Assembly (NCBI GenBank): GCA_001887945.1
Contig: LDOQ01000300.1
Coordinates: 28,632-92,631 of the forward strand
DNA length: 64,000 bases
Direction: 5' to 3'
Origin: Spraguea lophii
Taxonomy: Eukaryota > Microsporidia > Spragueidae
Position numbers and translations under genes: made by a program. Below, piece after piece: positions 1 through 64,000 of the stretch. The first letter of the stretch is position 1; every line of letters starts with the position of its first letter. The notes under the pieces are model-generated. The model had not been told where the DNA came from and searched no databases. It was given only the letters and a program-made list of their open reading frames with translations.

Positions 1-921
1 TTTTAAAATTAAAGGTATTATTTCTTGTGGATAAATATTATTTTCTAATATTGCATCATTTTCTCCTTTATTAATAATCTCTTCATTTAACTCTGCATTT
101 GTTTCTTGACCAACGCGTATTTCATTATTTGAGAATTCAATTTGCTTTTCGCTCAAAACAGATTTAAATGAAATGATTTCAGATGAAATAGGTAATTTGT
201 TTTTTTCAGAAATATTTTCCTCAAAATCCTTTCTTAAAATATTTTCATTATTTTTTAAATAGTACTTAAAACTCGAAGAAAAATAATATAAATAATTATT
301 AATCATCGATACTATTCCGGAAATAAAATTTGTCATTCTCTGTTTATTATATCCATAATATGCTTCACCTGGGTTGATTATACTTATACTTTGACAAATT
401 TTATTATTTTCTTCAAGTTTGAAAACAGTGTCATTTAATTGTTTTTTTGAACAAATATCAGTAGGTGATCTTGCGTCATCCGTTTTTTTATCAGATACAA
501 ATTCTTCTCTATTAAGTTCACTAGAAGAAACCAAATCCGGGCTGGATGGTTTGTTGGGTATGGGATTTTCTTCGTATTTTGTAATGTCATCATCTCCATC
601 TTTTAATTCTGTAATAGAAGCAATTTTTTGAGCTAACCTTCCCGTATTTGGATCTGAGATTTTCGTGAAATTACTGTTTGCACCATCATTCTTTTGTTTT
701 TTACAATTTTTGTCAATTGCATTAAACAGACTGTTAATACGCTTCCATGTTATGTTTGTTTCGATATAGCTTTCCTCCTCCCAGATTTCGGGATTAAAAA
801 AGTTTTTCTCGTTTCCGGGCAATACAGGGTTTTCAGTAGATAACATTTCTTCTAAAACGTTAGCAGAGTTTATTATATTAATCAACAAAATAACCTTAAT
901 AATAACTTTCATCGTCTTCAT
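1..921 (-). CDS. Secreted protein of unknown function, C-terminus beyond window edge
   Basis: Read on the minus strand from an ATG at 921, the frame stays open to base 1, giving at least 307 residues with no stop. Residues 1 to about 21 form a signal-peptide-like stretch: a short basic start (MKTMK), a hydrophobic core rich in I, V and L, and a small-residue exit near NSAN. The mature part is acidic and Asn/Ser/Glu-rich, with a mildly hydrophobic IVSMINNYLYYF patch around residue 210. I do not recognise the family. A second in-frame ATG lies at 912. No CCC or GGG motif precedes the start, unlike most genes here but like the other exported-protein genes in this window. A secreted or spore-surface role is inferred from the signal peptide only. 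Confidence 0.7.
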   Translation of the reverse strand, partial: MKTMKVIIKVILLINIINSANVLEEMLSTENPVLPGNEKNFFNPEIWEEESYIETNITWKRINSLFNAIDKNCKKQKNDGANSNFTKISDPNTGRLAQKIASITELKDGDDDITKYEENPIPNKPSSPDLVSSSELNREEFVSDKKTDDARSPTDICSKKQLNDTVFKLEENNKICQSISIINPGEAYYGYNKQRMTNFISGIVSMINNYLYYFSSSFKYYLKNNENILRKDFEENISEKNKLPISSEIISFKSVLSEKQIEFSNNEIRVGQETNAELNEEIINKGENDAILENNIYPQEIIPLILK

Positions 922-2267
922 AATCCATTGTTTGATTTTTATATTAAAAACTTTTTTACCAATATCCTTTTTGTAGAAAATTATAAAATAAAAAAAAAGA
1001 ATGAAAAATTTTGTTTATTATTTAAATAAAATACATAATATTTATAATCCAATTATTTAATATTTTTATATACTTTAATAAATAAACAAAATTTTTCATT
1101 ATTTTTTCTATTTCCAATAATATTAAAAAATAATTTGACAGATAAAAATAAAAAAATTTACAAAAACCATATTTTATGAATTTGATTCAATGGATATATT
1201 ATTGTCATGTATATTAAAATATCTATTGTTGCGTATATGACATACATAAGACTTTTTTGGAAAAAAAATAATTGAGTCATTTCAAACTTATAAGACAGTT
1301 ATAAATCTTTGTATAAATTAAAATATTCACTTTTATTATCACAGGCCCTAAGAAAAATGTTTGATTGCTTTAAAAATCAATATTTAAATTTACTCGTAAT
1401 AGAATATTAATTCATATAAATTAATTTTCAAAATAACTTTAATATCATTATTATTTTATGTCCTTATTCTATCATTTAGTTTAAATCTCATTTCTTTGAT
1501 GATCTTTTTTAATATTGGTATTTATTAAAATATAGGTTTATAAATAAAAACACAATAAAATCTAAGAAAAACAGTCCAACAATATACATATTATGAAATA
1601 TATCATTGTTGTTTAAATATTTTAATTATAATTATTATTAAAGGGAAATATTATATTAATAAAGATATAATCATAATTGTTTTAAAATTACATTGTAAAT
1701 ATTATTAAATATAAATATTAAACTTGTAATAAGATTTGTATGATAAAGAATATAATTAGAATTAAATTATTAACACACGAAAATATGATTTGTAGAATGA
1801 AATAAGTGTATACAAAAGTATTAATAATGAAATTAATAATATTTTTTAAAAAAATAAATATTCACAATAATTAAAACTTTTTTCAATAAAAATTTTATAA
1901 CTAATAATCGAATATTTATAAACGTAAATAAATTTAAAATTTTTTTATAAAGAAAAAATTACACAATATTTTTAAATTTAGATTTATTATAATCCATAGA
2001 AATTTATTAACATTTATTTTATCGCTTTAAAATATTACAACAGTAAGATTATAATAAATTTAAATTATAACTCAATCAATTTTCAGAAAGGTTATTTTAA
2101 CCTTATAAATAAAAATCCATAGAATACTTTATTTCTAAGATATTTCTAAAATATTTTCTTACCATCACAATAGTTTGTATAATTATTTGCCGGTAAAATA
2201 TTTCTTTTTATAGTAATAATATATCACAGTTGGTTTGATTATATATAATACATTTGTATATTTGGGT
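922..2267. other. Intergenic AT-rich stretch, no gene seen
   Basis: About 1.3 kb between the divergent starts of the secreted protein and the GATA factor. It holds long A/T runs and no reading frame with recognisable content. No tRNA-like or repeat-family sequence was recognised. Confidence 0.5.
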
Positions 2268-2954
2268 ATGAATTCGAAATGTTGTAAAAAATGTAGTAAA
2301 TTTTATTTAAAACAAAATCGTAACTCAAATAAAATATTTTCGTTTTCACAAGATCATAGTTCAGATGAAACTATACCATTCATACCATGTAAATGTTCAG
2401 ATAATAATATAAATGTGAATTGTAATATCATAAATAATTATAAAGATAATACATCAAATCAAAATTTGAATATTGAACTTTGCGATGATATTAAACATAA
2501 TGATAAAATAGAAAGTAATATACCAATACACGAGATAAATAATAATGTGGTTGTATATTCGAATAGTAAATCACGTGAAAATTGTAAATACGCACATGCG
2601 AAAGAAAATATAGTAGAAAGAAATGGTGATAATAGTAACGAAAGAGAAAGAAATAGTAAAGACCCTAACGAATCCAACGAACAACAAAATCGTTATAACA
2701 TTGCTTGGGCACAATTAAGTTATACACAAGCAAGAACAATAAGAGAAAGATATCGGAGAATTCCAAGAGAAAATTCTCCATATTGCAAATTATGTGGAAC
2801 CACAGAAACATGCGTATGGAGAAGAATAGGTAATGATGTAGTTTGTAATGCATGTGGTCTTTATTATAAAATACACGGAAGAAGAAGACCGGAGAGTGTT
2901 GTTAGAAATAGAAATAAAAGAAGAGCGAGATCGGATAGAGGTAGAAAGAAATAG
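2268..2954 (+). CDS. GATA-type zinc finger transcription factor
   Basis: The protein has 228 residues. A single C-terminal GATA finger has the pattern C-x2-C-x16-C-x2-C ([15 protein letters not shown], then [18 protein letters not shown]). A basic Arg/Lys tail follows, as in DNA-binding GATA fingers. The loop is one residue shorter than the usual 17. The N-terminal part is Asn/Glu/Ser-rich low complexity apart from a Cys cluster (CCKKCSKFY) near the start. I chose the ATG at 2268 because it is directly preceded by GGGT, the GGG form of the microsporidian start-proximal motif; a longer frame exists only with a TTG start. The family binds GATA sites in nuclear DNA; the target genes here are unknown. 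Confidence 0.88.
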
Positions 2955-3044
2955 AAATTCACATTTTTATTAAAAAATATTTAAATTATTTTTCTTTATT
3001 TAAAAATATGTTATTTTTTACGTAAATTGTAAGCCCCAAAAACA

Positions 3045-3320
3045 ATGAGTGGTAATTATAAAATCGAAACAAATGAAAATTTCAATTATGGAGATTTGGA
3101 GTTCCAATTTAGTTCTTACAAAAATTTTTATGATGAAGTTGATATTCAAAGCTTTGAATATGAAGATGGATACTTCTATTTCCCATGTCCTTGTGGTGAT
3201 AGATTTGAAGTTAGTTTAGAAGAACTAAAAGACGGTGAGGAGATTGCAACATGTCCTAGTTGTTCTCTTATTGTTAAAATTATATATGAAGAGGATGATC
3301 TCTTAGAATTTGAAAAATAA
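3045..3320 (+). CDS. DPH3: Diphthamide biosynthesis protein 3 (CSL zinc finger)
   Basis: The 91-residue protein has the full CSL zinc-finger signature: [16 protein letters not shown], then [17 protein letters not shown]. The four zinc-ligand cysteines are in CPCG and CPSC. Length and layout match eukaryotic Dph3/Kti11. This small electron carrier serves Dph1-Dph2 in making diphthamide on elongation factor 2, and is also linked to tRNA wobble-uridine modification by Elongator. CCCC lies a few bases before the ATG (gccccaaaaacaATG). The stop is only 43 bp before the L9 start, so the two may be read through or share control. Both belong to the translation apparatus. Confidence 0.92.
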
Positions 3321-3363
3321 ATTTTTTTTTCTAAAATATTTTTTTGAAAAAAATTATCCCCTA

Positions 3364-3927
3364 ATGGTGTACGTATACGTAGAAGAAAAAGTTCAAATAC
3401 CAGAAGGATGCAAAGTTGAAGTAGTAAACAAAAAAGTTACAGTTACTGGACCCAAAGGAACAGTATCTAAAGATTTTTCTCATATATTTGTTTTTATCGA
3501 TATACATGAAGAAAATGTTAGATGCAGATTATGGAATTGCAGAAAACAAGAAAGAAGCAAACTTATAACATGCTCCAAACTTATTAAAAACATGATAGAT
3601 GGTTCTATGTCAGGATACTTCTATGAATTAAAAGCAGCATACAAACATTTCCCTATTACCTTTGAAATAAAGGAAAATGGAAAATTATTGATTGTTAAAA
3701 ACTTCCTTGGACAAAAATGGGCTAGAGAATTTAAGATGATAGGAGATACAATCATTAAACAAGGAGTTACCAAAGATCATTTGATCTTAGAAGGAATTTC
3801 AAAAGAAGACGTATCCCAGACAGCAGGTTTGATACAGAACAACTGTCTTCCAAAAAATCTTGACAGAAGGATATTCCAGGATGGAGTTTATATTGCTACC
3901 AAAGGATTGATTGAAGAGGTGAAATAA
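3364..3927 (+). CDS. RPL9: Ribosomal protein L9 of the large subunit (uL6)
   Basis: The protein has 187 residues, close to the roughly 190 of eukaryotic L9. The N-terminal domain shows VQIPEGCKVEVVNKKVTVTGPKG, the hallmark uL6 beta-sheet segment. The second domain ends with GVTKDHLILEGISKEDVSQTAG and KNLDRRIFQDGVYI, also diagnostic. I start at the ATG at 3364, after ATCCCCTA; the upstream extension would need a TTG start overlapping DPH3. It sits in the 60S subunit near the factor-binding region. CCCC at the start fits the motif reported for microsporidian ribosomal protein genes. Confidence 0.95.
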   Translation: MVYVYVEEKVQIPEGCKVEVVNKKVTVTGPKGTVSKDFSHIFVFIDIHEENVRCRLWNCRKQERSKLITCSKLIKNMIDGSMSGYFYELKAAYKHFPITFEIKENGKLLIVKNFLGQKWAREFKMIGDTIIKQGVTKDHLILEGISKEDVSQTAGLIQNNCLPKNLDRRIFQDGVYIATKGLIEEVK

Positions 3928-4194
3928 ACTTAATTAAGCACTTTTTGAAAATTTTATATTTTAACTTTATTTTTTTATTGTATTTTTATTTATTACCACA
4001 TTCTATTACTATGATATAATATACAAGATATTTCTGTTATATGTTGAAAGAAATTGAAAACTCATTTTATTCACTAATACTTAAAATATTTATAGATATT
4101 TAAAATAATTTTTATAATTTATTTAACATTTTTAATATTAATCAATTTGTTTATATTTTATTTATTTATTTTTTCTTAATTATGCATCTTGAAC
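3928..4194. other. Intergenic AT-rich stretch
   Basis: Nothing was recognised here apart from AT-rich sequence. The neighbouring bases 4195-4445 are a SINE-like fragment. Confidence 0.4.
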
Positions 4195-4445
4195 AACGGC
4201 ACTATTATTAGATTAAAATAGTATTTAACTGATGTAATTGCAATCCTTGTATTGATTTATGAATATAGATTACCACGCTAAGAATGATAATTAAACAATA
4301 CGCAAAACTTATAACGCTCTGGTGTATAAAGTAAGATGAGATTAATGTATATATGTAGCAAACCCAATTAATACAAATTTAAATGTGTCTTACAAACCAA
4401 AGGTCATAGCCATGGTAGACCAGAAAACTTTTATAAACTAAAATA
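4195..4445 (+). repeat. 5'-truncated copy of the tRNA-headed SINE-like repeat
   Basis: It aligns by eye with the body and tail of the full-length copy at 44169-44660. Shared segments include 'gattaaaatagtatttaactgatgtaattgcaatcc', 'ataaagtaagatgagattaatg' and the end 'aggtcatagccatggtagacc'. The tRNA-like head is missing. Such 5' truncation is typical of reverse-transcribed elements. Confidence 0.75.
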
Positions 4446-4622
4446 TTCATATAGAAAAAAATTTCTATAAATTAAAATATTAATATAGAGAAATAAAGAT
4501 AATATTTGTTATATAACGTTAAAAATAATAAAATAACAATCTGATAAGTTATATGAAATATGAAATATAAATATAACATTAATCTAAAATATAAATAATA
4601 TATTATTTACAATTATTTATTG

Positions 4623-5132
4623 TTAATCATATTGCAAACAATAATAAAATATACCATTGACATACAATTCATAAAAAATATCAAACATTTCTTTATCGAA
4701 TTTCCCATTTTCAAAGAATTCCAATAATTTAGAATTTATATTCTGTTTGTATTCAAGCTTTGTTTCTTCTACCGTTTTATCAAATACATTCATCTTTTTT
4801 ATAATTTCTTTTGATTTTAAAAATTTATTAGGTGCAATAACAATTTTAACACAAATTTTATTTTCTTCGTACCATACTTTTAATTTGGATATAAAATCTA
4901 CTTCTATTTTATCACATATCAAAGGTAGCATATCCATCATTAAATCATAATGTATTATTGCCATAGGCCAAAAATTTTCTATTTTTGCAATAATATTATC
5001 TCTACGTTGTAATATTGGTATGATGGTTTTATGATGTTGTAATCTTAAATTAAATTCTTCTTTCACGTAAATATCATATTCTTCGTCTATTTCTTTTTGT
5101 AAGGATATTAAATGTTTTTCTGGTGTTTCCAT
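4623..5132 (-). CDS. NAP/SET-family histone chaperone
   Basis: The 169-residue protein starts with a long helix (EKHLISLQKEIDEEYDIYVKEEF) and continues with RRDNIIAKIENFWPMAIIHYDLM. This is the conserved 'R..li..I.nFW...i..H' junction of nucleosome assembly proteins and SET/Vps75. The second half has the short strand-helix pattern of the NAP earmuff domain (KICVKIVIAPNKFLKSKEII). It is shorter than fungal NAP1 and lacks a long acidic tail, so it resembles Vps75/SET more than NAP1. It would bind H3-H4 or H2A-H2B and help chromatin assembly in the nucleus. The minus-strand start is preceded by ACCC. Confidence 0.75.
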   Translation of the reverse strand: METPEKHLISLQKEIDEEYDIYVKEEFNLRLQHHKTIIPILQRRDNIIAKIENFWPMAIIHYDLMMDMLPLICDKIEVDFISKLKVWYEENKICVKIVIAPNKFLKSKEIIKKMNVFDKTVEETKLEYKQNINSKLLEFFENGKFDKEMFDIFYELYVNGIFYYCLQYD

Positions 5133-5868
5133 GGGTATTTGATTATTTGATGATAAATAAAATTTCTGATAAATTTAACAGTAATACGATTCAAAATGTT
5201 TAATAAAATTTAAATACCTTAATAATAGGTAATAGAAGGTTTTCTTCTCCTTTGATGAAAATAAAAAAAATGTAGAATTAATATGAAAATATTTTTCTAT
5301 TAAAATACAGAATTGTTGCTAAGTAAAATCAAGAGATTAAATAAATTTTTTAATAAAATGATTTTTAGAATGTAACAACAATAATAATGTATTTTATTTT
5401 TTTATCTTAATAATTTTTATGTTCGTTTGTAATATTTTTATATTCTTCTTACTTATTTAAAATATTAAGATTACAAAATAAACACTTCACTGTTAGACAT
5501 ATTTTATGATATCATTGAATCTAATATTAATTTATGATTATAAATATTTATGAGAAATATACATAATTTCAAGTGTCTACTTATATACAGAAAAAAGTTC
5601 ATCTTTTTAGATCATTAATTTTTAAGGTTAACTGATAGATACCAATTGAAAATATCTTAGTTGGGATAATATACAATATCTTACCTAATTATTCAGAGTA
5701 TGAGTCATTATATTTTAAAATATGTCTATTCTAATATTATAAATCCTATATTCCCATTATCCACCGATTATTAATAATTATAAAAACAATTATAAATAAT
5801 TATTTTCCTCCTTCTATATTTTCCCTCCAAATGCATAAAGTAAACTAAAAATATTTATATTGCCCTTT
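5133..5868. other. Intergenic AT-rich stretch, divergent promoters
   Basis: This lies between the divergent starts of the NAP/SET gene and Maf1. No further gene or recognised repeat was seen. Confidence 0.4.
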
Positions 5869-6345
5869 ATGCGATATCTACAAGAAGAAGCGATAGACCA
5901 CCTATCCACATTATATAAAGAAATAGAAGAAGACGATGAAAATCTTAGTTTAAACATTGAATTACACACTCTTAAATATACGAAAAAACAAAAAAAGAAT
6001 ACCAAAACGGGCACTACAATTTTAGACATTCAAAACTCTCTATCGCTTTGTTATCCTGAATTTATATTTGAATTTAACGAAGAAGATTTTAAAATTATTA
6101 ACTTCAGTGAAGTAAGAACTATTCTTTTTAATTTTTTTATTACAATTCCGAACAAATATCAGAAGGTTTACATTGATACGGTAAGTACATTGGATAAAAT
6201 TGTAAATATTGACAATTCAACAATTTATTCGCTTAAGAATAAAATTGGTCCATTCATAAATTCATATTGGTTTTACTGTTATTTCTTTTATAATAAGAAA
6301 TTGAAAAAAAATATTATTTTATCAATACAACAGAAGAAAGTGTAA
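5869..6345 (+). CDS. MAF1: Maf1, negative regulator of RNA polymerase III
   Basis: The protein has 158 residues. It begins MRYLQEEAIDHLSTL, like the Maf1 A-box start. The middle has LSLCYPEFIFEF, corresponding to the conserved 'lN.sypDyDFS' segment. It ends with SYWFYCYFFYNKKLKKNIILS, matching the diagnostic Maf1 C-terminal box (W.f.YFfYNkrlKRi). It is much shorter than human or yeast Maf1, with the variable linkers removed. In other eukaryotes Maf1 represses Pol III transcription of tRNA and 5S genes under stress. The ATG at 5869 follows CCCTTT; the longer frame would need a TTG. The neighbourhood contains a Pol III-type SINE, which makes Maf1 a relevant host factor. Confidence 0.8.
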   Translation: MRYLQEEAIDHLSTLYKEIEEDDENLSLNIELHTLKYTKKQKKNTKTGTTILDIQNSLSLCYPEFIFEFNEEDFKIINFSEVRTILFNFFITIPNKYQKVYIDTVSTLDKIVNIDNSTIYSLKNKIGPFINSYWFYCYFFYNKKLKKNIILSIQQKKV

Positions 6346-6489
6346 ATAAAAAATTATAACTTTCATGTAAATAATTATATAAATGTATTAATGTGATTAA
6401 ATAAATATTATGTTATAATTTGTTAATTAAAATATCTCTATAAATAACATTTACAGGTTGTTATTATTTTTAATTTATTTTTTTATTGC

Positions 6490-6943
6490 TAACTCATTTG
6501 GTCTAGTGGTCGTGGGTTGTGGATGTAACCCTAGGTCTAGCGAGTTCGAATCCCTTACATAGAAAAATTCTTTTAAAAAATAAAAAAAGTAGAAGAGAAA
6601 GGTTGTTGAGTAAGTTAGGGTTTGATAGCATTAATTATATAATATATATAGATATTAGATCAAAGTAGTATTTAATTGGTGTAATTGCAATCCATATATT
6701 GATTTATAAATCTAGATTACATGCTAAGAAAGAGGTTAGAAATCTTTAAGAAGCTGAAATAATGGTAATTAAATAATATGTAAAAATCTCAACACTCTGA
6801 AGTATAAGATAAAATAACCACATATCTGTAGCGAAACCAATTAATAAAAATTTTAATGTATTTTAAGAATCAAGATTACAGATTACGATAAACCCCACAC
6901 GACCAAGAATCTTAGATAAATAAAAGTTTCATTTAAAAAAAAC
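6490..6943 (+). repeat. Near full-length tRNA-headed SINE-like repeat
   Basis: The copy begins with a tRNA-like head. TGGTCTAGTGG (6499-6509) fits a Pol III A box and AGTTCGAATCC (6543-6553) fits a B box, about 44 bp apart. An A-rich linker follows with 'gtagaagagaaaggttgttgag', then the shared body ('attggtgtaattgcaatcc', 'agaaagaggttagaaatctttaagaa', 'tctgtagcgaaacca') and the end 'taaaagtttcatttaaaa'. It has drifted to A/T compared with the GC-richer copy at 44169-44660. No clear target-site duplication remains. It could be mistaken for a tRNA gene, but the head does not fold into a clean cloverleaf. Confidence 0.8.
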
Positions 6944-7056
6944 AATCAATACATTTAGAATATACAATTATTTCAAACCAAATATAAAATTAAAAAACTA
7001 CCAATCTTAGATTATAGTAAATTGAAATAAAAACATTTAGATTACTAAAAAATTAT

Positions 7057-7707
7057 TTATTGTTTACATTTATCTCTTTGTATTTTATTTTTTATATAAT
7101 CAAGAATAAAATCATATTCCAATAAATTATTATACTCACCATATTTATTTTGAAGAAAATTTACTATCTGCTCATATACCACCAATTCTTTTTCATTATA
7201 ATATTTTTTTACCCATTGTTTAACGAATTCAGGATAAATATCCATTTCCTCATCAATATTATCTCCTAACTTCAAAATAGAATCATAATATGTTAATATT
7301 TCCAATATTACATTATATTTTAATATAAAAAACATATTCTCTTTAATCACAAATCTATATTTTTTTGATAATTCATATATTTGATGATGACTTAAACCAT
7401 ATTTACATTCTATTTCATCAAAAGTATAATAATGTATTTTATCAAGTGTACTTTGTTCTAAATTAAATAAAAATTGTGATAAATCTATGTTAATATCTTC
7501 TAATTCATATAATTTTTTTACTTTGTAGATTTTATTTTTATCTTTTATTAAAATCGTATTGGAAAATGAACTACTTTTTATTTTATAACCTTTTGTATTT
7601 TCATTGTCAGATGTTATCATATATGCATCATCTTCACCGATAATGTATTTTGGTAAATTTTTTGATTTTATAATGTAAATATCTTTTTCTTCGTATGTAA
7701 GTTTCAT
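7057..7707 (-). CDS. Probable Dcc1 subunit of the Ctf18 clamp loader
   Basis: The protein has 216 residues. The N-terminal segment (AYMITSDNENTKGYKIKSSSFSNTILI) resembles the Dcc1 'vl.t...ty.lk...SNt.Ll' core. It continues with a KLYELEDINIDL strand and the 'YYTFDEIECKYGLSHHQIYEL' helix region that in Dcc1 precedes winged-helix domains. Dcc1 joins Ctf8 and Ctf18-RFC for PCNA loading and sister-chromatid cohesion. The match is by pattern only and the protein is roughly half the yeast length. The C-terminus is Lys/Tyr-rich. The start at 7707 has CCC just upstream on the minus strand (aacacccaATG). Confidence 0.5.
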   Translation of the reverse strand: MKLTYEEKDIYIIKSKNLPKYIIGEDDAYMITSDNENTKGYKIKSSSFSNTILIKDKNKIYKVKKLYELEDINIDLSQFLFNLEQSTLDKIHYYTFDEIECKYGLSHHQIYELSKKYRFVIKENMFFILKYNVILEILTYYDSILKLGDNIDEEMDIYPEFVKQWVKKYYNEKELVVYEQIVNFLQNKYGEYNNLLEYDFILDYIKNKIQRDKCKQ

Positions 7708-7864
7708 TGGGTGTTAAATTCTAATTTTAAAAAAATTAAGTGATAATTAAAGAAATTTCTAATTTTTAAAAAAATGTAAATAATTAAATAATTTTAAATA
7801 ATTTTAAAAAAAATGAAATGATAATTATATAAACGTAAATAAATAAAAATCCATTAAATAAAGT

Positions 7865-8632
7865 TTACTTAAACTTACTTGACTTCGTTACCATCATTTC
7901 AATACTACCACTAGCTTTAGCTTGTTTTTTATTTTCCAACTCACGTGCTTTTCTTTTATGTTTTTCTCTCGGTGTTTTACCCGATTTGACATATAGGAGA
8001 TCTTCTCCTCTATTTTTTTTCATATTAGTGGTTAAATTTCTAATTTCTCGTGTCTCCTGAGCTTTATCATTGTCAAGTTCTTTTTCAAGTTTAATTGTTT
8101 GATTTAGCATTTCTGAAATTCTTAATAAAATTTCATGTGCTGGATGTTCTTCGGGCGACTTGACAATTTTTTTGTATAAAGACAAATTTATAAGGTATAA
8201 TACAAGTAGCTCATATTTTGTTTTTTGGATTGAATCATTTGAATCAGAATCTGCTTTTCTGATTTCATCTGCTATTTGGATAACATCCGTACTATAAAGT
8301 GAACAACTGTTATCTTGTTTTGAATCTGCACTTTCCGTAACATCTTCACGCCCATCTTCATGACTCATAGTTTCAGATGCATTTACATCATTATCAGAAA
8401 AATCTTCTCCATCGGTATCTTCCTCAGACCCATTAACATCTTCCAAATTCTCCATATCTGTTGTTGAAGTATCTTCTACTTCTGAAGAAATCTCAGATGA
8501 TGTACCAGTCTTTTCTTTTGATTCAGTAGATACTTCAACATCATCATCAGCTATCTTCTCTTCCTTACCAGACTTATAACCTTTTTCAACATTTTCTTCA
8601 CAGTCGTTTTCCCATTTTTGTGATTCACCCAT
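7865..8632 (-). CDS. Sas10/Utp3-family small-subunit processome protein
   Basis: The protein has 255 residues. The first 120 are acidic and Ser/Thr/Asp/Glu-rich. Residues around 140-175 (YELLVLYLINLSLYKKIVKSPEEHPAHEIL) match the Sas10/Utp3/C1D core ('LL.YC.nLs.YL..K......HPv'). The C-terminus (REIRNLTTNMKKNRGEDLL, then GKTPREKHKRKARELENKK) matches the Sas10 C-terminal box ('kN+Gl......NpR.k.r.Ky..a'). Utp3/Sas10 acts in the nucleolus on 18S pre-rRNA. A neuroguidin/Lcp5-type assignment is the alternative. The start is preceded by ACCC (taacccATG). Confidence 0.72.
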   Translation of the reverse strand: MGESQKWENDCEENVEKGYKSGKEEKIADDDVEVSTESKEKTGTSSEISSEVEDTSTTDMENLEDVNGSEEDTDGEDFSDNDVNASETMSHEDGREDVTESADSKQDNSCSLYSTDVIQIADEIRKADSDSNDSIQKTKYELLVLYLINLSLYKKIVKSPEEHPAHEILLRISEMLNQTIKLEKELDNDKAQETREIRNLTTNMKKNRGEDLLYVKSGKTPREKHKRKARELENKKQAKASGSIEMMVTKSSKFK

Positions 8633-10441
8633 GGGTTAGAGAAAAAATAATAATGATCAAGAAAAAAAGATGAAAACCAAAAAAAAATATTAAAATTAAA
8701 AAATGTTTATTTTTCTTTAAAAATAAGATTTTAACCATTAAATAAAATATTTTACATATAATTTACTAATTTCTATATTTAGAATTCAAATAAAATAATT
8801 ATTTTCAATCCAATATACATAATTAAAGTTTCTTTTATCAAAAGAATGATGTAAAATAATATATTCTTTAAAAAATCAATATAAATATTTAATTTTATTG
8901 TTTTTGAATACTGTCAAAATATTTGAAGTTAGCTGATTGGATAGAATAAAATTATAACATATATTATAATATGTTATTATAATATATAACAATATTTTCA
9001 AATAAAAGTATATTCAAGATTATTATGATTTCTATTATAATATGTTATTATAATATGTTATAATTTTATTTTATGTATATTCACCTAAGTTTTATGCATT
9101 TTAAATAAAAACCCTTGTTTCTAAATATACAGGATTCATATTTTGCTTTTCATGATATTATACTAACTAATTCAATAAACAATATAAAAATATTTCATAG
9201 AATAGATTCATAGAATAGATAAAGGAGTATTATTCAAATTTAAAAAATAAAATTATTACAAATATATAATATTATCTTATTATCATCTTACCTAATTTTC
9301 GTATTCTAGAATCAAACATATAATTCTAGATATTGTATGATGACCATTATACGAGTAACAAGATAAAATTTGATAAAAGTTATTTTTAAGAATTATATTT
9401 TCAAACATCATTAAAAAAATTAAAATATTAAAATATTTTAATTGCAATTATTGTTATGATTCACTACTATATTCTTATATTATAATTTGTTATTATACCT
9501 TTAAATTATGATTTGTTATTATTCTTTTAAATATTTTTTTAACCGTATCCATATTATTTATATTTTTTATATATGTATTTCATTGTTTATTAGATTTATA
9601 AAATTTCCCTCTATCACAAATAATAAAATATTTAATATTTTTAATATTTATATAAGATGGTAATCAGTCAGTAATTATTATATTTTATTTTTTATGGTAT
9701 TCTTCAGTATTTCTTTATTTTATTATTTTGAAATATACATTATTCGTTTCTCTACACATACCCAGAATAATTTATAAGGATGATAATATTCTCATTTATT
9801 AAATTTTCTTGTTTACAAATGTTTCATCAATCTTTATACTTAAAATTCTATCGTCTATTTTTCATATTTAATTTGATTCGTTCTTTCTTTGATTATAGAA
9901 AAACTGGTATTAATTAATTTATAATTTATTCAGTATTGTTATTTAATCTGTTTTATTGTTATTTAATAATATTAGTTGTATATATTTTATTTGTAAAGGT
10001 TAACTCCTTTAAAATAAATTCTTTACGAATACTGATATAATAATTTTGTATTTTCTCTTAAAATATCTTCTTATAAGATAATTGATAAATTTTTACAAAT
10101 TATAAATAGTATTTTTCTTTTAAAGTATCTAACCTAAATAAATTTCCATAAAAATCATGTTTATTGATATCATTTATTTAATAATTTTATTGAATATTTT
10201 ATTTAGAAATGATAAGATTATAATTATAAAATATTTTATATTTAGAAAACAATAATTAAATATTCAATAAAATTATAATTATAAAATATTAAATGTAAAT
10301 GTAAAATAAATATCTTATCTATGAATATTATTTGTTTTTTAAAAAAATAATAATAATTTTAATTTACAAAATTTACATTCTATTTCTTTTTTTACTGATT
10401 CATTGAAAACACACTCTTCCATTTATAACATAAAATATTTT
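8633..10441. other. 1.8 kb gene-free AT-rich block
   Basis: No convincing reading frame lies on either strand. Apart from the fold-back repeat at 8945-9070, I see only A/T-rich sequence. It separates the upstream ends of the minus-strand Sas10 gene and the 3' end of the CCCH gene. Confidence 0.5.
8945..9070. repeat. 126-bp fold-back element
   Basis: The ends are a perfect 17-bp inverted repeat: AATAAAATTATAACATA at 8945-8961 and its complement at 9054-9070. The interior repeats the TTATAATATGTTATTATAATAT theme and is itself nearly palindromic, so the whole could form a long hairpin. It could be a small non-autonomous element or a chance product of AT-rich sequence. Confidence 0.5.
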
Positions 10442-10867
10442 TTATTCTAACTTCACACCTTGCTCTTCCAACATTTTTTCTATTTCATCCAAATCCTTAT
10501 CTGCCAAATCCTCACTTATATCTTCTTCATCTTTACCATCTTTTATTTTTTCTATTTTTTTCTTTTTAATTTCTTCCAAAGTTTTTATCTTTCCTGTTTT
10601 CCATTCATCTCTCTTTTCATCTACGTGTTTGAATTCACAATGCTCTTTTGTACACCCTTGAGATTGTGTTTCCCAATAACACATTTCTCCTTTTCTATTT
10701 TTTACCAGATGGTATTTACTATGTCTGAAAAGACAATCTACTCGGCATATTTTCTTTTTATCCCATGTCTTGCATAATACAGTATTTTCTTTTGCAGAAT
10801 TGGAATGTCTGAATTTGCAGTCTGATTTATTGCATTTTGAATACAAGAAGAAATAACAATCTTCCAT
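10442..10867 (-). CDS. Triple CCCH zinc finger protein, ZC3H11A-like
   Basis: The protein has 141 residues. Three CCCH fingers lie in the first 85: CYFFLYSKCNKSDCKFRH, CKTWDKKKICRVDCLFRH and CYWETQSQGCTKEHCEFKH (C-x7/8-C-x3/4-C-x3-H). The order and wording (EDCYFF.YS.C, VCKTW, CYWE.Q..GC) closely follow the N-terminus of animal ZC3H11A, an mRNA-export-associated protein. The rest is a charged Lys/Glu/Asp tail that looks coiled. RNA binding is inferred from the fingers. CCC lies nine bases before the ATG on the minus strand. Confidence 0.8.
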   Translation of the reverse strand: MEDCYFFLYSKCNKSDCKFRHSNSAKENTVLCKTWDKKKICRVDCLFRHSKYHLVKNRKGEMCYWETQSQGCTKEHCEFKHVDEKRDEWKTGKIKTLEEIKKKKIEKIKDGKDEEDISEDLADKDLDEIEKMLEEQGVKLE

Positions 10868-11810
10868 AGAATGGGTGAAGATTTATAAAAAAATAAATAA
10901 TTTTAAAATAATGTTTATTTTTGTATTTTAAATGGGTGTAGGTAAAATATAGTTAACTGTAAATAAATAATACTTTGATATAATAATAATTATTTTTTAT
11001 ATGAGTAAAAGTATTATTTTTATATATAACTTGTTTATAACTGAGATATATTATTTTTTCTACTATCAGATTATAGATTATTTCTTCTAATATCAAATTA
11101 TAGATTATTTTTCATTAACGTATTACTCCTTTATTTTTATTGTTGATGGAGGTAATAATAAAGATAAAGGAGTAATGATAATAAGGATCTTTAATGATCT
11201 AATATTACCATTTATTTAGAACAAGCATATCTTTAAAATTTTGAATTCATAATATTTACTCCTGGTGTTAAATTGTTTTCTTTTAAAAATAATGATATAA
11301 ACAATTTTAAAGGAAAAAGTCGGTTATTGACATACTCTTGTATCAATAATCTTTCATCCTATTTTATCTCCTTTTTATTGTGTATACTGTTTGATATAAC
11401 TAAAGAAATATTAAAAAAGTGGATTAAAAATTTTTATAATATTTTTTTCTCCCTTAAAAATCTTAGAATTTAACCGGGAATTTCTTTTAAATTATATTTA
11501 TTAACATCTAAACCAATAGTTTTTATTATTATTAATATTACGTATTTGGATATTAAGAATATTATTTTTTGATAGGTAACGTGATTTAATTTTAAAATTG
11601 TATAACTTCCATTATAAAATCTTTGATAAAGATATTTGTATGCTTTACATATCATTAGAAAAGAAGATATGAAAATATATTAATATTATAATTTTATACT
11701 ATATTCTAATCTCATTAAAATTATATGATTTTGTTTTAAATTGTTTATTTGTTCGCATCATTTTTTTGTATCATATTTACTTTTTTAAAAAAAATAACCC
11801 CATAAACATT
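10868..11810. other. Intergenic AT-rich stretch with one hairpin
   Basis: This lies between divergent starts. Short frames at 11273-11473 (+) and 11470-11655 (-) lack a start motif and any recognisable content, so I do not call them. A 13-bp perfect inverted repeat (ATTACTCCTTTAT at 11122-11134, complement at 11164-11176) with a 29-base loop is the only structure noted. Confidence 0.4.
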
Positions 11811-13466
11811 ATGACATTGAAAACAATTGTTGAGAACAATGAAGAATATATTATAACTGATGATACATTGAATATGGTAGAAAAGATAAAAGAATTTATG
11901 AATAACCAGAAAAAGAAGAATACTGGCTGTTTATATTGCAATAATAGGAAATACGATATTGAGAATATTTATGATTTATCAGAATTTTATTTATCTGCTA
12001 TATTTTGTGTGGAAAAACATATGGAAAATATTTTATATGAGAAAAATATATTTTATTATCTTTTTTTTATAGAAAATTTTATTTTTGAAGCTGTTTCAAA
12101 AGATGATGAAATTTCTAATGTAGAAAAATTATTGTATGAGGGGAAGAAATCAGAGAAAATGAAAAATAAAATTATAGAAAAAAGTAAAATGTATGCAGTT
12201 GATAGTTCTGTGCATATTAATTGTGAGCAGGAAATAGATTCTTTGTGTTATAAAGTTTTTAAAAAAATGTCTTTTAAAGAGAAAATGACGGTTAATGAAA
12301 ATGAAGTAGCTTTTATTTTGTATATTCTTTTTAGGAGATCGGAGTTTATGAGATTTTATAAAACTTTTAACGGTGGAAAAAAGAGTCTTGTGGGATATAG
12401 ATTATTTTTAATCTTTTCAATGCATCCTGATAGTGAAAAAAGTATTACTGCAATAAAAAATGAATTGAAAAATGCAAAGAGAATAAAAACTGATGGATTT
12501 TATATGGAAGAAAGTATAATGAAAGAACTTAAACCTATTGAACAAAATGAGAATATGAAAATAAATGGAATTTGTAAAAATAGTGTTATTGAAATTATAG
12601 AAAAGATGAATGAGGATGTAGGATATGAAAATGGATGGAAAGATCAAGAAGAATGGTTAGAAATAAAATCTGTAGAAAATAAATATCTTGATTGTATGAA
12701 AATGTGGTTTTTCAACAAAGAGAAAGGACCAGAGAGTGTTAATGCATCAATGATAGGTGTATGTATTACGTATAGAAAATTTGATGATGGATGGCTTATA
12801 TTTAATTCATTAGAACAGAAATATGATTCAGTAATTGCCAAAACATGTATTCTCTGCTGTGTTGCAATAAAAGTTACACATTGTAATATTTGGATTGATA
12901 GACTTAATTTAATAATAAAATTAGCTACTGAAAAAAATGTTAGAGGTCTTTGCTGTACGACGGCTAAAGAAATATTCAGCCATTTATCAGATTTTACAGA
13001 AGAAGAAAAAATGAAGATTTTGGAACAATTTATGCAGAATGTTAATTTATACATAAAAGAAAGTGGAGATGAATTTATAAGCACCGTACTTAATGGAATG
13101 TCCATGCTCTGCCATTCTTCTGATGATAAACTTAATGTGTGTTGTTTTGAATATGCTAATAGAATATACACTTGGTGGAAAACATGCAAGAAAGGAGCTA
13201 AGAATTTTAAAAAGCAAAAAGAATTAAAACCAACGATTTATGGTTCTATGTTAAGAGTATGTGAAAAAACAAATAATTGTGATGAATTCTGTTCTATATG
13301 CAAAGATTTAGAAAAAAGTAGTTCGGATTTAAACGTAGAAATATTTACCCAGTTAGATAGTTATCATCGAATGAAGAATTGTAAGTGTAATTTGACTGAT
13401 TGTGATGGAAGAGATAAAAAAGAGATAAAGAAATTATTGAAACATGTGGTGAAGGATAAAATATGA
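11811..13466 (+). CDS. Unknown protein with weak PPR/TPR-like helical repeats
   Basis: The protein has 551 residues. The ATG at 11811 follows AACCCCATAAACATT; the frame extends upstream only with TTG. It is predicted to be all-helical, rich in Lys, Glu, Asn and Cys. Segments near residues 315-340 (SMIGVCITYRKFDDGWLIFNSL) and 490-520 (YGSMLRVCEKTNNCDEFCSICKDL) look like pentatricopeptide-type helix pairs ('..mi..C.....dda..if..l'). A CLYCNNRKY motif lies near residue 40. No targeting peptide is evident. I cannot name a function; RNA binding would fit if the repeats are real PPRs. It is flanked by unrelated genes. Confidence 0.6.
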   Translation: MTLKTIVENNEEYIITDDTLNMVEKIKEFMNNQKKKNTGCLYCNNRKYDIENIYDLSEFYLSAIFCVEKHMENILYEKNIFYYLFFIENFIFEAVSKDDEISNVEKLLYEGKKSEKMKNKIIEKSKMYAVDSSVHINCEQEIDSLCYKVFKKMSFKEKMTVNENEVAFILYILFRRSEFMRFYKTFNGGKKSLVGYRLFLIFSMHPDSEKSITAIKNELKNAKRIKTDGFYMEESIMKELKPIEQNENMKINGICKNSVIEIIEKMNEDVGYENGWKDQEEWLEIKSVENKYLDCMKMWFFNKEKGPESVNASMIGVCITYRKFDDGWLIFNSLEQKYDSVIAKTCILCCVAIKVTHCNIWIDRLNLIIKLATEKNVRGLCCTTAKEIFSHLSDFTEEEKMKILEQFMQNVNLYIKESGDEFISTVLNGMSMLCHSSDDKLNVCCFEYANRIYTWWKTCKKGAKNFKKQKELKPTIYGSMLRVCEKTNNCDEFCSICKDLEKSSSDLNVEIFTQLDSYHRMKNCKCNLTDCDGRDKKEIKKLLKHVVKDKI

Positions 13467-13544
13467 ATTAAACTAAGTTAATGTTTATTTTGTTTTAAAA
13501 TTATTTTATCTTTAAACAACTTCTTTCAACCAGAAGGAGAATAT

Positions 13545-13640
13545 GCTTAATCTAATGATCACGGTATGGTAACTAAATTCCAATTATATTCGAACCACTT
13601 ACCATAAAAGAGTTTTAAAATTTTTGTAAACAGATTTATT
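13545..13640 (+). repeat. SINE-like head fragment
   Basis: 'aatctaatgatcacggtatggtaac' followed by 'atattcgaaccacttacc' resembles the A-box and B-box region of the SINE head seen at 6490 and 44660. It is decayed and lacks the body, so it is a fragment of the family. Confidence 0.45.
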
Positions 13641-13789
13641 ATATCCACAGAAGATAAAGAAATAGAATTGTTTTTACTTTAAGGCTTATTTTGTTTAATT
13701 ATTCGTTCATCTAGTAAATATTCATACAATGACTAATTAAATATTACATATTAGATGATATTTGATTAGCGACTATTTTTCTTATTTCT

Positions 13790-14190
13790 TTTATTCTATC
13801 AAGACATCTTACCATAGTTTTGATAGCTTTCTACGGGGGTATTCTTATGTATTTTACAAAAATAAAAAAATCAAAAAGAAAGGAAAAAAGATATTGGATG
13901 AGTAAGGATTCAATAACATAGCTTGATTGCGTTTTATACAAAGAATAACTACTAAATTAAAATAATTGCAATTCTATATTAATTTTTGAGTTGGTTAATA
14001 CTATGTCAAGAAAGAAGTTAGACATCTTTAAGAAATCGATAGAGGGGAGTGATGTACATCATACTCAAAATTTTAATTTTCTGGACATAATATAAGATGG
14101 AATTAATAAATATTTGTAATGATACCATTTAATGCGAGTTATTCATGTTTTAAAAAACAACAGTTTCAGAGATAAACCGCACAGGAATAA
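13790..14190 (+). repeat. Decayed SINE-like repeat copy
   Basis: It shares the family order: an A-rich linker with 'gaaaggaaaaaagatattggatgagtaagg', then 'actaaattaaaataattgcaattc', 'gtcaagaaagaagttagacatctttaagaa', 'taatataagatggaattaat' and 'cagagataaaccgcacagg'. It lies just upstream of the leucyl-tRNA synthetase start. Confidence 0.65.
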
Positions 14191-14269
14191 ATTTATAATA
14201 ATTATAATATTATCTGAAAAAAAATTAATTTTATTTTAAAAAAATATTTTTTTCAGCTTACGTTTACCC

Positions 14270-16831
14270 ATGAACACAAAAAATTCAACAAAGCTTAATT
14301 TTATAACAGAATTAGAATTTAAAGATGAAAATACCACTGGGGTAGATTATGCACGTAAAAAATATTTTATAACATTTCCATATCCTTATATGAATGGTAG
14401 ATTGCATTTAGGCCATTTATATTCTATTTCAAAATCAGAATTTATGTCCAGGTATAAAGCACAGCGTGGATTTAATGTTTTATTTCCTTTTTCATTTCAT
14501 TGTACGGGTATGCCTATTTCTGCATCTGCACAAAAATTGGAAAATGAAATAAAAAGAGGAGAAAATGGACCTACTACAAAAATTTTAAAATCTTTAGGTT
14601 TTGATGATCCTAAACCATTCACTGATCCTATACACTGGCTTAAAACATTTCCAGGATTAAATATAAATTCTTTAAAAAATTTTCATATAAATGTGGATTG
14701 GAGGAGATCTTTTATTACAACGGATATAAATCCATATTATGATTCATTCATAAAATATCAATTCAATAAATTGAAGAGGTTGGGGTATTTGTCTTTCGGT
14801 AAAAGAAATACAATATTTTGTCCAGTGGATAATCAACCTTGTTTGGATCATGATAGAATGAAAGGTGAAGGTGTTTTACCAGCAAAAATTAAATTGTTGA
14901 TAATAAAAAATAATAATGAGAATTTATGTGTTAGGATTCCAGATGAAATGATCAAAGAAGTTAAAAATAAAAAAATAGGGATTTCTGTTATTTTAAGAAA
15001 AGATTCTATTTTTAAAAGAATTTCTATGCATAAACAAATTTTTATTGTAGAAGAGAAAGTTTATAATAATATTAAATATCAGTTAGAAATTGATGTATTG
15101 GAGGATATACACGTAGAAGATATTGTAAAAATAGATTTTAAAGGTGTAGAATTATATATAAAAGATATCAAAGATGATATAATTCTTAAAACTTCCAAGA
15201 GAGAAGAAAGTACATTAGAAGAAGAAATAAAGGATATCAGTATAACTGAAAATTACATGAATAAGATAAAAAAAATGTTAGAAACGAATATAGAAGGAAC
15301 TACCATCAATGAGGATTTTATACAATATTATGAACCTGAAAGTGAAGTAATAAGTAGAAGTGGTGGTATATGTTGTGTAGCATTAACAGATCAGTGGTTT
15401 ATAAATTATAATTCAAGAGAATGGAAAGATAAAGTATTAGAGCATATTAATTCTATGATACTTACAAAAGAGACAAAAGATATTTTATTAGATGGTGTAG
15501 AATGGATAGATAAATGGGGATTTAGTAGAAGCTTTGGATTAGGAACAAAAATACCATTTGATGAAAAATATATAATAGACTCATTAAGTGATTCTACAAT
15601 ATACATGGCTTTTTATACGTTTAAAAATCTTTTATTCAAGGATTTAGAAGGAAAGGATGAAATATTCAAAAAAAAATTTTTATCTGAGGATGTATGGAAA
15701 TATATTTTTGAAGGAAATGAGATTGTAATGGATAAAATAGATGATAAACATAAAATGATACTTATTGAATGTAGAAAAGCATTTGAATATTTCTATCCGG
15801 TAGATTTACGTGTTAGTGGGAAGGATTTATTGAAAAATCATCTACTCTTCTTCCTCTTCAACCATGTAGCACTTTTTGATTCTTCAAAATATCCTCTTAG
15901 AATATTTACTAACGGTCATTTACTTCTTAACAATGAGAAGATGTCTAAAAGTACTGGTAATTTCATGACTGTAGATCAAGTTCTAGATAAATATGGTGTA
16001 GCTGCTACACGTATGACATTGGCTACATGTGGAGATCATAATGAAGATGCCAATTTTGATGAGAATGTTGCAGAAACATCCATTTTAAAAATTTATAATT
16101 TTATAGAATTTATAGAAAATTATTTTTCCCTGAAGGAATATTCGCATGATTTTTCTTTCGCAGAAAAATATTTTTCTGAAGGAATTAATTTTAACATAAA
16201 AGAAACAGAGAATGCTTTTGAAAAAATGCTTTACAGAGATGCTATAAAATATGGATTTTATGAAATGATAAACCTGAAAGATGATTATTTAGCCATGGGA
16301 GGAAAAGAAAACAATATTATTTTCAAAGAATTTATAAAAATAACATTGAATCTCACATATCCTATTTTAAACAGTATTAGTAAAACTCTACTTAAAAAAT
16401 ATTATGATGAATCACCTTCCTGGATATCATGTATTTATGATAATAAAAATAATAATATCTTTTCTGGTGTAGATATTATAAAAAAGCAATTTAAAAATAT
16501 TCATAAAAAAATAATGAAATTAAAAAAGAATAAAATAATAATAGGCGTAGGTAAAGATAAACCAGAATGGAAAAAAGAATGTGATAATTTATTAAATAAA
16601 AATATAAATGTAAAAGAAAATATATCTGAATATAAAAATATATTTAAAAAATATAAAATAAAAGATAATATGGGAATGTCATACATAATGACAAAGAATG
16701 ATAAAGAATACGATGAATTGTATTTATTAAATGAACTTAAGAAATATTTTGAAGAAAAATATAAAATAAATATTGAAATAAATGAATGTGAGAAAGCAGA
16801 GAAATATAATCCAATGATAAAATACGAATAA
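14270..16831 (+). CDS. Leucyl-tRNA synthetase, cytosolic
   Basis: The 853-residue class I synthetase shows the HIGH-type motif HLGH (residues 46-49, within FPYPYMNGRLHLGHLYS) and KMSKS near residue 560 (NEKMSKSTGNFMTVDQVLDKYG). LeuRS-type markers include HCTGMPISASAQKLE, the editing-domain region, DQWFINYN and RSFGLGTKIPF. It charges tRNA-Leu with leucine. It is somewhat shorter than fungal cytosolic LeuRS, mostly through a reduced C-terminal part that is Lys/Asn-rich. The start codon follows TTACCC directly. Confidence 0.95.
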   Translation: MNTKNSTKLNFITELEFKDENTTGVDYARKKYFITFPYPYMNGRLHLGHLYSISKSEFMSRYKAQRGFNVLFPFSFHCTGMPISASAQKLENEIKRGENGPTTKILKSLGFDDPKPFTDPIHWLKTFPGLNINSLKNFHINVDWRRSFITTDINPYYDSFIKYQFNKLKRLGYLSFGKRNTIFCPVDNQPCLDHDRMKGEGVLPAKIKLLIIKNNNENLCVRIPDEMIKEVKNKKIGISVILRKDSIFKRISMHKQIFIVEEKVYNNIKYQLEIDVLEDIHVEDIVKIDFKGVELYIKDIKDDIILKTSKREESTLEEEIKDISITENYMNKIKKMLETNIEGTTINEDFIQYYEPESEVISRSGGICCVALTDQWFINYNSREWKDKVLEHINSMILTKETKDILLDGVEWIDKWGFSRSFGLGTKIPFDEKYIIDSLSDSTIYMAFYTFKNLLFKDLEGKDEIFKKKFLSEDVWKYIFEGNEIVMDKIDDKHKMILIECRKAFEYFYPVDLRVSGKDLLKNHLLFFLFNHVALFDSSKYPLRIFTNGHLLLNNEKMSKSTGNFMTVDQVLDKYGVAATRMTLATCGDHNEDANFDENVAETSILKIYNFIEFIENYFSLKEYSHDFSFAEKYFSEGINFNIKETENAFEKMLYRDAIKYGFYEMINLKDDYLAMGGKENNIIFKEFIKITLNLTYPILNSISKTLLKKYYDESPSWISCIYDNKNNNIFSGVDIIKKQFKNIHKKIMKLKKNKIIIGVGKDKPEWKKECDNLLNKNINVKENISEYKNIFKKYKIKDNMGMSYIMTKNDKEYDELYLLNELKKYFEEKYKINIEINECEKAEKYNPMIKYE

Positions 16832-17495
16832 AATAAATATTTTATATGAAATAATAATTAAAATCTAATTCAAAAATTCTTTTTACTATAAAATTTGTAT
16901 TAAATATTTTTTATTATTATAAAATATTTTTATTTTTGAGTAGGAGAAATTGGAAAATTATAAAATAATTGTATTCATAATAATACTATATCTTATTTTA
17001 TTATACCAAAAAATACTTTATTATTTTTTATGTTTATTAATTATTCTATAAAATATTACTTAAAGAAAAACATTATGCTCTTTTATAATTAAATTTAAAT
17101 TATCTTCTATGTTTTTTTAATTATTCTAAAAATAAAATATGCCATAAATCATTCTATAAAATATATCATATTTTTAATTTATAATTATTCTTTTATGTTT
17201 GACTTAAAATCATGCTTTGGGTGTTTGACATTCTTTTTTTTTTAAAATATTTTTTATATGAAATATTATTTCTTCTTAATTTTTTAATGTTATTGCATGC
17301 ACTATTATTTTTTATTTTAATTTACCTTCATTTACCTTCATTTATTTTATTTTTATATTTTTATATTTTTTCTATTTCAAATCAACAACAATTGATTGTA
17401 ATATATTTGCATCTAAAATATTTTCACTTAAAAAATTATCCATTCTTTTTCATCTCATATTCATTTTTTTGTTTACCTTTTTTATACATCCCCTT
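16832..17495. other. Intergenic AT-rich stretch
   Basis: A frame at 17212-17544 encodes only Phe/Leu/Tyr-rich sequence, as expected from T-rich DNA, and overlaps the start of the DP gene. I do not call it. Confidence 0.4.
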
Positions 17496-18095
17496 ATGGA
17501 TTTATCCGAGAATCTATTATCAGACAATAGAAGAGATGGTCTGAAGAAGATAAGTTCTTCTGTGTATAATTTATTGCGTGAGCATGGTTCTTGTACATAT
17601 AAATTTTTGTGTAGTAAGGTAAATAACAAAAATAGTAATACCTTAAGAAGAAGGATATATGATGTTTTGAGTGTAATGAGAGCGTTGAATATGGTGGTAA
17701 AAGATGGGAAGGAGTATAGATTACAAAATCTTAAGGATGAAATAAAAGAGAAAAAAAAAGTGTTGGAAGATTTGAAATGTATAAAACAGGGTATTGAATG
17801 TTTGATAGAAAAAAATAGAAATATGCACATAGAGGAACATGAGAAATTTAGATTTCCTTTTTTTCTAATAGCTGTAGATAAGTCAACAGATGTTCATTGT
17901 GAAACAAATGATGAAAGAACATTCTTTAAATTTAGAGCTACTAGTAAAATAAAATTAGTAGAGGATGTTGAGATATTAAAGGAATGTGGAAGAAAAAGTA
18001 TTTATGGGTCAGAAAGTGTTAGGACAGAAGATATATTTTCTGAACGATATAATGTTTATGAAGAGTTACCGTATGACCCTTTCACTTTTATATGA
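17496..18095 (+). CDS. DP-type transcription factor (E2F dimerisation partner)
   Basis: The protein has 199 residues. The winged-helix DNA-binding domain (residues about 8-70) ends with LRRRIYDVLSVMRALNMVVKD, the RRRxYDxLxVxxAxxxIxKD signature of DP proteins. A leucine-rich helix follows for dimerisation. The segment FRFPFFLIAVDKSTDVHCE and TFFKFRATSKIKLVEDVEILKECG matches the DP C-terminal domain ('PFi.v.t...t...c......F.F....ei.dd..vLk..g'). DP pairs with E2F to control cell-cycle genes; no E2F gene is in this window. The ATG at 17496 follows ATCCCCTT. Confidence 0.83.
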   Translation: MDLSENLLSDNRRDGLKKISSSVYNLLREHGSCTYKFLCSKVNNKNSNTLRRRIYDVLSVMRALNMVVKDGKEYRLQNLKDEIKEKKKVLEDLKCIKQGIECLIEKNRNMHIEEHEKFRFPFFLIAVDKSTDVHCETNDERTFFKFRATSKIKLVEDVEILKECGRKSIYGSESVRTEDIFSERYNVYEELPYDPFTFI

Positions 18096-18306
18096 ATTCA
18101 AAAAAATTAATAAATTATAAAGGATTAAAATATTTTTTTTTAGAAATAAAATTTATTAAGATTCCCGAAATATTATTTTTAATTATTTTTAAATGTAAAA
18201 AAATAAAGGCATTTTATAACTGATTTCCCTTATATAGTAATTAATATATATAAGGAAATTGAAAAATATGAATTGATAACTAGATTTGTTTTAATTAAAT
18301 AATATC

Positions 18307-19254
18307 TTATTTTACTATTTTCTTTTCATTGTCGGAACTATCATCATCATTTTTCTTTGATTTATTATCTGTTTTAAAGTTTCCTTTGGTCATTCCAACA
18401 AGAGTCGAAGAATTATCGCATCCTCCACAAGCAGTTAATTTACCTTCAATAGCGATAGCTTTTTTAGCCAATTTCTGAATACATTCGGTACAATCATCAT
18501 CTTCTTTTTGAACAGGCTTAGGTAATTCTCCTCTTTTTTCCAATAGATTTCCAAGAACATTAAATGTATATTCAGCACCTGCGTTATCTTTGAAACAAGA
18601 TTGTGCTTCCTTTTCCTTGGGCTTCACCCTATAACTTATTGTTTCGACGACTGCCATAAGAACATCTCTTCCTTTTATATTTAAAACAACAACATTACCA
18701 CCATGAACTTTTAGTCTGTAGTATGGCTCTCCTATAATATTACCCATTACTTTTTCAGCGTTACAAGCACCGGCCTTAGCATCATATTTAACAATACATT
18801 CTTTATTTTGCTTAGGAGTTTCGATAATCTTGTTTGCTATTGCTTGTGCTGTTTTTTTCTTTTCTTGTTTTTGTAAAAAACATTGCTTTACCTGTTCCTG
18901 TTTTAATTCTGCTGCTTTTCCTTCTATAGTTAATCCCGCGCACATTGGATTCTGACTCATATCAATATTCATATTTTTAAGCGCATTATAATCCAATGTA
19001 TTTGCGACTGCTCTTGATAAAGCATTTGTAGCAATCTGTCCTTGAGTCAATGCAGCTAAATTATTTGATTTTGATTTCATATCTTCGGTTCCTGCAGACG
19101 GCATAGCTCTTCCACCATAATATCCGGAATTCCCTACATTTCCTCCAGCCATGCTATTTGAAGAATAACTATAAGCAGCAGTTGCAGCATTTACAACATT
19201 TAATAACGAACATGCATATCCTATTACATTAAATATATTTCTTATTCTTGACAT
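18307..19254 (-). CDS. PTP2: Polar tube protein 2
   Basis: The protein has 315 residues with an N-terminal hydrophobic signal peptide (VIGYACSLLNVVNAATA). The mature protein is Lys-rich with scattered conserved cysteines (CFLQKQ, CIVKYDAKAGAC, CFKD, DDDCTECIQ, ACGGC), the PTP2 pattern. It ends in a charged Asp/Lys tail. PTP2 is a component of the extruded infection tube, cross-linked with PTP1 by disulfides. It sits downstream of PTP1 on the same strand, as in other microsporidia. Its N-terminal Gly/Ser/Tyr-rich insert (SMAGGNVGNSGYYGG) is unusual. No CCC motif precedes the ATG. Confidence 0.85.
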   Translation of the reverse strand: MSRIRNIFNVIGYACSLLNVVNAATAAYSYSSNSMAGGNVGNSGYYGGRAMPSAGTEDMKSKSNNLAALTQGQIATNALSRAVANTLDYNALKNMNIDMSQNPMCAGLTIEGKAAELKQEQVKQCFLQKQEKKKTAQAIANKIIETPKQNKECIVKYDAKAGACNAEKVMGNIIGEPYYRLKVHGGNVVVLNIKGRDVLMAVVETISYRVKPKEKEAQSCFKDNAGAEYTFNVLGNLLEKRGELPKPVQKEDDDCTECIQKLAKKAIAIEGKLTACGGCDNSSTLVGMTKGNFKTDNKSKKNDDDSSDNEKKIVK

Positions 19255-20751
19255 TGGTTTCCTATACTTTTTTTCTTTTTATTCTTTAATGATTTAAAAC
19301 GTATTAGAATTAGCCAATATATTTTAAAACACTGCAACGTTAGAAACAATAGACATCATTCTAACTCAAACAATAAAAAATATATAAATCAAAACCATAT
19401 TTGTGATAAATAAAATCTATAGAAGAAATGTTATAACTTTTATAAATCAGAAAATATTAAAAATTATAAAATATTTTTATTCTATTTTTATTATATTTTA
19501 TGATTTTATGGTTTAGAAACAAAACAACATATAAGACATTTAAAGTTACAAAATTAAATGATAATTATAAAATCTATTAATATTGAATATAAAACATATG
19601 ATTGATACAGGTAAATATAATATTTTTTAGAATGTTTAATAAAATATAATACATTTTATATAATATCTCTTTAATATTAAATATTTTATTGTTTGAAATA
19701 TGAAGAATGTAAAATACTTCAATCATTATTTATCAATATTATTGTATTCTATGGGAATGACAGAATATTTTATGATATTCGATTTTATAATATTCTATTT
19801 GAAGTTATTATTTATATAGAAAATCATAATATGATCAAGAGTATAGATGAACAATTGTATTTAAACTGTTATTAAGAAGTGAGCGAAAAAATGTTACATA
19901 TATTCAAATATACAGTTATTAAAATATTTAATAAATTCTGTTACTTTATTTATTTGTGGTATTGTAATTCAATTTTTATAGAAGAATAACTGTTAAGATG
20001 CTTAATATTAAAATATAATATATAGTAATTTTAATAGAGAATAAATGTATGTATTAATTTGAATTGTATAATAGAATTTATAATTGATATGTTTTTAATA
20101 GTTGTTAAAACGTAATACATATATAATACGTGCTTTTATATGTTTTATTATTGAATAAGAATATTGTTTGGGTTCGTATATAAAAACATTCTACAATGAT
20201 AATAATTCTATTGGTATAATGGTATGATTGAAGTTAAGGATTTTTTTTAAAAATTGGAGAGGTTATATATAACAATTGAATTCTAATACTATGATGTAAG
20301 TAATAAAAGTAAGTTATTGCAAACATCGTAATATTCAGCGATAAAAAATCAAATGTTTCAAAAACTTAAATGTTACAGAATAAGATAGAGAACAATTTGT
20401 TGGAAAATATTTATGAATAAAAATTATATTAAAATTTATGTTAAAAAATTTCTTATAGTTTTTAAAACAGAATATTCGATCAATTAATACCAAAATATTA
20501 AAAATTTTGTTTTTCACCAGAATATGAGAAAGATTTTACATACCTTTCATTACATTCTTCTGATTATGGTTTTGAAATTGTTCGAATATTCTTTTTAATA
20601 GAAAAATTAATCTTTATTTTAAAAAAGCGGAAAAAATATGAAATATTTCTTTAAAAAATAATAAAAATATAATTTATTTCTTTAAGAATAAAGAATAAAA
20701 TTAAAAATAACCATTAAATACCTTTATTATTACTTTTCTTTAATTATTTCT
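19255..20751. other. Gene-free spacer between PTP2 and PTP1
   Basis: About 1.5 kb. Short frames at 19693-19875 (+) and 20335-20517 (-) lack start motifs and recognisable content. The spacer presumably holds the PTP2 promoter. It is long for this window and for the compact PTP loci of other microsporidia. Confidence 0.4.
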
Positions 20752-21723
20752 TCAACAGGCACATGCACCTTGTGTTGAAAACTGTGCAACTAATTCTGCT
20801 GGAGGCTGTGGTTTTGGAGAAACAGGTGTTTCTACTCCCATTATATTCGTAACCATTGGAGAACTTGAAGAAGCCACACAATTCTGTAAATCTTTATTTA
20901 GCTGATCCATACAGTTTACATTCTGTTGTTTTGTCATTCCTCCAAATGGAACATATTGTCTTCCATATGTCTGTGGTTGACATATACACTCAGGTCTTGT
21001 CATTTGTGGTTCAACTGTACTTGATTGTTCGTAATATGTACTTGGCGATGAAAAATAAGGATAGCTTGGAACAGGCATTGGTGATGTTGGTTGTGGTGTC
21101 ATTGGATTAACTGGAACTATTGGTTGAGGCACATATTGTTGTGGTGGTGCTGGATTAACTGGACCTGTTGGCTGAGGCACATAATGCTGTGGTGGCAATT
21201 GTGGAGTTGGTGGCACAACATATTGTGGTGTAATTGGAGGCTGTGGTGTGATTGTTTCTGATTCTCCTGGAACTATTACTGGGACTTCTTCGCATTGTTC
21301 TACAGTCGCAATATTACATTTTGTTGATAATTGTGTTGTTGGAGGCTTTGAACTGACAATTGGTGCTGGTGGATTGTAATAATATGGTGCTGGTGGTACT
21401 GGTGCATATTGAGGTGGTGTAATTGGAACATATTGTGGTGTTGGTGGTGCTACCGGTCCTTGTGGTGTTGGTCCTACTGGATACATTGGATGTGGACCTG
21501 CTGGATCTGTTGGTTGTACAACATTTCCTCCAAATGGTCCTACAGGTGTATATCCACCTTTTCGTCCTGGTGCTGAACAATTACATACCATACCTCCTCC
21601 TGTATTTGGCATTGGTGGTTGTGTTGGTCTTATATTACCTCCATCGCATATTACTCTACAACTATCTGTCATTGCAAAAATTGAACTAGATAACAAAAGA
21701 ATATTTCCTAAATTTCTTAACAT
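20752..21723 (-). CDS. PTP1: Polar tube protein 1, proline-rich
   Basis: The protein has 323 residues. A signal peptide (LGNILLLSSSIFAMTDS) is followed by a mature chain very rich in Pro, Gln, Thr, Val and Tyr, with repeat-like units such as PPQYVPQPTGPVNPAPPQQ. Cysteines cluster at the ends: CRVICDGG and CNCSAPG near the N-terminus, CICQPQ and the terminal ACAC at the C-terminus. Pro-richness, terminal cysteines and position upstream of PTP2 are PTP1 hallmarks. PTP1 is the main structural, O-mannosylated protein of the polar tube. The imperfect central repeats probably vary in length between strains. No CCC motif precedes the ATG. Confidence 0.83.
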   Translation of the reverse strand: MLRNLGNILLLSSSIFAMTDSCRVICDGGNIRPTQPPMPNTGGGMVCNCSAPGRKGGYTPVGPFGGNVVQPTDPAGPHPMYPVGPTPQGPVAPPTPQYVPITPPQYAPVPPAPYYYNPPAPIVSSKPPTTQLSTKCNIATVEQCEEVPVIVPGESETITPQPPITPQYVVPPTPQLPPQHYVPQPTGPVNPAPPQQYVPQPIVPVNPMTPQPTSPMPVPSYPYFSSPSTYYEQSSTVEPQMTRPECICQPQTYGRQYVPFGGMTKQQNVNCMDQLNKDLQNCVASSSSPMVTNIMGVETPVSPKPQPPAELVAQFSTQGACAC

Positions 21724-22516
21724 CTTAATTTCTATAGTAAAAGAATATTTATATATATTCTAATACAATAATAGTTTCATATCAAAACAAATCTGCCAAT
21801 AAACTAAGTGATTATAAAAAATATCATATATTTTTTTTAAAACTCATATTATCAAAAACAGAAGTTTCAAAAAATCATAAAAAATGGTTTAACAGATTGG
21901 AAATAAAGTATAATGTATAAATCTTTGTTATGAATTTTGTATAATAAAATAAATGTATCTTCTTGGAATAATTATTTTTTAAAAAGAAATGAAAAATCAA
22001 AACAAAAAGTAAAAAATACAATGATATTCGTTATAATAAATTTTAAAGTAAAAATGGATTATAAAATAAAATCATTCAATAAAAAACATATGTGGCGGAT
22101 TTAAAATTCGTACAGATTTAAAATTATTTTTTATTTGAAATATAGGAAATTTAAAATTTTTGGATTATTGATGGTAATAAGAAATTTAAATATATATTTA
22201 TTTTTGTAAAACATTTTTATTTTGAAATCTAATAATATATACGTAACTTTTTTTTGATACAATATTTTTATACGTAGCCTATCCATTAATTAATCTTATA
22301 GATTGATATTCTAAACATCAAAGTTTTATTTTTTTTGAGTATCTAACAAAAAATGAAGAATTCTAGATATTTAATAATTTTTAAAAATCATAATGGGAAT
22401 AAAAAGCACACAGGCGATGATAAAATGTTTTTACAATTGATGGTAATATACGATTGAATTTCTTAATATTTTCATTTTATCTTTTTTCTTTAAAATTTTA
22501 CTGATGAGAATAAATT
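21724..22516. other. Intergenic AT-rich stretch upstream of PTP1
   Basis: It contains the PTP1 upstream region and the 3' end of the RRM gene. No gene or recognised repeat was seen. Confidence 0.4.
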
Positions 22517-23602
22517 TTAATTGTTGTATCTGGGTCCTTCACTTGTGCTGTAATCTACTCTTATGGGTTTTTCATTAAAAATTTTTCCTTCTAAGCTTTC
22601 TTTGGCTGTGATGGCTTCATCAAGAGAATTAAAATAAACAAAGCAAAATCCTCGTGAATTTCCTGTTTCCCTGTCTTTTATGAGTCTTAAATCAGTGTAT
22701 GCTATTTCAGAAACTTCTCTTTTTAGGAAATCTTCAATTTCTATTTGAGAGGCTGCGTATGGCAATCCAAATATTCCAACGACTTTGCTTGGTGGTGGGT
22801 TTGTTGGGACTGGTTTTTTATAGTGTCTTTGATCTTCTCTATTGTAATCTCTTCGTTTATAACCTCCTTTATCATCTACATCATCATATTTTCTTTTGTA
22901 TCCACGTGAGTCATCTCTGTCTCTTCCGTATCCTCTATCGTCTCTATCACGTCTATATCCTCTGTCATCCCTATCTCTTCCATACCCACGGTCATCTCTT
23001 CTATCATCTCTATCACGTCCATATCCACGATCATCTCTGTCTCTTCCATATCCTCTGTCGTCTCTTCTATCATCTCTATCACGCCCATACCCACGATCGT
23101 CTCTCCTAAAATCTCTTCTATCGTCACGATATCTTCCATATCCACGAGAATCTTCTCTATCATCTCTATCTCTTCCATATCCACGGTCATCTCTTCTGTC
23201 GTCCCTATCTCTTTTATATCCACGATCGTCTCTTCTAAAATCTCTTCTATCATCTCTATCTCTTCCATATCCACGATCATCTCTCCTATCATATTCTTTT
23301 CCATTTCTACTATCTTTCATTTCTGGAGAACCATCTTCTCTGTTTTCAATTTTATCCGGTTCAGGCAATTCTTCACCCTCATATTGATTCATCCAACCAT
23401 CTTTCTTTTCTTCTGCTACATTCTTTTCAGTATTACCATCATCATTTTTTTCTGTTGGTTCAGCCCAATTCATATCATCACCAATATCCTTTCTTTCTTC
23501 AACTTTAGATTTTTCCTCAGCTTTAGGTTTCTCCTCAACTTTAGGTTTCTCTTCTACTTTAGATTCATTAGTTTTATCAACTGAAGCTTTACGTCTTGGC
23601 AT
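22517..23602 (-). CDS. RRM RNA-binding protein with Arg/Asp/Gly-Tyr repeats
   Basis: The protein has 361 residues. It has an N-terminal Lys/Glu region with repeats of (VEEKPK), then residues about 105-260 of tandem 'RDDRGYGRD' units, then one C-terminal RRM. The RRM has RNP2 VVGIFGLPY and RNP1 NSRGFCFVYF with 'RVDYST' at its end. This is the layout of Tra2-like splicing or Npl3-like proteins, with an RD/RGY region in place of RS. Binding of RNA in the nucleus or nucleolus is likely; the exact role is open. The start follows ACCCTTA. The repeat DNA is internally near-identical, suggesting recent slippage. Confidence 0.8.
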   Translation of the reverse strand: MPRRKASVDKTNESKVEEKPKVEEKPKAEEKSKVEERKDIGDDMNWAEPTEKNDDGNTEKNVAEEKKDGWMNQYEGEELPEPDKIENREDGSPEMKDSRNGKEYDRRDDRGYGRDRDDRRDFRRDDRGYKRDRDDRRDDRGYGRDRDDREDSRGYGRYRDDRRDFRRDDRGYGRDRDDRRDDRGYGRDRDDRGYGRDRDDRRDDRGYGRDRDDRGYRRDRDDRGYGRDRDDSRGYKRKYDDVDDKGGYKRRDYNREDQRHYKKPVPTNPPPSKVVGIFGLPYAASQIEIEDFLKREVSEIAYTDLRLIKDRETGNSRGFCFVYFNSLDEAITAKESLEGKIFNEKPIRVDYSTSEGPRYNN

Positions 23603-24408
23603 TAAGGGTAAAAATAAAAATAAGTAAAGTTTTCATTTTATTTTGGAAACAGTTGAAAAAAAGAAAATTAAAAATACAGAAATACAAAGATTATAAAATA
23701 TAATTATTGAAATATATTAGAATATAGAGATTATAATTATTAAAATATAATCATGATTATAAAGTATAATTATTTATTACCAATAATTTTCTAACATATT
23801 AAACCTTATGATATTATGATACACAAATATATTTATTATCTTACATAATATAAATATTGGTCAATGAGAATATAACAAATTTTATAATAAAAATATTATT
23901 AGTTTGTAAAAAATATAATCCTTTGAATTTATATTTATGTTTGTTTTATAAATCATACCAAGCTTGTATACAATTGATGTAATAATCATTTTTTAAAAAC
24001 AAGTAACTCTGATACAGTTTAAATAAATAATATCTTATCTCTATTAATTTAATTTTATTGTATTTTAATTAAATATATTTTTTGTAACAAAAATAATAAA
24101 AAATTACGCATATCCTTGGAAATTGTGTGGTATGAATAATACAATGATTATTGGATTTAACAATCTTTAGAAGTTTTTCGATTTAAAAGAACGTTAAAAT
24201 TAAAAGGGTTGAACTCTAAGGATATTTCTATTTGTTAACTTTATCATTAAGATTAAATAATATTTATAAAACTTCAATAAACAATACACTGATAATATCT
24301 TTAACATAAATAATACAGTATAAATATTTTTAACAATATAAATATAATATAAATATCTCTAACATATATAAAATATAAAATATAATATAAAATAAATAAT
24401 TTATCCTT
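23603..24408. other. Intergenic AT-rich stretch
   Basis: Divergent upstream regions of the RRM and SWIM-finger genes. No additional gene or repeat family was recognised. Confidence 0.4.
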
Positions 24409-24654
24409 ATGAAATACAAAGAAGATTTAAAATCTATTTTGAATAACTTAGACAACGATTCTGCATATCTTATTTTAGGAAATAAAATAAATAATCTTTT
24501 AGAACCAAAACAAGAAATATTAGAAGGTATAAAATATTATAAAGTAGATAAATATAATATTATTAAAACAGATACATATTATTGTAGTTGTGATAAATAT
24601 CTTTGTATTCATATTATCAGTGTAATATTAAAAATAAATACTATTAATTTTTAA
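24409..24654 (+). CDS. Small SWIM zinc finger protein, possibly Shu2/SWS1-like
   Basis: The protein has 81 residues. The C-terminal YYCSCDKYLCIHIISVIL has the SWIM finger pattern C-x-C-x4-C-x-H. The preceding 50 residues form a small alpha/beta lead-in ending in a Tyr/Val-rich strand (GIKYYKVDKYNI). SWS1/ZSWIM7 and yeast Shu2 have this size and layout and help Rad51 filaments in recombination. The identity beyond the SWIM finger is an inference. Its stop is 7 bp from the convergent stop of the tubulin cofactor D gene. The upstream motif is only TCCTT. Confidence 0.55.
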   Translation: MKYKEDLKSILNNLDNDSAYLILGNKINNLLEPKQEILEGIKYYKVDKYNIIKTDTYYCSCDKYLCIHIISVILKINTINF

Positions 24655-24661
24655 TTATTTT

Positions 24662-27600
24662 TTATTCTTCATCGTTTTCAAAGAAAGATAAACTTAGAAT
24701 AGCTAATTCTCTTATTCTTTTAGATTTTATTTTAGTTAATATTTCTATTCTATCTTTTAATTGCTTATCTTTCAACATGGATTTATGTGCTGAAAAATAT
24801 AATAATTTATCTCCATCTAAATTCAATACATCAAATTTCATACTTTCTATGCACAGATAAATAGATATTAATGTTAAAAATAAATATATTTTTCGTACTT
24901 TTATACTATTTTCTACTTGATAATATTTCTTTTCATAATATTCTGTTTCATCACTTATTTCATATTCTGTTTCATATTCTTTTATGTTTATATCACATTT
25001 AATAAAGAATTTTACTAAATCTGGTTTCTTGTTTATAAAGCTTTTTATTAAATCATAACATATTTTTCTAGTACTGTTTTTTATAGTAGAAGCTAATCCT
25101 AACATCAATTCTTCTTGAAGATCTTCAGTTAATAGAATACCGTAATATTTTAAATTATAAAATATATCTTCTTTTGGATTATATTGTCTTATAAATTTAA
25201 ATAAAGCACAATAATTCTCTAATACTTCTTTCTTCGAATAAGTATAAAATGATTTATAAATATTATCCATGCATTTATCATCTTTTACTTGCATTCTGCT
25301 GTTATGAAACATATCTTTATTCTTCTTATCTTTTTTATTCTTCTTTTTTGAAAAAGTAAGAGTATTCATTAACATATGTTGTATATAATATGAATTAACT
25401 AGACTGAGATTTGTTAAATTATATTTTAAATATTCTTTTTTCAATTTGCTTATATCACAATCTATTTTATTTTCATGACCTTTTAATATCTCTATTATAG
25501 TCTTTAAATTATCTCTTAATCCTTTGGATTTATCAGCTAATAATTTTATAAAATAATTAGGAAGAAGAGGATGTAAACATTTTACCATGGTCATCAAACA
25601 CTCTTTTCTATACGAAAATCCTATATCTTCTACACCAACTTTATATGAATTTATATTCATTTCTATAATCCTGTTAACCATATTCTTTTTATAATTAATA
25701 TTATTTTTAAATGATATTTTATTATTACCATTATTTTGATAATAAAAATTACTTCTGTAGGAAGGTAATTTATAAATTTTCAATTGTTCTATCTTATTAT
25801 CATTTGTTGGTGATATTATTTTTTTAAATATTTCTTTAGAATATATTGTATTATTTCTGTTAATAAGAATAGAAGATGTACTAATCCTACGAGACAATAA
25901 ACTATACATTTTTTCATTAATATCCAATCTTTTCTTTTTTTCATCTATTCCATTATTGATTCTTTTCAAATTTTCATCGTTTATCCCAATTCCTAAATGA
26001 AATAAGCTTTGTGTTACGCATTTTCCTGCTGTCAAATGTGAAAGATTCCTATTATAAATACTTGGTTTAAAATCTACTATTATTTTATTATTATTTTCTA
26101 TTTTAATACTTGTATCATATATTGTTTCTTTTAGAAATTTACAATTAACATATCCTACTGTTTTATAAAATTTATACAGAGCATTAATAAGAACATTGTA
26201 TTTTATATTATTTTTATATTTTTCAAGATTTATATCATTTATCAGATAGATGAATGTCCAAGGATTAATATCACAATCTTTCTTTAAACTATTTAGTTCT
26301 ATATAATCCAATACATCCCTATCATAATTATTTTCAATTATAGTAAATTTTTCCTTTTGTTCTTTCATGTTATCTTCAGAATTATTTATTGTAAATACCA
26401 AAGATATATCATTATCGTTTATTTCTATACCATCCCTATAAAATTCTTCAGCTACAATGGCCATAAATATTATAAAGCTTATTTCTTCTATATTTTCTAC
26501 TTTGTATTTATTATTTATTTTTACTTCTCTTTCTTTTTTATTGTAGATAAATTCTTCATTGATATTAATATTATTGTTGTTATCGGGTGTATTAGATGTT
26601 TGCTTATTATCCTCTTTAGATTTATTAGATGTGTTATTATCCTTATTATCTTTTTTAGATACTATATCATGCTTGTTTTTTATTATATGCTTAATATATA
26701 ATTTTATTGCCATATGTTGTATTTTATCATCATAATAAAAACACATTGCCAACAATGTATTCATCATTTCATTATTTACTATTGCTCTTACATTAAAATA
26801 TTTTTTTACATTTTCATATCTTCTAACACTATTAAAATTTAAATGTACCATAACTTTTGCTTCTTTCCTATTATTCTCTTTTGCTATTATAGTAGCTGCT
26901 GCTCTCCTACAATTTAAATCCGGATCAAACAATGCTGTGCTCACCACTTGCAAATATATTTTTTCTGTAATATTTTTACTAGTATATATATAAAATAGTA
27001 CTGCTTCTCTTAATTTAATAACTATTCTATCTTTTTTGAAGTAATTTAGTGCAAATATAAGCTTATCTTCCAATTCTAAATCATTTGCTACAGATTCATA
27101 ATTTAGCATAGACAAAATAATAAATAAATTCGTCCATAAAGTTTCTCTACAAAATATTTCAGTAAAAACTTCTTTAAAATTATTAAAATATGATTTATCA
27201 CTATTTTTTACAATCATAAAAATAGCTCTTGCGATATTCCACGATAAAATATTATTCTCTTGTTTTAATTCAGAAAATAAAATATTAAATATTATTTTTT
27301 TATCCAAATGAGATAATAGTGCTTGATTGGTTAGTATATTTATTTTATGATTTTTTATAATATGTCTTTCCTTTAAAAATTCCTTATAATTATTTTCTAC
27401 TAACTTCTTCTCTTCAACATTTTCTTTTATCTCTTTACTTTTTTTATTATTAATATTTTCTTTTACCTCTTTATCTTCTTTTACACCATTACTTTCTTTA
27501 TGATCATCAAATATATTTATTTTCTCATATTTAGATAATTCACTTAAAATTTCATAATAAATATAATTTGTTACTTCATTTTCTAAAATATAATATTTAT

Positions 27601-27925
27601 CATTTTTCTTCCTATAACATACTTCACCGTTATTAATATGTATATTATTTAAATATACTGCTATTGTTCTTATAGAAATATCATTTGGTTTATTTAATAA
27701 TATTTCTATTATATTTGTATTTACTATCTTTGATAGGTTAAAAGGTAGTTTGAATAAATAATATAAATAGTTTACTAACTTATTTTTATAATTATAATCT
27801 ATTGTGTTTAATTCATGGAGTACAATAGGTATATATTCTATTAATGTGGGTATATAAGATATTTTATGTGTATGTAATACATTTTTTATATTTTCTTTCG
27901 TAATAATTATTTTCTTATCTTCCAT
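24662..27925 (-). CDS. Tubulin-folding cofactor D
   Basis: The protein has 1087 residues and is all-helical HEAT-like. The diagnostic TBCD segment is present: ALFDPDLNCRRAAATIIAKE, followed by VMVHLNFNSVRRYENVKKYFNVRA, equivalent to 'lfD.e.nCRRAAsaa.qE.vGRq' and 'aDyfsv..R'. A second TBCD-like block, SHLTAGKCVTQSLF and YRKECLMTMVKCL, lies in the second half. Cofactor D holds beta-tubulin and with cofactors C and E forms the tubulin heterodimer. Long Asn/Lys runs interrupt the fold. CCCCC lies just upstream of the ATG on the minus strand. Its 3' end nearly meets the SWIM gene. Confidence 0.82.
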   Translation of the reverse strand: MEDKKIIITKENIKNVLHTHKISYIPTLIEYIPIVLHELNTIDYNYKNKLVNYLYYLFKLPFNLSKIVNTNIIEILLNKPNDISIRTIAVYLNNIHINNGEVCYRKKNDKYYILENEVTNYIYYEILSELSKYEKINIFDDHKESNGVKEDKEVKENINNKKSKEIKENVEEKKLVENNYKEFLKERHIIKNHKINILTNQALLSHLDKKIIFNILFSELKQENNILSWNIARAIFMIVKNSDKSYFNNFKEVFTEIFCRETLWTNLFIILSMLNYESVANDLELEDKLIFALNYFKKDRIVIKLREAVLFYIYTSKNITEKIYLQVVSTALFDPDLNCRRAAATIIAKENNRKEAKVMVHLNFNSVRRYENVKKYFNVRAIVNNEMMNTLLAMCFYYDDKIQHMAIKLYIKHIIKNKHDIVSKKDNKDNNTSNKSKEDNKQTSNTPDNNNNININEEFIYNKKEREVKINNKYKVENIEEISFIIFMAIVAEEFYRDGIEINDNDISLVFTINNSEDNMKEQKEKFTIIENNYDRDVLDYIELNSLKKDCDINPWTFIYLINDINLEKYKNNIKYNVLINALYKFYKTVGYVNCKFLKETIYDTSIKIENNNKIIVDFKPSIYNRNLSHLTAGKCVTQSLFHLGIGINDENLKRINNGIDEKKKRLDINEKMYSLLSRRISTSSILINRNNTIYSKEIFKKIISPTNDNKIEQLKIYKLPSYRSNFYYQNNGNNKISFKNNINYKKNMVNRIIEMNINSYKVGVEDIGFSYRKECLMTMVKCLHPLLPNYFIKLLADKSKGLRDNLKTIIEILKGHENKIDCDISKLKKEYLKYNLTNLSLVNSYYIQHMLMNTLTFSKKKNKKDKKNKDMFHNSRMQVKDDKCMDNIYKSFYTYSKKEVLENYCALFKFIRQYNPKEDIFYNLKYYGILLTEDLQEELMLGLASTIKNSTRKICYDLIKSFINKKPDLVKFFIKCDINIKEYETEYEISDETEYYEKKYYQVENSIKVRKIYLFLTLISIYLCIESMKFDVLNLDGDKLLYFSAHKSMLKDKQLKDRIEILTKIKSKRIRELAILSLSFFENDEE

Positions 27926-27989
27926 TAAACTTGGGGGAATATTTTATTTTATAGAAAAATGATAAATAAAAATTTTATATTTAGAATCT

Positions 27990-28390
27990 CTTTGTTTAAT
28001 GGTAGTTAGATGGTAACCGAATATTAAATCTAATTGGTTCAAATCACTTACCTATAATAGAATAATTTTCAAAAAAAAATAAAAAAGTAGAAGAAAAAAG
28101 ATAATTGAACAGGTAAAGATTCAATAATGTAGTTTTATTTATACCTGGTATGATGGATTGTTATTAGTTTAAAATAATACTTAGCTGATGTAAGTATAAT
28201 TCTTTTATTATTTAATAATTCACTCATTATTATATCACGAAGAAGATTAGGAATAATATTAAGGTCAGGCGGGAGTGATACCGTGTATCCTACACAAATA
28301 TTAATATTTTGTACATAAAATAATATGAAATCAATACATATATTTAATGAAATCAATCAGTACAAGTTATTTATATTTTAATGAATCAAA
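27990..28390 (+). repeat. SINE-like repeat copy with decayed head
   Basis: The head ('tttgtttaatggtagttag', then 'attggttcaaatcacttacc') keeps traces of the A and B boxes. The linker 'aaaaaagtagaagaaaaaagataattgaacagg' and body 'tagtttaaaataatacttagctgatgtaag' match the family. It ends near 'caatcagtacaagtta'. It lies between the divergent TBCD and SulP starts. Confidence 0.65.
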
Positions 28391-28679
28391 TATATCACAA
28401 CGTGATATATCACTGTTATGATAATTAAACTATTTATTTTTATTTCTATAAATCCACATTAAATAAATATCATAATATAAATTTTGTATATAAAATAAAA
28501 TTTTTCATAATTAAAAATTTTTATCAAAAAATATATTTTAAAAATAACACCTTAATCATCATAATATTTTATTCAATCAAATATAAAACTATTTTATGCA
28601 TTAAAATTTTTATGAAAATTAAAATTCTATAAAAATTTTTTTTTGATAAAGAATATATTAAAAATATTTTATTTTACCC

Positions 28680-30338
28680 ATGTCTGTACAAAACAAAAAT
28701 CAAGTAGAGCAAGAACCACAACATTCAATTATTTTTACAGGTGAAAAAATAGAAAAAAAGAAACAAAACTTCAAAGAATTTCTAACATTAAAAAGTATGA
28801 AAAATTTACTTTCTTGTTCATTCCTTGGATTAATTTTAACAACTGTTTATGTTTTGACTTATGGTAAAAATGTGTTTACTTTAGATGGAAGAGTAGAAGC
28901 AGAAAATATTGGTATATTATTATTTTTATATTCTACAATTATAGGTCAGATTGTTTATAATTGTTTTACAGATTTAAATGCAGGTGTTATGGTTTTTATG
29001 GTGTGTGAAAATTTTATACTTTCTAGGAAAATATTTTCTAAATGTATGGAAAATGGGGATATTATTTATGCAGTAACAAATACACTCTTTTGTTGTTCTA
29101 TCAGTGCTTTATTTTTAGCCTTAGGTCTTTTTTTAATTTCACGTACGAAACTTATACATTATTGTAACTACCTTCCCAAGCCTACTTTGTATTCTTATAT
29201 TATATTTATGTGTTATGTAAATGTTCATACAGGATATTCTTTGGTTTCACGGGAAATGAAACTTATTATCCTAGTAATTATATCCTCTATAATTTTATTC
29301 TTAGCAGAACATTTTATAAGCTCACCATTTATTACATCTATTGTAATAATGGTTCAAACACTCGGATTTTATCTGTGTATGTTTTTATTCTTTTATTTCA
29401 AAGGATATTCTCTAAATCTTTCATATATTTTAGAATTCTCAGTTAAGAAATCATTTCTAAATGAAAACTCGCCTATAAAATTCTGTCCTCTTTATATTTT
29501 CAAATACTTTTCTTTAAAGTTAATAGATTATAAGATTATATTCAAATGTTCCTTAGAAATAATATCAATGGTATTATTTGCAGTAATGCAATTTCCTGTT
29601 GCATATCCCACATTATCAGCTTTTACAAATGTAGAATATGATTTAAAGAAAGAAATAACTGCTCAATCATATATGAATTTCTTTTCATTTTTCCTATTCT
29701 ATCCTACGTGTATTTCACCCGCATGTTCATCCTCTTATTACAAATCTGGTAGTATAACTAAATACCATGGAATATTTGGTTCTTTAAGTTATATTTTCAT
29801 AATATTTATTGGACCACTCTTAAATTCGATTATACCAAAATATGTATTAGCTTCAATACCTATGTCAATTGGATTCCATTATCTTCTATCGTTTATAAAT
29901 TCGTGTAAAAATCTTAATTTAAGAGAACTTATGATACTTGCAATATCTTCATTATTATTATTTGTTTTTGATATACCACTTATAGGCTTATTAATATCTA
30001 TTGGTATTTGTACTATTTTTTATTATATAGATTTTTATATGATAAAAGATAATAGAAGTGGAATTGATGAAATTTTATCACCTAGATTATTAGGTTTTAT
30101 TGATTTATATAATTTTGATAAAAAAATAAATATAATGGGCGATGATGTTATTATAAATTTCAATGAATGTAAAACTATGGATGCTAATGCTAGGGATTAT
30201 TTGGTGGAGAAAGTTAAAGATGAAAATATATATTTTACATTTATTGGAAGACCTAATGGATTTAAACGATATGATGATATAAATGGTGATAATATTAAAA
30301 AATATAATAGTTATTGTGAGTATTCTAATGATAACTGA
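28680..30338 (+). CDS. SulP/SLC26-family anion transporter
   Basis: The protein has 552 residues with about ten to twelve hydrophobic segments between residues 40 and 455, and cytosolic ends. AVMQFPVAYPTLSAFTNVEYDLKKEITAQSYMN is the SulP core region after the transport helices, where 'E...QG..N' is usual. The C-terminal 80 residues form a short STAS-like domain (VIINFNECKTMDANARDYLVEKV). It resembles the fungal Vsb1/YPR003C branch of SulP more than plasma-membrane sulfate permeases. The substrate cannot be told from sequence. The start follows TTACCC directly. Confidence 0.72.
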   Translation: MSVQNKNQVEQEPQHSIIFTGEKIEKKKQNFKEFLTLKSMKNLLSCSFLGLILTTVYVLTYGKNVFTLDGRVEAENIGILLFLYSTIIGQIVYNCFTDLNAGVMVFMVCENFILSRKIFSKCMENGDIIYAVTNTLFCCSISALFLALGLFLISRTKLIHYCNYLPKPTLYSYIIFMCYVNVHTGYSLVSREMKLIILVIISSIILFLAEHFISSPFITSIVIMVQTLGFYLCMFLFFYFKGYSLNLSYILEFSVKKSFLNENSPIKFCPLYIFKYFSLKLIDYKIIFKCSLEIISMVLFAVMQFPVAYPTLSAFTNVEYDLKKEITAQSYMNFFSFFLFYPTCISPACSSSYYKSGSITKYHGIFGSLSYIFIIFIGPLLNSIIPKYVLASIPMSIGFHYLLSFINSCKNLNLRELMILAISSLLLFVFDIPLIGLLISIGICTIFYYIDFYMIKDNRSGIDEILSPRLLGFIDLYNFDKKINIMGDDVIINFNECKTMDANARDYLVEKVKDENIYFTFIGRPNGFKRYDDINGDNIKKYNSYCEYSNDN

Positions 30339-31040
30339 AATTATATGTTTATTGGATTATTCAACATTGTTTAATATAATAAAAATAATAAAAAAGAGAA
30401 AATTATACAAAGCTCTTAAAACAGTGTATAATATTTATAAAGAAAAAGATCAAAAAAAATAATAAATTTAATTATATGTAAATTTTTTAGTTATTTTTCT
30501 TTTGTTTATTTTTAATTAAGAGATTATTATTAAGTTTCAGGGTTATGCCCCATACGCAAATTTCCAATCCTCAGGAGCATAATGTAAGATAAGATTAATA
30601 CATATATATCAGATTGGTTGTATAAGTTATTGTGCTTTAAAAAACCAACGATCTCAAATTATGGTGAGAATAATCAACTAAGATGTTATTTGAAAGGACA
30701 ATTATTCATCTAGTGAATAACAAAATCATACTAATTTAAATCTATGTATTATTAAGTTAATATACATGTAAATAAATGAATATTTCAAGATACATACATA
30801 GTTTAAATCATATTACACCAATATTCCATAGAATTTTATTTGTAATTATAGTATTATTAATAAAATAATTTTTTTTTCATTTTCCTACAGCAACAGATCT
30901 ATCACAAATTAAAAATAACCTTCTTATTATAATAAACATAATTTATAAATTAAAAATCATTTAAAAAGAAATAAATATTATTTATTTGTTTAATTTTCAC
31001 ATCAATATAAAATATTTATATATTCTTAACAAATAACATT
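30339..31040. other. Intergenic stretch with a SINE fragment
   Basis: Bases about 30540-30700 (+) carry the 3' part of the SINE family: 'atacgcaaatttccaatcc', 'agcataatgtaagataagattaatacatatat' and 'aaccaacgatctcaaattatggtg'. The remainder is plain AT-rich sequence. Confidence 0.55.
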
Positions 31041-31661
31041 ATGTTTTCTTTACACATTTATCAAAATATTATTTTTATATTCTTATATATAATACACTTA
31101 CAATCCTATAAACCTAAAAAAGATATATTTACATTAGATAATACGATTAATCCTATTGTAATTAATTATATTGTATCTAAAACACCAAAAAAATGTACAT
31201 CTATTAAGAAAAAAGAAAATAATATACCAAATTCTTTATATAAGAATTTACGAAATAACAAAATAAAGAATAAAAAACTATCAAATAAAAAACTATCAAA
31301 TAAAGATATACAAATATTATTTACAAAAGAAATAAATCCATTATTAGATATTTATTATCCTAATCCATCATTTGATAAAGATATTGATTTAAATAAAAGA
31401 AAAGAAAATTCATTATATTACAATATCAAAGGAAATTGTATGAAAAATAGAAATGAATATAATATTTATGATAAAATACAAAAATATAAGAAATATTTTA
31501 AAAAGAATGAATTTTCTAATAAATATAATACATCTAAAATAATATATAAAAGATTCAAAGAAGAAAATAATAAAAATAATAATATATTGAAATTTAAAAT
31601 ACAAAATACAGTTAATTTATACAACAAAAATTTATATAAAAGAAATAATATACTAATATGA
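31041..31661 (+). CDS. Secreted Lys/Asn-rich protein of unknown function
   Basis: The protein has 206 residues. Residues 1-22 (MFSLHIYQNIIFIFLYIIHL) form a strong signal peptide or membrane anchor. The mature chain is highly basic, dominated by Lys, Asn, Ile and Tyr, with a small direct repeat (KKLSNKKLSNK). No domain was recognised. The composition partly reflects the AT-rich genome. No CCC or GGG motif precedes the ATG. It could be exported to the host or spore surface; that is inferred only from the leader. It is neighboured by the SulP transporter and eIF2-beta, which offer no functional hint. Confidence 0.55.
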   Translation: MFSLHIYQNIIFIFLYIIHLQSYKPKKDIFTLDNTINPIVINYIVSKTPKKCTSIKKKENNIPNSLYKNLRNNKIKNKKLSNKKLSNKDIQILFTKEINPLLDIYYPNPSFDKDIDLNKRKENSLYYNIKGNCMKNRNEYNIYDKIQKYKKYFKKNEFSNKYNTSKIIYKRFKEENNKNNNILKFKIQNTVNLYNKNLYKRNNILI

Positions 31662-32032
31662 ATAAAAATTTATTAAAGTAATATTATTTTTACGTAATAT
31701 TTTTAAGTAAATATAAAATGTTATGTGTTTTAATAATAATAACGTATCTTAAATAAATATAATAATAATATGTTTATATAATTTATAAATATCAATTGTA
31801 TTTTAGATATTATAATAAATGGAGATAAATAAATAATTATAAGACTATTATAAATATTTTATTTTTAAGATACACTATTAAAATAGTTAGTAAAAATATT
31901 CTTTTATAGAAATAATCAAATAAATTATTAATACACCCACATACAATTGTATAATTGCATATCTTAAAATATTCCTTATATCAAAAAAATATATTTCATT
32001 TTTTCATTTTCTTTGGGGTAACAAATATTTTT
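31662..32032. other. Intergenic AT-rich stretch
   Basis: No gene seen. The last bases carry GGGG (32014-32017 region, 'ctttggggtaac') upstream of the eIF2-beta start. Confidence 0.35.
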
Positions 32033-32644
32033 ATGTCTGACAACAGTTCTAGTGATGATGAATTTATTCCAGTTGGATTTAATCCAGAAGAATTTAGACA
32101 GAAACGTTTACAGAAGCTTAAATCACATGGTAGTGTTTTGGCACCAAAAAAACAAACGAATACACAATCTAATATTCCAATAGAATTACAATACGAATCA
32201 TTATTAAATAGTGCATCTGAAAAATTACCAGAAAAAAAGACGGGACATAGCAAGATGAAACTTCCTTTGGAAGTACGTAGAGAAGTGAATAAAACGAGTA
32301 TTAATGTAATAGAAATAGCAGAAATGTTAAATAGGGAGCCTGAGCATATTATGAAATATTTGATGTCAGAACTTAGTACTACGGGTTCTTTTAATAAAGA
32401 AGGAAAATTATTATTAAAAGGAATTTTTTTAAAATCACAGATACAGGATATTCTACGTATGTACATAGAATATTTTATAGTTTGTGGGTCGTGTGATAAT
32501 GTTGAAGATACGGTGATAGAAAAAGAAAATAGATTGTATTTTTTAAAATGTAAGAAATGTGGTGGAAAGAAATATGTGGGTAATATAATGGAAGGATATA
32601 AAACAAAAGGTGAGGCTAAGCCTAAGGTAAGAGGATTTTTATAG
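32033..32644 (+). CDS. Translation initiation factor eIF2 beta subunit
   Basis: The protein has 203 residues. The N-terminal region is acidic and Lys-rich and far shorter than in yeast Sui3. The core has LPLEVRREVNKTSINVIEIAEMLNREPEHIMKYLMSEL, then GSFNKEGKLLLKGIFLKSQIQDILRMYIEYFIVC, the eIF2-beta/eIF5 fold. A C4 zinc ribbon follows: C-x2-C in VCGSC and CKKCGGKKY. It recruits eIF5 and helps eIF2 deliver initiator tRNA. The ATG at 32033 gives a typical start (MSDNSSSDDE); the upstream extension lacks a good start. The upstream motif is GGGG. Confidence 0.9.
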   Translation: MSDNSSSDDEFIPVGFNPEEFRQKRLQKLKSHGSVLAPKKQTNTQSNIPIELQYESLLNSASEKLPEKKTGHSKMKLPLEVRREVNKTSINVIEIAEMLNREPEHIMKYLMSELSTTGSFNKEGKLLLKGIFLKSQIQDILRMYIEYFIVCGSCDNVEDTVIEKENRLYFLKCKKCGGKKYVGNIMEGYKTKGEAKPKVRGFL

Positions 32645-33065
32645 GTAAAATAATTAGAAATAAAAATCTTTAAGGAGTAATATTTTATTTTTTTATAAAC
32701 AATTAAATGACAGCTATCATTTTTATTGTAAAATTACTTTTTCTTATAAAAATATTCTATCTGCTAATAAGTGTATGTTTCGTTCTTAATGTCTCATATA
32801 AATAAAATAAATATAATTTACTATTTTATTGATAATTAAATTTTATTTACTTTATTTATATGAGATATTCATTTATATTATTTCTTCTTTAAGATATTTC
32901 CTTTAAAAAACTTTTCTTTTTTAAAATTTACATATGATATCATTTTTTTATAACAAAAAAAATAATAAACTTTTTAATATCATAATCATTTAGTAATTTG
33001 CAGGAGTGTTTTGACAATAAAATAAAATATTTTTTTAAAAACCTATTTATTTTCTCACCCACACC
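32645..33065. other. Intergenic AT-rich stretch
   Basis: Nothing seen except AT-rich sequence. 'ctcacccacacc' directly precedes the next start codon. Confidence 0.35.
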
Positions 33066-33713
33066 ATGAATACACTTTTAACTTTTCTTCTTAAATATTG
33101 GTACATACCACCCACTACTGTTATTGTAATTCTTTTACTTTATATTTTTTACAAAAATTTCAGAAGAATTACTTCTGTATCAGACCTACCTTCAAATATG
33201 TATGGTATATATTTAACAGGTATAGTTACATATATACCTGATGGAGATACATTTAGATTTTATCATACTCCATTATTCAGATCTAGTACCTTACGTTTCG
33301 GAATAAAAACTCTTAATATTAGAATAGCTGGAATGGATGCACCAGAAGGTAAATATTTTGGCGGCGAGGGACAACCATTGCATAATAAATCTCAGAAGTT
33401 TTTAAGTGATCTAATTCATTTAAATAAGGTGAAAATAAAATTATTAAAAACTGATAGATATAATAGAATACTAGCAGTAGTATATATTACTAAATGGTTA
33501 TTTAAGGTAAATGTGGCATATAAAATGTTGGAAAAGGGTATGGCATGTGTATATATAGGATCTGATGCTGTGTATGATAATAAAAAAGAAAAATATATTA
33601 AAAAGGAAAATATTGCTAAGAGGAAAAAATTAGGAATATGGGGATTAAAAAATTATGAATCACCAATGGATTATAAAAAAAGGATGAGAGCAAAGAAAAA
33701 AAGCTCTAAATAA
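33066..33713 (+). CDS. Membrane-anchored thermonuclease (Lcl3-like SNase)
   Basis: The protein has 215 residues. One transmembrane helix lies at about residues 15-33 (PPTTVIVILLLYIFY), followed by a staphylococcal-nuclease domain. Catalytic landmarks are present: PDGDTFRFY (metal-binding Asp), LNIRIAGMDAPEG (Arg and Asp/Glu), KTDRYNRILAVVY (second Arg) and KLGIW near the end. This matches the fungal Lcl3 family, whose members sit in mitochondrial or other membranes. Substrate and membrane are unknown here. The start lies just after CTCACCC. Confidence 0.85.
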   Translation: MNTLLTFLLKYWYIPPTTVIVILLLYIFYKNFRRITSVSDLPSNMYGIYLTGIVTYIPDGDTFRFYHTPLFRSSTLRFGIKTLNIRIAGMDAPEGKYFGGEGQPLHNKSQKFLSDLIHLNKVKIKLLKTDRYNRILAVVYITKWLFKVNVAYKMLEKGMACVYIGSDAVYDNKKEKYIKKENIAKRKKLGIWGLKNYESPMDYKKRMRAKKKSSK

Positions 33714-33920
33714 TTTTTAATAAAAATTTTTGTTTTTCAAAAAAGAAGAAAGTATCTTTTAATTTTTCAATAGTAGAAATTTAATTAAATTAAAAATTAT
33801 CATGCTGGAAATAGAAATTATATGCTTAATGATTTTATGTTTAAAATATTTTAATTAAAAATAATTTAATTGAAGAAGAAAATGATAATGAATTCATAAT
33901 TTAAAATACCTACAATTATT

Positions 33921-36293
33921 TTATTCTTTATTTACTTTCTTTTCCATTTCTTCTAAATCATTTTGACTTAAAAGACTATGTCCTTCTCCTCTAACTGGCT
34001 GACCCATATCTTTATAAAATCTTTTGGCGATTTGTGTAGCCATATCAATACTCAAATTACTGTTAGCATCATCCAAACAATTAAGCACCCATCTTGGAAG
34101 TTTTTCTTTTTTATCTTTTTGATCAAATCTATGATCTGCCATAACCATTAATCCATAATCTTTTTTATTTCTCATTACTCTACCTAAACACTGTGCAGTA
34201 TGTCTTATAGCATCAAATGTAAGAAAATCATTTTCTTTTATTCCATATTCTTTTCTCATGTAACTTAAACGATGTTTTAATCTTACACTCTCTGTAAATT
34301 GATATGGTACTCCCATTACTATAACACATCTTCCATATCCATATTCAAAATCTACACCTTCTGATACTTTACCTCTGGCTACACAAAACATAATGGCTCC
34401 TTTACCTTCATCGATGGCTTTACGATAATTTTTTATAGCTAATTCACTCTCATGATAATTTGGTGTTTCAATAAACACTAATTTATGCTTCATCAATTTA
34501 TCTATCATCCTGGTTTCTGACCATATTGATACAATTTCTTCCATGTAAATATACGATGGGAAAAATACTATCATTCCATCAGGTACTATTTTACTAAATT
34601 CTAATATTAAAACAGCATAATTTCTAACCACGGCAGGATCTGATCGTAAGCTAAAAGATGTGGTTATCGTATTTTCTTTATCGATTTTATTTGTTCTTTT
34701 TCTTCCCATATCAATAAATTCTAAATCATCACTTATAGGTTTTAACGTCATTTGATCATTACCTTTGGTTATAACCATTGGTGTAATACTATTTCTATCC
34801 AAAGTAACACCTATTTCTAAAATCTTTACAGGTGTAAAATTAAGTATTTTTGTGTACATTTCAGGAGGACTAAGCGTACCAGAGGTGATTATAACATTTT
34901 TTGCTGTATCAAATATTTTCCTCATAGCTATGCTAGCATCCAAACACCATAATCTCAGATATGGATTAAATACTGTTTGTGCCATAGTGTCAAAAGGTTC
35001 AAAAAGAACAGTAAATCCTTGTTTATGCATAGAACACAGTGTTATAAAATCAGAGACAGTTTTCAATGCAAGAACCTCTTCATCTAAATACAAATTTAAA
35101 TAAGAAATTAAAACACATAATCTCTGTGAAGTACAAGACATAGACCTTCTATCAATGTATGTCATATCTTTAATACTTCTACAAAAAGATAATGTAGATT
35201 CTGATGTAAGATGAGTAGTTCGTAATTTCGCCTTAAAAAATTCTACTATTCTTTTTAACATCGAAATAAAATGAAAAGAATTTCTTATGGTACCTGGTAT
35301 ATTTTCTTGATCATTAGAAATACAATTACTTATTTCTTTCCGATTAATTTTTGTTATTCTCAATCCAGTATTAATTTTATTCTCTCCGTTAGAATCTAAT
35401 TTTCTATTTGTTTTATTTACCTGCTCATATTTATTCTTTCTCTTTTGCATTATCATTCTTTCTTCTTGTTTTGCATCTTTTATGCTATGTAATTTATCTT
35501 CCATTCTTTTCAATAGTTTTGTACATAAATCCAATGTACTTCTCTTTACTTCTATACTCATACTCTCTATACACGAATTATCTATATTATGAGCTTCATC
35601 AAATACAACTATAGTATCTTCTTTTATTAATTCTTTTGATACTACATCATTTATATGTGGATCTATCAAATAATTATAAGTATACACTATAATATCACAC
35701 TCTGTTAATATTTCACGTACTAAGTAATATGGACATACACCATTCTTAATACCATATTCTCTCATTTCATCTAAATTATAAATTCCTTTTATATTTTTTA
35801 TATGATTTTCCGAAGAATTAAAATTATTTTCTAATGCATCAAAGAAATCACATCGTATTTTAGACCATTCCATTATTCTCTTTCTACATTCTATTTCTAC
35901 ATTACCACTGTTTATTACCTCTTTATTTATACATAGATTTTTTCTAGAAGCTAATCCCACTCCCAATAATTCATTAACAGTTTCATCGTATTTACCAATG
36001 TATTTAACAATATTTTTTAATTCATCTAAAACTTTTTCTATTTCACCTACTGTTCTTGAACAATAAATCAAACGAATATTTTTATTCCCATTTTCATTTT
36101 TCTTCATTTTTAAAATATAACTAACTACTACACTCAATACAGATAATGTTTTACCTGTTCCACAACCCATCTCAATTAAACCATGACCACTCGAATCTAG
36201 TAACGATTTAAATTCTGATATATATTTATATTGTTCGGGATAAATGTAATCATATGGAAAATATACTTTTAAATCTGAAATATTGAATATCAT
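33921..36293 (-). CDS. XPD/Rad3 DNA helicase of TFIIH
   Basis: The 790-residue superfamily 2 helicase shows Walker A GCGTGKT (residues 43-49) and Walker B DEAH (232-235). The four iron-sulfur cysteines typical of XPD are near C121 (KNLCINKEV), C136, C148 and C187 (GVCPYYLVR). Later motifs include NVIITSGTLSPPEMY, FCVARGKVSEGVDFEYG and HTAQCLGRVMRNKKDYGLM. Strong XPD markers are YPEQYKYISEFK and GIYNLDEMREYGIKNGVCPYY. It unwinds DNA in nucleotide excision repair and is structural in Pol II initiation. Its length is close to yeast Rad3. CCC precedes the start on the minus strand. Confidence 0.95.
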   Translation of the reverse strand: MIFNISDLKVYFPYDYIYPEQYKYISEFKSLLDSSGHGLIEMGCGTGKTLSVLSVVVSYILKMKKNENGNKNIRLIYCSRTVGEIEKVLDELKNIVKYIGKYDETVNELLGVGLASRKNLCINKEVINSGNVEIECRKRIMEWSKIRCDFFDALENNFNSSENHIKNIKGIYNLDEMREYGIKNGVCPYYLVREILTECDIIVYTYNYLIDPHINDVVSKELIKEDTIVVFDEAHNIDNSCIESMSIEVKRSTLDLCTKLLKRMEDKLHSIKDAKQEERMIMQKRKNKYEQVNKTNRKLDSNGENKINTGLRITKINRKEISNCISNDQENIPGTIRNSFHFISMLKRIVEFFKAKLRTTHLTSESTLSFCRSIKDMTYIDRRSMSCTSQRLCVLISYLNLYLDEEVLALKTVSDFITLCSMHKQGFTVLFEPFDTMAQTVFNPYLRLWCLDASIAMRKIFDTAKNVIITSGTLSPPEMYTKILNFTPVKILEIGVTLDRNSITPMVITKGNDQMTLKPISDDLEFIDMGRKRTNKIDKENTITTSFSLRSDPAVVRNYAVLILEFSKIVPDGMIVFFPSYIYMEEIVSIWSETRMIDKLMKHKLVFIETPNYHESELAIKNYRKAIDEGKGAIMFCVARGKVSEGVDFEYGYGRCVIVMGVPYQFTESVRLKHRLSYMRKEYGIKENDFLTFDAIRHTAQCLGRVMRNKKDYGLMVMADHRFDQKDKKEKLPRWVLNCLDDANSNLSIDMATQIAKRFYKDMGQPVRGEGHSLLSQNDLEEMEKKVNKE

Positions 36294-36689
36294 GGTAGGG
36301 TATCGATTCTTAAGAGAAATAAAAATAATCTATGCATAAATATAAATTTGAAAATAAAAAAATATATTATGCAATTTTTAAATGGTTTGCAATGTTGATG
36401 AAATTGTTAAGATGTAAATTTATATTAAAATAAAAATTATTTATTTTCGTAAAGATTTTCTTTTTATTATTTGAAAATATTTTTATATTAAAATAATAAT
36501 AAATATAATATAATAATATACATAATGTATAGTAGTGGTGTTAATGGTGTTTTTGCGTTTAAAAAAAATTTCTTAGATAATACCATAATGAATTTAGAAA
36601 AATTTTTAACATTATTTCCTATTTCATTTATATACGTATATTAAAACAAAATTCAGATAAAAAAATATTTGAGTTATTCATACCAAACC

Positions 36690-37370
36690 GATTATTGTAA
36701 CAGTGTTTTTTTAAATACACCGAAAATATTTTCAATCTAATTAATATATATTATTTTTCTTAACATCAATTATCTTGAGTGATTAGCTGTAAAATAAGTA
36801 TTTATTAAAGAAAGGAATGTTAATTAAGATTTATGATAAGCAATATGTATTATGGGACCTGGTAAAATATATTCTTTTAAGAACCTGAACAAATCATATT
36901 TCGATCTGGATGATAAAAATGACTCTAAATATTTTTTATTATGGATATACAATGCACCAGCAAACCAAATAATGTTTGAAAATATATTATTACATCCATA
37001 AAATTTATACATCTGTGGATTGATTCTGATTGATTGGACAAAACTGATTATTTTCCAATTCGACATAGTTTTTAAGCTTCAAATTCCGCGTAAAATATCG
37101 GGTATGTTTATTACAGGAATATCAATTTTAGTAATATGATCAATTTTGAGTGATTTCTAGCATAACATTAAAAAATTATTTTAAAATATCACATAAAATT
37201 AATATTATTTGATTCAATGGTAAATCGAACTGATAGACTTAATTCCTCTCGAAAATTTAAATATCGGAAAAGAAAATTTTTATAGCACTTTTCTCTGAAT
37301 GTTTTCAATTTTATGGAACTATTATGGAATCATATATCTAAAATATATTTTCTTTACTTAACACTTTAAA
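36690..37370 (-). repeat. Unknown repeat family, copy A, with decayed ORF
   Basis: It matches the interrupted repeat at 43713-45160 along most of its length, for example 'ttcttttaagaacctgaacaaatcat', 'ttccaattcgacat' and 'attaatattatttgattcaatggtaaa'. An 80-residue frame on the minus strand (36824-37066) begins MSNWKIISF and contains YDLFRFLKEYILPGP. The other copy encodes related peptides (MSNREIVNL, DDLFRFLKECIL), so both descend from a coding sequence. Copy A has lost an internal part relative to the other copy. The ancestral protein was not recognised. Confidence 0.6.
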
Positions 37371-37816
37371 AGATTAAAGTTTGGTAAGTTCTCGACGAGT
37401 AAACTACCAAGATTTTTTATATTAAATTTCTATATAATATATCCGATTATATACAATAAATAAATAAAAATATATTATTTTTGATATTTTTATTTGTAAG
37501 TATAAAAAATATAATGAAACAAATATACAAATAAAACTAACTTTTAGAATGTGTTTTCTTGTTTATCTCTAATCTTTTAAATGTGTTTATAATATATAAT
37601 TTTTATAATAACAATACAATTATTATTAAGATGCTCCAGCCAGATATAACCTATAATGTTACAATAAGTAAATAATGCAATATATTATAATATAAAGCTT
37701 TTTTTAAATTTTAAAAAAATACAAAATAAAATATTTAATAAAAATGAAACCATCTCTAATTTTATAAATATTACGTTACAGAATAAAATATTTAAACAAC
37801 AAAAATCACATATTTA

Positions 37817-38672
37817 TGAAAGAACGACAACATAAACTAATAAGAGCATTAAATTCAACACCAAAAAAACTATACAAGTTAGAAATAAAGTTATTAATAA
37901 AGAGAGAAGAATTGTTTTAATAATGAGAAATAAAGCGGAAATTATCGTTTCAATATTAAATACAATGAATATTAAAATAAGAACAATACATAATATCCTT
38001 AAAATTTTCAAAACGAAGAAAGAGTTTAAGCTAAACCGGTTATTGGAAGAAAAATTACTATTTTTCATATAAGAAAAAACAATTAATTATAAATCAGATA
38101 TAGATTACTCTAGAACGACTAAAAAGATATGCAAACAATATTTTTTTTAAAGATGTATGCTTGGCAACCATTAATATAATTTTGGTTTGTTTTTGTTTTG
38201 GATTAAAACAAGCAATTATTATACCAATTAACAGAAATAATACAAATGCTATCAATGAAAAGAAAGTATTTCGATAACTTTTACAAAATAAATAGAAAAA
38301 TATGTTAAAATTTTGTATTCATAGATGAGATTGTTTTTGATTTATTTATGAGGTCTACAAATTTTTAGTAAGAAACTTTTGTAATTGTTACAATTGAAAT
38401 ATTAGAACTAAAAATATTTATGTTATAACAACACGAATAAACATGAAATGCCAAATTTTCATGGTAATTAAAACTCAATGAATGCACGTAATTTTTCAAA
38501 TTGTTCATTAAAATTTTAAAATATATATCGTGATAAAAGAATAAATGAGTTAATATTTAAATTAGATAATATGAGAATACACCATTCAGTTTTAGTAAAA
38601 GAAATACTATAAATCTTTGATATCTTTCAACATATTGTCACAAGTTAAATATAAGTGGAAAATATTTTTTTA
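37817..38672 (+). pseudogene. Dead Tc1/mariner-type transposase
   Basis: Frameshifted pieces in order reproduce a Tc1/mariner (DDE_3) transposase. First comes a helix-turn-helix-like N-terminus (SILNTMNIKIRTIHNILKIFK near 37940). Next is the first catalytic Asp context FVFIDEIVFDLFMR (near 38315). Then the second Asp context LDNMRIHHSVLVKEIL (near 38562), and an end-like LSQVKYKWKIFF (near 38650) where 'NPIE..fs.wK' is expected. Many stops interrupt it. A minus-strand membrane-like frame at 37814-38068 is just the complement of this relic. I did not find terminal inverted repeats. Confidence 0.6.
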
Positions 38673-39077
38673 AATATAAAAATTATATGATTAGATAAAG
38701 TTTTTTGAATAAAAATCGATTATATTACCGTATCAACAAATGATTTCGTGGAATTACAACCATAATTTAACCGGATATTATAGACAATTTATGTGCGTAC
38801 AATTGATATTTGCAAACAACCAATATCATCAGAAGATTAAAATTTTATTTTGTTTCTATTTTTTAAAAAATTGAAAGAAAAAGAATTGGAATCGGAATTA
38901 AAAGAAAAAGAAAAAGAAAAAAGTTTTATCAATTTTTTTATTTTTTAAAAGTTAAAAATACAAGAGAAATTATTTGAAATTTAAAAAAAATTTTATATAT
39001 TAAAGTTGATAAATTTTCTTACTGATTTTTTTATATTTTGCATTATATTGTTTTTAAATTCGTGTAGGGCTATCATA
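38673..39077. other. Intergenic AT-rich stretch
   Basis: It includes an A/G-rich run around 38875-38925 (repeated 'gaaaaagaaaaag'). No gene seen. GGG lies 10 bases before the Ca2+ ATPase start. Confidence 0.35.
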
Positions 39078-41861
39078 ATGGAAGATAATTTTTTTAACAT
39101 TACTAATGAAGATTTAGTAAATATGTTTAACAAGAAAGAAATTATATACCAGAATAAAATAATTTCTTTGGAAGATCTTGCCAATTTGTTATATATAGAT
39201 TTAGAAAATGGCGCATGTAAAATAGACGATACAAAAATATTATTTGCTAAAATGATAGAAATGAAAAAGAAAATAAACAATGTTGACGAAGAGTATAAAA
39301 TATTAAATAGAAAAACATTCGGACAAAATGATGTGCAGTTAAAATCACAAAAAACATTTATAAATATTTTAAAAAATAATATAAGTGATAAAATTTTGAT
39401 AATTTTAACAATTGCTGCAATATTCTCAATAGGCATTGGTATAGGAAAGATGTTTTTATCAGATGAAAAATTGGGAGTTATTGAAGGTATCTGTATTCTG
39501 GTTGCTGTCGTGATTATTGTTTCAGTTGGTACGATAAATGAATACTCTCAAGAAATATTATTTAGAAATTTAGAAAAGAAAAAAACAGAAAAACTTGTTA
39601 AAGTGTATAAAAATAAAAATTTTGAAACTATATACATAAATGATATTACTGTGGGTGATATCGTTTATTTAGAACCAGGTGATCTAGTTCCGGCTGATTG
39701 CATTCTTATTTCTAAAAACCCACTTTTCTGTGACGAATCATTAGTAACAGGAGAAGCAGAAGGTATAGAAAAAAATATTGATCATCCATTTCTCATATCT
39801 GGAAGTTATGTTATGAATGGATTAGGAAAAGCTATGGTTATTTGTGTTGGTGAAAACTCATTTAAAGGTAAAATATTAAAGAGCCTTGATGTTAAACGAA
39901 AAAGTACTCCATTACAAGAAAAAATAGAATCTTTAGCAGGCAACCTTGCTATGAAGGCTATCTATATTTCTATCGTATTATTTATTGTTCAATTATTGAA
40001 ACTTTTTTTCGTTAGAAAAGTATTCAAAATAGATCAGATATTAGAAATATTTATAGAATCAATAGCATTTGCTGCAATGGCCATTCCTGAAGGACTTCCT
40101 ATTGCAATAATATTAGCTTTATCATTTGGAACAAAAAGAATGCTTAAACAAAAAAGTTTGGTGAGAGATATGGCAGCATGCGAAATCATGAATAATACAA
40201 ATTATTTATGTACAGATAAAACTGGTACATTGACGTATAATGTTTTACAAATTACGAGAATATATACAAATAAAAATATACATAATGAAATATCAACACG
40301 CATTAATCATTTTTCCGATCTCATGATTTTTAATTCAATCTTAAATTCCACAGCGTTTATAAATAAAGATGGCCTATCCATTGGAAATCGGGTAGAATGT
40401 GCATTATTAGAATACTTGATTGCTGATAATATAGATTATAAATTTATGAGGCGGGAAACGAAAGCTGTGAAGCGCAAGGAATTTGATTCTAAATCTAAAT
40501 ATATGTCTACGATAGTAAAACATAACGGAAAATATTTGGTATTATTTAAAGGCGCGAGTGAAATAATAATTGATCAATGTAGCAAAATGGATGTAACGGG
40601 AAAGATTGTTGATATTGAACGAAATGAAATATTACATTTTTTAGAAACATCTAATAAGAATTGTTTGAGAACAATCTCTATGTGTTATCAATATTTAGAT
40701 AGTATAGATGAAAATAATATACATTTAGAAGCCGCTGATCCTATATTCTTATGTTCTATCTCGTTTGAAGATCCGTTGAGAAAAAATATTCACGATCAAA
40801 TTGATTTATTCAAGACAGCTGGAATAAAATTGGTAATGTTGACAGGAGATAATATGGAAATGGCGAAATATCTTGGAAGAAAAACCGGGATTTTAAGTTC
40901 ATCGGATAAATGTATAAAAGGAGAAGATATGAGAAATAAAACAGATATAGAATTATTGAAAGATATCCATTCTATAAGAGTGATCGCAAGAGCACAACCC
41001 GAGGATAAAAGAAGGTTTGTTCATTTATTGCAAAGTCAGGGAAATATTGTCGCAGTTACTGGTGATGGAACAAATGATGGTCCTGCATTAAAATTAGCTG
41101 ATGTGGGATTTGCTATGGGAATGTCTGGTAGTGATATTGCTCAAGAAGCAGCTTCAGTAATAATTCTTAATGATGATTTCTTTTCATTATTAAAAACCGT
41201 TTCTTGGGGAAGATGCATCAACGATTCTATTAGAAAATTTATCCAATTTCAATTAAGTGTAACTGGTGCTGCGCTCGGTATTGTGACATTAAGCACTATT
41301 TTTTACTCTGAACAGATTTTAAATCCATTACAAATACTTTGGATTAATCTTTATATGGATAGTTTTTCAGCCTTATCGTTATCGACAGATCAACCAACAA
41401 AGCAATTATTTTTAAGAAGTCCTGAATCTGTCAACACTCCAATAATTACAAATTACATGAAGTTGTTTATGGCATCTACAGTATTGTATCAATATTTAGT
41501 TATGATTGTTCTAATACTCTTTGGCATATCTAAGACATTTATATTTAATACATTCTTCTTCTTACAAATTTTCAACCAAATCAATGCAAGATCAATAGAC
41601 GTTCACAGAAGTCCTTTTTCTGCCATAACAGCAAATAAGATATACTTACTTGTTAACATTATTTCCGTAATACTTCAAATAATTATTGTTCAAAAATTAG
41701 GTATTGTGTTTGGAACTGAACCATTATCCTTTGGTTCATGGAGTTTTTCTATTTTTATTGCTTTGTTAATAATACCATTTTTTGAAATTATAAGAAATTT
41801 AGAAAAACGAAGAGTTAAAAAAACGGTCAAGCTGGAAGAAACTATACATTCAACTAAATAG
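39078..41861 (+). CDS. PMCA-type (P2B) calcium-transporting ATPase
   Basis: The protein has 927 residues. P-type ATPase motifs are CDESLVTGEAEG (actuator), PEGLPIAIILALSFGTKRML (M4), CTDKTGTLTYN (phosphorylated Asp, about residue 380), KGASEIIIDQC, MLTGDNMEMAKYLGRKTGIL and VTGDGTNDGPALKLADVGFAMG. 'GSDIAQEAASVIILNDDFFSLLKTVSWGRCINDSIRKFIQFQLSV' and 'NPLQILWINLYMDSFSALSLSTDQP' place it with plasma-membrane or vacuolar Ca2+ pumps (Pmc1/PMCA), not SERCA. It exports cytosolic Ca2+. There is no long calmodulin-binding tail. The start at 39078 follows GTAGGGC; the upstream extension needs TTG. Confidence 0.92.
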   Translation: MEDNFFNITNEDLVNMFNKKEIIYQNKIISLEDLANLLYIDLENGACKIDDTKILFAKMIEMKKKINNVDEEYKILNRKTFGQNDVQLKSQKTFINILKNNISDKILIILTIAAIFSIGIGIGKMFLSDEKLGVIEGICILVAVVIIVSVGTINEYSQEILFRNLEKKKTEKLVKVYKNKNFETIYINDITVGDIVYLEPGDLVPADCILISKNPLFCDESLVTGEAEGIEKNIDHPFLISGSYVMNGLGKAMVICVGENSFKGKILKSLDVKRKSTPLQEKIESLAGNLAMKAIYISIVLFIVQLLKLFFVRKVFKIDQILEIFIESIAFAAMAIPEGLPIAIILALSFGTKRMLKQKSLVRDMAACEIMNNTNYLCTDKTGTLTYNVLQITRIYTNKNIHNEISTRINHFSDLMIFNSILNSTAFINKDGLSIGNRVECALLEYLIADNIDYKFMRRETKAVKRKEFDSKSKYMSTIVKHNGKYLVLFKGASEIIIDQCSKMDVTGKIVDIERNEILHFLETSNKNCLRTISMCYQYLDSIDENNIHLEAADPIFLCSISFEDPLRKNIHDQIDLFKTAGIKLVMLTGDNMEMAKYLGRKTGILSSSDKCIKGEDMRNKTDIELLKDIHSIRVIARAQPEDKRRFVHLLQSQGNIVAVTGDGTNDGPALKLADVGFAMGMSGSDIAQEAASVIILNDDFFSLLKTVSWGRCINDSIRKFIQFQLSVTGAALGIVTLSTIFYSEQILNPLQILWINLYMDSFSALSLSTDQPTKQLFLRSPESVNTPIITNYMKLFMASTVLYQYLVMIVLILFGISKTFIFNTFFFLQIFNQINARSIDVHRSPFSAITANKIYLLVNIISVILQIIIVQKLGIVFGTEPLSFGSWSFSIFIALLIIPFFEIIRNLEKRRVKKTVKLEETIHSTK

Positions 41862-41999
41862 TGAAGCGAGAGTTATTGAATTTTTTGAGAAAATGAGTCA
41901 CTTAAAATATTATAATAAAAAGAAAGAAAAAAATTTTGAAGAACAACCAATAGAAGAAATAGAGAAATAAATAAAATATTTATCATCTAAACATTTATT

Positions 42000-42308
42000 T
42001 TAGAAATTTTTCAAAATCTCAATAACTTTATCTTCTTCCATAATAATTTCCAATTCTATGATTTTATTTCTTGATTTCATTCCATGAACAATTTTTATCA
42101 TATTTTTTTTTATTCTAAATATTTTACTTAGTATTTCTATTATTTCTTTATTTGCTTCATTTTTCTCTGGTTAAGAATTTGTCTAATTAAATAAACTTAC
42201 CTTTACATGAACTTCTTCATCTATTTCTACAAACATTGATTTTTTAGCATTTGGTGTTACCTTTAGTTTTAACAATATTTTATTTTTATCAATAGTAATG
42301 GCAGACAT
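42000..42308 (-). CDS. DUF167/UPF0235 (YggU-like) protein, split by a candidate intron
   Basis: Exon 1 (42201-42308) starts MSAITIDKNKILLKLKVTPNAKKSM, the DUF167 N-terminal strand with 'V.PnAkks'. Exon 2 (42000-42164) gives KNEANKEIIEILSKIFRIKKNMIKIVHGMKSRNKIIEL, the typical 'G.ANk.li..Ls..l...ks.v.iv.G.ksR.K'. Between them is a 36-nt in-frame stretch with TAG and TAA stops that begins GTAAGT and ends CTTAACCAGAG. Spliced, this gives 90 residues, near the family length but missing the usual 'APP' residues. If not an intron, the gene is broken. The function of DUF167 is not established. The start shares its upstream bases with uracil-DNA glycosylase. Confidence 0.65.
42165..42200 (-). other. 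Candidate 36-nt spliceosomal intron
   Basis: On the minus strand it begins GTAAGT, has TTAAC close to the end, and finishes CCAGAG. Ending at the second AG (42165) keeps the reading frame and joins the two halves of the DUF167 domain. Ending at the first AG (42167) would shift the frame. Very short introns with a branch-like motif next to the 3' end are known in some microsporidia. Confidence 0.5.
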
Positions 42309-42318
42309 GGGTGTACCC
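42309..42318. promoter_or_regulatory. Shared 10-bp CCC/GGG box between two divergent start codons
   Basis: GGGTGTACCC fills the whole gap between the minus-strand ATG (42306-42308) and the plus-strand ATG (42319-42321). Each start codon is thus immediately preceded, on its own strand, by CCC. Two genes therefore share one start-proximal motif pair, and their transcripts must overlap at the 5' ends unless they are leaderless. Confidence 0.7.
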
Positions 42319-43188
42319 ATGCATGGTAATCTTATGAATTTTATAGACAAAGAGAATAAAAAAATATCTACAGAAAAGAACCCAATAAATGGATCCGTTG
42401 AAATAGAAAAAACAAAAACAGAAAATAAACAATACATTGGTAAAATAAAGGATGAGAATATAATGCCTGGACATACAACCAAACAAAATGATTTATTAGA
42501 ACAATGTGATCAAACATGTAAAATTTGTAATCTGGACAATTTCTTATGTAATACATGGAAAGATGCTCTTAAAGAAGAATGTAAAAAACCATATTTCAAT
42601 TTTATAAAGAAAACATTACATACAAAATCTACATTTTACCCACCGATAGACCGTATTTTTAGATTTTCCCATTATTTTAATCACCACGATACCAAGATTG
42701 TGATATTAGGTCAAGATCCGTATCATAATGAACACCAAGCAATGGGTTTATCATTTTCAGTTAATAAAGGTGTGAGAACACCACCCAGTCTAGTAAATAT
42801 TTATAAAGAAATAAAAAACTGTTATCCCAATTTTAAAATACCGAATCATGGATCTCTTGATACTTGGGCAAAACAAGGTGTTTTATTGTTAAATGATTCA
42901 TTAACTGTCTTAAAGAACCAACCAAGTTCGCATTCAAAAATAGGATGGGAAATATTTACACAAAAAATTATTCAATTAGTAAATGAAGAATGTTCAAATG
43001 TTGTATTTATGTTATGGGGTAATTTTGCAAAGCAAAAAATTAAGTTTTTAGATAAAGAAAAACATTTAATTTTAACATCAGCCCATCCCAGTCCTTTTAG
43101 TGCGAAAAAGTTTTTTGGAAATAATCATTTTTTACTTGCTAACGAATATTTAGAGAAACATGGTAAAACACCAATTAAATGGCAATAA
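42319..43188 (+). CDS. UNG: Uracil-DNA glycosylase
   Basis: The protein has 289 residues. Family 1 motifs are VILGQDPYHNEHQAMGLSFS (catalytic Asp in GQDPYH near residue 131), LLLNDSLTVLKNQPSSH and LTSAHPSPFSAKKFFGNNHF (His in HPSP near residue 256). It removes uracil from DNA at the start of base excision repair. The first 100 residues are Lys/Asn-rich, with a C-x2-C-x5-C pattern (CKICNLDNFLC). I start at 42319 because CCC directly precedes that ATG; two in-frame ATGs lie at 42298 and 42307 and would overlap the divergent DUF167 start. Confidence 0.93.
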   Translation: MHGNLMNFIDKENKKISTEKNPINGSVEIEKTKTENKQYIGKIKDENIMPGHTTKQNDLLEQCDQTCKICNLDNFLCNTWKDALKEECKKPYFNFIKKTLHTKSTFYPPIDRIFRFSHYFNHHDTKIVILGQDPYHNEHQAMGLSFSVNKGVRTPPSLVNIYKEIKNCYPNFKIPNHGSLDTWAKQGVLLLNDSLTVLKNQPSSHSKIGWEIFTQKIIQLVNEECSNVVFMLWGNFAKQKIKFLDKEKHLILTSAHPSPFSAKKFFGNNHFLLANEYLEKHGKTPIKWQ

Positions 43189-43269
43189 AACATTTTTATA
43201 ATAATCCTATATTTTATTTAACAACTTTTACTCGATAGGATCAAATACATAATATTATAATTTTATATT

Positions 43270-43712
43270 TTTTTAATGAAACTTTTATTTATAGAGGTTT
43301 CCAGTAGGATATGGGATCATAGCCTATGGTTTTTGATCCATAAGGCATACCTAAACTTGTACCAAGTAGTTTTACTACAAATGTATATTAATATCATCCT
43401 ATCTTATACTCTAAAACATTAGTATTTTGCGTATGGTGTACATCGTCATATCCTCCGATTTTGAAGATTCCTATCCTCTTTCTTTCTATAGTATTTGCCG
43501 AATCACAAATCAATATAGAGATTACAATTACATTAATTAAGTACTATTTTAATCTGGTAATGGACTGCTATGCAAAGAATAACTAATGTTACTCTATCAA
43601 ACTCTCGGCCACTTATCAATTTTTTATCTTATTCTTCTTGACGATGGACTCAACCTGATAGGACTGGAATTAATTATCAGTCATGACCACTCAGCTAAGT
43701 GTCCCTGTCTTG
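43270..43712 (-). repeat. Decayed full-length SINE-like copy
   Basis: On the minus strand the head 'cttagctgagtggtcatgac' is near 43700 and the tail 'aataaaagtttcatt' is at 43275-43290. The body matches the intact copy at 44169-44660 throughout, including 'tacgcaaaatactaatgtttt' and 'taagataggatgatattaat'. Many G/C positions have changed to A/T. No target-site duplication is recognisable. Confidence 0.75.
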
Positions 43713-44153
43713 TTTTTTAAATATACCCAAAATACATTCGATCTAATTAATATATATTCCTATCCTTGATACCTATTCTCTTGCATAATTAATTGTAAAA
43801 TGAGTGTTTAATAAGGAAAGTAATGCTAAACAAGATATATAGCAATCAGTATGTATTATAGACTTAATAAAATACATTCTTTTAAGAACCTGAACAAATC
43901 ATCTTTCGCCTTGGATTGTACAAAAGACTGAAAACATTTTTTATTGTGAACAACCACTGTATCAATAAATTAGACAGTGTTTAAAAGTTTAATATTTCTC
44001 ATATCTCCTTATCTTGTAGTCAAGGTAATTTCATTAAGATGTATTATTATTTCATCTCAACCTAATTTTTCAGAAATATTCTCAAGGAAATAGGTGAGAC
44101 TAAACTTAAATAGCTTATAAAAGCATATAATAATTTTTTAATATGATAAAAAG

Positions 44154-44168
44154 CACCGAACACCAGCT
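44154..44168. repeat. Target-site duplication of the intact SINE, left copy
   Basis: CACCGAACACCAGCT, identical to 44661-44675, directly flanks the SINE body on its 3' side (minus-strand element). Confidence 0.85.
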
Positions 44169-44660
44169 TTATTTTTACGAATGAAACTTTTATTTATCAA
44201 AGCTTCCTGGCCGGTTGCGGCCTACCATGATCTGTGACCTTCGGTTCCTCGAGCGACATTAAACTTGTACTAACTGGTTTCGCTACAGATATGCATTAAT
44301 CTCATCTTACCTTATGCTCCAGAGTGTTAAGATTTTGCGTATGGTGCGCGTCGCCGCCCCCACTTCTAGCTCTTAAGGAATTCCCAGCCTCTTTCGTTGC
44401 ATAGTATTGGCCGAGTCACTAATCAATGCAGGGATTGCAACTACATCAGCTGAACACTACTTTAATCTAGTCGCGGGTCCGTCATGCAAGGCACAGCTAT
44501 GCTGCACTATCGAAACCTCATCCACTCAGCAATCTTTTTCTTCTCTTATGCGTTTATTATTATTTTTTTTTGTTTTGAAAATTTTTTCTGGATGAGGGAT
44601 TCGAACCCGCCAGGCTTGGGGTTTGGTTACCACCCCACGACCACTGGGCCAGGCGGGACT
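44169..44660 (-). mobile_element. Intact tRNA-headed SINE-like retroelement, about 492 bp
   Basis: On the minus strand the element starts AGTCCCGCCTGG at 44660. It contains a perfect Pol III A box, TGGCCCAGTGG (44641-44651), and a perfect B box, GGTTCGAATCC (44597-44607). The head resembles a tRNA with a possible AAC (Val) anticodon loop, though pairing is imperfect. An A-rich linker and a body of about 350 bp follow, ending in 'aaaagtttcattcgtaaaaataaa'. It has 15-bp target-site duplications on both sides. It has no coding capacity, so it would need a partner reverse transcriptase. It is visibly GC-richer than its surroundings and than the older copies, suggesting a recent insertion. The frames at 44407-44690 are artefacts of this element. 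Confidence 0.85.
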
Positions 44661-44675
44661 CACCGAACACCAGCT
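44661..44675. repeat. Target-site duplication of the intact SINE, right copy
   Basis: CACCGAACACCAGCT, the exact match to 44154-44168, lies immediately upstream of the tRNA-like head. Confidence 0.85.
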
Positions 44676-45389
44676 ATTATTCTTCTATAACTGAACTGAT
44701 AAAGTATTTCAAGGACTCCGTCATACGTAGCTATGCTTGTTAACACAGTCTATGAACTCATAACAAAGTTTAGGTGACCTATTGTCTTGTCGACATGAAA
44801 TTATCATTATCTTATTACATTCATATCTTTATGGAAGTATCCTAATTGATTAGAAAGATTGACTATTTCCCTATTCGACATGGGTTTAAATTTTCAAGTT
44901 CACCTCGAGGAATATCGAGTTTATTTATTCCAAGAATATCAAATCTAATAATATGTTCAATTTCTAGCAATTTTCAACAATAACATTAAAGAAATATCTT
45001 AAAATATCATATAAAATTAATATTACTTGGTTGAATGATAAATTGAAACCCCAAACTTAATTCCCCTCCCAAATTTAAATCCCGGAAAAGGAAATATTTA
45101 TAACACTCTTCCTGGAGTGCTTTTAATTTTATGGGATCATTGTGATATTACTCACTCGCATAAAATAAACATATAGATAATATAGATAATATAGATAATA
45201 TATAATAAATGATGATAATGAAAGAATAAATTAAGGATATACAGTATATAATAAATAAAAATAATATAATATCATGCTTCCATTAAAAACAAATACATTA
45301 CAATAACAAATATATGCATCATATAATTTTCAAATATATTATATTTCTTTTTTATTAATAATTTATTTTAATAACATTAACCCTTACAT

Positions 45390-47711
45390 ATGGATATCAT
45401 ACAAACATACTTTCCCTTATTATCAGATATAGAAATTAATTCCCTTAATAATGATATATGCATAAAGTTGATAGAAACCATTGAACAAAAAAATATTTCG
45501 CATAAAAATACAATATTTTTATATACAAATAAAATTAATGCATATGAGGAGAGGATAGAAGAACAAAATAAGATAACTGGTAAAATGAAAGATGAAATTA
45601 TTGCTTTAAAAGAAGAAATAAATAATTATAAGGTTAATTATGGTAAAATAATAGAGAATGATGATATAAATAATAAAAATAATAATATAAATATAAATTC
45701 AATGGATGACAATGAGAGTAATGAAAAAGAAATAAATTTCATAATCGAGAATAAAGAAAAAAATAAAATATTATCAGATGATAATAAAAAAAAAATAAAA
45801 AAAAATATATCATCTGATAATATTCTGGAAAATATAAATTTAAAAGATAAAATACAAACATTTTTTATCAGTAATGTAATAGAATATAAATTTTTGTTTG
45901 AAGAACTTTTTGTACCTGATATAAACAGTATAGAATATAATTCTGATGATCTTAATAGTAATAATATTAATGATTCAGAAGAAAATATAGAATATTATAA
46001 AAATAAAATATCTAGATTGCTCAATGTAATAGATAACCAATCAAATAAAGATATAATTCTTAAAATAGAATATTATGAGGATATGAAATATAGATTAGCT
46101 ACAATACTTAAAAAATACACAGATAAAATTATATTATTACAAGATGTATTGTTGAGTATAAGAGAATATTGGAAAATAGATCAACATACAGAATATTATT
46201 TAGAGAATGAGATGAGAAGAATAGAAAAGGAAGGTATAGAAGAATATAAAGATAATGGGATAGAATCTATAAAAATAGAAAGCGAAAAAGAAATAAAAAA
46301 TGCTGAAGAGCAACAGACAATAGAACAAGAAAAAATATCTGAAGAAAATAATTTAAATTATAAGAAATTATTATGGTTATCGAAATTAGAAAATTTAAAA
46401 ATAAAAAAAATATTTTCTATTCTACATTGCAAATATAAAAAAATAAAATCTGATATAAAATCTATGAGAAATATATCAAATAACCAAAATATACACATAA
46501 CTAAACTATCATACACCAATGAATCCTTAACATATGATATAAATAATTACAAAACACTTTATAATAACCTATACGCTGAATATAACAGAATTATAGATTA
46601 TATAAGATCTAAAGAACATTTACTTTCTTCATTAAATACTAAAATATCTTTTATGCAACCTATAGTAGACAGAGTGGATAATATGCTTAAAGAAAGAATA
46701 GAATTAGAGATTAGATTAGAAAATATAAATAATAGATATAATGAATCGTTAAAGATTAATGAACAATTAAAAGATACATTAGCTAAGTTAGTAGATCCAC
46801 AATCTTTTATATTTTCTTTACAACAAGAAAATCATAATCTTAATAGTAAAATTAAAGAAATAGAAAATATAAATAATAAAAATCTTAATATGTTCAAAAA
46901 TAGAATAAGAAATAGGATTGAAAGGATAAAAAATGATATAGAATATAATTATAACGGTATAAATCATATATTATCTATTCTACATAATATAAAAGATATA
47001 ATAGATAGAAGAATAATCAGTACAAAGAAAGAAATAGAATATGAACATAATAACAAAATAGAAGAATATATAAATATAATAGAAAATAAAGATAAGCATA
47101 TTAATCAATTATTAAATAGTAATAATAATGATATTATACAATTGATAGTAAAAGAAAAGAATATGATAGAAAAAGATAATGAAATATTACAAAACAGAAT
47201 AAATAAATATAAAAATATTGTAGAAGTAAATGATACATCTAATAATAATAATACAAACGAACATAATGATATGAACAAACATAATAATATATCTAATAAT
47301 AATATAAATGAATATAATAATACAAACGAACATAATGATACATCTAATAATAATATGATTACTATAGATATATTAATATTTAAAGAAATAGAGATATTTA
47401 AAGATATAAATAATATAGAAGATATAATTTCTATAATAAAAGATATTATAGAAGAAAATAAAAACTATAAAGCTTTATTAGAAGATAATGATATAAAAGA
47501 AATATTACTTAATGTTAATGAATATAAAATTATGAAAGAACAGAACATGGAGTATGAAATATTAATAAATAATAAAAATAAGGATATAGAAGAATTACAA
47601 GATAAAGTAAATAAATTAGAAACAGAAATAAAAAAGAAGAATTTAACAGTCGAGACATTAAAAACTTATGTAATAAAATTAAAGAAGAATAAATTAACAA
47701 TACAGGAATAA
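45390..47711 (+). CDS. Large coiled-coil protein, possibly Mlp/Tpr-like
   Basis: The protein has 773 residues, almost entirely charged heptad-like coiled coil rich in Asn, Ile, Glu and Lys. It begins MDIIQTYFPLLSDIEINSLNNDICIKLIETI, comparable to the start of Tpr ('l..tel..Lp..v..kL..'). A central part (LYNNLYAEYNRIIDYIRSKEHLLSSLNTKISFMQPIVDRV) recalls the Tpr 'LYnaYvetqdqL' region. A repeated NNNTNEHND/NISNNNINEYNNTNEH tract lies near residue 620. A nuclear-basket role is only a suggestion; any coiled-coil scaffold would fit. The start follows AACCCTTACAT. Confidence 0.6.
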   Translation: MDIIQTYFPLLSDIEINSLNNDICIKLIETIEQKNISHKNTIFLYTNKINAYEERIEEQNKITGKMKDEIIALKEEINNYKVNYGKIIENDDINNKNNNININSMDDNESNEKEINFIIENKEKNKILSDDNKKKIKKNISSDNILENINLKDKIQTFFISNVIEYKFLFEELFVPDINSIEYNSDDLNSNNINDSEENIEYYKNKISRLLNVIDNQSNKDIILKIEYYEDMKYRLATILKKYTDKIILLQDVLLSIREYWKIDQHTEYYLENEMRRIEKEGIEEYKDNGIESIKIESEKEIKNAEEQQTIEQEKISEENNLNYKKLLWLSKLENLKIKKIFSILHCKYKKIKSDIKSMRNISNNQNIHITKLSYTNESLTYDINNYKTLYNNLYAEYNRIIDYIRSKEHLLSSLNTKISFMQPIVDRVDNMLKERIELEIRLENINNRYNESLKINEQLKDTLAKLVDPQSFIFSLQQENHNLNSKIKEIENINNKNLNMFKNRIRNRIERIKNDIEYNYNGINHILSILHNIKDIIDRRIISTKKEIEYEHNNKIEEYINIIENKDKHINQLLNSNNNDIIQLIVKEKNMIEKDNEILQNRINKYKNIVEVNDTSNNNNTNEHNDMNKHNNISNNNINEYNNTNEHNDTSNNNMITIDILIFKEIEIFKDINNIEDIISIIKDIIEENKNYKALLEDNDIKEILLNVNEYKIMKEQNMEYEILINNKNKDIEELQDKVNKLETEIKKKNLTVETLKTYVIKLKKNKLTIQE

Positions 47712-47988
47712 AATTAATGTTTAAAAGAAGAATATATTTTAATTAAAAATATGATAACTGTAAAATAATATTTTAATTACAGAGAATGTAATTGTTTATA
47801 TGCAATATAAAAAATATAATATTAAAGAAAATAATAATTTTTATTTCTTTTAGATTTAAAATAAAATGAATAGAAATAGGAATGTGATTAGTAAGATAGA
47901 TTATTTTATACTTCCTTAGTATATTTTAAATAGCTTATATTTTTTTATTACTCTATCTTTCTATTTTCTTAGCATAGTTATATTTTCT

Positions 47989-48270
47989 TTAATGTTCTAT
48001 CTTTCTATTTTCTATTCTTTTTAATATTTTATATATTTTAAATAATTTACATATTCTATTATAATCTTTTATATTGATATTTTTTATATATTTATCATCA
48101 TCCTCTATTTCTCTTTCTAAAAGAAATAATGCTTTATTAGCATTATTTGTATCATGTAAATATTTATGATATAATTGTATTTCTTCATATATATTATTAT
48201 CAGTTAATAATTTATTTTCATTTGAAGTAGATATTTTATTTGTATCGTTTTCTGTGTTCGTGTTAGACAT
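47989..48270 (-). CDS. Small hypothetical protein
   Basis: The protein has 93 residues: an Asn/Thr/Ser-rich first third, then two predicted helices (YEEIQLYHKYLHDTNNANKALFLLEREI and YNRICKLFKIYKILKRIENRK). I do not recognise it. The ATG is preceded by ACCCTTAT on the minus strand, which supports a real gene. Its start faces the V-ATPase gene across about 500 bp. Confidence 0.6.
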   Translation of the reverse strand: MSNTNTENDTNKISTSNENKLLTDNNIYEEIQLYHKYLHDTNNANKALFLLEREIEDDDKYIKNINIKDYNRICKLFKIYKILKRIENRKIEH

Positions 48271-48771
48271 ATAAGGGTATTTGATGTAATAAAAATAATA
48301 AGATATTTATTGTAATATAACAAATTGTTATTATAATTAGTTATCTTATTATATCTAGTATAACTAAATATTAATTTTTATTTCATTATTTTTTAGTAAG
48401 ATTTTAATATTGTAAATAATATTATTTAATTAAGATTTAACATAATAAGAGATTATTAGTTTCTTAAAACATAAACCTATACTGATAAATAATAATAAAT
48501 GTGTAAAAAGTTTTCTACTGCTCTTGGGAAACACAAGGAAATTTGTATCGATAAGTTTCATTATATATATGCATTAATCTCCTCTTATCTTATGTTACAG
48601 AATATCGAATATTTATTTTATCAGATATGGATTATGATTGTTATCAATGTAGCAGATAAAATTTTGTAACATAAATTAATATTGTTATGATGCTTCTTTT
48701 ATATATTTTGATATATATTTTTTAATCCCAAAATTTTCTTATATTTTTATTTCTATTTTGTTTACCCCTTA
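48271..48771. other. Intergenic stretch with a SINE fragment
   Basis: Bases about 48500-48610 (minus strand) match the SINE 3' part: 'tatatgcattaatctcctcttatcttatgtta' is the complement of the family's 'taaggtaagatgagattaatgcata'. The rest is AT-rich with no gene. Confidence 0.5.
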
Positions 48772-49416
48772 ATGATAAAAATACTTCCCGTTTTTATTTT
48801 ATTTCTGCTATATTTTTCATATATGCTTTTCAGTTCATTCAGCAATAAATCAATTTCTGCAGACACATCATCTCTCGGTTCATCATATTCTCTAACTATT
48901 AACATACTAGGATATTCTGGTATTCTTATATCATTTGTTTTAAGTACATTAGGATCTATACGTGCATTATCCTGTATCTCCAAGAGTGTGAGTGGTGCAT
49001 CTATATTAGTTCCCCAAGTTGGTACCAAATCATTTTTTGGAATTGTTATTTGTGAAACAAATTTTATTACATGCGGATTAATTATGTGTTTTACCATGCT
49101 TATTAAATTAGGAGAAATCCAAAGAAAATTTAAAAGTGATCTTTCCAATATATCAGATATTAGTCCTCGTTTAGCATCGATTTTAGGATTTAATCAAATA
49201 TATTTTGTAACGGGTGTAATTACTGGATTATGTTCATATGCTTCTTCTATTTCTACAGGTATTATATGTTCTGCTGTAACTTTTATGGATGCAAAAGACC
49301 CATCACTCTTTTTCAAATTGGTGGCAATGATGTTCTTTTCTGGTGCAATAGGTATTTTATCTTTTGTTGCAGGTTATATGATTATTTCAGCTGCACCTAA
49401 AATGGTACATTTATGA
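48772..49416 (+). CDS. VMA16: V-type ATPase proteolipid subunit c''
   Basis: The protein has 214 residues with four to five membrane helices. GYSGILISFVLSTLGSIRALSCISKSVSGASILVPQVGTKSFFGIVICETNF matches the Vma16 segment with the proton-carrying Glu in ICE. DAKDPSLFFKLVAMMFFSGAIGILSFV matches 'DA.nPsLFvKilivEiFgsaiGLfg', with the second acidic position replaced by Met, as expected when only one Glu is used. It forms the rotor ring of the vacuolar proton pump. The length equals yeast Vma16. The start follows TTACCCCTTA. Confidence 0.88.
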   Translation: MIKILPVFILFLLYFSYMLFSSFSNKSISADTSSLGSSYSLTINILGYSGILISFVLSTLGSIRALSCISKSVSGASILVPQVGTKSFFGIVICETNFITCGLIMCFTMLIKLGEIQRKFKSDLSNISDISPRLASILGFNQIYFVTGVITGLCSYASSISTGIICSAVTFMDAKDPSLFFKLVAMMFFSGAIGILSFVAGYMIISAAPKMVHL

Positions 49417-50169
49417 ATGAAAACAAAATATTAAATCATATTGCAATTAGCATAAATACTTTATCTTCTTAAAAAATAACCAATTGCATAAAGGAATGAA
49501 TAATTTTTAAAGAAATAATTAAAGTGTTATTTGAAAAAATAAATCATTATTAAAAAATTATATTAAAATTCATTTAAATGATTATTTATTTTCCAATATA
49601 AAATAAAAATATAAAAATTTATTTATAATATAAAATAAATTTCTATAACACATTAATTTATTTATTTGTAATATTGTTATATTTATTTATAATCATATTT
49701 ATATATTTTTTTCATACGCTGAAAAATATCAACGAAATACGAGATTATGATAAAGAATATCCATTCAAAATATTTTAATAATAAATATAATATTTTATAT
49801 TCTTTATTATTTTCATTCTTAATCTGATATGATTTTATTTTCTTCTTTTAAAGTCAGTGAACCGCATTGTTTTTTTAATCGTAGCAGATTGAATATACAC
49901 AACTATTTATTTTCTTAAGCTCAATTTTAATTTTATTATTAAATTTAGTTAGGTTAATGTAAATAATATTATTTCAACATTTACCTTACAAACAAATTAC
50001 AATTCATATATAGTTGTAAATCATATTCTCTGTATTTTTAATATTCTACTCGTTTAAAATTATCTAAACATATAAACCCAACAATCTTTATATTATTCTC
50101 CTCTTTATTACAAAAATATAGAAATATAATATAAGAAATAATAATTTTATTATAAGTTACCCATAATTA
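49417..50169. other. Intergenic AT-rich stretch
   Basis: No gene or recognised repeat. It ends with 'gttacccataatta' before the Pcf11 start. Confidence 0.4.
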
Positions 50170-51099
50170 ATGTTATCCTCTAAAATTATAGAAGAATATA
50201 AAGAATCCATGAAAAAATTACTTACGGGTAAAATATTAGAAGAAAATGTATTATTTATGCTTACTGAATCTATTATGAACAATGAATCCACCATAGTAAA
50301 AGTATTAGCTGAAAATCTTATTTCCACAACTAAAAATAGTTTAGAACACAAAAGAACAAAATTATTTTTAGAAAGAATATATAGAAAATTGGATAATTAT
50401 AGAATTGCTATAAATAAATATAAAGAAGAAAATGATATATTGAAGAATATTTTGGAGATAGAAGAAATTGATGATATAAAAATACCACCATTGTTTTTAG
50501 CATTGAATTTAGTTAGTAAAAATGAATATAGGATAAATGGTATTAAAATAGATGGTAGTTTGGAAAGAATAAAAAGACAGATGAATATAGAAAATAAAAG
50601 AAAAATAATAGAAAATAAAATAGATAGGAAGGTAATAAAAATGGAAAAAAAAGAAAATAATGATATTCATATTCAAAATAACGTAGAAAGTAAAATCATG
50701 GATTTTAATATTTTATTTCCTGAATTACAATGTAAAAAATGCGGTCTTAGATTTTCTTCAATGAATAAATCATCATTTGGTGCACATTTGGATGAACACA
50801 AAAGAAAAGAAAGAGCAAAATCAGAGCTTAAATGTTTAAGTAGAGGATTATTTTGTAAAGAATCTGTTTTTAATGAACAAGTAAAAAATGATAGAATATC
50901 ACAGTTTACCAATCCATTAAAAAATTTAGAAGAAGATATCAAGCCTACAAAAATAGTTACAAGGAAAAAATATGTTAATTGTAATATATGTATGGAATAT
51001 ATAGATGTACAATGGGATGATGATGAGGATGATTGGGTTATTCTAGATGCAGTAGAAATAAAAGAGGGTGAATATTCACATAGGAAATGCGTATTTTAA
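50170..51099 (+). CDS. Pcf11-like mRNA cleavage/termination factor
   Basis: The protein has 309 residues. The N-terminal helices (YKESMKKLLTGKILEENVLFMLTESIM, then IVKVLAENL) fit a CTD-interacting domain that binds the Pol II tail. The C-terminal half has two zinc modules: LQCKKCGLRFSSMNKSSFGAHLDEHKR and CNICMEYIDVQWDDDEDDWVILDAVEIKEGEYSHRKC. These match the paired Pcf11 fingers ('C..CG.RF....H.d.H' and 'C..C.e.f...w.d....W...da......H..C'). It acts in 3'-end formation and Pol II termination. It is about half the yeast length. CCC lies nine bases before the ATG. Confidence 0.78.
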   Translation: MLSSKIIEEYKESMKKLLTGKILEENVLFMLTESIMNNESTIVKVLAENLISTTKNSLEHKRTKLFLERIYRKLDNYRIAINKYKEENDILKNILEIEEIDDIKIPPLFLALNLVSKNEYRINGIKIDGSLERIKRQMNIENKRKIIENKIDRKVIKMEKKENNDIHIQNNVESKIMDFNILFPELQCKKCGLRFSSMNKSSFGAHLDEHKRKERAKSELKCLSRGLFCKESVFNEQVKNDRISQFTNPLKNLEEDIKPTKIVTRKKYVNCNICMEYIDVQWDDDEDDWVILDAVEIKEGEYSHRKCVF

Positions 51100-51709
51100 A
51101 TAAATAAAATTATTTTTAATTATAATGGGTTAATTATCTTTAATTTATTCTTTGTATTACACAGGTGTTTTTAAATTGTTAATTCATTTTAACACATTTA
51201 AATTTGTACTGATTTGTTTTGCTACAGATATGCATTAATCTCATCTTACCTTATACTCCAGAACATTTTATGAAAAATATGATAATCATTCTTTCAGTCT
51301 TAATGATATTCTAATCTTTAGATGGTTGGAATACTAACTAATTTACAAATCAATACAATGATTCATCATTTAGTTATTCCTTTGTTCTAACAAACAGTAT
51401 ATGTACAAGGATATAATATTACATTATTTTCGTTCTTATATCCAGAATAACAAAACTCAATTATCATTGTATTATGGATGTTAGGATAATATTTAATTAC
51501 TCCTAAAATAATATTTTTATAGCTTATAAGAATAACAAACCATAGTAAATATCTTATTAATGCTTATTTCTTATAACAATTTATTTATCTTTATAAAATT
51601 ATATATTATTTAAGTCTTCATGACAATTTACTGTTATTCTTTATGAACATATTAATTCTTTTATAAAATATTTCAAACAATAAAATATTTTAATAGATAA
51701 TAATAAATT
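51100..51709. other. Intergenic stretch with a SINE fragment
   Basis: Bases about 51195-51400 (minus strand) match the SINE: 'ttttgctacagatatgcattaatctcatcttacctta' and, further on, 'aatttacaaatcaatacaatgattc'. The head is missing. No gene seen. Confidence 0.55.
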
Positions 51710-53074
51710 TTATTTAATATTGATATATCTTTCACTTATTTCAATCAATATATTCACTTCTTTTCTACACATATATTTATTCATTTTTATTTTTCTATTA
51801 CCAAAATATATATCTATAATATTTCTATTTCTATTAATTTTATGTTTAATACATTTATAAATATAATATCCTGCTATAGATTTATTTCTAGTAATCTTTA
51901 ATAAAGCTATAATACGTATAAATAAATATAAAAGATAATAAAATATATTTTTATAATTCTTAATATTATATGATTTTTCTATTTTTTGTTGATATTCTGT
52001 GTTATAGCTTTTAAATAAATTTGTATTCACTGTTCCAGGATGTATTGCTATACATTTATATTTCTTTTTAAGATATAATAAAAATAGTAATAATGCGTAT
52101 TTACTTATACTGTATCTATAAAAATATTTTTCATTGTAATAATTATTTTCTTTTTCATTGTTTGTTTTAGATGAAGATAAAATATTATCTTCTCTATTTT
52201 TATTATTTCTTAGTTTGCTTAATTTATTTTCGTTATTTTCTCTATGTTTATTATTTCTTCGTTTATCTAATTTATTTACATTGTTTTCTCTATTTTTATT
52301 ATTTCTTCGTCTATAAAATTTATTTTCATTATCAAAATCTATCTCTTTTAAATATTTTTCCAAATCCATAATATTATTTACAGATAACATCACACTACTT
52401 ACTGTTCCTATTATTTTTGTATGTTGCCCTAAATTATTATTATTCTCCAAATGTTTTATCAACCAATAATTTCCAACATAATTTACCAATACTGAATCTT
52501 CATTAAGCACACCAGCATTCAAAAAAACATAATCAAATTTATATGTTAATCTTAATTTCATAATATCATTATAATCCATTAAATTTACTACCATTGGTAT
52601 AATCCTATCATTTACACCCTCTTGAATATTTATATTTTTTTTTTTATGTTCTCGTTTACATTTTTTACATATACATTCATTACTACTTTCACTCGTATAC
52701 GTAACATTACCACTTTCATTCGTGTACGTAAATTGTTTTACAATATAATTTAACCGTTCTTCATTACTTCCTAATATAATTATTTTATAATTATCATTTA
52801 TTAGATATTTTAATATTTGTTCACCTATACCAGATGTACCTCCTGTTAATAAAATTACTTTTTCATTATTTTCATTAGAAGGATTAGTTTTATTAGAAGA
52901 GGTATTTTTATCAGATAAAATATTTTTATAAAAATTATTTTCATTTTCATTATGAATTATTTTATCTTTGTTAAATAATTGATATAATACTTCTAATAAT
53001 GTTATTATTGTAAGTTTTAAAATATACGGTAATGATGTTTCTGATAACGACATTATAGAATTGAGAAATATCAT
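51710..53074 (-). CDS. Short-chain dehydrogenase/reductase with low-complexity insert
   Basis: The protein has 454 residues. After an N-terminal hydrophobic stretch (YILKLTIITLLEVLYQLF, a likely membrane anchor), the Rossmann fold shows VILLTGGTSGIGEQIL (cofactor-binding TGxxxGIG), FDYVFLNAGVL (NAG), VSSVM (catalytic Ser region) and RYSISKYALLLF (YxxxK). HPGTVNTNLF closes the site. An Arg/Asn-rich insert of near-repeats (RRNNKNRENN units, about 60 residues) sits between the Ser and Tyr motifs. Lipid or sterol reduction at a membrane is possible; the substrate is unknown. I start at 53074, directly after ACCCT; the frame continues upstream to 53200. Confidence 0.8.
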   Translation of the reverse strand: MIFLNSIMSLSETSLPYILKLTIITLLEVLYQLFNKDKIIHNENENNFYKNILSDKNTSSNKTNPSNENNEKVILLTGGTSGIGEQILKYLINDNYKIIILGSNEERLNYIVKQFTYTNESGNVTYTSESSNECICKKCKREHKKKNINIQEGVNDRIIPMVVNLMDYNDIMKLRLTYKFDYVFLNAGVLNEDSVLVNYVGNYWLIKHLENNNNLGQHTKIIGTVSSVMLSVNNIMDLEKYLKEIDFDNENKFYRRRNNKNRENNVNKLDKRRNNKHRENNENKLSKLRNNKNREDNILSSSKTNNEKENNYYNEKYFYRYSISKYALLLFLLYLKKKYKCIAIHPGTVNTNLFKSYNTEYQQKIEKSYNIKNYKNIFYYLLYLFIRIIALLKITRNKSIAGYYIYKCIKHKINRNRNIIDIYFGNRKIKMNKYMCRKEVNILIEISERYINIK

Positions 53075-53378
53075 AGGGTAGAATGTTTGTTTGATATGAA
53101 TGATAAATATTTTGTAGTGATTAATATTGTTTGTATCTGTGATTAAATAATTGATAATTATTATTATTTCTTTAAAATAATATTTATAAAGATTATGCAT
53201 AGAATGTTTATAAAGACTGTAATACGTAGAGTGATGGTTATATTACATAGAAATAATGTTTATAAACTCTTTATAATACATATCATAATTAAATGTAAAT
53301 ATAAACAACATATATAAATAATCTTTTGTATAACACACATAAATATAAATAAATAATTATTATTGCAATGAATTTTTA

Positions 53379-55292
53379 TTATGTTATAGGTAATTCACAG
53401 ATATTTTTAACATCTATCATATCAAATATCTCAAACCCATATTTTATCACTGTATCTAAATTACCATTACTTAAATTCTTTTTAAAAATAAACGTAGAAA
53501 ATGTAGTATTAGTATTTTTAGATTTTGTATCTTTTATTTTTATTTCTGTCTCACTATTCAATGCATGTGTTAATAGATCTTCTAATATCTGTTTACTACC
53601 ATTTAATAATAAAGCTGTATTATAATTGTGTACTGCTTCAAATATATTTCCTGTTAAATGATATATGTATGCTAATGTAACTTTATATCTCCAACATTGT
53701 TTAACTAATGTAGTAAGTTTAATATTATTAGTTCCATTAGATATATTGGTTTTAACTAATGTAGTAAGCTTAGTATTATTAGTTCCATTGGATATATTAG
53801 TAAGTCCGTTAGTAAGAATATAATATGCTTTTTCTAAATCTTTTTTGTATATGTATGCATATACATTCAATAGTAGAATAGAAATATACATATCTGTATC
53901 TATATCAACAGTAATATGTATTTTCTTCAAAAATTGAAGTGCTTTATCATATTTCCCACTCGTAATCAATAAATCTATGTATTTTATTAAAATATTATTT
54001 CTTGTATAATTGATACTTCTGAAATAATTACATATTTCATTTTCTATATAAAAATTAATATTAAACATTTCTTCAAGCACATCAATACTCTGTTCATAAA
54101 ATAATTTTGCTTGTTCTATATTATTCATAAGATGATATTCAAAGGCTAAATGAGCTAATGGATTATAAGATGTTTTACATTTATTTGCTATATTATAACA
54201 TTGAACAGCACTCTCGCATTCTTTCATTCCTGAATGTGCTCTACCAAGTGCCATATAATATTTAGAGGATGCATTATTATATGATCTAGTATTTACGGTA
54301 TCACTATTATTTGTGTTATTATGTATTTCTATTGATTTAAAAAATGCTTTTTTTGCTTCTTTATAATTATTTTTGATCAAATAATAATTTCCCAATACAA
54401 AATATGATATTTCAGATTCTGGATATTCTTCTATCATTTTAACACCCAGATTAAAAAGATTAATACTATCTTTAGAATAATAATATGAATACATAAGTAA
54501 TAAACCATAATATGGAGAATAGAAACTTCTTTTAGGAATAAATATCATATTCTTATAAAATTCTATTAAATCATTATTTTCATCACAACGAATATTCAAT
54601 AAAATATTATAAATTTCTTCATCTTCAATAATAGAAAATTCTTTTAACGTTAAAATACATTCTATATTTCTAAGATCTAAACTAAATGCACATATCATTT
54701 CTTGTTTTATTTCATTATGTCTTAAAAGTTTAGATTTATACGCTTTTTCTATAGAACATCTATTTAACTTTAAATAATAAATAAAATTTCTACTTGATAA
54801 TTCACTATCTTCATCATCATTGTTTTTACCATTACCATTTTTTAAATTAATTTTTATAGAATCATAAATACTAATACTTTCATCTTCTAAAAAACTTGTT
54901 AGATTTTCATTTTTTTCTTTTTTTACCACTGTATTTATATATGCTATTCTTATTTCATGATATTTTAAAAGAAATGAATTTGTTTTTATTATATTTATCA
55001 TTTTTTCTAAATGGTTTAATTTATAGAGTGAGAGAACTATAATACATAAATATATATTATTGTCTACATCAAGAAATATACTACCATTCTTATTTTTATT
55101 AAGAATATTATATTTTCTATTACAATGAATACATTTTATATTTTTTATTTCAAACAGAGAACCATTTTTTCTATTAGTGGTATTTTCAGGGGAGTAATTG
55201 TCAAATGGTTGGTATAATGTTTCTGCTGCTAAGAGTGCTAATGAATATAATTCTGAATTATAATAAATTATTGGTAATACTGAAATATCCAT
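53379..55292 (-). CDS. Cdc16/APC6-like TPR subunit of the anaphase-promoting complex
   Basis: The protein has 637 residues. TPR repeats dominate the second half: ISYFVLGNYYLIKNNYKEAKKAFFKSIEIH, then YYMALGRAHSGMKECESAVQCYNIANKC, then PLAHLAFEYHLMNNIEQAKLFYEQSIDVL. Their order follows Cdc16 ('W..vG.YYl....y.eAr.yf.Ka', 'w...gh.fa...e...Ai..Y..A', 'P.lylg.ey....n...A'). A C-x2-C pair (IKCIHCNRKY) lies near residue 55. The APC/C ubiquitinates mitotic regulators. A 17-residue unit is tandemly duplicated near residue 530 (TNISNGTNN.KLTTLVK twice; DNA about 53700-53801). I start at 55292, just after GGGTATT; another ATG is at 55301. Confidence 0.75.
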   Translation of the reverse strand: MDISVLPIIYYNSELYSLALLAAETLYQPFDNYSPENTTNRKNGSLFEIKNIKCIHCNRKYNILNKNKNGSIFLDVDNNIYLCIIVLSLYKLNHLEKMINIIKTNSFLLKYHEIRIAYINTVVKKEKNENLTSFLEDESISIYDSIKINLKNGNGKNNDDEDSELSSRNFIYYLKLNRCSIEKAYKSKLLRHNEIKQEMICAFSLDLRNIECILTLKEFSIIEDEEIYNILLNIRCDENNDLIEFYKNMIFIPKRSFYSPYYGLLLMYSYYYSKDSINLFNLGVKMIEEYPESEISYFVLGNYYLIKNNYKEAKKAFFKSIEIHNNTNNSDTVNTRSYNNASSKYYMALGRAHSGMKECESAVQCYNIANKCKTSYNPLAHLAFEYHLMNNIEQAKLFYEQSIDVLEEMFNINFYIENEICNYFRSINYTRNNILIKYIDLLITSGKYDKALQFLKKIHITVDIDTDMYISILLLNVYAYIYKKDLEKAYYILTNGLTNISNGTNNTKLTTLVKTNISNGTNNIKLTTLVKQCWRYKVTLAYIYHLTGNIFEAVHNYNTALLLNGSKQILEDLLTHALNSETEIKIKDTKSKNTNTTFSTFIFKKNLSNGNLDTVIKYGFEIFDMIDVKNICELPIT

Positions 55293-55344
55293 AATACCCA
55301 TAAACAAAATATAAATTTATGTATAAAATATTTTATATCAAATT

Positions 55345-55480
55345 AAATAAGGGAAGATAAGATTAATGCATATAAATAAATGAGATAGTATAATTATATT
55401 ATATGTTTTAAGAAACCAACGATCTTAAGGTGATAGAGAGTATTTTGATCATAATCAAAGTTTTATTAATAAAAATAAAT
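55345..55480 (+). repeat. SINE-like 3' fragment
   Basis: 'gggaagataagattaatgcatataaat', then 'ttttaagaaaccaacgatcttaaggtgatagagag' and 'caaagttttattaataaa' follow the family's 3' third. The head and most of the body are absent. Confidence 0.55.
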
Positions 55481-55630
55481 TAAATTGGATATTTGTTTTT
55501 ATTTCAATAATTTATTTAAATTTTTATAAAATTACTTATTGTTAATATTATTTTATTCGTTGTTAGCATTGTTTCTTGTATTGTTACTATTATTTCATTC
55601 TTTCTTCTGTTCTTTATTTCTGCAATTCCT

Positions 55631-56325
55631 TCATCTGCTTAAAAACTTCTTCTTCTTCTTTTCATCATTATTTTCATTATCATCTTCCATATCTTCATTA
55701 CTTGTCTCTTCCCTATTACTTGTCTTTTCTAATAAAAATCTTTGATTAGAATTATCATGATTACATTTGTTCAATATAAAAATATCTTTATAAAATTCTA
55801 AACAATGATTTGAAAAATGTTTTATTATAAATTCGATTCCTTTATCAGCATATTTCGTTAAAATGATTTCAAATTTATCTTTTCTTATATTTTTTTTTAT
55901 CTCTTCCTTATATTTACTTTAAAATTATTATTAATTGGTTCTCCTTCATAATTATATTTTGTATATCCAACTATAGATTTTTTACATTACCCTTATCTTC
56001 ATTTACATTATTATTATCTCCATTTACAATCTAAACACTATTTTTCTTATTTACGAATATATTATACAAAAAATTATTCTTTGTTTTTATTAATCTAAAA
56101 ACATTAGCCGATTGTAAATGGTTTGTTATACGTAATCCATTATTTGCAGATTTTTTTTAAATAATAATCATATTTTGATACAGGTCTTACTATAAAATTA
56201 ATTGCTGAATTAGTTCTAATATGAATTTTTTAAAATATAGCATGTGATAGATACAATAATATATTTTTATAACCAGTTATATTTTCTAAATAATTGTTAT
56301 ATAAGAAATATTTATTTTTCTTCAT
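55631..56325 (-). pseudogene. Decayed protein-coding gene of unknown family
   Basis: On the minus strand an ATG at 56325 opens MKKNKYFLYNNYLENITGYKN. After one stop the same frame continues as HIRTNSAINFIVRPVSKYDYY. Later pieces appear in other frames: NGLRITNHLQSANVFRLIK, IVGYTKYNYEGEPINNNFKV and, as the longest open part, FEIILTKYADKGIEFIIKHF ending in an acidic then Lys-rich tail (DDNENNDEKKKKKFLSR). The order and ordinary protein-like composition suggest a former gene with several stops and frameshifts, not random AT sequence. I cannot name it. The plus-strand frame at 55539-55745 is its shadow. Confidence 0.5.
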
Positions 56326-56979
56326 AGAAAATAAAATATATAAATTTTATATGAAACAATCTTTACAAATAAAATAAATGTATTTTTTTATTCTCAAAAA
56401 TTTAAATAATCTCGAATAAAAATATTTGGTTATGTTTTAGGTTTTTAAAAAATGATAGTTCTTATTTTTATTTTTTAAAATGAACTTTTTATTTATAGAA
56501 GTTTTCTTATAAGTTGTAATGTACCGAAATCTACGTATTATTATTTTTGAAACCTTTTTATTTATATTTGGTAATATGTGGAATATAATAGTGTAAGACA
56601 TTAACTAACTGAGCAAAATATTTAGATTTTATTATAATATATTAAAAACTTAAGATAATTTCTTTATTTCTAAATTGCTCCATATAAAAATCCAACCTAA
56701 CCTCTAATAATAAAAAGCCCATTAAGTTCTGTATATCGTTTAAAGTAATAATTCGTAAACAACATAATATTCATTATTACCAATACATTTAATTAAAATA
56801 CTTTCATTTTCATTTTTAATGAACATAACAAGAATATCATTATTGCCTATTAATTTTTCCAGAAAGAACATACTGTCAAAAAACAATTAATGATCAATAT
56901 AAATATTTATCAATCTTAGTTAAATTACACGTAATATATTATTAAACTTAATCACAGCTATGTTAAACCATAGTTAATA
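56326..56979. other. Intergenic AT-rich stretch
   Basis: No gene. Around 56480-56530 ('tgaactttttatttatagaagttttcttataagttgtaatgtacc') there is faint similarity to the complement of the SINE 3' end, too weak to call. Confidence 0.3.
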
Positions 56980-57510
56980 TTATATATTTTTAAAATAATT
57001 ATAAACAGCTTTTCCATCACTACATCCACCATATCCACTATCTTTACTATTTTCATATATCAACTTCCGTGCTCTTTCACATTTCTCCATTGTTTTAATT
57101 ACATCATTATTATCACTTTCTATCGTAGACATCAAATATTTTATATCATAACAATCATCATATTTATTTATATCATCACATATCATACTTTCATTTATAT
57201 CTTGTTCACATAATTTACTTAAATCCTTTTCCACTTGTTTATAATTTTTATTTATTTTTTCTTTTATTTCACCCACTGCATCTCTACGTAAATAACTTAA
57301 TTTTGTTAATAATAAATCTCTTTCTTCTTCTTTTTCTAATATATTACTATCTATGGGTAATGTGTTAATATTGGATGATAATATCTTTAATAATGTGTTA
57401 ATTGTTTTCTTTAATTTGTTGTTTTTTGTTGTACTATGTTTTTTAAGTTCTAATTTGAGAAGTATATTGTATATATCGTTGTATTGTGTTTCAGATAATT
57501 CTATTTTCAT
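56980..57510 (-). CDS. Hypothetical coiled-coil protein
   Basis: The protein has 176 residues. It is mostly helical and charged, with coiled-coil stretches around residues 55-105 (NILEKEEERDLLLTKLSYLRRDAV, EIKEKINKNYKQVEKDLSKL), then an Asp-rich middle and a Gly/Ser end (SKDSGYGGCSDGKAVYNYF). I do not recognise a family. Size and helical make-up would suit a small kinetochore or vesicle-tether subunit, but nothing specific supports that. The start follows TACCCTT on the minus strand, which supports expression. Confidence 0.6.
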   Translation of the reverse strand: MKIELSETQYNDIYNILLKLELKKHSTTKNNKLKKTINTLLKILSSNINTLPIDSNILEKEEERDLLLTKLSYLRRDAVGEIKEKINKNYKQVEKDLSKLCEQDINESMICDDINKYDDCYDIKYLMSTIESDNNDVIKTMEKCERARKLIYENSKDSGYGGCSDGKAVYNYFKNI

Positions 57511-58024
57511 AAGGGTAGGAATAATAATCGGAAAAAAACATAAAAATATTTTATATCGTTATCAATACTTTCGAACATAAGATGAGAATAATGTATATAG
57601 AATAAAATATGTTAATTAAATTATATTACAAAAATATTAATAACGTATCTTGTTTTCTTATCTTAAAAAAAGGATATTACTTTTTATATGTGATTATTAG
57701 TTTTAAACTGTGTGTATTATATAACATTTAATATCTTTGACTATTGAATATATATTTTTAAAACAAAATAAATAACCAATGATACTTAAAATATCTAAGC
57801 AATACAAGAATAATTTAAACAACGTAAAGATAATCTAATCAATATAAAAATAATTCGAGCAATATAAAAATAATTTAAGCACCAAAAAAAATTCAAGTAA
57901 TATAAAAATACGTTACCAAATCACATACAACTTTAGTTATTTTAAACAATATAAATATTATTTTTTATTAAGAACATTTAACTATTTAAAAACTTACATA
58001 CACCACTCACTCACTATTTCCATT
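57511..58024. other. Intergenic stretch with short direct repeats
   Basis: Around 57790-57915 the motif 'aatataaaaataattcaagcaatataaaaataatttaagca' repeats about six times with a spacing of 17-20 bp. 'aacataagatgagaataatgtatata' at 57577 is a SINE crumb. No gene seen. Confidence 0.45.
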
Positions 58025-58630
58025 TCATTTATATAGTGATTCATAGTATAACAAAATATTTATATGCGTTGATATATCATTAATCATCGTTATAAACAAA
58101 TAAAACATTATTTTCATAATTGCCGACATATACGATGTACAAAAGCAATCGACAAATGAATCTGAACAAACACACGATATGGATGAAACGATATAGTAAG
58201 TTCTTAATATCATATACAATTTAGTTAAATATTGTATTATCATCTCACAATCATAAAATACGTATGGTATTATTATTGTAATAAAATAAAATACAAAAGA
58301 TAAAGATTCACTACACATTAATACAGTAATATAAGAACTTAACGGGTTACAATTATCACCTAAAAATATATACTTTGAAACCAACGCAACAATGCATACA
58401 ATCGAATGTTCTATAATCATACTATACAAATATAAATATAACACTAAGAATATTTCCCTATCTTTATAATATACAATTATAAATAACATTATATATTTTA
58501 TAGTTATACCGAATAAATGAAAGAATAATATTTTTATATATGTAGTATTTATATAATGTATAGGTGTTGTTTCAAAGAAAAGAGATCGTTTATAACAATC
58601 ATCAAGAGATAACTCTTTATATTCCAACAT
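58025..58630 (-). CDS. Hypothetical multi-pass membrane protein
   Basis: The protein has 201 residues and about five hydrophobic segments (IKILFFHLFGITIKYIMLFIIVYY, FLVLYLYLYSMIIEHSIVCIVALV, LSFVFYFITIIIPYVFY, IMFYLFITMIN). It contains several cysteines (CVCSDSFVDCFC). The N-terminus is polar (MLEYKELSLDDCYKRS). No family was recognised. No CCC or GGG motif precedes the ATG. AT-rich DNA readily gives such sequences, but 201 codons without a stop and a polar start favour a real gene. Its location near the rDNA suggests a subtelomeric orphan. Confidence 0.45.
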   Translation of the reverse strand: MLEYKELSLDDCYKRSLFFETTPIHYINTTYIKILFFHLFGITIKYIMLFIIVYYKDREIFLVLYLYLYSMIIEHSIVCIVALVSKYIFLGDNCNPLSSYITVLMCSESLSFVFYFITIIIPYVFYDCEMIIQYLTKLYMILRTYYIVSSISCVCSDSFVDCFCTSYMSAIMKIMFYLFITMINDISTHINILLYYESLYK

Positions 58631-59012
58631 ATGAATAATATGTTTTTTAGATTTATAAATGATTATTATAATCGAATAATAGTAAATGGTAATAGTAAAT
58701 AGGTAAATAAAAGATAAAAAATAATAGAATAATAGTAAATGATAATAAATATAAAGTAGATGAAAATAAATTATTTAGAGGAAATAAACATTAACTATTA
58801 TATAGAATATTTACAATAATATAAAAATAATATCTATTATAAGGAATAATAATAACAAGAAGAATACTATAATAATACGATAATAGTATAAGGATAATCA
58901 TATATTACTTACTTATTATATTATTAATATATATTAATACTACCAACAATAATAATACTATATTATATTATATTATCATTATAATATTATTATGAATATT
59001 TTATATACCCTT

Positions 59013-59183
59013 ATGATATTCTTCTCTTCATCATCACCAATAACCTCTATAGCTTATAATGCTAAAAATAATACAATATCTATAAATAAAAAAAAATATA
59101 AAATAATAGATAGTATAAATAGTAGAATAGAAATAAATGAAGATAAACAATTAATAAATAAAGAATTAGAAGAAATAAAATAA
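59013..59183 (+). CDS. Small hypothetical protein
   Basis: The protein has 56 residues. The ATG at 59013 is preceded by TACCCTT, the start motif; an in-frame ATG also lies at 58992. The sequence starts MIFFSSSSPITSIAYNAKNN and continues with a polar Ile/Lys/Asn region ending KELEEIK. No domain recognised. The start motif is the main reason to call it. Confidence 0.35.
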   Translation: MIFFSSSSPITSIAYNAKNNTISINKKKYKIIDSINSRIEINEDKQLINKELEEIK

Positions 59184-59339
59184 ATATTATTATAAGTTTA
59201 TTAAATATTTATTATTATTCATTAATATAATCATTATATGTTAATATCAATTATTCTTTATTAATATAATTATTATTCGTTATTCATTATAACCATTATT
59301 ATCATCAATTATCTACAGGATAATTCAGAAAGAAAGTAA

Positions 59340-60260
59340 AAATATAATGACTATACAAATGAAAATGTATATTGCTGTAACAGAAGACTGTCCGCACGAA
59401 TAAAATATATAAGAGGGGTGGGACATCAAAACCGCTTATGGGGATATGCATTTCTGACCAAACGTTATTTATAAACTTTTAATATTTCTTGATGATATCC
59501 CTTCGCAGCTCTCAGGTCTTACAATTATGAACAAGCAAGAGACCAAAGAACAAAGGGGTCAGGTTGCTGTTATCCAAGACATTGTTATTGAATATACCTT
59601 TTTAACCCAATATGGTGTTCAAGAATAATACATGGCAAGGATTGTTTATATATCACGGTCTACTTTATACATAGAACTATTAATATCACCCTCATCACTG
59701 AAAAGATTGAAAAGAATTATGCTGTTATTCTTTCATATAACCATAGAGGATAAGCTATTGGGTATTGTTCTACATTTTTTGTGATATGGGACAAAACAAT
59801 CTTATTTTTTGACAAATCCAGATTCAACCACCATGTAAATAACTCATATAAATACAATCCTATAAATATACTAGTTGTTATTTACGTTTTACCTAATAAA
59901 TGTCAAAATATTTTAATATGTGCGATTTTTCGTCAGCTGATATACTACATCATAAACTTTTAAACGAACAATGCAGATCGTTTTAAAGTATTTATTAGAA
60001 AAGCGTACGATAAAAATGTATTCAACGAACATACAATTTTAATGTTAAATAATGTTGAATTTCATAGAACCAACAAAATGTTAGCTTATCTAACGATAAA
60101 AATAAAATACCCACTTACTCCTTTAATTAAACCCATAAAGAATATTTTTAGTTGTCTTAAGATTTATGTATCAAATAAAATAGAAAAGGCAAATAGAAGT
60201 GATGTTTTAAAAGAATATATCTTAAGTGCCGTAAACGATTTTAATAATACCGATAGTTGA
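59340..60260 (+). pseudogene. Dead Tc1/mariner-type (DDE_3) transposase
   Basis: Pieces in order resemble a Tc1/mariner transposase: a possible N-terminal helix region (MNKQETKEQRGQVAVIQDIV near 59530), the first Asp context ILFFDKSRFNHHVNNSYKY (near 59795), the second-Asp context MLNNVEFHRTNKML (D to N, 60042) and the C-terminal block YPLTPLIKPIKNIFSCLKIYV (near 60108), where 'yLPpYsP.lNPIE..fs.lK' is expected. Stops and frame changes separate them. It is a different sequence from the relic at 37817, so a second family or a much older split. A SINE-like copy abuts its 3' end. Confidence 0.6.
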
Positions 60261-60720
60261 CCGGGTAGTTGTAGGATTGTAATCAAATATCAACCCTAGC
60301 GGGTTCGAATGTCTCATTTTGAAGAATTTTCAAAAAAGAAAAAAAGGTAGAAGAGAAAAAGAGAAAAGTTGTTAAATAGGTAAAAGTTAGACAGGGTATC
60401 ATTAATCACCCCTTGTATAATTGCCTATTACGAGATTAAAACAACGCTAGCTAGTGTAGTTATAATTCCTGTATGAATTTATGAATTCATAATATTATAC
60501 CAAAAAAGAGGTTAAGAATCTTTAAAAAACTGAAAGAAGGATGATTTTACCATATTCAAAAATTTAATATTTTGGAACATAATAAACAATAAAGTTGATA
60601 CATATTTTTAACGAATCAATTAATGCAAGTTTAAACATGCTTTAAGACCCAAATATCATAGACCACAGTAATCTACAGCAAACCAGAAAATTTCAATAAA
60701 TAAAAAGTTTTATTAAAAAA
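60255..60720 (+). repeat. Near full-length SINE-like repeat copy
   Basis: The head 'gttgaccgggtagttgtagg' and the B-box-like GGTTCGAATGTC (60302-60313) are followed by the linker 'aaaaaggtagaagagaaaaagagaaaagttgtt'. The body has 'gagattaaaacaacgctagctagtgtag' and 'aaaaaagaggttaagaatcttt', and the copy ends 'caataaataaaaagttttatt'. It is decayed but complete in layout. Confidence 0.75.
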
Positions 60721-60881
60721 AACTACTATTACATTAATCTTTTTTAAAAAATATTAACATTGCATTGATTATAATCTGAGATGCCTGGTAATTCTAATAC
60801 GTTCCGTACATATATTAATTTAATATTCTTTATTTTCTAAACCAGTTAAAAGATTTCCAAAATATTCATAACAAAAAGTTA

Positions 60882-60889
60882 TAAAATTG
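60882..60889. repeat. 8-bp target-site duplication of the Merlin element, left
   Basis: TAAAATTG, identical to 61842-61849, directly outside the left inverted repeat. Confidence 0.85.
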
Positions 60890-61841
60890 GGCATTTTTGG
60901 GTTTTAGGGCATGTGAAAAAATAACCCCTATGGATGAACTGATTGTTACAACAAGATCAAAATTACTTAGTAAATGTGCTGATAGTTTTATATTTGTTAA
61001 TTGGCTGATGAACCTAGGTATATTAAAAAATCAGGTTAGATGTTCAAAATGCAAAAAACTTATGGTTTTGATAACTAAAAACTGTTCAGATGGGTATATT
61101 TGGAGATGTTATAGTTATAAATGTGGAAATAAATCAAGTTCGATTAGAAAAAAGTCGTTGTTCGAGGGAACTAAAATTCCTCTTACAGTAATTATAAAAA
61201 TAATATACGAAATTTGCATCTTTTCATCGTATGAAAATATAATAAACGAATATAATATTGATTACTCATCAATTAAAACAGTTATTAAAATTCGAGTCAA
61301 TATTTTTGATAATAAATATAATAAGAAAATAGGAGGTGATAAGATCTGGGTAGAAATCGATGAATCATGTATTTCTAAAAGAAAGTACAACAAACGTAGA
61401 CTTCTAAAAAACCTATGGCTTATAGGGGGTATAGATAGAGAAAGTTCAGAAACGTTTTTCGAGGTTGGTCGAATAAGAAATTCGACAACACTTAATAAAA
61501 TTATAGAAAAACATGTAAAAGAAGGTAGCAAAATAGTAACAGATGGTTGGAAAGGCTACGATAATATTAATAAAAACAAATACGAGCATTTTGTGGTAAA
61601 TCACAAAAAATATTTCGTTGACCCGGAAAACAGTGATATCAACACACAAAAGATTGAATCGACATGGCCTTGGCTCAAAAAATACTTAAAGAAACAACAT
61701 TTAAAATCAGAAAAGTCGATAACAGAACATATAAAAATATTAACAGATTTAAAGATAAAAGAATAAAATTTTAAACCTATTTATATACTTTTTTTTCTAA
61801 TTTATGTTATTTTTTCACATGCCTTAAAACCCAAAAACGCC
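60890..61841 (+). mobile_element. Complete Merlin (IS1016/ISXO2-like) DNA transposon, 952 bp
   Basis: The 36-bp terminal inverted repeats are at 60890-60925 and 61806-61841. They agree at 34 of 36 positions, start GGC at the outside, and contain TTTTTGGGTTTTA and GGCATGTGAAAAAATAAC. An 8-bp duplication TAAAATTG flanks both ends, as expected for Merlin/IS1016 elements. A single uninterrupted transposase gene fills the interior. The element therefore looks recently active. Confidence 0.9.
60930..61766 (+). CDS. Merlin-family DDE transposase (ISXO2-like)
   Basis: The protein has 278 residues. An N-terminal zinc ribbon has cysteines at 38, 41, 60 and 65 (RCSKCKKL, WRCYSYKCGNKSS). A helical region follows, then the ISXO2-like catalytic domain. 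Its likely DDE triad is D144 (WVEIDES), D205 (VTDGWKGY) and E243 (TQKIESTWPWLKK). The gene lies wholly inside the two inverted repeats, and the frame is intact. The ATG at 60930 is preceded by ACCCCT, a CCC start motif that lies at the inner edge of the repeat; a longer frame needs TTG. The protein would cut and paste the element in the nucleus. Confidence 0.9.
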   Translation: MDELIVTTRSKLLSKCADSFIFVNWLMNLGILKNQVRCSKCKKLMVLITKNCSDGYIWRCYSYKCGNKSSSIRKKSLFEGTKIPLTVIIKIIYEICIFSSYENIINEYNIDYSSIKTVIKIRVNIFDNKYNKKIGGDKIWVEIDESCISKRKYNKRRLLKNLWLIGGIDRESSETFFEVGRIRNSTTLNKIIEKHVKEGSKIVTDGWKGYDNINKNKYEHFVVNHKKYFVDPENSDINTQKIESTWPWLKKYLKKQHLKSEKSITEHIKILTDLKIKE

Positions 61842-61849
61842 TAAAATTG
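61842..61849. repeat. 8-bp target-site duplication of the Merlin element, right
   Basis: TAAAATTG, the exact partner of 60882-60889. Confidence 0.85.
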
Positions 61850-63911
61850 TAATTATTTAACTTAATTATAACTTAACTAACAAAATAATATTCTTTTATA
61901 TATAATATAATATAAATTATTAAGCTTATATTTTTTGTAATTATATTTTCTACATTTGTTTATTATTGATTTTCGATATAATGTAGCATGAGATTAATAC
62001 TTATATGTAACAAATACAGGTATTATAAACATGTTAAAAATTTAACGAGAAAGAAGTACCTAGACCGATTAATTATAATCAAAGGTACCATCAAAAGTAT
62101 ATTCGGATAATAAATAATAATATGGTTATCAACGGTGTTTAGATATTATAATACAACTCGACAATATATTTGAACAATTTCTATTATTCTAATAGAAACA
62201 TATTATATCTAATAATTTTCATAGGACAATTAATATAAAACTGTTGTTACGTTGCAATTATTATAATATAAATCATCCTTTTTTATTTAATTGTTTATAA
62301 TAATAATTGTTTTGGTTCATAATATAAATCCAAACTTTTTTTAACAAATTTTATTTTAATGATATATTTATAAACAACGTAAGAGACAAATAAAACCAGA
62401 CTGGTGGTCATAGCTTTAATTCGTGACAATTATTTATACATATATATATAACATTTTATAACTTTAAAATAAATGTATAAAATATTAAATCTTTTATTAT
62501 ATTACCTTTATATCTATTTATAATCAACATAACAATAATAATATATTTTATAACATTTTTATAATTTTGATGTATAATTATTTGTTATGTTTGTTTGTAC
62601 ATGAAACATCTCAAATACCTCGATTTAGAAATTATTTAAAAAATAATAATTGAAAGATATTTTTATTTACAGAATAATTTCTATATAAAAATAGTAAACT
62701 TAAAAAGTTAGAAAATAATCTTATAAAGTTTGTTTATTGTTTTAACTTGATCAGAAATAAATATAAATAGAAGTGAGTTTCTATTTTTTATGAATTTTTT
62801 AAACTTTTATTATAATCCATTTTTTCGAAAAAAATATTTTTTGTATAAGATATATATAAATTATTTAATATATATATTCAAATATAAAAATATTAATAAC
62901 AAGAAGAAAAGATTTAAAACAATATTATTATTTATAATGTTAAGAATATTAAAATAAGAATACAATAATGTTATATTATATTACATATTTAATTTTAATT
63001 TAAAAACATTGAATATTTGATTCTTGAAGGGTAGGGAGAAAATAATTAATACCTGTAATTTTATACCATTTCACATATTTATTTATATCCAATAAAAATA
63101 GAATACGATATTTAATTTAAGACAATATTATTTTTAAAATTCAAAAAAGCAATGTATTAATGTTTAATAAAAAAGGTTGTTTAAATCAAAAGTCAGAGAG
63201 ATGAAACCTTTATCATTAAACAGAAATAATAAAAATTATTAAAAGTTAAAATTTTATTATAATTTAAAATAACATATACTAATATATTAATATACTAATA
63301 TATATAATATAAAATATTTCATTCTTCTTTTATTACCATATATAAAGTTATATATAACAAATACAAGGGTCAAATAAATAATATATAAACTATTATAATT
63401 GTTGATAATTATTTTATATGATAGTAATATAAATTATATTATAAATATTTTAGTTATAAATCTTATATATCAAAATATATGAATATATAATAATAACTTT
63501 TATTAAAAATATAATAAATAGAATAATATGTATTTTTATAATATTATATAATATAAATAAAATTAATATTATTGATAATAATATTTTAAATAAAAGTTAT
63601 TATTATATTTGAATTCTTCAATTAATATTATTGGCTATACTTTCGTTTTTCGGCCGAGAAGAAAACAGTTAATACTAGTATAATACTAGATAAATGCTAG
63701 TATAATATTAGTATTTATAATTGTTGTTCTATCTCAATGTATCTTTTTATACGTTACTCTGATATAGAGTTAAAGGGTTTATTTGGTAGTTAATTTTAAA
63801 TGAAAATGGTAATTGATAGTGTTACATAGAATAGTTTTGTGTTATTAGTGATGAAGAATGATGACTGTATTATAATGAAAACTTTATAAGTTATTATAAG
63901 TTATATAATTG
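61850..63911. other. Gene-free AT-rich spacer before the rDNA
   Basis: About 2 kb with no reading frame of note on either strand. Bases 61975-62105 contain a SINE 3' fragment ('aatgtagcatgagattaatacttatatgtaacaaatacag'). Around 63671-63711 'actagtataatactagataaatgctagtataatattagta' repeats a CTAGTATAAT unit. 'cggccgag' at 63650 is a rare GC-rich island. The rRNA promoter should lie in the last few hundred bases. Confidence 0.5.
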
Positions 63912-64000
63912 AACCAGGTTGATTCTGCCTGACGTGGATGCTAGTCTCATAGATTTAGCCATGCATGTGTAAGCGAAGCGATTAGTGAAGCGGCGGAAGG
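63912..64000 (+). rRNA. Small-subunit (16S-like) rRNA, 5' end only
   Basis: 'aaccaggttgattctgcctg' is the conserved start of microsporidian SSU rRNA. It is followed by 'gatgctagtctcatagattt' and 'agccatgcatgtg', the universal first helices. The gene runs off the window after 'gcggcggaagg'. The sequence just upstream has no ITS or LSU character. Confidence 0.95.

Follow-up and report, generated by a model that had tools for sequence, protein, structure and literature searches.

Pairs formed by a SINE and a partner LINE are already known in fungi (PMC3747384, PMC5063351). The Mg-SINE of Magnaporthe, a fungal SINE of tRNA type, is 472 bp long and present in about 100 copies (PMC5063351), and it is tabulated with the partner LINE MgL/MGR583 (PMC3747384). 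SINE2-1_BG of Blumeria graminis, likewise of tRNA type, has the LINE partner Tad1-24_BG (PMC3747384), and the tRNA-related AfuSINE2 elements of Aspergillus fumigatus measure 140–493 bp, carry duplications of 4–14 bp and include one whose 3' end resembles that of a LINE (PMC5063351). Among microsporidia, SINE-class repeats are listed for Nosema bombycis, where they cover 28,669 bp or 0.18% (Pan et al. 2013, PMC3614468); the entry is a single table line and the paper's text uses the word once, so it describes no element or partner by that name. For Spraguea lophii, Campbell et al. 2013 reported four non-LTR retrotransposon transcripts (PMC3749934), and the repeat survey of Parisot et al. 2014 one LINE family (PMC4202319). 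The term SINE is absent from the main text of both papers, from that of the 'Celtic Deep' genome paper (PMC4948709) and from that of the Trachipleistophora genome paper (PMC3486916), and our literature search, which covered part of the literature, found no paper on a microsporidian SINE or SINE/LINE pair by title. The first-pass annotation, which knew of no described microsporidian SINE, is in this respect slightly too strong, because Pan et al. 2013 do list SINE-class sequence.

The window copy and its genomic family

We analyzed a window of 64,000 nucleotides from one S. lophii contig (LDOQ01000300.1) and searched the genome assembly of 73 contigs and 5,273,041 bases (5.27 Mb); the published 'Celtic Deep' assembly measures 5.77 Mb (Williams et al. 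2016, PMC4948709). The window contains a SINE copy of 492 nt at 44169–44660. It lies on the minus strand, an orientation that had not been given earlier, with its head (5' end) at 44660 and its A-rich tail at 44169. An exact 15-nt word, CACCGAACACCAGCT, flanks the element at 44661–44675 on its 5' side and at 44154–44168 on its 3' side (features without a strand) and has no further occurrence on either strand of the window, in full agreement with the perfect 15-bp target-site duplication previously annotated. Boxes were called as pattern matches to what we take to be the A- and B-box consensus of Pol III promoters. The annotated A and B boxes are indeed there, as the A-box-like TGGCCCAGTGG at 44641–44651 (SINE nt 10–20) and the B-box-like GGTTCGAATCC at 44597–44607 (nt 54–64), and a TTTT run directly past the B box, at 44578–44581 (nt 80–83), is a possible weak Pol III stop. 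Toward the tail, a 55-nt block common to the SINE and a LINE occupies 44205–44259 (nt 402–456) and includes GGCCGCAACCGGCC at 44209–44222, a predicted 5-bp hairpin, and a terminal block similar to the end of the LINE, containing AATAAA and the A-rich tail, occupies 44169–44197 (nt 464–492); all these features are on the minus strand. The G+C content is 45% in the element vs 23% in the window. The element is short and non-coding, with zero overlapping open reading frames of at least 100 aa; its body had been described simply as non-coding, which holds for the reading frames, but about 90 nt of that body are LINE-like tail.

A DNA search of the element against its own genome, with 40 of the 442 candidates scored, gave 42 matches: the window copy, 39 other full or near-full-length places at 94–97% identity and two partial ones. 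Because 40 places are full or near-full length, a chance origin is excluded, and 44169–44660 is confirmed as one member of a dispersed SINE family. The tail motif AAGTTTCATTCGTAAA was found at 116 places genome-wide (57 on the plus and 59 on the minus strand) and the B-box motif of the head at 161, some of them possibly tRNA genes, with up to one mismatch allowed for either motif; the reversed patterns used as controls gave 0 matches for the tail and 0 for the B box. The listings cover 100 tails and 100 heads, and within them at least 60 tails have a head on the same strand 410–439 nt upstream. The 40 other listed tails include some at contig starts and some that belong to full copies with a head outside the 100 listed.

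For closer comparison, we fetched the best 30 copies by score, the window copy included, a sample biased to young full copies. The first-pass annotation had named as evidence against its reading a lack of other full-length copies with duplications, or a larger coding transposon of which the sequence was part. In 25 of the 30 copies, flanking duplications of 12–17 nt were found at the head and past the A-tail, while the remaining five (L007, L017, L019, L026 and L030) have no duplication of at least 10 nt; among 870 control cross-pairs, each combining the flanks of two different copies, the median is 6, with 28 pairs at 10 nt or more and two at 12 nt or more. The copies stop at the same two points between their duplications, and the element therefore does not belong to any larger coding transposon. 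T precedes the duplication in 18 of the 25 duplicated copies and A is its first base in 14, which suggests a loose, AT-rich target. Taken with the A-rich tails, the dispersal of the copies and the LINE partner described below, the variable duplications support the original reading of the element as a SINE spread by reverse transcription.

The 30 copies differ pairwise by a median of 2.1% and a maximum of 5.0%. Two of them, L003 and L004, are the same over the compared 482 nt, yet their flanks and duplications differ, and since identical copies sit at different sites, the copying was recent in evolutionary terms. Private differences number 36 in the 30 copies over 482 columns; as most variation is common to multiple copies, the pattern suggests several source lineages. 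RIP-like mutation was rejected because the private differences are symmetric and show no such bias, with nine C>T against nine G>A and not one of them in CpG. Besides the young copy, the window has 12 pieces at nine places that match the SINE at 66–91% (E < 1e-5), and these decayed pieces make the family old as well as young. Old copies lie on the plus strand at 6499–6942, with recognizable head and tail pieces at 70–73%, and at 60265–60722, with a head piece at 76% and a tail piece at 66%; a decayed old copy on the minus strand at 43266–43630 matches at 71% over 43352–43630 and has a weak 27-nt tail match at 43266–43292 (E 0.002). Old fragments are found at 4209–4421 (plus, 79–86%) and 13963–14140 (plus, 70%), and a further fragment at 51198–51262 (minus) matches at 91% over 65 nt.

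The tRNA-like head

The A-box pattern is present in 28 of the 30 fetched copies, its core CCCAGTGG having doubled as the anchor for cutting the copies, and the B-box pattern in all 30; the B-box core is still present in old copies. We regard these boxes as a putative internal promoter of the Pol III type. A TTTT run was found in 27 of the 30 copies, TTTTT in one and neither in two, and in the four copies with its place listed the run is at nt 80–81; such a run after the B box may stop Pol III early or weaken transcription.

The earlier description of the element as tRNA-headed is based on the box motifs and on a partial match to tRNA-Arg(TCG), with no tRNA seen there by Rfam or ARAGORN. ARAGORN found no tRNA in young, old or variant heads, Rfam none in the head up to an E value of 10, and a head of tRNA, 7SL or 5S origin was rejected in the Rfam search for want of any credible match. 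We then compared the head with 30 fetched out of the 57 tRNA genes above the cut-off. The best match among these 30 was Arg(TCG), with a score of 43 (z 7.7), followed by Met, with a score of 36 (z 6.1). Older and variant heads have their best matches with tRNAs other than Arg(TCG), and we dropped the naming of one parent tRNA as the older heads favor different ones. The head is best described as tRNA-like rather than as proven to be tRNA-derived. Near 45–131 of L068 (G000:C63:11450-12200) we saw a variant head that has a B box and can be aligned to the SINE head if small gaps are allowed. It lies a short way downstream of the 3' end of a LINE, on the opposite strand, and is possibly another SINE subfamily.

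The probable partner LINE and the shared tail

The annotation had predicted a LINE with a SINE-like 3' end, and such a LINE is present: it has in common with the SINE a 3' block of 55 nt as well as an A-rich terminus. A DNA search with the LINE 3' end, with 40 of 108 candidates scored, returned 41 rows, of which 16 are LINE places and 25 SINE copies; the SINE rows match over 49–55 nt only, at 84–86% identity. On contig C72, a 479-aa open frame that runs off the contig contains a putative endonuclease part together with what looks like the beginning of a reverse transcriptase. The frame has the motifs GDWN, IDY and SDH, which we take to be those of APE-type endonucleases. Its Pfam scores are below the cut-off (E 0.0018, 0.0019 and 0.051); the relatives P0001, P0003 and P0006 have endonuclease domains above Pfam's cut-off, and the frame is 25–38% identical to six aligned relatives. 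Contig C21 starts partway through the C-terminal region of such a LINE and continues into its 3' UTR. Pieces of the C72 coding half and of the C21-type tail are found in order in a decayed copy at C1:71.2-71.8 kb, the only copy to combine pieces of the 5' half (C72) and the 3' half (C21), and this indirect evidence suggests that the two are one LINE. No complete reverse transcriptase of the LINE was found in the 5.27 Mb assembly searched. On C21, a LINE reverse transcriptase piece (L064, G000:C21, 1991–2095) lies directly past the A-tail of a LINE copy, an arrangement that suggests the insertion of one LINE into a second.

The LINE copies begin at various points of the 3' region, in the manner of 5'-truncated copies, and end in A-tails. 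Eight of the 16 LINE places had the 5' junction within the fetched stretch. Five of these eight (L074, L075, L077, L078 and L079) have duplications of 10–18 nt and the other three have none of at least 10 nt (8 nt in L076, 5 nt in L071 and 6 nt in L080), with a median of 6 and a maximum of 11 among 56 cross-pairs of LINE flanks. Given these 5'-truncated copies with duplications similar to those of the SINE, the LINE and the SINE integrate in the same way.

The Pfam reverse transcriptase search gave nine places in the genome, including the LINE start on C72, a decayed LINE at C48:24.1 kb and a decayed place at C5:73.9 kb. As drivers of the SINE, we rejected the place on C73, where the protease and RNase H domains given by Pfam mark an LTR type, that on C44, where Pfam gives the reverse transcriptase domain only and which was judged LTR-type from its frame, those at C48:16.6 kb and on C56, judged LTR-type from their frames, and two on C2, both within one telomerase-like open frame. 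The latter (L045, G000:C2, 3725–7441, minus) is a 1239-aa open frame with telomerase RNA-binding and reverse transcriptase domains, and it is probably the parasite's telomerase. L040 (G000:C73) and L041 (G000:C44) have LTR-retrotransposon-like frames, the one on C73 being that with the two Pfam domains just named. At L043 (G000:C48:21000-30900), a much decayed LINE has the young SINE L028, with a 14-nt duplication, just downstream.

SINE nt 402–456 align to the LINE 3' UTRs along a stretch of 55 nt, and SINE and LINE are also alike in their final ~30 nt (ATAAATAAA..TTTC..T..AAAAA); about 100 nt that lie between the two tail blocks in the LINE are missing from the SINE. The SINE tail scores 48–70 against eight LINE copies, with shuffle maxima of 25–33 (200 shuffles each), and an 18-nt part of the 55-nt block was found at 153 places, in SINEs and LINEs, at up to two mismatches, with 0 in the control. 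The terminal resemblance alone could be convergent because it is short and A/T-rich and includes AATAAA. Convergence of the 55-nt block seems very unlikely.

The same two hairpins were predicted in the SINE and LINE blocks, but they are not formed by one LINE copy, on C5. In comparison with shuffles, the LINE block folds more stably (z –2.80) while the SINE block does not (z +0.21). In 25 aligned sequences, 85.6% of the cells are paired vs 85.7% in shuffles and 19.6–46.0% when one side is slid, the latter drop being expected because the structure was derived from the same sequences. Two pairs of the shared hairpins changed on both sides in these 25 sequences, the same as in shuffles, and RNAalifold predicted no pairs in their alignment. 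With pairing equal to that of shuffles and an empty RNAalifold result, a shared fold kept by covariation found no support, and we put forward the shared tail fold as a modeled hypothesis.

Origin and spread of the family

We consider it highly probable, from sequence comparison, that the family is a SINE with an internal promoter of the Pol III type, which depends for its copying on the reverse transcriptase that a LINE of this genome encodes. The A and B boxes would drive the SINE transcript, and the LINE protein would recognize the 3' region common to the SINE and LINE RNA. The LINE endonuclease would then nick AT-rich DNA, with the A-tail priming reverse transcription, and the joining of the second strand would leave the duplications of 12–17 nt. 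The first-pass annotation implied a reverse transcriptase with long-range target priming: a LINE was found, but the long-range priming is unnecessary because ordinary target-primed reverse transcription suffices.

A more tentative proposal is that the two elements are a currently active pair of the stringent type, in which the SINE has kept the 55-nt and the terminal A-rich modules and lost the ~100 nt between them. If true, the loss would be a natural deletion experiment mapping the needs of the LINE enzyme, and sequence-specific tail recognition would date almost to the base of the fungal tree. Alternatively, a relaxed LINE resembling mammalian L1 might read the poly(A) tail only, the 55-nt block being a relic without a present role. 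Such a LINE would be compatible with the A-runs at the termini of all 30 fetched SINEs and of the LINE ends shown, with hairpins that show no covariation and with a SINE that spread despite lacking ~100 nt present in the LINE tail; the high identity of the 55-nt block in young SINEs and LINEs alike, and the 153 occurrences of its 18-nt part at up to two mismatches against 0 in the control, make it rather unlikely in our judgment.

We regard it as improbable that the SINE arose from the LINE by deletion, is transcribed by Pol II and owes its A and B boxes to chance. At E 1e-3, its head and body have no match within the 8 kb that surround the LINE 5' half, the A box is present in 28 and the B box in 30 of the 30 young copies, with the B-box core persisting in old ones, and the head aligns to tRNA-Arg(TCG) with a z of 7.7, although such a derivative would agree with the AATAAA before the A-tail of the SINE, with ATAAATAAA near the terminus of many of the LINE ends shown, with the TTTT just past the B box and with the failure of both Rfam and ARAGORN to give a tRNA match. 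An assembly artefact might be suspected from seven examined contig starts that lie inside the SINE (C15, C22, C25, C54, C56, C58 and C60), but breaks at repeats are expected of a short-read assembly, as this one is (SPAdes, k up to 127; PMC4948709), and the copies lie in AT-rich DNA with private duplications. The contig of the window has microsporidian genes and rRNA, the start of the microsporidian small-subunit rRNA lying at the window's end, which speaks against contamination by the fish host; artefact and contamination are together barely credible. One protein encoded in the window, the XPD helicase, matches that of S. lophii 42_110 at 100% identity, the next best match standing at 55%. 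On the inference that short-read assemblies break at repeats, we also dropped the idea that the contig starts inside the SINE are chromosome ends.

Microsporidia are models of genome shrinkage, yet SINE/LINE copying has been recent in this genome of ~6 Mb, and the two elements yield a partner pair that can be tested. The insertions are possible isolate-level markers for Spraguea populations, and the SINE/LINE repeats are a likely cause of assembly breaks.

The Spraguea SINE is likened to the fungal elements by description only. Mg-SINE differs in its ascomycete host, SINE2-1_BG belongs to another lineage, and AfuSINE2 is described in its abstract as low in copy number. SINEs that carry a LINE tail form a known kind, fungi included, and since fungal SINE/LINE pairs have already been described, the pair in Spraguea is a further member of it.
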